Assembly (NCBI GenBank): GCA_017354415.1
Contig: JAFMQY010000011.1
Coordinates: 1 to 40,561 of the forward strand
Direction: 5' to 3'
Length of the DNA: 40,561 nucleotides
Source: Nocardioides sp.
GTDB taxonomy: Bacteria; Actinomycetota; Actinomycetes; Propionibacteriales; Nocardioidaceae
Part shown: in pieces, positions 1 through 40,561 of the stretch
Position numbering within the stretch: position 1 is the stretch's first letter
How the letters are laid out: every line of letters begins with the position of its first letter
Program-made: the position numbers and the translations under genes
Notes under the pieces: generated by a model
Told to the model about the DNA's origin: nothing
Database searches by the model: none
Seen by the model: the letters and a program-made list of their open reading frames with translations, nothing else

Positions 1-694
1 CGACGCCCTCGATGATCTGGGCCGTGTCGAGGCCGTGCGTGGCCGCATAGGTGTCGAGTTCGTTGAAGTACGCAACGCGCAGCGCGAGGTAGGTGTTGGC
101 GAACAACTTGATCGCCTCTGCCTCGGTCGGGTCGGTCAGCAGGACAGGGACGTCCTTGTCGATCGCGCCCTCGAGCATGAGGTCGGCGAAGAGCTGCCCG
201 CGCTCGGTGCGGTCGCCGACGACGATGCGTGACGGGTGCAGGTTGTCGTACAGCGCGCGGCTCTCGCGTAAGAACTCGGGTGAGAATACGATCGAGGCGC
301 CGTCGTGCTCCTTGAGCATTCGGGCGGTGAAGCCCACGGGCACGGTGGACTTGATGACGACTGTCGCCGTGGGGTTGGCTATGAGCACACGATCGATCAC
401 GCGCTCGACGGACAATGTATCGAAGAATTGGGTCGTCTCGTCGTAGTTCGTGGGCGTGGCCACGACCACCAGCTCGGTGTCGGCGTACGCGGAGTCGTCG
501 GTCGTGGCGGTCAGGGAGAGCGGCACGCGGCGCAGGTAGTCCTCGAGCTCGGCGTCGATGATCGGCGAAAGCCGTCGGTTGATGAGATCGACCTTGTGCG
601 CGTCGATGTCCAGGGCCACGACGTCGTGATGCTGCGCGAGCACGACGGCGTTGGAGAGACCGACATACCCGGTGCCGGCCACGACGATGTTCAT
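1..694 (-). CDS. ugd: UDP-glucose 6-dehydrogenase (nucleotide-sugar dehydrogenase), partial: N-terminal part, runs off the left edge
   Basis: Reverse-strand translation from ATG at 694 begins [31 protein letters not shown] (Rossmann GxGYVG) and contains STVPVGFT and FSPEFLRE motifs typical of the UDPGDH family. Absent from the ORF track because it is open at the edge. Confidence 0.9.
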
Positions 695-1285
695 GGGCTC
701 GCCTCACCGAGCACCGGCGTCGACCTCGATCCTGTTGCGAGCTCCCCAGCCCGAGCCGGATCTGAAACCTGCGATGTCATGGCCGACGTGGCACCCGTCT
801 CCCGAAAGAACGCTTGCAGACACGATGGGTGAAACCACGGTAGCCCATGTCGGCAACCTTCATGCTGTGGAACCCGGATCGCAACCGGTCGGATCGAACG
901 CCAACAAAGCGCAAGGCAGACCCGTTGGGTGGTTCTGCCACCGCCGATCACCGATTCCGGGTTGTCGTGGGATCGCGCGGGGACGGCTCGATCGCCGTCT
1001 CGCCGATCGGAGCAGGCCTTGGCGCACGGGACCGGGCACAACTGCGGCCCGCTGATCGGGGGCCTTCGAGTCGGTCCCCGACGTGCGGGTTCTGGCCCGA
1101 AAGCCCTCCGCATTCGGGATCCGCTAGCCCCGCCGGCGGGGGTCGCCTCGGTGCGTGGTGTCAACGCCATGGTGACGGTACGCGCCATCCGTTCGGGCGA
1201 CGTCCGAGATCGTCGAGGGCCCACGTCGAACTCGCGCGACGTCAAGTTCAGCATCCGGCCTGGTCCAGGTGGGGTTCCGGTGCCC

Positions 1286-2161
1286 TCAGACGACCATGAC
1301 TCCGCCCTGCGCGGTGAGCACCCCGGTCATCAGGAGGACCACCACGACGATGGCGAGCACGACCCGGTAGACCACGAAGACGAGATAGGAGTGCGTGGAG
1401 ATGAACTTGAGCAAGCCCATGATGACGACGTACCCGACGACGAACGCGATCGCCGTGGCCAACAGGGTCTCGAACCCGCTGGGTGCCCCGGGCGGAGGAT
1501 TGTCCCCCAGCGACCGAAAGAGCTGGAAGAACCCGGAGCCCATGACGGCCGGGATGGCCAGCAGGAACGCGTATTCCGCAGCCGCCTTTCGGGTGAAGCC
1601 CATGAGGAGGCCGGCGGTGATGGTGCCCCCGGAGCGGGACACGCCCGGGATCAGTGCCATCGACTGCGCGAGGCCGAAGGTCAGGGCCCGCCGCGGTGTG
1701 AGCGCGTCGAGGGTGCGCTGATGCGCGCCGGTCTTGTCGGCCCAGCCCAGCAGCAGGCCGAAGACGGCGAGCATGGTCGCGGTGATCCACAGGTTACGCA
1801 GCGAGCTCTCGATCCAGTCCCGCAGCAGCAGGCCTAGGACCACGATCGGGATCGAGCCCAGCGCGATGTACCAGGCCATGCGTGCGTTCTCGCGGTGGGC
1901 GCCGAACCGGGCCGCGAGGCCGCTGCCGTCGTCGCCGCGCAGGGCCTTCCACCAGTCGACCACGATGTCCCGGATGGTGCGCCGGAAGTACAGGACGACG
2001 GCGGCCTCGGTGCCGATCTGCGTGATCGCCGTGAAGGCGGCACCTGGGTCCGAGGAGCCGATGAGTTCACCGACGATGCGCAAGTGAGCGCTCGACGAGA
2101 TTGGGAGGAACTCGGTGAGGGCCTGTACCACGCCGAGCACCATCGCTTCCCATGCTCTCAC
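1286..2161 (-). CDS. uppP: Undecaprenyl-diphosphatase (UppP/BacA family)
   Basis: VQALTEFLPISSSAHL and IPGVSRSGGTITAGLLMGF motifs; multiple TM segments; GTG start. Confidence 0.95.
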   Translation of the reverse strand: MRAWEAMVLGVVQALTEFLPISSSAHLRIVGELIGSSDPGAAFTAITQIGTEAAVVLYFRRTIRDIVVDWWKALRGDDGSGLAARFGAHRENARMAWYIALGSIPIVVLGLLLRDWIESSLRNLWITATMLAVFGLLLGWADKTGAHQRTLDALTPRRALTFGLAQSMALIPGVSRSGGTITAGLLMGFTRKAAAEYAFLLAIPAVMGSGFFQLFRSLGDNPPPGAPSGFETLLATAIAFVVGYVVIMGLLKFISTHSYLVFVVYRVVLAIVVVVLLMTGVLTAQGGVMVV

Positions 2162-2682
2162 GCGGTCCGACCTTATCTCCTGCGCCTCGAGAACGGATCA
2201 AGAACCGCGTCCGCGAGGGCCCGTTGAGCAAGTGTTGGGCCCACCGCCAAGATCGCAGGGAAGGTCGCTACGAGCACCGAGGCGGTCAAGATGCACGCCG
2301 AGGAGGGCTCGGGCCGGCGGTCGTGCGAATTCCCAGTCTGGTCGACGGCCTCATTGACCTCGGTCACCGGTGGCCTGCGGTGCCATTGTCGTCGTCTCCA
2401 CCTCGTCGCAGAGCGAACGTCATGAGCCTCAGCTGGCGCGTTGCGTGTCCATTACGTCGACCTGGTCGCGGGCGACGACAGATGGCCGGGAACCAGGAAG
2501 CTCAGGCCGACCGGCCTGATCCCGGCGATGGCGTTCGCCGCGTCCGCGGGGATGCGGAGCGCAGGCCGATGCTTGCCGATGCCCAACTGCTTCGCTTCGT
2601 GACGTCTTGCGACAAACCGGCGGCTTGCGGCTCGGTGAGCACATGTAACGTGAGTCACGGCGAGGGCCCGGTAGGGGGTTCT

Positions 2683-3618
2683 ATGAGCAAGGCTGCGCGC
2701 TACGTCAAGGACGTCGTCTTCGCGCCCGGGCTCAAGGACTGGGTATTGCGCATCGCCAAGGGGGCAGTCATCGCGCTTGGATTCATCCTGCCTGGTGTAT
2801 CGGGTGGTGTCCTCGCCGCGATCCTCGGCCTGTATGAGCCGATGCTGCGGTTCCTCGCTCATTTGCGCCGCGACTTCGTGAAGAACGCGGTGTTCTTCCT
2901 GCCCGTCGGCGTGGGCGGGATCCTCGGCCTCGTGCTACTGAGCCGGCCGCTCGACTACGCACTCGAGCATTGGCCGGTTGTCGTGCTGTGGGGCTTCGCC
3001 GGCGCGATCCTCGGCTCGGTGCCCGCCCTGTTGCGCGAATCGACGTCGCAGACCAGACGTGATCGCATCGACCGGCTGTGGCTCACTGGCACGTTCACGG
3101 TCGGACTGGTAGTGCTCTACCTCCTGCCCACGTTCGCTGGTACGGTCCCCGGCACCTTTCCTGGCTTCGTGCTGGCGGGCTCGCTGATTGCGCTCGGCGT
3201 CCTGGTGCCAGGGCTGAGCCCGTCGAACCTGCTGATCATCCTCGGCCTGCTGCAGCCGATGCTGTCTGGGTTCAGCGACTTCGACGTTCCTGGGGTGTTC
3301 CTGCCGATCGCTCTGGGTGGCATCGCCACGCTCCTCATCTTCGCCAAGTTCATGGAACGCATGATCGACCACCACCACTCGCGCACGTACCACTTCGTCA
3401 TCGGCCTGGTGCTCGCCTCAACCGTGCTCATCGTGGTACCCACGCGAAGCAGCGAAACCATTGACTACACGGACGCGACGGCCTCGACGGCGGTCCTGGC
3501 TGCTCTGCTTTTCGCGGCCGGCCTCGCCCTTGGCTTGTGGATGGGGAGTCTCGAGGAGAGGTACAAGACCGGCGCGGTCATCGACCGGACCGCCCACGAG
3601 ATCGCGACCGGTCACTGA
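2683..3618 (+). CDS. DUF368 family membrane protein (PopT-type undecaprenyl-phosphate translocase candidate)
   Basis: MSKAARYVKDVVFAPGLKDWVLRIAKGAVIALGFILPGVSGGVLAAILGLYE... with a second LGVLVPGLSPSNLLIILGLLQPML repeat, as in DUF368. ATG at 2683 preferred over the long upstream extension of the ORF call. Confidence 0.88.
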   Translation: MSKAARYVKDVVFAPGLKDWVLRIAKGAVIALGFILPGVSGGVLAAILGLYEPMLRFLAHLRRDFVKNAVFFLPVGVGGILGLVLLSRPLDYALEHWPVVVLWGFAGAILGSVPALLRESTSQTRRDRIDRLWLTGTFTVGLVVLYLLPTFAGTVPGTFPGFVLAGSLIALGVLVPGLSPSNLLIILGLLQPMLSGFSDFDVPGVFLPIALGGIATLLIFAKFMERMIDHHHSRTYHFVIGLVLASTVLIVVPTRSSETIDYTDATASTAVLAALLFAAGLALGLWMGSLEERYKTGAVIDRTAHEIATGH

Positions 3619-3654
3619 GCCAAGCTACGAACATTCGTAGAGGTTGGTCATGAG

Positions 3655-4480
3655 GTGGTGTTCTTTGGGGCCAGTGCGAGTACGCCGTCGCGGACCCCCT
3701 CCATGTTCTCGACGTCCTTGTCCTCGGCGTTAAGCCGCACGTGTGGCTCTGTGCTGGAGGGTGTGCCGGCCATCCCGTTGCCCGCGTCGGCTACCATCTT
3801 CAACCTTCGGCCGGCCACCGGCGCGACGGCGAGCAGGTGGGCGGGCGTAGGCCTCCAGCACATCGGTCTCCTCGATCTTCCCCGTCGCCGTCACCAGCGC
3901 GAACTCCACTTCGCGGATCTGGGCCAGGCCGCTGTCCTCGCCGATCGGGTCGCCTCGGCCCGGCACAACTTGATGCCGTAGTAGCCGGCCGGGTTGTGGC
4001 TGGCGGTGAATATCGCCCCGGCATCCTGAGATTGTCGGAGGCGAAGGAGAGCCGGTCGGTCGACGCCAGGCCGATCATCACCACATCCAGGCACCCGTCG
4101 GTGACACCCCGCGCGAACGCACCAGCCAGCTCCAGTGAGCTCGGCCGCATGTCCTGGCCGACCATTACCCGCGGGCCGTCGACTGCCTTGGCGAAGTCCG
4201 CACCGTCGAGTCGTGCGGCGACGGCGCGGTCGATCTCCGAGGCGCAATCGCTGCCGTCGGCGTCGAACCTGACGACGATATCGCCCGTCACCTGCTCGAA
4301 GCCGACCGCCATCGCGTTGCCCTTGCCCTTGCCCTTGCGGGTCTGCTGGAAGACCCGGATGTCGGGCAGGATTCGGCGAGCCGTCTCGACGTGTCCTCTG
4401 AACTGTGAGGAACGCTGGACACCCGTGGTGTCCACGATGGTGTTCGCGCTGCGGGTTCGGGTCGCGACCGGGTGGTCGAG
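3655..4480 (-). pseudogene. Chimeric relic: GT2 (polyprenyl-phosphate mannosyltransferase-like) fragment fused in frame to a phosphomannomutase (ManB) fragment; frameshifted, with a large internal deletion
   Basis: Minus-frame ARRILPDIRVFQQTRKGKGKGNAMAVGFEQVTGDIVVRFDADGSD...DGADFAKA (GT2) continues directly into VDGPRVMVGQDMRPSSLELAGAFARGVTDGCLDVVMIGLASTDRLSFASDNLRMPG (ManB). It then changes frame to AIFTASHNPAGYYGIKLCRAEA and again to RLKMVADAGNGMAG, which joins TEPHVRLNAEDKDVENMEGVRDGVLAL (ManB C-terminus), skipping the middle of the enzyme. Confidence 0.85.
4317..4340. repeat. 6-bp tandem repeat (TTGCCC)x3 + TTGCGG inside the GT2 relic
   Basis: ttgcccttgcccttgcccttgcgg; encodes an extra KG unit (RKGKGKGNA) on the minus strand. 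Confidence 0.9.
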
Positions 4481-4523
4481 CCCTGGGCTGCGTCTATCCC
4501 GGTGGCCGAGCCAAATCGGCGCG

Positions 4524-4928
4524 TCAGCCGACCCGACCTCGGTCCTCGCGCAGATGCCGGCCCTCGAGGGACGCCAGCTGCGCCACGTGGCCACCGTCCA
4601 TGGTGAATCGCTCGATCGCGTGCCGGGCTGCGAGCGCCGACAGTTGCGAGGCGTGCCGCACCTCCAGCCACGTGTGCTCCGCGGCGTGCCGGGTACCCAA
4701 CCTCGCTTTCTGGCCAGGCGACGCCGTCATCGCCTTCTCGTGCTCGGCGGCGTGCCTGTCAGCCAGCGCCGCATGCTCGGCCTCGTGCCGGTTGTAGAGC
4801 TGTTCATGCTGGGCAAGGTGTTCCCGAGAAACCCGCACATGGTCATCAACATGCCGATGCTCGAGGTCCGCGTGCTCAGTCACGTGACGCTGCCCGACCG
4901 AGCCGGGGAAGGTGTTCTGCTGACTCAT
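4524..4928 (-). CDS. Small His-rich protein made of eleven contiguous 11-residue (hendecad) repeats; unknown function
   Basis: ATG at 4928 preceded by GGAAGGGGTCAGG. The 134 aa equal 13 aa (MSQQNTFPGSVGQ) plus 11 x 11 aa: RHVTEHADLEH RHVDDHVRVSR EHLAQHEQLYN RHEAEHAALAD RHAAEHEKAMT ASPGQKARLGT RHAAEHTWLEV RHASQLSALAA RHAIERFTMDG GHVAQLASLEG RHLREDRGRVG. Confidence 0.75.
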   Translation of the reverse strand: MSQQNTFPGSVGQRHVTEHADLEHRHVDDHVRVSREHLAQHEQLYNRHEAEHAALADRHAAEHEKAMTASPGQKARLGTRHAAEHTWLEVRHASQLSALAARHAIERFTMDGGHVAQLASLEGRHLREDRGRVG

Positions 4929-5029
4929 CCTGACCCCTTCCGTGGGTGCGAGCGCTTTCACGCTACTCCCGATGGAGCGACCGCGAAACCCACGGTCACT
5001 CGCCTGGGTCAACGACAGCGGCCGCACGG

Positions 5030-5440
5030 GAGTCGCTGTTTCCCGCTCTCGAACGGGTACATCGGTCTTCTCGGTACGCACGAGGAAGGCGAACCGGGAT
5101 ACCGACCCGCGACGCTCCTACAACGGATTCCACGAGACATGGCCGATCGTCTATTTGGAAGGGCGCCTACGGCCTGGCGACCACTGGACAGACCGTGGTT
5201 ACGGTCCCGGACGGAACCAGCCTCCGGCTCCTCGTCGACGATGAGGCGGTGAGCATGACCAGCGCTGAGGTCTGCGTGTACGTGCGGATGTTGAACATGG
5301 CAGACGGAACGTTGAGCCGTAGGGCCGCTCTTCAGTTGTCGGAGGCTGCGAATCAGGATCGACTCGCCCCGCTTCGTTTCGTTTATGCATCGGCACCTGG
5401 CATGCATCCGCTACGACCCGACCATCCTGCACGTGACAAA
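5030..5440 (+). pseudogene. Relic of GH65-family glycoside phosphorylase/hydrolase (kojibiose/trehalose/maltose phosphorylase-like) N-terminal domain, multiply frameshifted
   Basis: Collinear family-like segments in successive frames: FPLSNGYIGLLGTHEEGEPGYRPATLLQ / NGFHETWPIVYLEG / AYGLATTGQTVVTVPDGTSLRLLVDDEAVSMTSAEV...LNMADGTLSR / IRIDSPRFVSFMHRHLACIRYDPTILHV. Confidence 0.85.
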
Positions 5441-5648
5441 GGGCCAGACCGAGGGGGCCTCGCCGCATGACGGCCCGGGTGCGGCGCAGTTCCACTTCAA
5501 CGCCGACATCGCCTACGGTCCTGGGCCGACTCCGACCGAAGCCGTCGGCATCAACGGCTCCAGCACCGCCCACACCTCGTCACTGCTCTCGGAACAAGCC
5601 ATCCAACGATCTGACACCACCGACCACTCAGATCACTTGCAACACGGC

Positions 5649-6146
5649 CTAGGGGGCGGACGGGTTCTCCTTGAACCGTGCGAAGCAGGCTTCGACCTCG
5701 CTCTCGGCCTCGGTCCGGCCCACCCAGTAGGTGGCCCCGACCGACATGCCGGGCTCGATCGACTTGTACTCCTCGAGGAAGTGCTGGATCTGCAGTCGGT
5801 CGAACTTCGAGACGTGGTGAATGTCGCGCAGGTGCTCCAGGCGCGGGTCGTGAGTGGGCACGCATAACACCTTGGGATCGCTGCCGACCTCGTCGGTCAT
5901 CTGGAACATCCCGATCGCGCGGCAGGCGATGAGGCAGCCAGGGAACGTCGGCTCCCGCAGGAGCACCATGGCGTCGAGTGGGCCACCGTCCTGGCCGCGC
6001 GTGTTCTCGATGTACCCATAGTCGGCGGGGTACGCCGTTGACGTATACAGCAATCGGTCGAGGCGGATCCGGCCGGTCTGTTGGTCGACCTCGTACTTGT
6101 TGCGCCCTCCCTTTGGGACCTCGACCAGCACGTCGAACTCAAGCAC
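5649..6146 (-). CDS. ppa: Inorganic pyrophosphatase
   Basis: MLEFDVLVEVPKGGRNKYEVDQQTGRIRLDRLLYTSTAYPADYGYIENTRGQDGGPLDAMVLL; family I PPase signature. Confidence 0.97.
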   Translation of the reverse strand: MLEFDVLVEVPKGGRNKYEVDQQTGRIRLDRLLYTSTAYPADYGYIENTRGQDGGPLDAMVLLREPTFPGCLIACRAIGMFQMTDEVGSDPKVLCVPTHDPRLEHLRDIHHVSKFDRLQIQHFLEEYKSIEPGMSVGATYWVGRTEAESEVEACFARFKENPSAP

Positions 6147-6389
6147 CTATTCCCTCCGCCTCGTCATTGAGTCTGGGCGCGGTCCGGCATGCACACCAGT
6201 CTCCCGCAGCATGTGGCCACGTGCGAAGCCTCGCTGTTCTGGGGGGCTCGACCGACCGGTCCTAAGGTCGATGCGGAGGTAGCGTCGCCCTTGTGACACC
6301 TCCCGGCGTGTCCGGAGACTCGGTTTCGTGAGTCACCCGACGGTTGTGGGTGTGCTGATGTGACTGTGTGCACTCCTCGGCCCGGATAG

Positions 6390-7290
6390 CACCGTGCGGG
6401 TCGCCACGGTGTTGGAGCACTCCTCCGCGTTGCCCGACCTGGCACCGATCGAACCGATCTCCGCGCCACCGCCCATCTCGGTGGTGGTCTGCACCCACGA
6501 GCGACCGGCGCTGCTGCGGGAATCGCTCGTCCGGCTGCGTGCCTGCCCAGGACTACCCGAACTTTGAGGTCATCGTCGTGGACAACGCGCCGGTCAGCTC
6601 GGGGACCGCCGACGTCGCCGTCGAGCTCGCAGTTCGCGCCATCGTCGAGCCGGGCCCCGGCACTCCGTCCAGGCGTACTTCGACGCCCTTGTGACTTGGT
6701 CGAAGAACACCTTGAGTCAGGTGTACCAGCTCGACGACCCGCGAGCCGACCTGCCGATTTCCCCGTCTCGTTCGGTCAAATTCATACAGGGGCTAACTGC
6801 GTGGTGCGGTCTTGAGTGGTCCGCGAGCTCGGTAACCATGATGTAGCCCTCGGCCCGGGCACCCGCACGCACGGCGGCGAGGAACTGGTCATATTCATCC
6901 GTGAGCTCCTCGCCGGACACACGCTCGTCGTCCAACCGTCGCCGATCATCTGGCACCGCCACCGCGATGACATCGGCGCCCTGCGCAAAAACAGGCGATT
7001 GGCTACGGGCGGGGCGTGGATGCGTTGCTGACGAAGCTGTGACTGCGCCCGCGCACTCTCGGCATGTGGTTGGCCCGAGATCCCCGGGCCGCCATCGCTG
7101 CTCAACGTCACGGTCGGTTCCACGGAGGAGGCCGACATGGAGTCCAGGAACGCAGACAAGGCGCCATCGGGCGCACGGACCGCACCCGGAGGCCGAAGCA
7201 CGACGGGCCTTGCGACTGGAGTTGACGCAGATGCTTACAGGGCCGCCCGCCTACGTCGCCGAGCGCTGGCACAGCTGGCGCAGCCCATAA
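6390..7290 (+). pseudogene. Relic of a family 2 glycosyltransferase, frameshifted
   Basis: PPPISVVVCTHERPALLRESLVRLR, then frameshift to AQDYPNFEVIVVDNAPVSSGTADVAVEL, then FGQIHTGANCVV, HDVALGPGTRTHGGEELVIFIRELLAGHTLVVQPSPIIWHRHRDDIGALRK, and possibly LRLELTQMLTGPPAYVAERWHSWR: collinear GT2 pieces in different frames. Confidence 0.8.
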
Positions 7291-7875
7291 GGAACGCGCG
7301 TCGCGTCCCGGCCTTTCAGGGTGGCGCCTGGGAAGGACTTGGGCCGAGAAGGCAGTCTCGCCGAGCGCTTTGGCGTCCGACCTACGTCGCACCCGGGACG
7401 GAGGTGACTGTCGGACAGACGGTGTCGGCGGTTTCGATCGAGGCCACCGACCGCACCGGAGAAGCGGACGAGGGCTGTGTACTCAGCCACTCGTGAGCGG
7501 CCGAGACGACTTCTCCACGGAGCCCGACACTGTGCGGCGCAGCCTGATGCATGACACGGTCGGGCGCGAGGGACGACATCGAAGGCGAGGGTGGCGATCA
7601 TCGGGGCTTACCTGGCGGCAAACGCCGAGCGTTCACCGATGAACTCGCCGCCTACTCCGTCGACCACCTCGAACGACCGACGCGCAGCGAGGGTGAGCTC
7701 GAGGTCATTCGCTCGCGTCGGCGAGCTTCTCGCCTGCTCAGCGGGCCGCGCGTGTGCTGCTCTCGAGGGTCAGGAGCGCTCCTCGGATACTTAGATCTCT
7801 GAGACCGAGACCGCGACGTGACAACCACATCTCCGGCGTCGATCGCCGGATACGATCGACCACGGACGGTGATAC

Positions 7876-8337
7876 ATGCTCATCACGAATCACGTCGTCG
7901 GCGGCGCCATCATCGGATCGCTGTCGTCGTCGAAGCGCACAGCGTTCGCTGTCGGCATCGTCTCGCACTTCGCTCTGGACGCAATCCCGCACATGGGTGT
8001 CCGCGACCGGACGCATTTTCTGACCCTGGCTGTCATCGACGGTCTGATCGGCGCTGCCGCCATGGCCGCGATCGCGAAGATAGCGCCGACGGACAAGCGT
8101 GGTCGTGTGGTCGCCGGCATGCTCGGAGCGTGCCTTCCTGATGCGGACAAGCCGAGCCGGGAGTTCTTCGGTGGCTCGCCGTACCCGAAGTGGCTAGACC
8201 GGGCACACGACGCGATCCAGACCGAGAGCCCGGACAAGCTCGGCCAGGAGGTGCTCCTGGCAGTGTTGGGCGGGGTGGTCCTGGTCGGCACGTTCCTTCG
8301 TCGCGACCATAGCCGCCGAGGCGAAGGTCGTCGATGA
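7876..8337 (+). CDS. Hypothetical membrane protein; 3' end reads into the antisense of the integrase relic
   Basis: MLITNHVVGGAIIGSLSSSKRTAFAVGIVSHFALDAIPHMGVRDRTHFLTLAVIDGLIGAAAMAAIAKIAP...; HFALDxxPH motif, hydrophobic segments, GGA upstream of ATG. Confidence 0.6.
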   Translation: MLITNHVVGGAIIGSLSSSKRTAFAVGIVSHFALDAIPHMGVRDRTHFLTLAVIDGLIGAAAMAAIAKIAPTDKRGRVVAGMLGACLPDADKPSREFFGGSPYPKWLDRAHDAIQTESPDKLGQEVLLAVLGGVVLVGTFLRRDHSRRGEGRR

Positions 8338-8755
8338 TTCCGGTGAGCTGGCAACATAGGCGCCGGTCCAGCTGGATCGAGCCGATCAGCGGGTCGACGT
8401 AGTTCTTGGTCAGTCCGGCGTAGAGGACTTTGGTCGAGCGAGCCCGTTCGCTGGCCAGCAGGTAGGTCGATCGCCACTCGCCCAGCCAGTCGCCGAGCGT
8501 CCGGGACGCGTCGCGAACCGAGGCACCGGCGTCGAGCCGATCGCGGGCGGCCTTCGCCTTGGCGTTCGCGTCGGTCTGGGTCCTTCTGTAGACGTAATGC
8601 CGACGTGTGACGCCGACGCTGTCCTCGTAGCTGACCGAGACGCAGTAGCGCCCGTCGGGTCGTTTGCGCATGCGCGTAGGCCATGGCAGGTACCTCCTCG
8701 GTTTCGAGGTACGACGCTGGGTGCCAAGCAGCCGCTGGTTCACGCGGTCAGCCAT
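8320..8755 (-). pseudogene. Truncated tyrosine recombinase/phage integrase (N-terminal and SAM-like core-binding part only)
   Basis: MADRVNQRLLGTQRR...RMRKRPDGRYCVSVSYEDSVGVTRRHYVYRRTQTDANAKAKAARDRLDAGASVRDASRTLGDWLGEWRSTYLLASERARSTKVLYAGLTKNYVDPLIGSIQLDRRL; no catalytic R-H-R-Y domain follows. Confidence 0.7.
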
Positions 8756-8832
8756 GCGGTCAGAGCCTCCGAAATGTCGAGAGACCGCCTCCCACCGATG
8801 TGGAAAACAGCCCTTGACCTGCGAAAACTCGG

Positions 8833-8906
<74 letters not shown>

Positions 8907-9105
8907 ATGCCCGCAGCGAGGGCCGCGGAGCGTGTGCAGGCTACCGCAGGGCCGTGGTCCGTCCGGAATCGGGCCGCGCGACCGGGCGCCGCTCAGGAAG
9001 TTCTTCAGGTTTCGCTATCGGCGTCCCAGCGGCCTCACAGGTTCTTCAGAGGAACGAGCGGCTGGATTGGACTGATCCCGCGCTGACACGGACCATGGAG
9101 GAACT

Positions 9106-10437
9106 GTGGACGCCCCCGACGCACGACCCGCCGACCGCCCGGACGACCAGCCGACAGACCAGGAGTCGGCGCATCCCGTCGAACTGGGCTATCACCACCC
9201 CTACGACAACCCTGCACGCCACGGAGCACCGCCGCCTCCTCCCCCGGTGCCGCCCGTGCCGTGGGCGTCGTACGCCGCCCCTCCCCCGCCTCGGCGCCGA
9301 CACGGCCTGCGTGCGGTCGCGCTGGGCACCGCGCTGGCCGTGGTTGCCGCTGCGGGCGTAGCTGGATTCGCCGTCGGTCGCTGGCACGACGGCGGTCAGC
9401 CCTCGGCGGGCGGCCTCGGCCACGTGCCCGGTGCGTCGGGTCAGGGCGGTCAGGGGAACGGCGAGCTCACGCCGTTCGGCGGCTCGCCGTTCAGCGGGCC
9501 GGGCAGTGAGGGCAACTCGCCCTTCGACTCCTCGTCCGGCACCCCGGCCTCCAGTGACCAGGTCACCGGGCTGGTGCGGGTCGCGGCGACCCTCAAGTAC
9601 CAAGGTGGCATGGCCGCCGGCACCGGCATGATCCTGACCAGCACCGGCGAGGTCGTCACGAACCACCACGTCGTGGAGGGCGCGACGAAGATCCAGGTGA
9701 AGGTGATGAGCACCGGCCAGACCTACCGCGCCTCGGTCGTCGGCACGGATGCCAAGGACGACGTCGCGGTCCTCCAGCTACAGGACGCGACGGGTCTCGC
9801 CACGGTGACGCCCGACACCAACGGGATCGGCGTGGGCGACGCGGTGACGGCCGTGGGCGACGCCGGGGGTTCCGCGTCCAACCTCTCGGCCGCGGAGGGC
9901 AAGGTGATCGCGACCGGTCGTCACATCACCACGCACAGCGAGGACGGTCACGCGAGCGAGCGGTTGAACGGGTTGATCGAGATCAGCAGCGACGTGATCT
10001 CCGGAGACTCCGGCGGCGCGACGTACGACGCCCAGGGCGAGGTGGCCGGCATGACCACCGCTGCCTCGAGCGGCACCCGCGATGTCGTCGGCTACGCGAT
10101 CCCGATCGCTCGAGTGCTCCGGATCGCCGGCGACCTCGAGCACGGCACGGTCAACGCTCGCTACGAGTACGGCTCCCCTGCCTTCCTCGGGATCGGCCTC
10201 GAGGGCAACGACACCACGGTGGCCGGGGTCTACCCGGGTACGCCGGCAGCCCGTGCGGGAATCAGCACCGGCGACAGCGTGACCCGCGTCGGCAGCACCC
10301 GCGTCAGCAGCGCGGACGCACTGCGGCAGGCGATCAGGGCGTGCTCCCCCGGCGATCAGGTCCGAGTCACGTGGAGGGACACCTCCGGCATCACCCACAT
10401 CGCAACCGTCACGCTCATGGCCGGACCCGTGGCCTGA
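9106..10437 (+). CDS. S1C-type trypsin-like serine protease with C-terminal PDZ domain (HtrA/DegP-like), single N-terminal TM
   Basis: GTG start with GGAGGA upstream; TM segment LRAVALGTALAVVAAAGVAGFAVGR; catalytic motifs TNHHVVEGA, DDVAVLQL, SGDSGGATY; PDZ-like FLGIGLEGND...GVYPGTPAARAGISTGDSVTRVG. Confidence 0.92.
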   Translation: MDAPDARPADRPDDQPTDQESAHPVELGYHHPYDNPARHGAPPPPPPVPPVPWASYAAPPPPRRRHGLRAVALGTALAVVAAAGVAGFAVGRWHDGGQPSAGGLGHVPGASGQGGQGNGELTPFGGSPFSGPGSEGNSPFDSSSGTPASSDQVTGLVRVAATLKYQGGMAAGTGMILTSTGEVVTNHHVVEGATKIQVKVMSTGQTYRASVVGTDAKDDVAVLQLQDATGLATVTPDTNGIGVGDAVTAVGDAGGSASNLSAAEGKVIATGRHITTHSEDGHASERLNGLIEISSDVISGDSGGATYDAQGEVAGMTTAASSGTRDVVGYAIPIARVLRIAGDLEHGTVNARYEYGSPAFLGIGLEGNDTTVAGVYPGTPAARAGISTGDSVTRVGSTRVSSADALRQAIRACSPGDQVRVTWRDTSGITHIATVTLMAGPVA

Positions 10438-10574
10438 TCGGGCACCGAGATTTTGCCTTCTGGTCGGTGAAGAAGGTTTGAAGACGGCACCACCGGGGAA
10501 CACGATGTGATATCGGCCGCCAGCCGACGTATGCAGGCGTGGGGGGAGCGGCCCTTTCCGCAAGGGCGCATCAC

Positions 10575-10754
10575 ATGTTCCTGTCGAATCTCGCCATCGC
10601 GAACATCTTCTTGTTCTTCGCCATCCTCTGCATGGTGCTCAGCTTTGCCGCCGCAATGCCGCTGTTCTTCGCGTACTCCGTGGGGGCGACCACCCTCGCC
10701 GGCGCGGTGCGCTACCACGAGCTGCCTCATGACCGCAGGACGAAGCCTCACTGA
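10575..10754 (+). CDS. Possible small membrane protein (59 aa)
   Basis: MFLSNLAIANIFLFFAILCMVLSFAAAMPLFFAYSVGATTLAGAVRYHELPHDRRTKPH; strongly hydrophobic N-terminus; weak RBS. Confidence 0.4.
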   Translation: MFLSNLAIANIFLFFAILCMVLSFAAAMPLFFAYSVGATTLAGAVRYHELPHDRRTKPH

Positions 10755-10789
10755 CCAACGGCTGACCTCGGCCCGACCGACCCCCGACG

Positions 10790-10818
10790 GCCCCGGGCGG
10801 AATGTTTCCTCCCGGGGC
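10790..10818. terminator. Strong GC-rich hairpin without U-tract, between the htrA region and osmC
   Basis: GCCCCGGG c GGAA tgt TTCC t CCCGGGGC: 8 bp + one mismatch + 4 bp stem, 3-nt loop. Confidence 0.5.
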
Positions 10819-10868
10819 TGGGGTTGGGCCGACGTCAGCCGTTCCCCATCCCTATCGAGGAGGCAACG

Positions 10869-11309
10869 ATGCCGACCCGTACCGCCCGTACCGCCTGGAC
10901 CGGGACGCTCGAGCAGGGCTCCGGCCAGGTCGAGCTCACCAGCTCCAAGCTCGCGACGTACGACGTCTCGTTCCCGAAGCGTGCCGCCGAGGACGCCGGC
11001 GGGACCACCAGCCCCGAGGAGCTGATCGCCGCGGCCCACTCGGCGTGCTACGCGATGCAGCTGTCCGCCCTGATCGCCCAGGCCGGGGGGACGCCCCAAG
11101 CGCTCGACGTGCAGGCCGACGTCTCGCTCGGTCCCGACCCTGCCGGTGGTTTCCGGCTGACCGGGATCACGATCACGGTGCGTGGCGAGGTCGACGGCCT
11201 CGACGCGGCGGGCTTCGAGCAGGTCGCTCAGGAGGCGAAGGCGGGCTGCCCGGTGAGCAAGGCCCTCACCGGCGTCGAGATCACTCTCGCCGCAGCGCTC
11301 GAGACCTGA
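10869..11309 (+). CDS. OsmC/Ohr-family peroxiredoxin
   Basis: AAHSACYAMQLSALI and AKAGCPVSKAL cysteine motifs; RBS gaggaggcaacg before ATG at 10869. Confidence 0.92.
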   Translation: MPTRTARTAWTGTLEQGSGQVELTSSKLATYDVSFPKRAAEDAGGTTSPEELIAAAHSACYAMQLSALIAQAGGTPQALDVQADVSLGPDPAGGFRLTGITITVRGEVDGLDAAGFEQVAQEAKAGCPVSKALTGVEITLAAALET

Positions 11310-11345
11310 CGCCGCGTCCCCATCGGGCGGTCGACCGGCGCGTCC

Positions 11346-11999
11346 TCAGCCGGCGTCGGGCCGTCCGCTGACGACGACGGCCAGGCCGAGCCCGATCATC
11401 GACATGCCGCCCACCTTGCCGAGAGCGCGGCCGCGCCTGGGAGAAGTGCTGAACCAGCGTCGCAGCTGGCTCGCCAGGAGCGCCCAGAGGCTGTCAGAGC
11501 ACAGGCCGATCCCGAACGCGACCAGCCCGAGCAGCACCATCTGCAGAGTGGCGTCGCCACGGCCGCGGTCGATGAACGGCGGGAGCACGGCCGCGAAGAT
11601 CACGTAGGCCTTCGGGTTGGTGAAGCCGACGACGAAGCCTTGGCGCAGCGCCCGGATGCCACGGATCGCCGGCGCCTGCTCGGAGGTGGCAACATCGATA
11701 CCGTGGCGGTGCCGGAGCGCCTGGATCCCGAGGTAGACGAGGAAGACCGCGCCCAGGATCTTCACCACCTCGAAAGCCGCGTCCGAGGTCGCGACCAGGT
11801 CGCCGAGGCCCAGCGACACCAGCGCCAGCACCGCGAGCAGACCCAAGGAGTTGCCGACGACGGTGGTGAGCGCGACCGAGCGGCCGTAGGTGAGCGCCCG
11901 CCCTATCGTGAACACCACGCTCGGGCCGGGAATGGCGATCAGGACCAGCGCGACCAGCCCGAAGGTGATCACCTGATGCATCGTCACCATACGCGGCAT
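11346..11999 (-). CDS. LysE family translocator (amino-acid exporter)
   Basis: MHQVITFGLVALVLIAIPGPSVVFTIGRALTYG...GFVVGFTNPKAYVIFAAVLPPFID; start chosen at the MPRMVTMHQ methionine (exact start uncertain). Confidence 0.88.
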   Translation of the reverse strand: MPRMVTMHQVITFGLVALVLIAIPGPSVVFTIGRALTYGRSVALTTVVGNSLGLLAVLALVSLGLGDLVATSDAAFEVVKILGAVFLVYLGIQALRHRHGIDVATSEQAPAIRGIRALRQGFVVGFTNPKAYVIFAAVLPPFIDRGRGDATLQMVLLGLVAFGIGLCSDSLWALLASQLRRWFSTSPRRGRALGKVGGMSMIGLGLAVVVSGRPDAG

Positions 12000-12049
12000 G
12001 GTCTCACGTGGGGCACCCGGCCCGCCCGTTCGTTTCGAGGGCTGGGTGG

Positions 12050-13408
12050 TCAGCGCCTGCGGCGCTCGCGGACTCTCTGGTTGAGCACGATCGGCGTACC
12101 GACGAAGCCGAACTCCTCGCGCAGGCGGCGCTCGATGTAGCGCTCGTACGCCGCGTCGAGCTTGCCCGACGTGAACAGCACGAACGTCGGTGGCGCGACC
12201 GAGGACTGGGTGCCGAACAGGATCTTGGGCTGCTTCCCGCTTCGCACCGGGTGCGGATGCTCGGCGACCAGGCGGCCCAGGAAGGAGTTGAGCGCGCCGG
12301 TGGAGACGCGGGTCTCCCAGCCCTCGAGGGCCTTGTCCAGGGCGGGCACGAGCCGGTCGACGTGCCAGCCGGTGCGGGCGGTGACGTTGATCCGGGGCGC
12401 CCACTGCACCTGGACCAGCTCCTGCTCGACCTCACGCTCGAGGTAGTGCCGGCGCTCCTCGTCGACCAGGTCCCACTTGTTGAACGCGATCACCAGCGCC
12501 CGCCCGGCGTCCCGAACGGTCTGCAGGATCCGGACGTCCTGCTCGGAGATGCTCTGGGCCGCGTCCAGCACCAGCACAGCGACCTCGGCCCGGTCGACGG
12601 CGGTCGACGTCCGGAGGGAGGCGTAGAACTCGTGGCCCGAAGCCTCCTTGACCCGCTTGCGGATGCCGGCGGTGTCGATGAAGCGCCACTCGCGGCCACC
12701 CAGCTCGACCAGCTCGTCCACAGGGTCGACGGTCGTCCCGGCGACGGAGTCCACCACGACGCGTTCGGCACCGACCAGCTTGTTCAGCAACGAGGACTTG
12801 CCGACGTTGGGCTTGCCGACGATGGCGACCCGGCGTGGTCCGGCCTCCTCCTCGAACGACTGCTCCGGAGGCTCGGGCAGCACCGCGAGCACGGCGTCGA
12901 GCAGGTCGCCTGAACCGCGCCCGTGCAGCGCCGAGACGGGGATGGGCTCGCCGAGGCCGAGGTTCCACAGGCCGTACGCCTCTGCCTCGGTGCGCTGGTC
13001 GTCGACCTTGTTCGCCGCGAGCAGGACGGGCTTCTTCGACCTCCGCAGCACCTTCACCACGGCCTCGTCTGCGTCCGTGATGCCGACGGTCGCGTCGACC
13101 ACGAACAGCACCGCGTCGGCCAGGGAGACCGCGATCTCGGCCTGCGCCTTGATCCGCTCGGCCCTCCCACGGGCGTCGGGGTCCCAGCCCCCCGTGTCCA
13201 CGACCGTGAACGCCCGGCCGGCCCAGGTCGCGTCGTACGACACGCGGTCGCGGGTGACGCCCGGGGTGTCCTCCACGACGGCCTCGCGTCGGCCGAGGAT
13301 CCGGTTCACCAGGGTGGACTTGCCGACGTTCGGACGGCCGACGACCGCCAGCACCGGGAGCGGTCCGGCCGGAGCGCCGCTGGGCTCGGTGCCGGGCTCG
13401 CTGTTCAT
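12050..13408 (-). CDS. der: Ribosome biogenesis GTPase Der (EngA), two G domains plus KH-like domain
   Basis: [34 protein letters not shown]...[20 protein letters not shown]...; ATG at 13408. Confidence 0.97.
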
Positions 13409-14115
13409 GAGATCTCCTGTGCTTCGGCTGCCGGGATCGGGCCCGGCATGGTCTGTCCGGTCAGCGCCAGGCCGGCCGCCAGGTCTTCCAGCATCCGGGC
13501 GTGCAGGGCGGCGGAAGTGTCGGCGACCAGCTGTCGCTTCCGGGGCCAAGGCTGCTGGGCGACCCGGAACGGCGCGCCGTACACGAGGTCGATCACGCCA
13601 CCCGGATCGGGCAGCGCGTTCTTGCCCCCTCCTGCCGGCCGGGTCCCGAACATCATCAGCGGGACGATCGGCGCGCCGGTGACCAGCGCGAGGTACGCCG
13701 CGCCGTTGTGGAATCGCTCCAGGTCGCCGGCCCCGCGGTTGCCCTCGGGGAAGATGCCCACCGCGTGCCCATGGTGGAGCACGTGAAGGGAGGTACGGAT
13801 CGCGTGCACGTCGACGGCGAAGCGGTCGAGCTCGATCTGCCCGGTGGCCCGGAGGAAGGCACCCATCGGTCCGTGGAACATCTCCTGCTTGGTCAGCGCG
13901 TGCACCGGTCGGGGGCCGAAGAGCGCGAACAACGGGCCGTCGATCACACCGGTGTGGTTGGCCGCGACGATCACCGGCCCCTGCGGCGGGACGAGAGCGG
14001 TGCCGTGCTCGCGCACGTCGTACCGGCGCCGGATCGTCCACTGCGCGGCCCGGCGCCCGGGATAGAGGGGCCACGTCGGGGGGTGCCGGAGACGGTGGCC
14101 AGGACGAGGGGTCAT
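13405..14115 (-). CDS. 1-acyl-sn-glycerol-3-phosphate acyltransferase (PlsC-like)
   Basis: [14 protein letters not shown] (HX4D-like) and FPEGNRG motifs; ATGA overlap with der. Confidence 0.92.
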
Positions 14116-14795
14116 CGGGCGTCCTCGACCATGTGCACGATGAGGTCGACGACCTCCTCCAAGGTGTACGGCGTGGTGTCGACGTGGACCGCACCTTCGG
14201 CCTTGGTCAGCGGAGACGCGGCACGGGTGGAGTCGATCGCGTCCCGCGCCCGCAAGGACGACTCGGTCGCGGCCACGTCGGAGCCGCCCTCCTCGGCGGT
14301 ACGCCGGGCGGCACGGGCCGCAGCCTCCGCGGTCAGGAACACCTTCACCTCGGCGTCCGGCGCGACCACGGACCCGATGTCACGACCCTCGACCACGATG
14401 CCGCCGTTCTCCAGCGCGCCGTCGATGACCGCGCGTTGCAGAACCAGCAGGCGGGCGCGCACCTCGGGCACCGCGCTGACGGCTGAGACCGCGCCGGTGA
14501 CCTCCGGGGTGCGGATCGCAGCCGCGACGTCCGCGCCGTCCACGGTGATGGTCGGAGCGAACGGGTCGGTCCCCGCGACGATCTCCGGCTCGCCGCAGCG
14601 CGCCGCCACGGCCACAGGGTCGTCCACCGGCACGTCGTTGCGCAGCATCCACCAGGTCATCGCGCGGTACATCGCGCCGGTGTCGAGGAAGCGGAGTCCG
14701 AGCCGCGTGGCAACTCCCCGTGAGGTGCTCGACTTGCCCGAGCCCGAGGTGCCATCGATGGCGACGACCACGCCAGTGGGTGCGGGTGCGCTCAC
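14112..14795 (-). CDS. cmk: Cytidylate kinase
   Basis: [42 protein letters not shown]...[23 protein letters not shown]. Confidence 0.97.
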
Positions 14796-14954
14796 GGTGG
14801 TGTCCTGGGGTGGGGTGGAGGCTCGGCCAAGCGTTCAGCGTAGTGGGGATCGGCTCCGGAACGGGATTTCGCGGTGCGGTCGGACGGTGCTGTCGAAAAC
14901 CGGACCCCGCGTTCGACGTACGGGTGACACCACCGTCGAACCGAAGGACCACCG

Positions 14955-16394
14955 ATGTCATCGACCGACCGCCGCTGGCTGGCTCTCATCACGTTGTGCT
15001 CCGGGACGCTGATGATCGTGCTGGACGCGACCATCGTGAACGTCGCCCTCCCGGACATCTCCGCCGACCTCGGGTTCTCCCCCAGTGGCCTGTCGTGGGT
15101 GGTGAACGCCTACCTGATCGCCTTCGGCGGCCTCTTGCTGCTCGCGGGGCGCCTGGGCGATCTCCTCGGTCAGCGCCGGGTCTTCCTGTGCGGCCTGGCC
15201 GTCTTCGTGGTCGCCTCCCTCGCGTGCGCCATCGCACCGGCACCGTCGTTCCTGGTGGCCGCGCGGCTGGTGCAGGGCGTGGGTGGCGCGTTCACGTCCG
15301 CGGTCGTGCTCGGCATGATCGTCTCGCTGTTCCCGGAGCCGGCCGAGCAGGCGAAGGCGATCGGGGTGTACGGGTTCGTCGCCTCCTCGGGCGGCTCGAT
15401 CGGGCTGGTCGCCGGTGGCGTCCTGACCTCGGCCCTCGACTGGCGCTGGATCTTCCTGGTCAACGTGCCGGTGGGTGTGGCCACCTGGGTCGCGACCCTG
15501 AGGTACGTCGATCCGCAACGTCCGACGACCGCCGGCAGGCGTGCCGACACCACCAGCGCGGCGCTGCTCACGGCGGGTCTGATGACCGGTGTCTACACGA
15601 TCGTCGAGGTCACGCAGCGTCCGTTCGGCTCGACGGCGACCACCGCCGCCCTGGCGATCGCCCTGCTCGTGGGGTTCGTCGTCCGACAGGCCGGCGCTGC
15701 CGAGCCGCTGCTGCCGCTCCGCCTGTTCCGGTCGCGCACCGTCACCGGCGCCAACGCCGTCCAGGGACTGCTGGTCGTGGGCATGTTCGGCACCTTCTTC
15801 CTGGGCGCGCTCTACTTCCAGGACGTGCGCGGGTACGGCCCGCTCCAGATCGGCCTGGCCTTCCTGCCCTCGACGGTGGCCATGGGCCTGATGTCCCTGC
15901 GTTTCGCAGGAGACGTCACCCGGCGGTTCGGAGTGCACAGAACGCTGATCCTGAGCCTCGTGCTGCTCTCGGTGGGCCTGGTGCTGCTCTCCCGCGTCCC
16001 GGCAGGAGGCGCGTACGTCGTCGACGTTGCACCGGCGCTCGTGCTGACCGGGCTGGGCGCGGGTCTCGGCTTCCCGGCGCTGACCGGCATGGCGATGTCG
16101 GCCGCCACACCTGCGGACTCCGGAGTCGCCTCGGGGCTCTACAACACGACGGTCCAGGTCTGCGGTGCCGTCGGGCTGGCGGTGCTCTCCAGCCTGTCCA
16201 CGGGTCGCACCCACCACCTCGTGGTCGGCGGCGCGGACCCGACGTCGGCCCTCGTCGGCGGGTACGACGTGGCGTTCCTGGTGGCCGCTGGTGCGGCCGT
16301 TGCCGCGGCGGGCCTGGCCATCGGTGTGCTCCGGCCGCGCTCGGTCGAGGCCGAGCCGATCCCGGAGCGGGACCTCGTCGCGGAGTCGGCCTGA
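14955..16394 (+). CDS. MFS transporter, DHA2 (14-TM) drug-efflux type
   Basis: LCSGTLMIVLDATIVNVALPDISADLGFSPSGLSWVVNAYLIAFGGLLLLAGRLGDLLGQRRVF signature. Confidence 0.93.
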   Translation: MSSTDRRWLALITLCSGTLMIVLDATIVNVALPDISADLGFSPSGLSWVVNAYLIAFGGLLLLAGRLGDLLGQRRVFLCGLAVFVVASLACAIAPAPSFLVAARLVQGVGGAFTSAVVLGMIVSLFPEPAEQAKAIGVYGFVASSGGSIGLVAGGVLTSALDWRWIFLVNVPVGVATWVATLRYVDPQRPTTAGRRADTTSAALLTAGLMTGVYTIVEVTQRPFGSTATTAALAIALLVGFVVRQAGAAEPLLPLRLFRSRTVTGANAVQGLLVVGMFGTFFLGALYFQDVRGYGPLQIGLAFLPSTVAMGLMSLRFAGDVTRRFGVHRTLILSLVLLSVGLVLLSRVPAGGAYVVDVAPALVLTGLGAGLGFPALTGMAMSAATPADSGVASGLYNTTVQVCGAVGLAVLSSLSTGRTHHLVVGGADPTSALVGGYDVAFLVAAGAAVAAAGLAIGVLRPRSVEAEPIPERDLVAESA

Positions 16395-16401
16395 GGCCTG
16401 C

Positions 16402-17460
16402 TCAGCGATGCGTGTCCCAGCCGCGCCGGCCGAGAGACGTGAGCAGCTGGTCGGCCCGGGTCTCGTCCACCACGAGCTCCACGAGGCCCATCTCCCGGGC
16501 CGGGTCGTGGTCGATGTGGACGTCCTCGATGTTGACGCCGCTCGCACCGGCATCCGCGAACAGCCGGGCCAGCTCGCCCGGGTGGTCCGGCAGCGCGACG
16601 TACACCGAGACGGTGGGACGGGACGGACCGCCGTGCTTGCCGGGGATGGCCTGAGTGCCGGCGACCCCCAGCTGCAGGATCTCCTCGAGCGAGCCGCGGT
16701 CGCCGGTGGTGACGGCGTCGATGAGTACGTCGAGCTGGTCACGCACCTGGGTCAGGAGCCCCGCGACCGCCGCGGAGTTGGCGGCGACGATCTGCTGCCA
16801 GAGCTTCGGGTCGCCCGCGGCCACGCGCGTCACGTCGCGTACGCCCTGTCCGCTCAGGGCGAGATGGTCGGCTGGTGCCCCGGCGAGCCGGCCGGCGACC
16901 AGCACGGAGAGCAGGTGCGGCAGGTGGGAGGTGCGTGCCACGGCCTCGTCGTGCTCCTCGGGAGTGAGGCGTACGACGCTCGCGCCCGCCAGCCGGGCCA
17001 GCTCCTCGACCGCCGCGGTCGCCGCTTCGGACGAGCGCTTGTGGGGGGTGACCGCCCAGGGGCGACCGTCGAACATGGTTTCCGTCGCGGCGAGCGGACC
17101 TGACCGTTCGCTGCCGGACATCGGGTGGCCGCCGGCGTACCGCTCGATCCCCCACATGTCCTCCAGGGCGCGCAGCGGAGCGGTCTTCACGCTCCCGACG
17201 TCGGTCACCCAGGCGTCGGTCTCGATCAGGGCGCGCGCCACCTCGGCGCCGACGTGGTCCGGGGGGACTGCGACCACGACGAGCCCGACCGGTCCCCCTT
17301 CGTACGCGTGCCCAGCCCCGAGGCCGGTGGCGGTGCGCAGGTGCTCGCGGTTGCGGTCGCGCAGGAGCACCTCGATCCGCCGGCGGCGCAGGGCCAGGCC
17401 GAGGGAGGTCCCGAGAAGGCCGGTCCCGACGACCAGGACCGGCTCTGGCAGGTCACTCAT
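16402..17460 (-). CDS. tyrA: Prephenate dehydrogenase with C-terminal ACT domain
   Basis: VLVVGTGLLGTSLGLALRRR...TDVGSVKTAPL...GGHPMSGSERSGP; C-terminal SVYVALPDHPGELARLFADAGASGVNIEDVHI (ACT). Confidence 0.94.
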   Translation of the reverse strand: MSDLPEPVLVVGTGLLGTSLGLALRRRRIEVLLRDRNREHLRTATGLGAGHAYEGGPVGLVVVAVPPDHVGAEVARALIETDAWVTDVGSVKTAPLRALEDMWGIERYAGGHPMSGSERSGPLAATETMFDGRPWAVTPHKRSSEAATAAVEELARLAGASVVRLTPEEHDEAVARTSHLPHLLSVLVAGRLAGAPADHLALSGQGVRDVTRVAAGDPKLWQQIVAANSAAVAGLLTQVRDQLDVLIDAVTTGDRGSLEEILQLGVAGTQAIPGKHGGPSRPTVSVYVALPDHPGELARLFADAGASGVNIEDVHIDHDPAREMGLVELVVDETRADQLLTSLGRRGWDTHR

Positions 17461-17872
17461 GGGCTTCCTCACCGGGCTCGCCCACCGGCGGTGTGTCCGG
17501 CACCGCCCTGACCCGGGCCAGGTCTCGCCGGAGGGCGGCTGCGCCGTGCAGGTAGACGTGGGTGATGTCGGCGCGCGGCAGGTCGGTCTCGACGTGGGCC
17601 ATCATCCGCACGACCCGAGGCATCGAGCCCTCGACCTCGAGCTCGCGGGTGCAGATCAGCGGGACGTCGCTGAAGCCCAGCATCCGGGCGGCGTACGCCG
17701 GGAACTCCGAGACCAGATCGGTGGTGGCGGTGAAGATGATCGAGATGAAGTCGTCGACCACCCAGCCGTTGGCGTCCATCACCTCGGTCACCATCTCCGT
17801 GACCCGCTCGAGCATGTGGTCGCGGTCGTCCACCTCGAGCTGGGTCGCCCCGCGCACCGCCCTCACTGCCAC
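17453..17872 (-). CDS. aroH: Chorismate mutase, AroH type
   Basis: MAVRAVRGATQLEVDDRDHMLERVTEMVTEVMDANGWVVDDFISIIFTATTDLVSEFPAYAARMLGFSDVPLICTRELEVEGSMPRVVRMM: AroH hallmark. Confidence 0.95.
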   Translation of the reverse strand: MAVRAVRGATQLEVDDRDHMLERVTEMVTEVMDANGWVVDDFISIIFTATTDLVSEFPAYAARMLGFSDVPLICTRELEVEGSMPRVVRMMAHVETDLPRADITHVYLHGAAALRRDLARVRAVPDTPPVGEPGEEAHE

Positions 17873-18076
17873 GTCCTGACCCTATCCGCGGCGGGCGCTC
17901 GCGGTGGGTGCTGTCCGTCAGCGTGTGCCCGAGACGTCTCGACTGCACAGGGCGGCGTCGCTGAGGGTCCGGCCCCGGACGGTCCGCGCGGGCCAGGCTC
18001 TCGCGTATCGATCGAGAGACCACGAGAGCCGAGCTCGTGGACCACACGGCCCAGCCGCGACCAGGCCCCGATCCGG

Positions 18077-18841
18077 TCAGAGTCGGGCGGCGTCCAGGAG
18101 GGCCCCGAGCTCGTCGTTGGTGAGCTCTCGGACCTCCCCCACCTCGAGCCTGCCCAAGGTCACCGGACCGAACGCGGTCCGGGTCAGCTGGCGGACCGGA
18201 TGTCCGACGTGGTCGAGCAGTCGGCGCACGATCCGGTTGCGACCCTCGTGGATGACCAGCTCGACGATCGACCCCTGGGCGGTGGACCCACGACCACCGA
18301 TCAGCCGGGCCGAGCGCACGGTCACCGGACCGTCGTCCAGGGTGACTCCGGCCAGGAGCTGCTTGATCTCCCCGGCGGTGAGCTTGCCCTCGACCGCCGC
18401 GACGTAGGTCTTGTCGACCTCGTACGACGGGTGCGCCATCCGCTGGGCGAACTCGCCGTCGTTGGTCATCAGCAGCAGCCCCGAGGTGTCGGTGTCGAGC
18501 CGCCCGACATGGAACAGCCGCTCCGGCCGGTCGGCGACCAGGTCGGACAGGGTCCGCCGGCCCTGGGGATCGGACATCGTCGAAACCACTCCGGTGGGCT
18601 TGTTCAGCACCAGGTAGACGTTCGGCGACACGGGCGGCAGGCGCTTCCCCGAGACCCGGATCACCGCCCTGGCCGGGTCGACCTTGGTGCCCAACCGAGT
18701 CACGACCTCTCCGTCGACGGTGACCTCTCCGGAGAGCATCAGCTCCTCGCACTTGCGGCGCGACGCGACCCCGGAACGCGCCAGCAGCTTGTGCAGCCGG
18801 ACCAGCCCGCCGTCGTCGCGCTCGAGATCGGGTCCGGTCAC
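18077..18841 (-). CDS. rluB: Pseudouridine synthase RluB/RsuA family, S4 domain
   Basis: VRLHKLLARSGVASRRKCEELMLSGEVTVDGEVV...GRLDTDTSGLLLMTNDGEFAQRMAHP. Confidence 0.94.
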   Translation of the reverse strand: MTGPDLERDDGGLVRLHKLLARSGVASRRKCEELMLSGEVTVDGEVVTRLGTKVDPARAVIRVSGKRLPPVSPNVYLVLNKPTGVVSTMSDPQGRRTLSDLVADRPERLFHVGRLDTDTSGLLLMTNDGEFAQRMAHPSYEVDKTYVAAVEGKLTAGEIKQLLAGVTLDDGPVTVRSARLIGGRGSTAQGSIVELVIHEGRNRIVRRLLDHVGHPVRQLTRTAFGPVTLGRLEVGEVRELTNDELGALLDAARL

Positions 18842-19503
18842 GCCGCCCCGTCGCCGCCGTCGCCCGACCGGCCCCCGGAGGTCGGGCGCTCGGCGTCGGT
18901 CGAGGCTGTCGAGACCACGCTCCCCGACCCGCCGAGCTCGTCCTCGAGGTCGTCGAGCTCGTCGAGGTCGGGCAGGTACGGCGCCAGCTCGGGCAGCTCG
19001 TCCAACGAGGTGACGCCGATCCGCTCCAGGAAGTACGCGGTCGTGCGGTACAGATAGGCGCCCGAGGAGCGGTCCTGCCCCGCCTCCTCGACCAGGCCGC
19101 GGGTGAGCAGGGTGCGCATCACGCCGTCGACGTTGACACCCCGGATCGCCGAGACCCGGGCCCGCGACACCGGCTGTCTGTAGGCGACCACGGCCAGCGT
19201 CTCGAGCGCGGCCTGGGTGAGTCGCGCCTGCTGGCCGTCGAGCACGAACGACTCGACCACGGGCGCGAACTCCTCCCGGGTGTAGTAGCGCCAGCCGCCC
19301 GCGACGTTGCGCAGCTCGAACCCTCGCCGCTGGTCGGCGTACTCCTGGGCGAGCTCGGCGAGGGCTGCGGTCACGTCGGCGACCGGATGGCCGACCGCCG
19401 AGGCCAGGGTCGTCTCGTCGAGGGGCTGGTCGGCGATCATCAGCAGCGCCTCCAAGGACGGCCGCAGCTCGGCGACCGCGACCTCCAGCACGTCCTCGCT
19501 CAT
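18838..19503 (-). CDS. scpB: SMC-Scp complex subunit ScpB
   Basis: LEALLMIADQPLDETTLASAVG...ALETLAVVAYRQPVSRARVSAIRGVNVDGVMRTLLTRGLVEE. Confidence 0.95.
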   Translation of the reverse strand: MSEDVLEVAVAELRPSLEALLMIADQPLDETTLASAVGHPVADVTAALAELAQEYADQRRGFELRNVAGGWRYYTREEFAPVVESFVLDGQQARLTQAALETLAVVAYRQPVSRARVSAIRGVNVDGVMRTLLTRGLVEEAGQDRSSGAYLYRTTAYFLERIGVTSLDELPELAPYLPDLDELDDLEDELGGSGSVVSTASTDAERPTSGGRSGDGGDGAA

Positions 19504-20459
19504 CAGCTGTCCTCCTGCTCGGGGGTCATCGTGTCGACAGGCTCGGCCGCCGACGTGGGACCGGCCGCCGACGTGGGCTCGGCCGCCGACTCCACGGGCT
19601 CCGGAGTGCCCTCGAACTCGTCGATCCGCAGGTCGGCGACCGAGGCGGGGTCGTCACCACCGGTCCAGCGGACGCTCAGCTCGCCCAGCGGCGAGACCTG
19701 GTCGAAGGCGACCGCGTGCTCGCGGAACAGCTCCAGGACGGCCAGGAAGCGGGCGACCGTGGTCAGCGTGTCGGGGGAGTCGCCGCAGAGAGCCCGGAAC
19801 GTCATGGTCCCGGTACGTCGCAGCCGCTCCACGACGAGCTCGGCCTGCTCGCGTACCGACACCATCGAGGTGTGCAGGTGCTGCAGCGACAGCTCGGGTT
19901 CCGGCTTGGGCTCCAGGGCCTTCGCCGCCAGGGCCGCGAACGAGTCGAGCCCGATCCCGATCAGCACCTCGGGAAGCAGGCCGGCGTACCGTTCCTCGAG
20001 CCCGACCGCGCGCGGGTGACGACGTGACTCCCCCGCCAGCCGCTCCTGGAGCACGGTCGCCACCTGCTTGAAGGCGCGGTACTGCAGCAGCCGGGCGAAC
20101 AGCAGGTCGCGCGCCTCGAGCAGGGCCAGGTCCTCCTCGTCCTCCACGTCTCCCTGCGGGAGCAACCGCGCCGACTTCAGGTCCAGCAACGTGGATGCCA
20201 CGAGCAGGAACGACGAGGTCTGCTCGAGATCCCAGGTGCCGTCGCGGGATCCCGCCTTCACGTGTGCGATGAACTCGTCGGTGACCTGGTGGAGCGCGAT
20301 CTCGGTGATGTCGAGCTTGTGCTTGGAGATCAGGCTCAGCAGCAGGTCGAACGGACCCTCGAAGTTGTCGAGCCGCACCTCGAAGGCCGAGGTCGACTCG
20401 GGCACGGGGTCCCGCGTGGCGTCCGGCCCGGTCGGGTCGGACGCAGTGGTGACGGTCAT
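19503..20459 (-). CDS. scpA: Segregation/condensation protein ScpA
   Basis: FEVRLDNFEGPFDLLLSLISKHKLDITEIALHQVTDEFIAHVKA...; 1-nt overlap with scpB. Confidence 0.95.
   Translation of the reverse strand: MTVTTASDPTGPDATRDPVPESTSAFEVRLDNFEGPFDLLLSLISKHKLDITEIALHQVTDEFIAHVKAGSRDGTWDLEQTSSFLLVASTLLDLKSARLLPQGDVEDEEDLALLEARDLLFARLLQYRAFKQVATVLQERLAGESRRHPRAVGLEERYAGLLPEVLIGIGLDSFAALAAKALEPKPEPELSLQHLHTSMVSVREQAELVVERLRRTGTMTFRALCGDSPDTLTTVARFLAVLELFREHAVAFDQVSPLGELSVRWTGGDDPASVADLRIDEFEGTPEPVESAAEPTSAAGPTSAAEPVDTMTPEQEDS
19543..19590. repeat. 18-bp tandem repeat in scpA 3' end (about 2.7 copies)
   Basis: TCGGCCGCCGACGTGGGA / CCGGCCGCCGACGTGGGC / TCGGCCGCCGAC; encodes SAAEPTSAAGPTSAAEP in the C-terminal tail. 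Confidence 0.9.
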
Positions 20460-20469
20460 GAGTGGTGGT

Positions 20470-20826
20470 TCAGTCCTCGATCAGGCGTTGCACCAGCATG
20501 CTGTCATGGCCGTGTTCGTCGAGGTCGGCCAGGACCAGGGCAACCGCCTCGCGCACCAGTCGTCCACGGTCGACGGCGAGGCCGTGGTCGCGGCGTAGCT
20601 CCAGCCGGGCGTGCTCGAGGTCGAGGAGCTCCTCGGCCGTGACGTAGATCGTGATCTTCTCGTCGTGCCGCACCCGGCCACTGGGCCGGCGGGTGCGAGT
20701 GTCGTCGTCGGGTGCGGTGGGCACGGCCCGTACCCGACGCTCACGCAGGCCGGGTTCGGTGGCCGGCGGTGGTTCGGTGGGACGGAACAGGTCGTCGGCG
20801 GCCGGCAGGTTCACACGTCGAGGCAC
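20470..20826 (-). CDS. Conserved-looking small protein between parA and scpA; central RHDEKITIYVTAEELLDLEHARLELRRDHGL segment suggests a ribbon-helix-helix-like fold; unknown function
   Basis: MPRRVNLPAADDLFRPTEPP...; overlaps the parA 3' end (20811); same strand. Confidence 0.75.
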   Translation of the reverse strand: MPRRVNLPAADDLFRPTEPPPATEPGLRERRVRAVPTAPDDDTRTRRPSGRVRHDEKITIYVTAEELLDLEHARLELRRDHGLAVDRGRLVREAVALVLADLDEHGHDSMLVQRLIED

Positions 20827-21842
20827 CGAACTGCCACCTCCTTGGCCAGCTGGCGGTAGGCCTCCGCACCCGGCGAGCCCGTGGCGTACGACGTGATCGG
20901 CTCACCCGCGACCGTCGAGTCGGAGAACTTCACGGTCCGCCGGATCACCGTATGGAACACCTTGTCGCCCCAGGCCTGCACAAGACGCTCCATGACCTCA
21001 CGGCTGTGCAGCGTCCGCCCGTCGTACATCGTCCCGAGCACGCCGTCGATCTCCAGCCGGGGGTTCAGCCGCTCCCGCACCTTGTCGATCGTGGTCTTGA
21101 GCAGGGCGACGCCCCGGAGCGCGAAGTACTCGCACTCGAGCGGCACGATCACGCCGTCGCACGCGGTCAGCGCGTTCACGGTCAGCAGGCCGAGCGACGG
21201 CTGGCAGTCGATCAGGATCACGTCGTACGTCTCGATCGCCTTGCCGATCACCCGCTGCAGCGTCTGCTCGCGCGCCACCTCGTGCACCAGCTGCACCTCG
21301 GCCGCCGAGAGGTCGATGTTGGAGGGCAGCAGGTCCATCCCGGGTACGCCGCTGGGTACGATGACGTCGTCGAGCGTCACGTCTCGCTGCATCAGCAGGT
21401 TGTAGACGGTCAGCTCCATCTCATGCGGGTTGAGACCCAGTCCGACCGACAGGGAGCCCTGGGGGTCGAAGTCGATCAGCAGCACCTTCCGCCCGAACTC
21501 GGCGAGCGACGCACCGAGGTTGATCGTGGTGGTGGTCTTGCCGACACCCCCCTTCTGGTTGCACATCGCGATCACGCGAGCGTGGCCATGGGACGTCAGC
21601 GGACGTGGGTCGGGAAGGTCTGGGAGCGGCCGACCGGTCGGTCCGACTGGTGCCGCGACGGGCGGAGCCTCCTCCGTCGCGGTCGCGGCCGAGACCAGCT
21701 CCTCGGCGGGGCGTACGAATGGCAGCGGTTGGCTCAAAGGGACTGTGGCCTCCTCGGTCGGCGTGGGTGCCGGGGAAGGAACCGTCGGCGGCATGATGGG
21801 GGCGTTGGACCCGGAGTGGCCGCGTCCGAAGATTCCGCTCAT
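20811..21842 (-). CDS. ParA/Soj-family ATPase with Pro-rich N-terminal extension
   Basis: ARVIAMCNQKGGVGKTTTTINLGASLAEFGRKVLLIDFDPQGSLSVGLG (deviant Walker A), about 88 aa disordered-looking N-terminus. Confidence 0.94.
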   Translation of the reverse strand: MSGIFGRGHSGSNAPIMPPTVPSPAPTPTEEATVPLSQPLPFVRPAEELVSAATATEEAPPVAAPVGPTGRPLPDLPDPRPLTSHGHARVIAMCNQKGGVGKTTTTINLGASLAEFGRKVLLIDFDPQGSLSVGLGLNPHEMELTVYNLLMQRDVTLDDVIVPSGVPGMDLLPSNIDLSAAEVQLVHEVAREQTLQRVIGKAIETYDVILIDCQPSLGLLTVNALTACDGVIVPLECEYFALRGVALLKTTIDKVRERLNPRLEIDGVLGTMYDGRTLHSREVMERLVQAWGDKVFHTVIRRTVKFSDSTVAGEPITSYATGSPGAEAYRQLAKEVAVRCLDV

Positions 21843-21987
21843 GTGGGGTTCTCCCGGTGTCGTGTGCTAGGCGATTTGTCGACTTTCCGACATGCTGCCC
21901 CGCCAGACCGCGCGACCGTCGGAGGGCGCGCCGAAGGACCTCAACCGATTCCGGGATTCCCAGTCGGCTCACTCACCGCCACAGCCG

Positions 21988-23016
21988 TCAGGCGTACAGC
22001 GCCGGGCGCGCTTCCCGAGGCACCTCGACCCGTCCGCCGGACCGGAGCGACTCGACGGCCGCGAACGCCGCGACGTTGGCCAGGTGGCCGTCCCAGGCGG
22101 ACGGACCGGTCAGCCGCCCGGACCGGACGTCGTCGATCCAGGCGTTCACCTCGATCCGGTAGGCATCGGCGTACCGCTGGGTGCCGTCCTTGGTGACCAC
22201 GCGGCCGTCGACGCCGTCGGTCTCGGACAGGCTCCGGCGCAGCGAGACGCCGTACGGCGGTGTGAGCGAGACCGTGCCGGCGCTGCCGGTGACCTCGGTG
22301 TGGATGTCGTAGCCGTACTGGGCGTTCACGAACACCTCGACCGTCACCACGACTCCCCCGACCGTTTCGAGAACCCCGATCTGGAGATCCCTCAGCTCTC
22401 CGTCTGGCACCCCTGCCGCGAAGACCGTGACCGCAGCGAGCGTGTCGTCGAGGAGCCACGGAACGCTGTCGAACTCGTGGATCATCGAGCCGAACAGCAC
22501 GCTCTCGTCGGTGTGGCTCGCGTGCTGGTGGGCGTTGCGGTGGGTGCAGTGGGCCGCCCTGACCCGGCCGATGGCGCCGCCGACGACGGCATCGCGGAGT
22601 GCGACGTACGCCGGGTCGAAGTGCCGCATGAACCCGACCTGGATCACGCGGCGCCCACCCTGGACCTCGGCGTCGACGACGCGCCGCCCACCTTCGAGCG
22701 TGCTGGCGATCGGCTTCTCCAGCAGCAGCGGTTTGGCGAGCTCGACGCAGGCGATCGCCAGCGGCTCGTGGAGCGGATCCGGCGCGGCGATCAGCACGGC
22801 GTCGACGCTTGTGTCCGAGATCAGGTCCTCCGCCGAGGAGGCGACGCTCGCGCCGACCGTGTCCGCGACCTGTTTCGCGCGTTCGGAGTCGACGTCGAAG
22901 ACCTGCGCGACGGTGGCTCCGGGCACCCAGCGGTCGAGGTTGACGACGTGGACAGCCCCCATGGCGCCGGTGCCGATCACGCCGACGCGCACGGGATCGA
23001 AGGGTCCTGCGGTCAT
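21988..23016 (-). CDS. Gfo/Idh/MocA oxidoreductase, inositol 2-dehydrogenase-like
   Basis: VRVGVIGTGAMGAVHVVNLDRWVPGATVAQVFDVD...LLLEKPIASTLEGG...QVGFMRHFDPAYVAL; 4-bp ATGA coupling to the upstream gene. Confidence 0.85.
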   Translation of the reverse strand: MTAGPFDPVRVGVIGTGAMGAVHVVNLDRWVPGATVAQVFDVDSERAKQVADTVGASVASSAEDLISDTSVDAVLIAAPDPLHEPLAIACVELAKPLLLEKPIASTLEGGRRVVDAEVQGGRRVIQVGFMRHFDPAYVALRDAVVGGAIGRVRAAHCTHRNAHQHASHTDESVLFGSMIHEFDSVPWLLDDTLAAVTVFAAGVPDGELRDLQIGVLETVGGVVVTVEVFVNAQYGYDIHTEVTGSAGTVSLTPPYGVSLRRSLSETDGVDGRVVTKDGTQRYADAYRIEVNAWIDDVRSGRLTGPSAWDGHLANVAAFAAVESLRSGGRVEVPREARPALYA

Positions 23017-24194
23017 GTCCGTACCCATCTCTTCTCCTGGAAGGACCGCACCATCGCGTCCACCAGCTCGGCCACGACGACCGCGTCGTCGATGGTCGGG
23101 CCGTGCGCGACCCCGGTGACGATGCTCTGCGCCAGCAGGTGGCACTCGATGACCTTCAGGTCGTCGAAGGACATCGCGATGCCCGAACCCGGCTGGAACG
23201 CCGACAGCTCGCCGTCGCCGGGCCGTACCAGCCGGGTCTCCCACGACGCGTCCTGGTAGTCCTGGCCGAGGCACACCCGGAGCTCGCCCATGCGGCGGAA
23301 GTCCCACGACAGGGCGCCCTGCGTGCCGTGTACGTCGAAGCCGTATCCGCACTGCTCCCCCACGGCCACCCGTGAGGCGGTCAGTGTGCCCCGAGCGCCC
23401 GACGCGAAGCGCAGGAGTGCCGAGGCGGCATCCTCGTTGCTCACCCGCCCTCGGGGCCCGTCCCCGCCGCGGATGAAGTGCGAGCGGCCGCCCTCCGGGG
23501 GCAGGGGACGCTCGGTGAGGTACGTCGCCTGGTCGGCCACCAGCTCGGTGACGCCGCCGAGCGTCGTACCACCGACGTGGAGCGCCAGGTCGAAGCCGTG
23601 GCTGACCAGGTCACCGAGCACGCCGGTGCCGGCGAGGGCCGGGTCGAAGCGCCACGACAGCGCCTGGTCGGGGTGCGCGGAGTAGTCGGCGAGCATCCGC
23701 ACGTCGAACGACTCGATCCGGCCCACCGCTCCCGACGCCACCAGGTCGCTCGCCACCTGCACCGCGGGAGCGTGGCGGTAGTTGAACCCGACCGCCGACA
23801 TCACGCCGCGCTTGTGGACCGCGGCCGCGATCGCCGCCGTGTCCTCGGCGCTCCGGCCCGCCGGTTTCTCGATCCACAGATGCCGTCCGGACTCGGCCAC
23901 CGCCGAGCCGATCTCCCGGTGCACGAAGTTCGGTCCACAGACGCTGACCACGTCGACGTCGTCACGCTCGAGCGCTTCGGACCACTCCGCCACGGTGTCC
24001 GAGAACCCATACCCGTCGAGCGCCTCCTGCCGCCGGCCCTCGTCGGGGTCGGCCGCGACCACGAACCGGGGCCGAACCGGCACCTCCGGGAAGTGGTGGG
24101 CCAGGCGCGTCCACGCACGAGCGTGCACCTGGCCCATCCAACCGAACCCCACCACGGCGACCCCGAGTGTCCGGGGCGCCTGCCCGTCACTCAC
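23013..24194 (-). CDS. Second Gfo/Idh/MocA family oxidoreductase
   Basis: [19 protein letters not shown]...[18 protein letters not shown]...[15 protein letters not shown] start, GTGA overlap with the ABC ATPase stop. Confidence 0.87.
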
Positions 24195-25120
24195 GAGCCG
24201 GGGTCCTCCGAGGACGCGTCGTCGGCAGGTGCGTTCAGGGTCTCGGCCACGTCGAACTCCATGTTCTTGGCCACCTCGGAGTCGGGCATCTGTCGGGCCA
24301 GCTCGTGGCTCAGCGCCTCGAGCTCGGCCCCTCCGGCCATCATCTGGACCAGGTCGTCGAGGCTCAGCTCCGACTTGCCGAAGTTGCCCATGCTCCGGCC
24401 ACGCCGCAGCAGCATGAACCGGTCGCCGACCGGATAGGCGTGGTGTGGGTTGTGGGAGATGAAGATGACGCCCAGCCCGCGGTCGCGCGCCTTCGCGACG
24501 TACTTCAGGACCACGCCGGACTGGCGCACGCCGAGCGCCGCCGTCGGCTCGTCGAGGATCAGCACCCGGGCGCCGAAGTAGACGGCCCGGGCGATCGCGA
24601 CGCACTGCCGCTCACCACCGGACAGGGTCCCGATCGGCTGCTCGACGTCGCGGAGGTCGATGCCCATCGCGGCCAGCTCGCTCTTGGTGATCGTCTTCAT
24701 CCGGGCGATGTCGAGGCGCTTCCACGGCCCGGCGCCCTTGGTGACCTCCGAGCCGAGGAAGAAGTTGCGCCAGACCGGCATCAGCGGGACCACCGCGAGG
24801 TCCTGGTAGACGGTCGCGATGCCGAGGGCCAGTGCCTCGCGGGGAGAGGAGAAGCGACGCTTCTCACCATCCACCACGAACTCGCCACTCGTGTGCGTGT
24901 GGGCGCCCGCGAGGATCTTGATGAACGTCGACTTCCCGGCGCCGTTGTCGCCCAGCACGCAGGTCACCTCGCCCGCCTTGACCTGGGTGCTGACGTTGCG
25001 CAGCGCGATCACCGACCCGTAGGTCTTGCCGATGTCGGTGACCTCGATGATCGGGGTCCCCGGGGGCGGCAGCTGGGGGCCGACCGCATGGTCGCCCTGG
25101 CCGACCACGTCGGTGCTCAT
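24191..25120 (-). CDS. Sugar ABC transporter ATP-binding protein, CUT2, single NBD (FrcA-like)
   Basis: [44 protein letters not shown]; one NBD only. Confidence 0.92.
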
Positions 25121-26220
25121 CGCACGCGCTCCGCTCGCGTCTTGACCCAGTTGTTGACCAGTACCGCGCCCAGCAGCATGACCCCGAGGAACGCGTACTG
25201 CCAGTCGCTGTCCCAGTTGTGGTAGATGATCCCCTGGTAGACCATCCCGTAGATCAACGCCCCGAGAGCGGCGCCGACGGCCGAGCCGTAGCCGCCGGTG
25301 AGCAGACACCCACCGACCACGGCGCAGATGATGTAGATGAACTCGGCCCCGACGCCGGTGGTCGACTGGGCGGTCGTCGTCTTGAACAGGCTGAGCATCC
25401 CCACCATCCACCCCGCGAAGGCCGTCGTCATGAACAGGCCGACCTTGGTCCGGAACACCGGGACACCGACCTGCCGAGCGCTCAGCTGAGCGCCGCCTAC
25501 GGCGAAGATCCAGTTGCCCGCGCGGGTGCGCTGGAGCACCCAGGTCGCGATCACGATGACGCCGATCGCCCACCAGGTGGCCGAGTAGATGGTCAGGATC
25601 CCCGTGCTCGGGACCTTCACCCACGGCAACCACCCGATGTCGATCTGTACCTTCGACCCGAAGAGCTGGGCGCCGGAGTTGTAGCCCGGCGCCTCCTGGA
25701 AGTCGACGACCGACACCTGGTGGATGATCTGCTTCACGACGGCGAGGTTGAGCCCGCGGAGCACGAAGAAGGTGCCGAGGGTGACGATGAAGCTGGGCAG
25801 GCCGGTCTTCATCACCAGCAGCCCGTTCACGAGGCCGATGGCGAGTGCGGCCACCAACGAGGTCGCGATCGAGACCCACACGTTGATGTGCCAGTGGCTC
25901 ATCATGATCCCGGTGATCAGACCGGTCGTGCCGGTCATCGCACCGGCGGACAGGTCGAACTCGCCACCGATCATGAGCAGCGCCACGGCCACCGCCATGA
26001 TCGCGAACGAGGAAGAGAAGAAGATCCAGGTGCTCGCGCCCGCCGGGAGGGCGAACGCCGTCGTGGTGAAGGAGAAGTAGCAGAAGATCACGATGGCCGC
26101 GACCAGCGCGCCCGTCTCGGGGCGTCTCAGGACGGCCGCAAGGCCGGCGTACCGACCGACTCGCTCGTCGCGTTCGGACTCGGGTGCGGCCACGGGTGGT
26201 GGCGCTGCCGTGGTGCTCAT
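25117..26220 (-). CDS. Sugar ABC transporter permease (CUT2/RbsC-like)
   Basis: [51 protein letters not shown]...[22 protein letters not shown]... Confidence 0.92.
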
Positions 26221-26254
26221 CGTTGCCCTCCTCTGGCCCTGGTGGAACGTGTGG

Positions 26255-26298
26255 CGGTGGGGTCCGGCTTCCGACCCCCGACGGGCCGGACCCCACCG
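26255..26298 (-). promoter_or_regulatory. Intercistronic hairpin between substrate-binding-protein gene and permease gene
   Basis: Perfect 14-bp inverted repeat CGGTGGGGTCCGGC (26255-26268) / GCCGGACCCCACCG (26285-26298), 16-nt loop. Confidence 0.8.
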
Positions 26299-26303
26299 TC
26301 AGC

Positions 26304-27293
26304 TCAGCGGGTGCCGTTCTGCGCGAACTTCAGGACCGCCTCGGCGTTGTCCTTGGTGATGATCGCAGGGCCGGAGTACACCGGCTGGCCGCCACCGAGG
26401 TCGTTGCCGTTGAGGACCTTCAGGTACACCGCCGTGACACCGAGGTATCCCTGGACATAGGGCTGCTGGTCGATCGCGAACTGCAGCTTGCCGTCGATGA
26501 TGTTCTGCACGACGTCGGCGTTGACGTCGAAGGTGGCGACCTTGATGTTCGCGCCGGTGTTGTCGACCGCCTTCACCGCCTGGCCCGACATGTCACCACC
26601 CAGGGTCAGGATGCCGTCGATGGTCGGGTCGGCCTGGATCTTCGACTCGATCGTCGCCTCGGAGCCGGAGAGGTCGGTGTTGTCGACCTGCAGGTTGGTC
26701 ATCGAGCCCGAGAACGTCGACTTGGCGCCGGCGCAGCGCTGCTCGAGACCGACGTTGCCGGCCTCCTGGATCACGCACAGCACGTTCTTCAGGCCGAGGC
26801 TGTTGAGCTGGTCGCCCGCGGCCTTGCCGGCCAGGGTCTCGCTCTGCCCGACATGGGTGATCGCGCCGAACTGCTTCCACTGGTCGATGCCGGAGTTGAT
26901 GGTCACGACCGGGACGCCGGCTGCGACCGCGGCCTTGATGCTCTTCTCCAGACCGTCCGGGTTGGCCATCGAGACCACGAGTCCGTCGGTGCCCGCGGCG
27001 ACGGCATTGTCGATCAGGGTCGCCTGCTTACCGACGTCCGGGTCGGAGTTGTAGTGCATGTCGACGTTCTCGTCCTTGCCGGCCTGTACGGCGCCGGCCT
27101 TGACGACGTCCCAGAACGAGTCGCCGGGGGCTGCGTGGGTGATCACGTCGATGCGGATGTCGCCGCTCGACGAGGTGTCCGCGGCACCGCCGGTGGAATC
27201 GGCTTTCGGGGCACTGCTGTCGTTGGTGCTGCAGCCCGCGAGGGCCAAAGCGCCGACAGCGATGCCCGCGGTGAGCAACCGTCGGATCTTCAT
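26304..27293 (-). CDS. Sugar ABC transporter substrate-binding lipoprotein
   Basis: [27 protein letters not shown] lipobox; periplasmic-binding [32 protein letters not shown]... Confidence 0.93.
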
Positions 27294-27328
27294 GGTGTTC
27301 TCCTTCTCGACCGCTCTCGCGGACCTTC

Positions 27329-29298
<1,970 letters not shown>

Positions 29299-29302
<4 letters not shown>

Positions 29303-30189
29303 CTGGCCTCCCGCGGTCCGAACGGCAGCCGTGAGTCGACGGCCTGGGCGGGCCAGGTGTCGCGCACCCAGCCGTGGGCGGGATCGTCGCAGATCCGCCA
29401 GGCGCGCTCGTCACCGGGACCCGCCATCACGTTCAGGTAGTACAGGTCGTAGCCGGGGACCGCCATGGACGGCCCGTGCCACCCGTGCGGGATCAGGACC
29501 ACGTCACCGGTCCGCACCTCCGCGAGCACGTCGATCTCCTGGTCGTCGTGCCCGTACACGCGCTGGTAGCCGATGCCCGCGCCCACCGGGCCGTCGGCGA
29601 CCTCGAAGTAGTAGATCTCCTCGAGGATGCTCTCGGTCGGGGTGGCCTCGTCGTGCTTGTGAGGCGGGTACGACGACCAGTTGCCGCCAGGCGTGAGCAC
29701 CTCGCAGGCGATCAGCGCGTCGGCTTCGAACGCCTCGGGAGTGCAGAAGTTGTTGACCTGCCGGCTCGCGGCACCCGCCCCGCGCAGCTCGAGCGGAACC
29801 GACTCGGCCGGCTGGTACCGCATCGGGAGCCGGCGCCGACACACCGCGCTCGGCAGCGCGAAGCGCCCGCCGTGCTCGCTGCGGATCTCCACCTCCGCGT
29901 CGCGCGGCACATAGACGAAGTCACTCGGTCCGGCAAAGACCCCGGGCCGTCCTTGGACGGTGAAGCTGCGGCGTTCCCCCGACACGACGCAGGATCCCGT
30001 CAGGGACAGCACCAGGGTCTCGGCCGGCCCGGTCCCCCACGTGCGGCTCTCGCCCGGCGCGAGCTCGAGCACGGCAAGCCCGCTGTAGCTCCAACCGGCG
30101 GACTCGGGCGTCACCAGCACAGGCAGTCCGTCCGCGGCACCCGCGCCGGCGCGCACGTGGAGGTCGAGGTGCCCGGTCGGGGTGGTCAT
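29299..30189 (-). CDS. iolB: 5-deoxy-glucuronate isomerase
   Basis: AGWSYSGLAVLELAPGES..., NWSSYPPHKHDEATPTESILEEIYYFEVADGPVGAGIGYQRVYGHD...GDVVLIPHGWHGPSMAVPGYDLYYLNVMAGPGDERAW. Confidence 0.96.
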
Positions 30190-31055
30190 CGGATCATCTC
30201 CACCACCGCGTCCACGGCACCTGCCACGTCGCCGTCCGGCGGGTACAGCAGCGTCCTCCCCACCACCATCCCGCGCACCTGGGGGTTCCCGATCACCTTG
30301 CGCCACGTGGCGAACTGCGCCTCCTGGTCGTCCGCGACCTCTCCGCCGAGCAGGAGCACCGGCAGGGTCGTGGCCGCGAGCACCGGCTCCATGTCGTGGA
30401 TCACCGGCAGCTTCAGCCAGGTGTGCGCACTGGTCCGGCCGAGCCCGGAGGCGACGGTGGCGGACCGGATGACGGCCTCGGTGGTCAGGTCGTTGCGGAT
30501 ACGCCCGTCGACCCGGTGGGCGATGAAGGGCTCCACCATCGCCATCAGGCCGAGCGTGGCGAGGTCGCCGACGGCGGCGGCACACGCCTCGAGTGTGGGC
30601 GCCGTCGCCGGGTCGGCGGGGTCGATCCGCAGCAGCATCTTCCCGCCCTGGAGCCGAGCCCGCCCGATCCCTTCCGCGTCGTACGCCGTGAACCGGTCGT
30701 CGACCTCGAACGCCGTCCCGACGAGCCCGCCGCGGTTCATGGAGCCGACCGCGACCTTGCCCTCCAGCGCCCCCATCAGCAGCAGGTCCTCGAGCACGTC
30801 GGGGGTGCCCAGCACGCCGTCCACACCGGGTCGCGAGAGTGCCAGCGCCAGCCGGTCGAGCAGGCGGCCGCGGTCGGCCATCGCCAGCGGGTCCGCGCCG
30901 GCCCGCAGAGCACCCCGGGCCGGATGGTCAGCCGCCATCAGCATCAGGCGCCCCGTGTCGCCCGTCAGCCCCGGCGGCTGTCGCCGTGCGGCGAACAGCT
31001 CGGCGATCCGGTCCGGGTGCTCGACCCGGGTCCGCAGGATGTGCTCCACGGTCAC
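30186..31055 (-). CDS. Cgl0158-family (beta/alpha)8-barrel aldolase (candidate IolJ-type step)
   Basis: LMLMAADHPARGALRAGADPLAMADR...GVLGTPDVLEDLLLMGAL...; within iol operon; GTG start with GTGA overlap. Confidence 0.82.
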   Translation of the reverse strand: MTVEHILRTRVEHPDRIAELFAARRQPPGLTGDTGRLMLMAADHPARGALRAGADPLAMADRGRLLDRLALALSRPGVDGVLGTPDVLEDLLLMGALEGKVAVGSMNRGGLVGTAFEVDDRFTAYDAEGIGRARLQGGKMLLRIDPADPATAPTLEACAAAVGDLATLGLMAMVEPFIAHRVDGRIRNDLTTEAVIRSATVASGLGRTSAHTWLKLPVIHDMEPVLAATTLPVLLLGGEVADDQEAQFATWRKVIGNPQVRGMVVGRTLLYPPDGDVAGAVDAVVEMIR

Positions 31056-32005
31056 GGACACGACACCTGCTCCAGCATCGCGTCCAGCTGGGCCGTGTCC
31101 GGCATCGCGTCCGCGCAGGCCAGCTGACCCGCGACGTACGCGCCCGCCGCATTGGCGAAGCGAAGGATCCGCTCCAGGTCCCAGCCGGCGAGCAGACCGT
31201 GGCACAGGGCGCCGCCGAACGCGTCCCCGGCGCCGAGCCCGTTGACCACCTCGACCGGCACCGGCGGTACGACGACGTGCTCGCCGTCGCGAACCCCCAG
31301 GACCCCGGCCGGACCCTGCTTGACCACGGCCAGACCGACTCCGGCGTCGCGCAGCGCAGCCGCGGCACGCTCGGGGTCGCGCTCCCCGACCGCGACCTCG
31401 CACTCGTCGCGGTTGCCGACGGCCACGTCGACCAGCGGCAGCGCCTCCCGCACGTAGCGGTGCGCCTCCTCCGCGGAGGACCAGAACATCGGCCGGTAGT
31501 CCAGGTCGAGCACGGTCAGCCCCCGCGAGCCTCGTGCCTGCAGGGCGGTCATCGTGGCCGAGCGCGACGGCTCCTGACACAGGCCGGTGCCGGTGACCCA
31601 GAAGATGTCGGCGTCCGCGATCGCGTCCAGGTCGAGCTCGGTGGCGCGGATCTGGAGATCGGGGGCGGTCGGGTACCGGTAGAAGTAGATCGGGAAGTCG
31701 TCCGGCGGGAAGATCTCGCAGAACGTGACCGGGGTCGGGATCTCCGGGACCGGCGCGACGAAGCGGTCGTCGACCCCGAACGACCGGAGCGCCCGGTGGA
31801 TGTAGCGGCCGAACGGGTCCTCCCCGGTGCGCGTGATCACGGCGGCCGAGCGTCCGTGCCGGGCCGCGGCCACGGCGACGTTCGTCGCGCTGCCGCCCAG
31901 GAACCGGTGGAAGGTCGGGACGTCCTCGAGATGGGTGTCGGTCTCCGCTGGGTAGAGGTCGACCCCCACCCGCCCCATCGTGAGCACCTCGATCCGTTCG
32001 CTCAC
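31052..32005 (-). CDS. iolC: 5-dehydro-2-deoxygluconokinase (PfkB family)
   Basis: VLTMGRVGVDLYPAETDTHLEDVPTFHRFLGGSATNVAVAAARHG...VNGLGAGDAFGGALCHGLL; GTG start. Confidence 0.94.
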   Translation of the reverse strand: MSERIEVLTMGRVGVDLYPAETDTHLEDVPTFHRFLGGSATNVAVAAARHGRSAAVITRTGEDPFGRYIHRALRSFGVDDRFVAPVPEIPTPVTFCEIFPPDDFPIYFYRYPTAPDLQIRATELDLDAIADADIFWVTGTGLCQEPSRSATMTALQARGSRGLTVLDLDYRPMFWSSAEEAHRYVREALPLVDVAVGNRDECEVAVGERDPERAAAALRDAGVGLAVVKQGPAGVLGVRDGEHVVVPPVPVEVVNGLGAGDAFGGALCHGLLAGWDLERILRFANAAGAYVAGQLACADAMPDTAQLDAMLEQVSCP

Positions 32006-32946
32006 GCGCTGACCTCGGTGAGGTAGGCGAGGCTGGCGCGCACGGCCGCGACCGGTCCCTCTCCGGTCGGCCGGCCGGAGAGCATCACATCCTGCTCGAG
32101 CACGTACCAGCCGTCGTAGCCGGCTTTCTCGAGGATCCTGACCAGGCCGGAGATGTCGACGTCGCCCCCGCCGAGGGGCCGGAACATGCCTTCGCGGACG
32201 GCCTGGCCGAAGGTGGCCTGCCCTGCCCGGACCCGCGCCGCCGCGGCAGCGTCGACGTCCTTGAGGTGGACGTGCACGACGCGGTCGGGGTGGGAGGCGG
32301 TGATCGTCACCGGGTCCGCGCCACCGACGAGGAGATGGCCGGTGTCGACGCAGAGCCCGACCCGCGACCCGGCCAGCACCCGCTCGGTCTCCGGCCCGGT
32401 CTCGACCATCGTGCCGACGTGCGGGTGCAGCGCCGCCACGACGCCGCGCTCCGCCGCCCGGTCGGCGACCCTGTCGAGATTCCCGAGCAGGGTCGCCCAC
32501 CCCCCCTCGTCGAGCACCGGACGCGCGTCGTACCCCTCGACGCCGGTGAAGGCCGCGAGCACGACCACATGCGCCCCCGTGGCCAGGCAGGCCTCGATGA
32601 ACCCGTCGACCTCCGGCAGCGGGTCGTGCCCCGGATCGTGCAGCAGCACGGGCAGGAAGCCGCCCACCGCACGGAGCCCGTACGCCGCGAGCTGCTCGGC
32701 CCTGGCGCGCGGCGAGCGCTCCAGGAACCCGTCGGGTCCGAACTCGGTGGCCGCAAGGCCGAGGTCGCTCATCTGGGTCAGGACCGTGTCGGCGTCGAGC
32801 TGGTAGCCCCAGTCCGGCACCTCGCAGACCCCCCACGAGATCGGCGCGCCGGCAACCCGGTCTCGCACGGGTCGCCGCGTGCCGGCGCCGAGTGCCTCGG
32901 CCCCGGAGTGCGCCGGCTCGTGGGTCACGGGTGCGATTGTCGTCAC
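32002..32946 (-). CDS. Sugar phosphate isomerase/epimerase (TIM barrel), inosose dehydratase/isomerase-like (IolE/IolI family)
   Basis: VAGAPISWGVCEVPDWGYQLDADTVLTQMSDLGLAATEFGPDGFL...GLCVDTGHLLVGGADP...HVHLKDVD. Confidence 0.87.
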   Translation of the reverse strand: MTTIAPVTHEPAHSGAEALGAGTRRPVRDRVAGAPISWGVCEVPDWGYQLDADTVLTQMSDLGLAATEFGPDGFLERSPRARAEQLAAYGLRAVGGFLPVLLHDPGHDPLPEVDGFIEACLATGAHVVVLAAFTGVEGYDARPVLDEGGWATLLGNLDRVADRAAERGVVAALHPHVGTMVETGPETERVLAGSRVGLCVDTGHLLVGGADPVTITASHPDRVVHVHLKDVDAAAAARVRAGQATFGQAVREGMFRPLGGGDVDISGLVRILEKAGYDGWYVLEQDVMLSGRPTGEGPVAAVRASLAYLTEVSA

Positions 32947-32951
32947 AGAGC

Positions 32952-33000
32952 GGACAGCATGTCAACGAATTGTCCTGACATATTGACGTACTGACAGTTG
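32952..33000. promoter_or_regulatory. Candidate operator for the divergent GntR regulator / iol operon
   Basis: TGTCA (32960-64), palindromic TGTCCTGACA (32971-32980), and three direct TGAC repeats at 8-bp spacing (32976, 32984, 32992) in the divergent intergenic region. Confidence 0.5.
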
Positions 33001-33046
33001 GACCTCATGCTGCCTACGTCGCACTCTCCCAACCTCAGGAGCCTGG

Positions 33047-33784
33047 GTGTCGTTCCCCGACGTGGCCGTGAACCGCTCCAGCCCGGTCCCGCTCTACTTC
33101 CAGGTGGCCGAGCAGATCGAGCGGGCCATCCAGGACGGACACCTGGCGGCGGGTGACCGCATCGAGAACGAGGTCGCGCTGGCCGACCATCTCGGGCTCT
33201 CCAGGCCGACCGTGCGGCAGGCGATCCAGACGCTCGTGGACAAGGGCCTTCTGGTCCGCAAGCGCGGCGTCGGGACCCAGGTGGTGAACGCGACCATCCG
33301 CCGCACCGTCGAGCTGACCAGTCTGTACGACGACCTCACCAGGAGCGGGCTCCGGCCGGCGACCACGGTGCTCGCCCTGGCTCTGGAGGACCCTGACGAC
33401 CGCACGGGCGGTCGCCTCAACCTCCCCGCCGGCGAGAAGGTGTGGCGCCTCGACCGGCTCCGGATCGTCAAGGGCGAACCGCTCGCCCTGATGTGCAACC
33501 TGGTGCCGGCGGCGGTGACCGACCTGGCCGCCGTGGACCTCGAGCGCACCGGCCTCTATGCGCACTTCCGCAGCCAGGCGATCAATCTCCGCGTCGCCCA
33601 CCAGGTGATCGGCGCCCGGACGGTCGACAGCCGTGAGGCCAAGCTCCTCGGTGGGCGCAAGGGCGACCCGGTCCTGACGATGGAGCGCACGGCGTACGAC
33701 GACAAGGGCCGGGCCGTGGAGTACGGCATGCACCTGTACCGACCCGACCGCTACGCCTACGAGACGACGCTGGTCGAACGCTGA
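33047..33784 (+). CDS. GntR/HutC-family transcriptional regulator (UTRA domain), likely iol regulator
   Basis: PVPLYFQVAEQIERAIQDGHLAAGDRIENEVALADHLGLSRPTVRQAIQTLVDKGLLVRKRGVGTQV; GTG start with AGGAG upstream. Confidence 0.93.
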   Translation: MSFPDVAVNRSSPVPLYFQVAEQIERAIQDGHLAAGDRIENEVALADHLGLSRPTVRQAIQTLVDKGLLVRKRGVGTQVVNATIRRTVELTSLYDDLTRSGLRPATTVLALALEDPDDRTGGRLNLPAGEKVWRLDRLRIVKGEPLALMCNLVPAAVTDLAAVDLERTGLYAHFRSQAINLRVAHQVIGARTVDSREAKLLGGRKGDPVLTMERTAYDDKGRAVEYGMHLYRPDRYAYETTLVER

Positions 33785-33807
33785 CCGAACGGTGACCGGA
33801 CGCTGCC

Positions 33808-34602
33808 CTACTGGTCGTAGGCCCCGGGCACGGTCTGGTCCCAGTCGATGACCGACCCGGTGACCACGCCGCTGCGGTCGGAGAGCAGGAACACGACGAG
33901 ATCGGCGATCTCGTCCGGCCGGGCCAGACGCCCCATCGGCAGGGTGGCTCCTGCACGCTCCTGCCAGCCGTCCTCGGCACCGTGGTAGCGGCGTTGGACC
34001 TCGTCCTCGCCCTCGGTGTACGTCCACCCGATGTTGAGGCCGTTCACCCGGATCCGGTCGTGTCGGTGCGCGTGGGCAACGTTCTTGGTGAGCCCGATCA
34101 GGGCGGACTTCGACGCGACGTACGGCGCGAGGTACGGCTGCCCGCCGAGCGCCGACATCGTGATCAGGTTGACGATCGAGCCGCCCTCGCCGCGGCGCAG
34201 CATGTCGCGCACCGCCGCCTGCATCAGGAAGAACGGACCCTTGGTGTTCACGGCCACGTGCTGGTCGAGCAGCTCCGGGGTGGTGTCCAGGAGAGTGCCT
34301 CGGGACGTGAGACCGGCACAGCTCGCCAGGGCGTCCACCCGGCCGTACAGCTCGACCGTACGATCCACGGCCGCGCGCACCTGGTCGACGTCGCCGACGT
34401 CGCAGGGCACGTAGTGAGCCTCCCCGCCGGCGTCCCGGGCACGCGCCACGTACGCCGCTCCCGCCTCGGCACCGCGACCGGTCACCACGACGTTCGCGCC
34501 GTTGCGCAGCGCCGCGTCCGCGACTGCTGCGCCGAGCCCCCTGGTGCCGCCACTCACCAGCACCACTCGGTCACGCAGCAGGTCGTCCGCCAGCCCGCTC
34601 AC
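33808..34602 (-). CDS. SDR family oxidoreductase
   Basis: DRVVLVSGGTRGLGAAVADAALRNGANVVVTGRG...; YVASKSALIGLTKNVAHAH (YxxxK). Confidence 0.93.
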   Translation of the reverse strand: MSGLADDLLRDRVVLVSGGTRGLGAAVADAALRNGANVVVTGRGAEAGAAYVARARDAGGEAHYVPCDVGDVDQVRAAVDRTVELYGRVDALASCAGLTSRGTLLDTTPELLDQHVAVNTKGPFFLMQAAVRDMLRRGEGGSIVNLITMSALGGQPYLAPYVASKSALIGLTKNVAHAHRHDRIRVNGLNIGWTYTEGEDEVQRRYHGAEDGWQERAGATLPMGRLARPDEIADLVVFLLSDRSGVVTGSVIDWDQTVPGAYDQ

Positions 34603-35810
34603 GCGCCCGGCACCTGCGAGTGTCGGCGGGCCCGACGGGCCTCCACCTCCTGGACCAGGCGACTGGTCTCCCAGTCCTCGTCGACGGCCCGTTGCAGGAG
34701 CTCGGCCTCCGTCTGCGGAACCAGAGACCCGACCGGCTGGTCCAGGTCGAGGTGCGTGGGGAACGGGTACCCCTCTGCCGACGCGGCGACGACGTTCGCG
34801 ATCGTCCGGTCGCTCGCGCCCTCAGCACGCCAGCGGCGGAGCACCGGGTACACGGCCCGGCAGATCGCCCTCGTGTCCACGGTCTCCATGGCCCGCCCGA
34901 ACGCGGACGAGACCTGGAGCAGGTTCGCCATCCGGCGGACGTCAGACGTCCGGTTGGTGCCGGCGCCGTGGAAGATCGCGGGGTTGAAGAACGCGCCGTC
35001 ACCCTTCGCGAGGGGCAGCTGGACGTGGTGCTCCTCGAAGTACGCCGTGAAGGCCGGGTCGTGGTAGGCCAGGTAGCCCGCGCCGTACTTCTGGGAGTGC
35101 GGGAGGTACAGCGTGGGACCCGTCTCCACCGGCATGTCGACGTGGGCGACGGCCCCCTGCAGGGTGAGCGCCGGCGACAGGGCATGGACCTGGGCCGGGA
35201 ACGACGCGGCACGCTCGAGGTCCATGAAGCCGAGGTGGTAGTCGCGGTGCGCGACCTGGGCCTGCCCGCCCGGGTTCACGACGTTCACCTGCGAGGTCAC
35301 CTGGTACCCGGGGCCGAGCCACGCCTCGCTCACGAGGGCGAGGACGTCCGAGGCGTAGTACGCCGCGAACGTCTCCGGGTCGGCCACCGCCAGCTTGTCC
35401 AGCGCGCCCCAGACCCGGTCGTTCGACCCGGGGGCGGCGAAGTGGTCGCCGGCCGCGCCACCTGCCCGCTTCTGCTCGTCGATCAGTCGGCGGAAGGCAT
35501 CGGTCGCCCGGTCGACCACGGCCTCGTCGACGGCTCCTCGGAACACCGCGATGCCCGGACCGGAGGCCAGCACTCGGGCCACCTCGGTCTGCAGGTCGCG
35601 CCGGGTCGAAGGGTCGTCGGCGACCCTGCGCCACCGCTCGGCGTACACCACGACGTTGTCGACCACCTCGTCCGCATGCGGGTAGTCGGCCGAGTCCGTG
35701 GTCTGCTCCACGACGGCGCGGAACGCGTCGAGCCGGCAGTCTGACGGCTGGTACCAACCGGTCGGAACCGGGCCCTGGTGGGTCGCTGCGGTGGGGGACG
35801 TCGTGCTCAT
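34599..35810 (-). CDS. Phytanoyl-CoA dioxygenase (PhyH)-family Fe(II)/2-oxoglutarate dioxygenase
   Basis: AHRDYHLGFMDLERA (HxD), later IFHGAGTNRTSDVRRMANL (distal H and R); ATGA overlap with SDR gene. Confidence 0.88.
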   Translation of the reverse strand: MSTTSPTAATHQGPVPTGWYQPSDCRLDAFRAVVEQTTDSADYPHADEVVDNVVVYAERWRRVADDPSTRRDLQTEVARVLASGPGIAVFRGAVDEAVVDRATDAFRRLIDEQKRAGGAAGDHFAAPGSNDRVWGALDKLAVADPETFAAYYASDVLALVSEAWLGPGYQVTSQVNVVNPGGQAQVAHRDYHLGFMDLERAASFPAQVHALSPALTLQGAVAHVDMPVETGPTLYLPHSQKYGAGYLAYHDPAFTAYFEEHHVQLPLAKGDGAFFNPAIFHGAGTNRTSDVRRMANLLQVSSAFGRAMETVDTRAICRAVYPVLRRWRAEGASDRTIANVVAASAEGYPFPTHLDLDQPVGSLVPQTEAELLQRAVDEDWETSRLVQEVEARRARRHSQVPGA

Positions 35811-35825
35811 GGTGGTCTCCGTGGG

Positions 35826-36905
35826 TCACTCGGTGCCGGTGAAGTCGGGCCGTTCGAAGAGCCGGCGACGGGTGCGACCGGCGCGGGTACGACGGATCCG
35901 GCCCCGACGCGACCGCCGGGCCGCCGAGCGAGCCATGTCGGCGGCGCCGATGAACCCCGCATTGGGACCGAGCGACGCCTGGAGGATCTCCGGCTCCGTG
36001 CGGTGGCCCCGGCCGGTCAGCGAGCGGGAGAACGCCTGCCGGGTCGGTCCGATGAGGAGGTCGCCGGCAGAGGAGAGACCGCCGCCGACGATGATGCAGC
36101 CGGGGTCGAAGGCGGCCGCCATGCCCGCGAGCCCGACGCCGAGCCAGCGCCCGACGTCGGCCAGGAGCTCGATCGACAACGGGTCGCCGTCGCGGGCAGC
36201 CTCCGTGATCTGCGGCCCCTCCAGCCGCTCGGCGTCGCCGTGTACGAGATCGCGCAGGTGGTCCGCCATCGGGGACGACGACCGGACCAGCTCGCGGGCG
36301 TCCCGCACCAGCGCGTTCCCCGACGCGTACTGCTCCCAGCAGCCGCGGTTGCCGCACTGGCACCAGTGCCCGTCCGGGACGACCTGCATGTGCCCGAACT
36401 CGCCGGCCATGCCGTTCGCGCCCCGGTAGACGCGGTTGTCGAGCACGAGCGCCCCACCGATCCCCGTCCCGAGCGTCACGCAGAGCACGAACCGGTGTCC
36501 CCGGCCGGCACCGAAGTGGCACTCGGCCATGGCCGCGGTGTTGGCGTCGTTGTCGACCACGACCGGGAGCCGGACCCGCTCGGCGACACGGGCGCGCAAC
36601 GGCTCCCGACGCCAGTCCAGGTGGGGCGAGAACATCACCACGGTGCGGGTGGCGTCGACGAACCCGGCAGCCCCGATGCCGACCGCGGCCACGTCGTACT
36701 CCCGCGCGAAGCCGTCCACGAGGTCCACGATGGTGTCCTCCACGAGCCGCACGTCGTGTCCCTCGGTCGGCCGGCGCTCCAGCGAGAGCACCGTGCCGTG
36801 CGGGTCGACCACCGCCCCGAGCACCTTCGTGCCGCCGATGTCGATACCCACCGTCAGCGGCTCCCACCGCAACCCGCGCGTGCGTCGCGGCAGCACCTCG
36901 GACAT
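35826..36905 (-). CDS. ROK family sugar kinase (glucokinase-like)
   Basis: VGIDIGGTKVLGAVVDPHG, GTGIGGALVLDNRVYRGANGMAGEFGHM, zinc motif CQCGNRGCWEQYASG. Confidence 0.94.
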   Translation of the reverse strand: MSEVLPRRTRGLRWEPLTVGIDIGGTKVLGAVVDPHGTVLSLERRPTEGHDVRLVEDTIVDLVDGFAREYDVAAVGIGAAGFVDATRTVVMFSPHLDWRREPLRARVAERVRLPVVVDNDANTAAMAECHFGAGRGHRFVLCVTLGTGIGGALVLDNRVYRGANGMAGEFGHMQVVPDGHWCQCGNRGCWEQYASGNALVRDARELVRSSSPMADHLRDLVHGDAERLEGPQITEAARDGDPLSIELLADVGRWLGVGLAGMAAAFDPGCIIVGGGLSSAGDLLIGPTRQAFSRSLTGRGHRTEPEILQASLGPNAGFIGAADMARSAARRSRRGRIRRTRAGRTRRRLFERPDFTGTE

Positions 36906-36928
36906 GCGCTCAGGCTATCCACCCCCGG

Positions 36929-36972
36929 CTCCTCGCCCGTTGACCCGCGCCTCCTCCCCCGTTGACCCGCGC
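36929..36972. repeat. 22-bp tandem duplication in the divergent intergenic region
   Basis: CTCCTCGCCCGTTGACCCGCGC / CTCCTCCCCCGTTGACCCGCGC (one mismatch), immediately adjacent. Confidence 0.9.
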
Positions 36973-36995
36973 CCTTCAACGGACGACGTGGGTGC

Positions 36996-37017
36996 GGTGA
37001 AACCGCGGTGTAACCAC
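36996..37017 (+). promoter_or_regulatory. Two tandem 11-bp repeats upstream of the ABC exporter operon
   Basis: GGTGAAACCGC / GGTGTAACCAC (9 of 11 identical), 20 bp before the ATG at 37038. Confidence 0.5.
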
Positions 37018-37037
37018 ACCTGCGCAGACTGGAAGGC

Positions 37038-38063
37038 ATGGACGAGACCATTCCCGCAGTCCGGGCCGAGGGCCTGGTCAAGACGTTCGGCGAGCTACGC
37101 GCGGTCGACCGGGTCGACTTGGAGGTACGACGGGGTCAGGTGTTCGGCGTCCTCGGGCCCAACGGCGCCGGCAAGACCACGATGCTGAAGATTCTCGCCA
37201 CCCTGCTGACGATCGACGAGGGCCGCGCCGAGGTCTTCGGCCACGACGTTCGCCGTGAGCCGCACGTCGTCCGCCAGCTCCTCGGTGTCACCGGCCAGTA
37301 CGCCTCGGTGGACGAGAACCTGACCGCGACCGAGAACCTGATGCTCTTCGCCCGCCTGCAGGCCGTCGACCGGCAGACGGCACGACGTACCGCCGCCACC
37401 CTGCTCGAGCAGTTCGACCTCAGCCAGGCGGCGAACAAGCCGATCTCGGCGTTCTCCGGCGGCATGAGGAGACGGCTCGACCTCGCGGCCAGCCTGATCA
37501 CCCGCCCGCCGTTGATCTTCCTCGACGAGCCGACCACCGGCCTCGACCCGCGGACCCGTGGCCAGATGTGGGAGACGATCCGCGAGCTCGTCGCCAACGG
37601 CTGCACCGTCCTGCTGACCACGCAGTACCTCGACGAGGCCGACCAGCTCGCCGACCGGATCGCGGTGATCGACCACGGGCGCAAGGTCGCCGAAGGCACC
37701 TCCGACGAGCTCAAGTCCTCGATCGGACGCTCGACGCTGACCCTCAACCTGGTCGAGAGGAGCGAGATCCCGTCCGCCGCCGAGGTGGCGCACCGGCTGG
37801 TCGGCGAGCCGCCGACCCTCACCCCTGAGGCCCGTCGGCTGACCGTGCCCCTGCAGCGCAGCGACCAGGCCGTCGACGTGCTCGTGACCCTCCGCGACCA
37901 CGGCATCGCGATCGAGTCCGTGAACGTCCAGAAGCCCTCGCTGGACGAGGTGTTCCTCGCCCTGACCGGCCACGACACCCACGAGGACGACGCAGGCGGC
38001 CGTGCCGGCGACGGTGCAGATTCGACCACCGACAGCACCTCTCACCTGGAGATCGTCCGATGA
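37038..38063 (+). CDS. ABC transporter ATP-binding protein, DrrA (daunorubicin resistance)-like
   Basis: GVLGPNGAGKTTMLKILATLLTIDEGRAEVFGHDV...FSGGMRRRLDLAASLI...FLDEPTTGLDPRTRGQMWETI. Confidence 0.94.
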   Translation: MDETIPAVRAEGLVKTFGELRAVDRVDLEVRRGQVFGVLGPNGAGKTTMLKILATLLTIDEGRAEVFGHDVRREPHVVRQLLGVTGQYASVDENLTATENLMLFARLQAVDRQTARRTAATLLEQFDLSQAANKPISAFSGGMRRRLDLAASLITRPPLIFLDEPTTGLDPRTRGQMWETIRELVANGCTVLLTTQYLDEADQLADRIAVIDHGRKVAEGTSDELKSSIGRSTLTLNLVERSEIPSAAEVAHRLVGEPPTLTPEARRLTVPLQRSDQAVDVLVTLRDHGIAIESVNVQKPSLDEVFLALTGHDTHEDDAGGRAGDGADSTTDSTSHLEIVR

Positions 38064-38878
38064 CCGCCCTCACCACCGCCCTGCGAGACCCGTCCGCGAC
38101 CCTGCCCAGGCGTGTCAGCCCACGGGCCACAGTCAGCCAGACCCTGACGCTGGCCTGGCGGGCCACGATGAAGATGCGCCGCAACTTCGAGCAGATGTTC
38201 GACGTGACCATCCAGCCGCTGCTGTTCACCGCCATGTTCGCCGGCATCTTCGGCGGCGCCATCTCAGGCAGCGTGAGCGACTACCTGCCGATCATCATCC
38301 CGGGTCTGGTGGGGCAGACCGTGATGACGGCCTGCGTGGCGACCGGCGTCCAGCTCCGGGAGGACATGGACAAGGGTGTGTTCGACCGGTTCAAGGTGCT
38401 GCCGATCGCCCGGATCGCCCCGCTCGCCGGTCCGATGGTCGCGGACATGCTCCGCTACCTGATCGCGGGCACGCTCACCTTCCTCACCGGCATGGTGATC
38501 GGCTACCGCCCCGGCGGTGGTGTCTTCGGGGTGGTCGCGGCGATCCTGTTCGGCGTCTTCGCCGGGTGGTCGCTGGCCTGGATCTTCACCTGGTTCGGAA
38601 CGATCGGACGCACGGCCCAGGGCGTCCAGGCCACGTCGCTGATGATCATGTTCCCGCTGACGTTCATCTCGAACGCGTTCGTACCGACCGAGACGATGCC
38701 GAGCTGGCTGCGGGCGTTCGCGGAGGTCAACCCGGTCTCCCACGTGATCTCGGCCCTCCGTGACCTCGCCAACGACGGGCAGGTCACCGCCGACCTCGGA
38801 TGGGCCGTGCTCGGCCTCGCCGTGATCATCGCGATCTTCGCGCCGCTGTCGGTGCGGAGCTTCAACCGGAAGATGTGA
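38060..38878 (+). CDS. ABC-2 type permease, DrrB-like
   Basis: TLAWRATMKMRRNFEQMFDVTIQPLLFTAMFAGIFGGAI...; ATGA overlap with the ATPase gene. Confidence 0.92.
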   Translation: MTALTTALRDPSATLPRRVSPRATVSQTLTLAWRATMKMRRNFEQMFDVTIQPLLFTAMFAGIFGGAISGSVSDYLPIIIPGLVGQTVMTACVATGVQLREDMDKGVFDRFKVLPIARIAPLAGPMVADMLRYLIAGTLTFLTGMVIGYRPGGGVFGVVAAILFGVFAGWSLAWIFTWFGTIGRTAQGVQATSLMIMFPLTFISNAFVPTETMPSWLRAFAEVNPVSHVISALRDLANDGQVTADLGWAVLGLAVIIAIFAPLSVRSFNRKM

Positions 38879-40561
38879 CCCGCAGCGAGTCCAGCACCCG
38901 CTCGGCCTCCGGACGAAGCCCCCGGCCCTGGCGGCCGTCGTACTCCTCGAGTACGGCGTCCAGCCGGCCGGGGGCCACGTCGTCCGCGAGCGCCCGGAGC
39001 CGCTCCCAGTCCATGGCCGGGAACCAGCGGTTGTAGCTGAACCCGTGCGCGAGCGCGACCAGCCGTACGCCGGCCTCGACCCGGTCCGCGTCGGTCTCGA
39101 TCGTCAGCAGCCACGCCCCCAGCGCCGCCAGTCCCATCCCGACCACCGGGTAGTCGACGGCGGAGTCGGGGGTCACGCGCAGGTGGCTCAGCTGCTCCAC
39201 GCCCTCGGCCGCGAGATGTCGTCCGCGGCGTCGCCGTTCGTCGGTGTCCGCGTAGCGCGAGTACGCCGCCAGGGCTGTCGCCAGCGGGATCAGCGACCAA
39301 GGCTCGAGCCCGCTCGAGCTCATCCCGGCGAAGACGACGCCCCGGAGGTTCGCCAGCGACCGGTCCAGCCCGTCCAGGCCTCCGGCAACGTCGCCGCGCA
39401 CCAGGAGCAGCTCGGCGATCGCCTGGTCCCGGACCAGGCCGGCAGTGACGTCGGTGGCGGGCGGCTCCCCGGCCTCGTCGAGCAGCCGCTCGGCCTCGTC
39501 GAGCCGGCCCCGCCGAAGCGCAGAGAGCGCCACACCCGTACGCATGCTGAAGGCGTCGTCCTCGGCGTGCAGCCGGTGCAGCAGCGGGATGGCGGCCATG
39601 GCGTGCTCGGCAGCCTCCTCGTGCTCGCCACGGTTGAGCGCCTGCATCGCGCACTGGGTGTGCAGGGTCGCGACCTCCCAGACCGTCGTGTGCTCGTCCA
39701 CCATCGCCAGCGCCTGCTCGAGGTAGCTGCGGGAGTCCTCGAGGGCGCCCTCGTTCTCGGCCAGGATCGCGGCCCACTGCCAGGCCATCGCGGCGGTACG
39801 ACGGTCCGCGTCGCGGGTGAGCGCGAGTACAGCGTCGCGGCGACCCGACGAGAAGTCGCTGCCGGCGAACATCGCGCGCGCCACTCGGCTCCACGGCTGG
39901 CTCGGCTCCGGGAGGTCGTGGATCACGGCCGCCAGGTCCGCCACGCCGTCCGGGCGCATGAAGCCGAGGTGCACAAGGACCAGCACCACGGCCTCGACCG
40001 TGACCTCGGTGAGCTCGGGAGGAGGATGCCAGTCGAGGAGGACCTTCACTCCGAGATCGGACATCGCCAGGAAGCGCGCGAAGTTCCCGGTCACCGACCA
40101 CAGACCGCCCAACGAGGCGAGCAACGGCACGGCGTGCGGGGCATCGCCCGCCACCAGGCAGCGGCGGAGCACGTCGGCGAGGTTGGTCTCCTCGGCGTCC
40201 AGCACGTCCACGACCTCGACCTGGCGCTGTCCGAAGAGGTGGGGCCGCGCCCACGTGGCCAGGCCCACGGCCCACCGGGTCTGGGCGTCCCTCGCCGCCT
40301 CGCCCTGACCCGCCTCGGTCAGCCGCTGGGCACCGAACTCCCGCACGGTCTCGAGCATCCGGTGCCGGGTCACGCCGTCGTGCTCGGTCACCGAGAGCAG
40401 CGACTGGTCGACCAGCGTCTCGACCAGCTCCGTACCGTCGGGGCCGAGCAGGGCGCGCGCGGCCTCCGCCGAGAACCCGTCCTGGAACACCGACAGCCAG
40501 GCCAGGGCCTGCTGCTCGTCGGCGGTGAGCAGGTCCCAGGACCACGCGATCACGGCGCTGA
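38862..40561 (-). CDS. C-terminal part of an AfsR/SARP- or LuxR-type NB-ARC/TPR-containing regulator; partial, open at the right edge
   Basis: AVIAWSWDLLTADEQQALAWLSVFQDGFSAEAARALLG...LVETLVDQSLLSVTEHDGVTRHRMLETVREFGAQRL; TPR-like alanine/leucine-rich remainder. Confidence 0.8.
   Translation of the reverse strand, partial: SAVIAWSWDLLTADEQQALAWLSVFQDGFSAEAARALLGPDGTELVETLVDQSLLSVTEHDGVTRHRMLETVREFGAQRLTEAGQGEAARDAQTRWAVGLATWARPHLFGQRQVEVVDVLDAEETNLADVLRRCLVAGDAPHAVPLLASLGGLWSVTGNFARFLAMSDLGVKVLLDWHPPPELTEVTVEAVVLVLVHLGFMRPDGVADLAAVIHDLPEPSQPWSRVARAMFAGSDFSSGRRDAVLALTRDADRRTAAMAWQWAAILAENEGALEDSRSYLEQALAMVDEHTTVWEVATLHTQCAMQALNRGEHEEAAEHAMAAIPLLHRLHAEDDAFSMRTGVALSALRRGRLDEAERLLDEAGEPPATDVTAGLVRDQAIAELLLVRGDVAGGLDGLDRSLANLRGVVFAGMSSSGLEPWSLIPLATALAAYSRYADTDERRRRGRHLAAEGVEQLSHLRVTPDSAVDYPVVGMGLAALGAWLLTIETDADRVEAGVRLVALAHGFSYNRWFPAMDWERLRALADDVAPGRLDAVLEEYDGRQGRGLRPEAERVLDSLRVTSSG

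Follow-up and report, generated by a model that had tools for sequence, protein, structure and literature searches.

A rare actinobacterial protein of eleven 11-residue repeats is under purifying selection and carries an unusual His-Leu hendecad core pattern

What does a small, histidine-rich reading frame made almost entirely of 11-residue units encode, and is it a gene at all? We addressed this question in Nocardioides sp. GCA_017354415.1 (contig JAFMQY010000011.1), using a window that covers positions 1-40,561, the whole stretch of DNA analysed. An earlier, sequence-only reading had placed an ORF at 4524-4928. Its location and length are right; the strand, absent from that reading, is minus. 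We found that this ORF is a genuine gene under selection, and that its orphan hendecad protein has an unusual pattern of His and Leu in the core. The gene and its parts are as follows.

4524..4928, minus: coding sequence of the His-rich hendecad-repeat protein (ATG at 4928, stop codon at 4524-4526, 134 aa)
4890..4928, minus: leader, residues 1-13 (MSQQNTFPGSVGQ), defined by sequence
4725..4889, minus: repeats 1-5, residues 14-68, predicted helix 1 (model residues 10-66)
4692..4724, minus: repeat 6, residues 69-79, ASPGQKARLGT, degenerate; hinge region, where the models break the helix
4527..4691, minus: repeats 7-11, residues 80-134, most of predicted helix 2 (model residues 71-133)
4929..4942, minus: Shine-Dalgarno region, GGAAGGGGTCAGG ahead of the ATG (CGAAGGAGGTCAGG in the homologue)
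4959..4968, minus: GAGTAGCGTG, common to the upstream regions of the gene and its homologue; putative promoter element

After the 13-residue leader come eleven 11-mers, back to back (residues 14-134), with no insertions or deletions. Repeats 1-5 read RHVTEHADLEH, RHVDDHVRVSR, EHLAQHEQLYN, RHEAEHAALAD and RHAAEHEKAMT, and repeats 7-11 read RHAAEHTWLEV, RHASQLSALAA, RHAIERFTMDG, GHVAQLASLEG and RHLREDRGRVG. Repeat 6 (AATGRKVRMGT in the homologue) is the only one that lacks the consensus. His occupies position 2 in 10/11 repeats and position 6 in 6/11, position 5 is Glu, Asp or Gln in all 11, and position 9 is Leu, Val or Met in nine; the parse and the position counts reported from the sequence were all reproduced. 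The 11-residue periodicity was confirmed to lie far beyond chance. Residue identity is 0.236 at lag 11, 0.295 at lag 22 and 0.257 at lag 33, against about 0.03-0.15 at other lags, and the lag-11 value was attained by none of 20,000 shuffles and, at any lag from 3 to 33, by none of 2,000. The His and hydrophobic moments both peak at 98 degrees per residue, matching the requirement of a hendecad, and the His vector at this angle is 0.84 of its maximum. Autocorrelation and moments thus agree with the hendecad periodicity that the earlier reading had proposed, giving the 11-residue period with an a/d-e/h core stripe that characterizes hendecad coiled coils. Half of this stripe is His, which is unusual. 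The protein is hydrophilic overall (GRAVY -0.92) and has no Cys.

The surroundings of the gene in the window include the following features.

3690..4594, minus: downstream flank; pseudogene in which a partial GT2 is joined in frame to a partial phosphomannomutase, the latter continuing in another frame
5649..6146, minus: Ppa (inorganic pyrophosphatase), the next intact gene upstream
1286..2161, minus: UppP (undecaprenyl-diphosphate phosphatase)
2152..3618, plus: PopT-like polyprenyl-phosphate transporter, divergent from UppP, scoring under NCBI's cut-off

Both flanks had been described as decayed genes. This holds downstream, where the frame-shifted chimera lies; upstream, at 4929-5640, we found no recognisable gene. 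UppP and the PopT-like transporter form a lipid-carrier recycling pair. Farther along the window, a short ORF at 7876-8337 (plus) matches YdjM over only a small part of the profile and is possibly truncated.

A scan of 84,980 species genomes returned a single true relative, an unannotated ORF of 135 residues (P0003) in the Actinophytocola sp. MAG Dino_bin55 (WHUB01000085.1, L005:2318-2725). In the study of Centrosaurus bone and mudstone from which this MAG comes, its abundance was higher in the mudstone (PMC8067395). The two proteins are 69% identical over their full length and share the 11 x 11 register, the repeat number and the hinge repeat. Copy number, which had been suggested to vary among relatives, is therefore 11 in both. 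P0003 differs in its pI (10.9 vs 6.8) and its net charge at pH 7 (+7 vs -1 for the Nocardioides protein), has Gln in place of His41, and carries additional His both at residue 4 and close to the C terminus. Its flanks are unrelated to those of the Nocardioides gene: it adjoins a partial mutator-type transposase and also an ABC-ATPase fragment, the latter identified by reading. We rejected any inference from operon or neighbours, since the flanking genes are not common to the two loci and the scattered tblastx pieces look like GC-rich noise.

Could the ORF be a chance frame in GC-rich DNA or a decaying remnant? Its rarity and the remnants that adjoin it at both loci would suit such an origin, but the full-length homologue does not. 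The relatives differ at 27 first, 15 second and 53 third codon positions. Three methods put dN/dS at 0.18-0.23, as a pairwise value from two sequences. In a six-frame comparison the sense frame alone is stop-free in both relatives and has the lowest dN/dS; coding in another frame is rejected by stops and higher dN/dS. The pairwise dN between the same two genomes is 0.18 for the hendecad gene, 0.29 for Ppa and 0.41 for UppP. By this pairwise measure the hendecad protein is more strictly kept than these two housekeeping proteins, which argues strongly against decay or chance. Together with the conserved start and ribosome-binding site, and with silent sites nearly saturated while the proteins remain 69% identical, a dN/dS as low as 0.18 makes a non-functional ORF barely credible. 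The comparison indicates that the ORF is a functional protein under purifying selection and not a product of decay. The earlier reading had called the protein intact and had named two outcomes that would count against it, loss of the 11-residue periodicity in homologues and a dN/dS near 1 with stops; what we found is a full-length homologue in the same register, dN/dS of about 0.2 and zero stops.

The silent sites are near saturation to a similar degree in the hendecad gene, Ppa and UppP. This excludes recent horizontal transfer between the two hosts, and an older transfer and patchy loss would both fit the divergence, indistinguishably.

DNA similarity between the two loci covers approximately the gene and about 15 bases upstream, and the Shine-Dalgarno region of P0003 resembles that of the Nocardioides gene. 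An alternative GTG start at 5081 would give a longer ORF in the same frame; the ATG at 4928 is supported because the ribosome-binding site and the homologue agree on it. Farther upstream, GAGTAGCGTG begins 40 and 45 nt before the ATG in the two relatives and includes TAGCGT, a fit to the actinobacterial -10 (TAnnnT), so that this element is a possible promoter kept together with the gene. A scan with the sigma-70 consensus detected no promoter at the gene, and tRNA, Rfam and promoter/terminator scans found nothing there.

How widely is the protein distributed? Carriers aside, we found no true relative in 99 genomes of relatives, 220 of the genus or 395 of the class, with the same outcome in 397 genomes of the order, 397 of the phylum and 392 of the Actinophytocola family (these sets overlap). 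Overall, it is not present in >1,000 other actinobacterial genomes searched. Plasmids, phages and viral contigs also gave no match. Its rarity is provisional and refers to these genome, plasmid, phage and viral collections, since the broad scan relies on exact short peptides, which distant relatives would escape. As the earlier reading had surmised, the protein belongs to no known family among those searched, with no significant match in Pfam, NCBIfam, PHROGs, PADLOC or PDB sequences. PHROGs, PADLOC and the phage and viral contigs likewise place it in no phage or anti-phage defence group.

Several other genome matches were rejected; those in G080, G061, G175, G385 and G614 are weak. In G385 the match runs antisense to an M16 peptidase-like gene (L007, about 1501-1710) with 33-bp tandem repeats encoding the 11-residue unit AVSGRVSVAEP; it is a false match because the antisense of these repeats mimics His-rich 11-mers. 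The match in G614 overlies a membrane-protein gene, the one in G080 overlaps another reading frame, and those in G061 and G175 have weak scores only. G365 and G587 contain a true hendecad linker within a PAS/kinase protein, an analogue rather than a homologue. At L013:5164-9927 and L014:4729-9477 this long, Streptomyces-like PAS/kinase-type protein has the short linker RHASELEKLSE-EHASDLTALRQ-QHVAELEELRE, and its receiver-like end follows a long Pro/Gln/Ala stretch of low complexity.

What structure do the repeats adopt? AlphaFold2, run on the two-sequence alignment only, predicts helices at residues 10-66 and 71-133 of the Nocardioides protein with a break at 67-70 (mean pLDDT 90.5, pTM 0.74). 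With the homologue placed first, the helices span 10-70 and 78-134 and the break lies at 71-77 (pLDDT 85.7, pTM 0.69). The leader is a low-confidence coil to about residue 9, with pLDDT <50 at residues 1-8, and by eye it lacks a hydrophobic stretch like that of a signal peptide. Both models break in or at the non-consensus repeat 6, so the layout is five repeats, a hinge and five repeats. A hairpin packing of the two helices is predicted from the helix break and the pTM, bearing in mind that a periodic coil can produce a spurious hairpin in AlphaFold2. Foldseek searches of PDB and BFVD yielded nothing at E up to 0.001, which is unsurprising for a hairpin this simple. The highest TM-score among the PDB matches listed, which is not significant, belongs to 4tql (TM 0.73, E 2.1), a designed three-helix bundle. 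Hendecad coiled coils and designed helical bundles such as 4tql have the 11-residue period and the a/d-e/h core geometry in common with the Nocardioides protein; their sequences are unrelated to it, and only in the latter does His take a core position.

Eleven-residue repeats and overall hydrophilicity are also features of group 3 LEA-like (LEA_4) desiccation protectants, which are disordered in water and become helical when dried, and the repeats had been compared with these proteins. The comparison gained no support: LEA_4 has no profile match at E up to 10, its motifs in PMC11575898 are unlike a repeat of Arg, His and Glu with a Leu/His stripe, and LEA_4 proteins are described as disordered (PMC11575898) whereas a confident hairpin is predicted for both proteins here. 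We regard a LEA-like protectant as very improbable.

With 11 residues to three turns, one face is centred on positions 2 and 9, which have 5 and 6 on their flanks, followed by 1 and 10. Positions 1, 2, 5, 6 and 9 are identical between the relatives at 47/54 sites, against 40/64 elsewhere (p = 0.002), and position 10 is conserved too (9/10). His is conserved at 16/17 sites (p = 0.03). The most conserved face is thus centred on His2 and Leu9 with Glu/Gln5 and His6 alongside, the pattern of a hendecad coiled-coil core. The motif H-x3-H occurs in all five repeats of helix 1 (four in the homologue) and, in helix 2, only in repeat 7, while His2 is present in all five of repeats 7-11. Shuffled sequences would be expected to contain 2.0 such pairs; the protein has six (p = 0.008) and the homologue five, where the excess alone is weak (p = 0.043); the excess is partly a by-product of the repeat. 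The position of the turn suggests a register of i + j = 136, picked by pattern, which gives the most facing pairs of His with a hydrophobic residue (nine; the next best register gives six). If this register holds, nine His2/position-9 pairs are opposed and His19, 30, 41 and 52 lie opposite Gln117, Glu106, Gln95 and Glu84; the sets H48-E51-H52 and H81-E84-H85 would also oppose each other.

What is the His for? The sequence-only reading had raised metal binding or pH sensing, and this gains some support from the near-complete conservation of His and from the place of His2 and His6 on the face that is most conserved. Structural constraint by itself would also account for the conservation of that face. 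The protein could be a purely structural coiled coil that acts as a scaffold or spacer or as a hairpin for binding a partner; its His would then simply suit the packing of the hendecad core, with no metal or proton function. Indeed, the PAS/kinase linker (L008, L009, L013 and L014) has hendecads of the same form, RHxxELxxLxx, with period 11 and His at position 2, so His at this position does occur in an ordinary hendecad linker. But Leu takes the place of the position 6 His there, the hinge is missing, and the linker is 4-5 repeats inside a frame of about 1,590 aa rather than a predicted stand-alone hairpin. The conservation of 16 His and the six H-x3-H pairs also speak against packing alone, and we judge a purely structural role possible but rather unlikely.

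Alternatively, the hairpin may respond to protons without any metal, with buried His2 neutral near pH 7 and the hairpin, or its oligomer, opening on protonation below about pH 6. His2 is central in the contact face, and the calculated charge of both proteins rises by about 18 units from pH 7 to pH 5. Such a switch is physically possible, since acidification causes the sharp disassembly of designed helical assemblies that contain 6-9 buried His (PMC11286511). However, a cytosolic protein rarely encounters such a pH, a switch would require neither the H-x3-H pairs nor the Glu/Gln5-His6 flank, and genetic context is absent. A metal-free pH switch therefore appears doubtful.

The best explanation, which we put forward tentatively, is a hendecad hairpin in the cytosol that binds a transition metal through its stripe of His and Glu. 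We propose a stand-alone small alpha-helical protein, probably cytosolic, in which repeats 1-5 and 7-11 would form two long hendecad helices in an antiparallel hairpin that turns at repeat 6 and probably self-associates into a larger bundle. His2 and Leu9, at hendecad positions a and h, would be central in the contact face, with Glu/Gln5 beside them and also His6 in helix 1. In the 136 register Leu9 would face His2 of the opposite helix, and Glu/Gln5 of helix 2 would face His6 of helix 1. Divalent Zn, Ni, Cu, Fe or Co could then be bound by the H-x3-H and H-x2-E-H sets, which are densest near repeats 4, 5 and 7; because the protein has no Cys, metal sites would have to use His, Glu/Asp and Met. 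Metal may lock or load the hairpin, which would then act as a metal buffer, a store or a metal-dependent assembly. Against this reading, our searches found no metal-binding homologue, neither locus has a metal-related or conserved neighbour gene, and the two relatives differ in net charge.

Known His-rich metal binders offer limited parallels. SmbP is small, rich in His and acidic residues, and binds Cu, Mn, Zn and Ni (PMC10893511). It is comparable only in how it may work. It is periplasmic and about 10 kDa, whereas the hendecad protein has no evident export signal and resembles no family searched. The silver-copper sponge SilE/PcoE has conserved His in repeated helical motifs, and metal binding induces its helix (PMC5008109). 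SilE/PcoE itself is disordered when metal-free, periplasmic, built of His/Met motifs and encoded in a metal-resistance operon.

Why would such a protein matter? Our search of the open-access literature yielded no description of a natural hendecad protein that has His at regular intervals along its core. It is conceivable, although on balance unlikely, that the protein represents a natural family, confined to very few actinobacteria, whose hendecad hairpin core is systematically built of His-Leu layers with folding or assembly gated by metal or protons. Such a family would be the natural counterpart of designed buried-histidine switchable bundles, and its small, repetitive, easily expressed member would serve as a natural model for them. 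As a mere scaffold, it would add a new but minor family to the coiled coils. Its strong conservation, combined with hardly any detectable relatives, also bears on the origins of orphan genes.

Finally, the Actinophytocola contig that carries the homologue also holds the N-terminal part of a formate dehydrogenase alpha subunit (L005:6742-7704). An in-frame TGA at frame residue 210 lies at the expected selenocysteine site (...EQQARV-U-HGPTVVSLAATFGRGAMTNHW...), and this enzyme is likely a selenoprotein.
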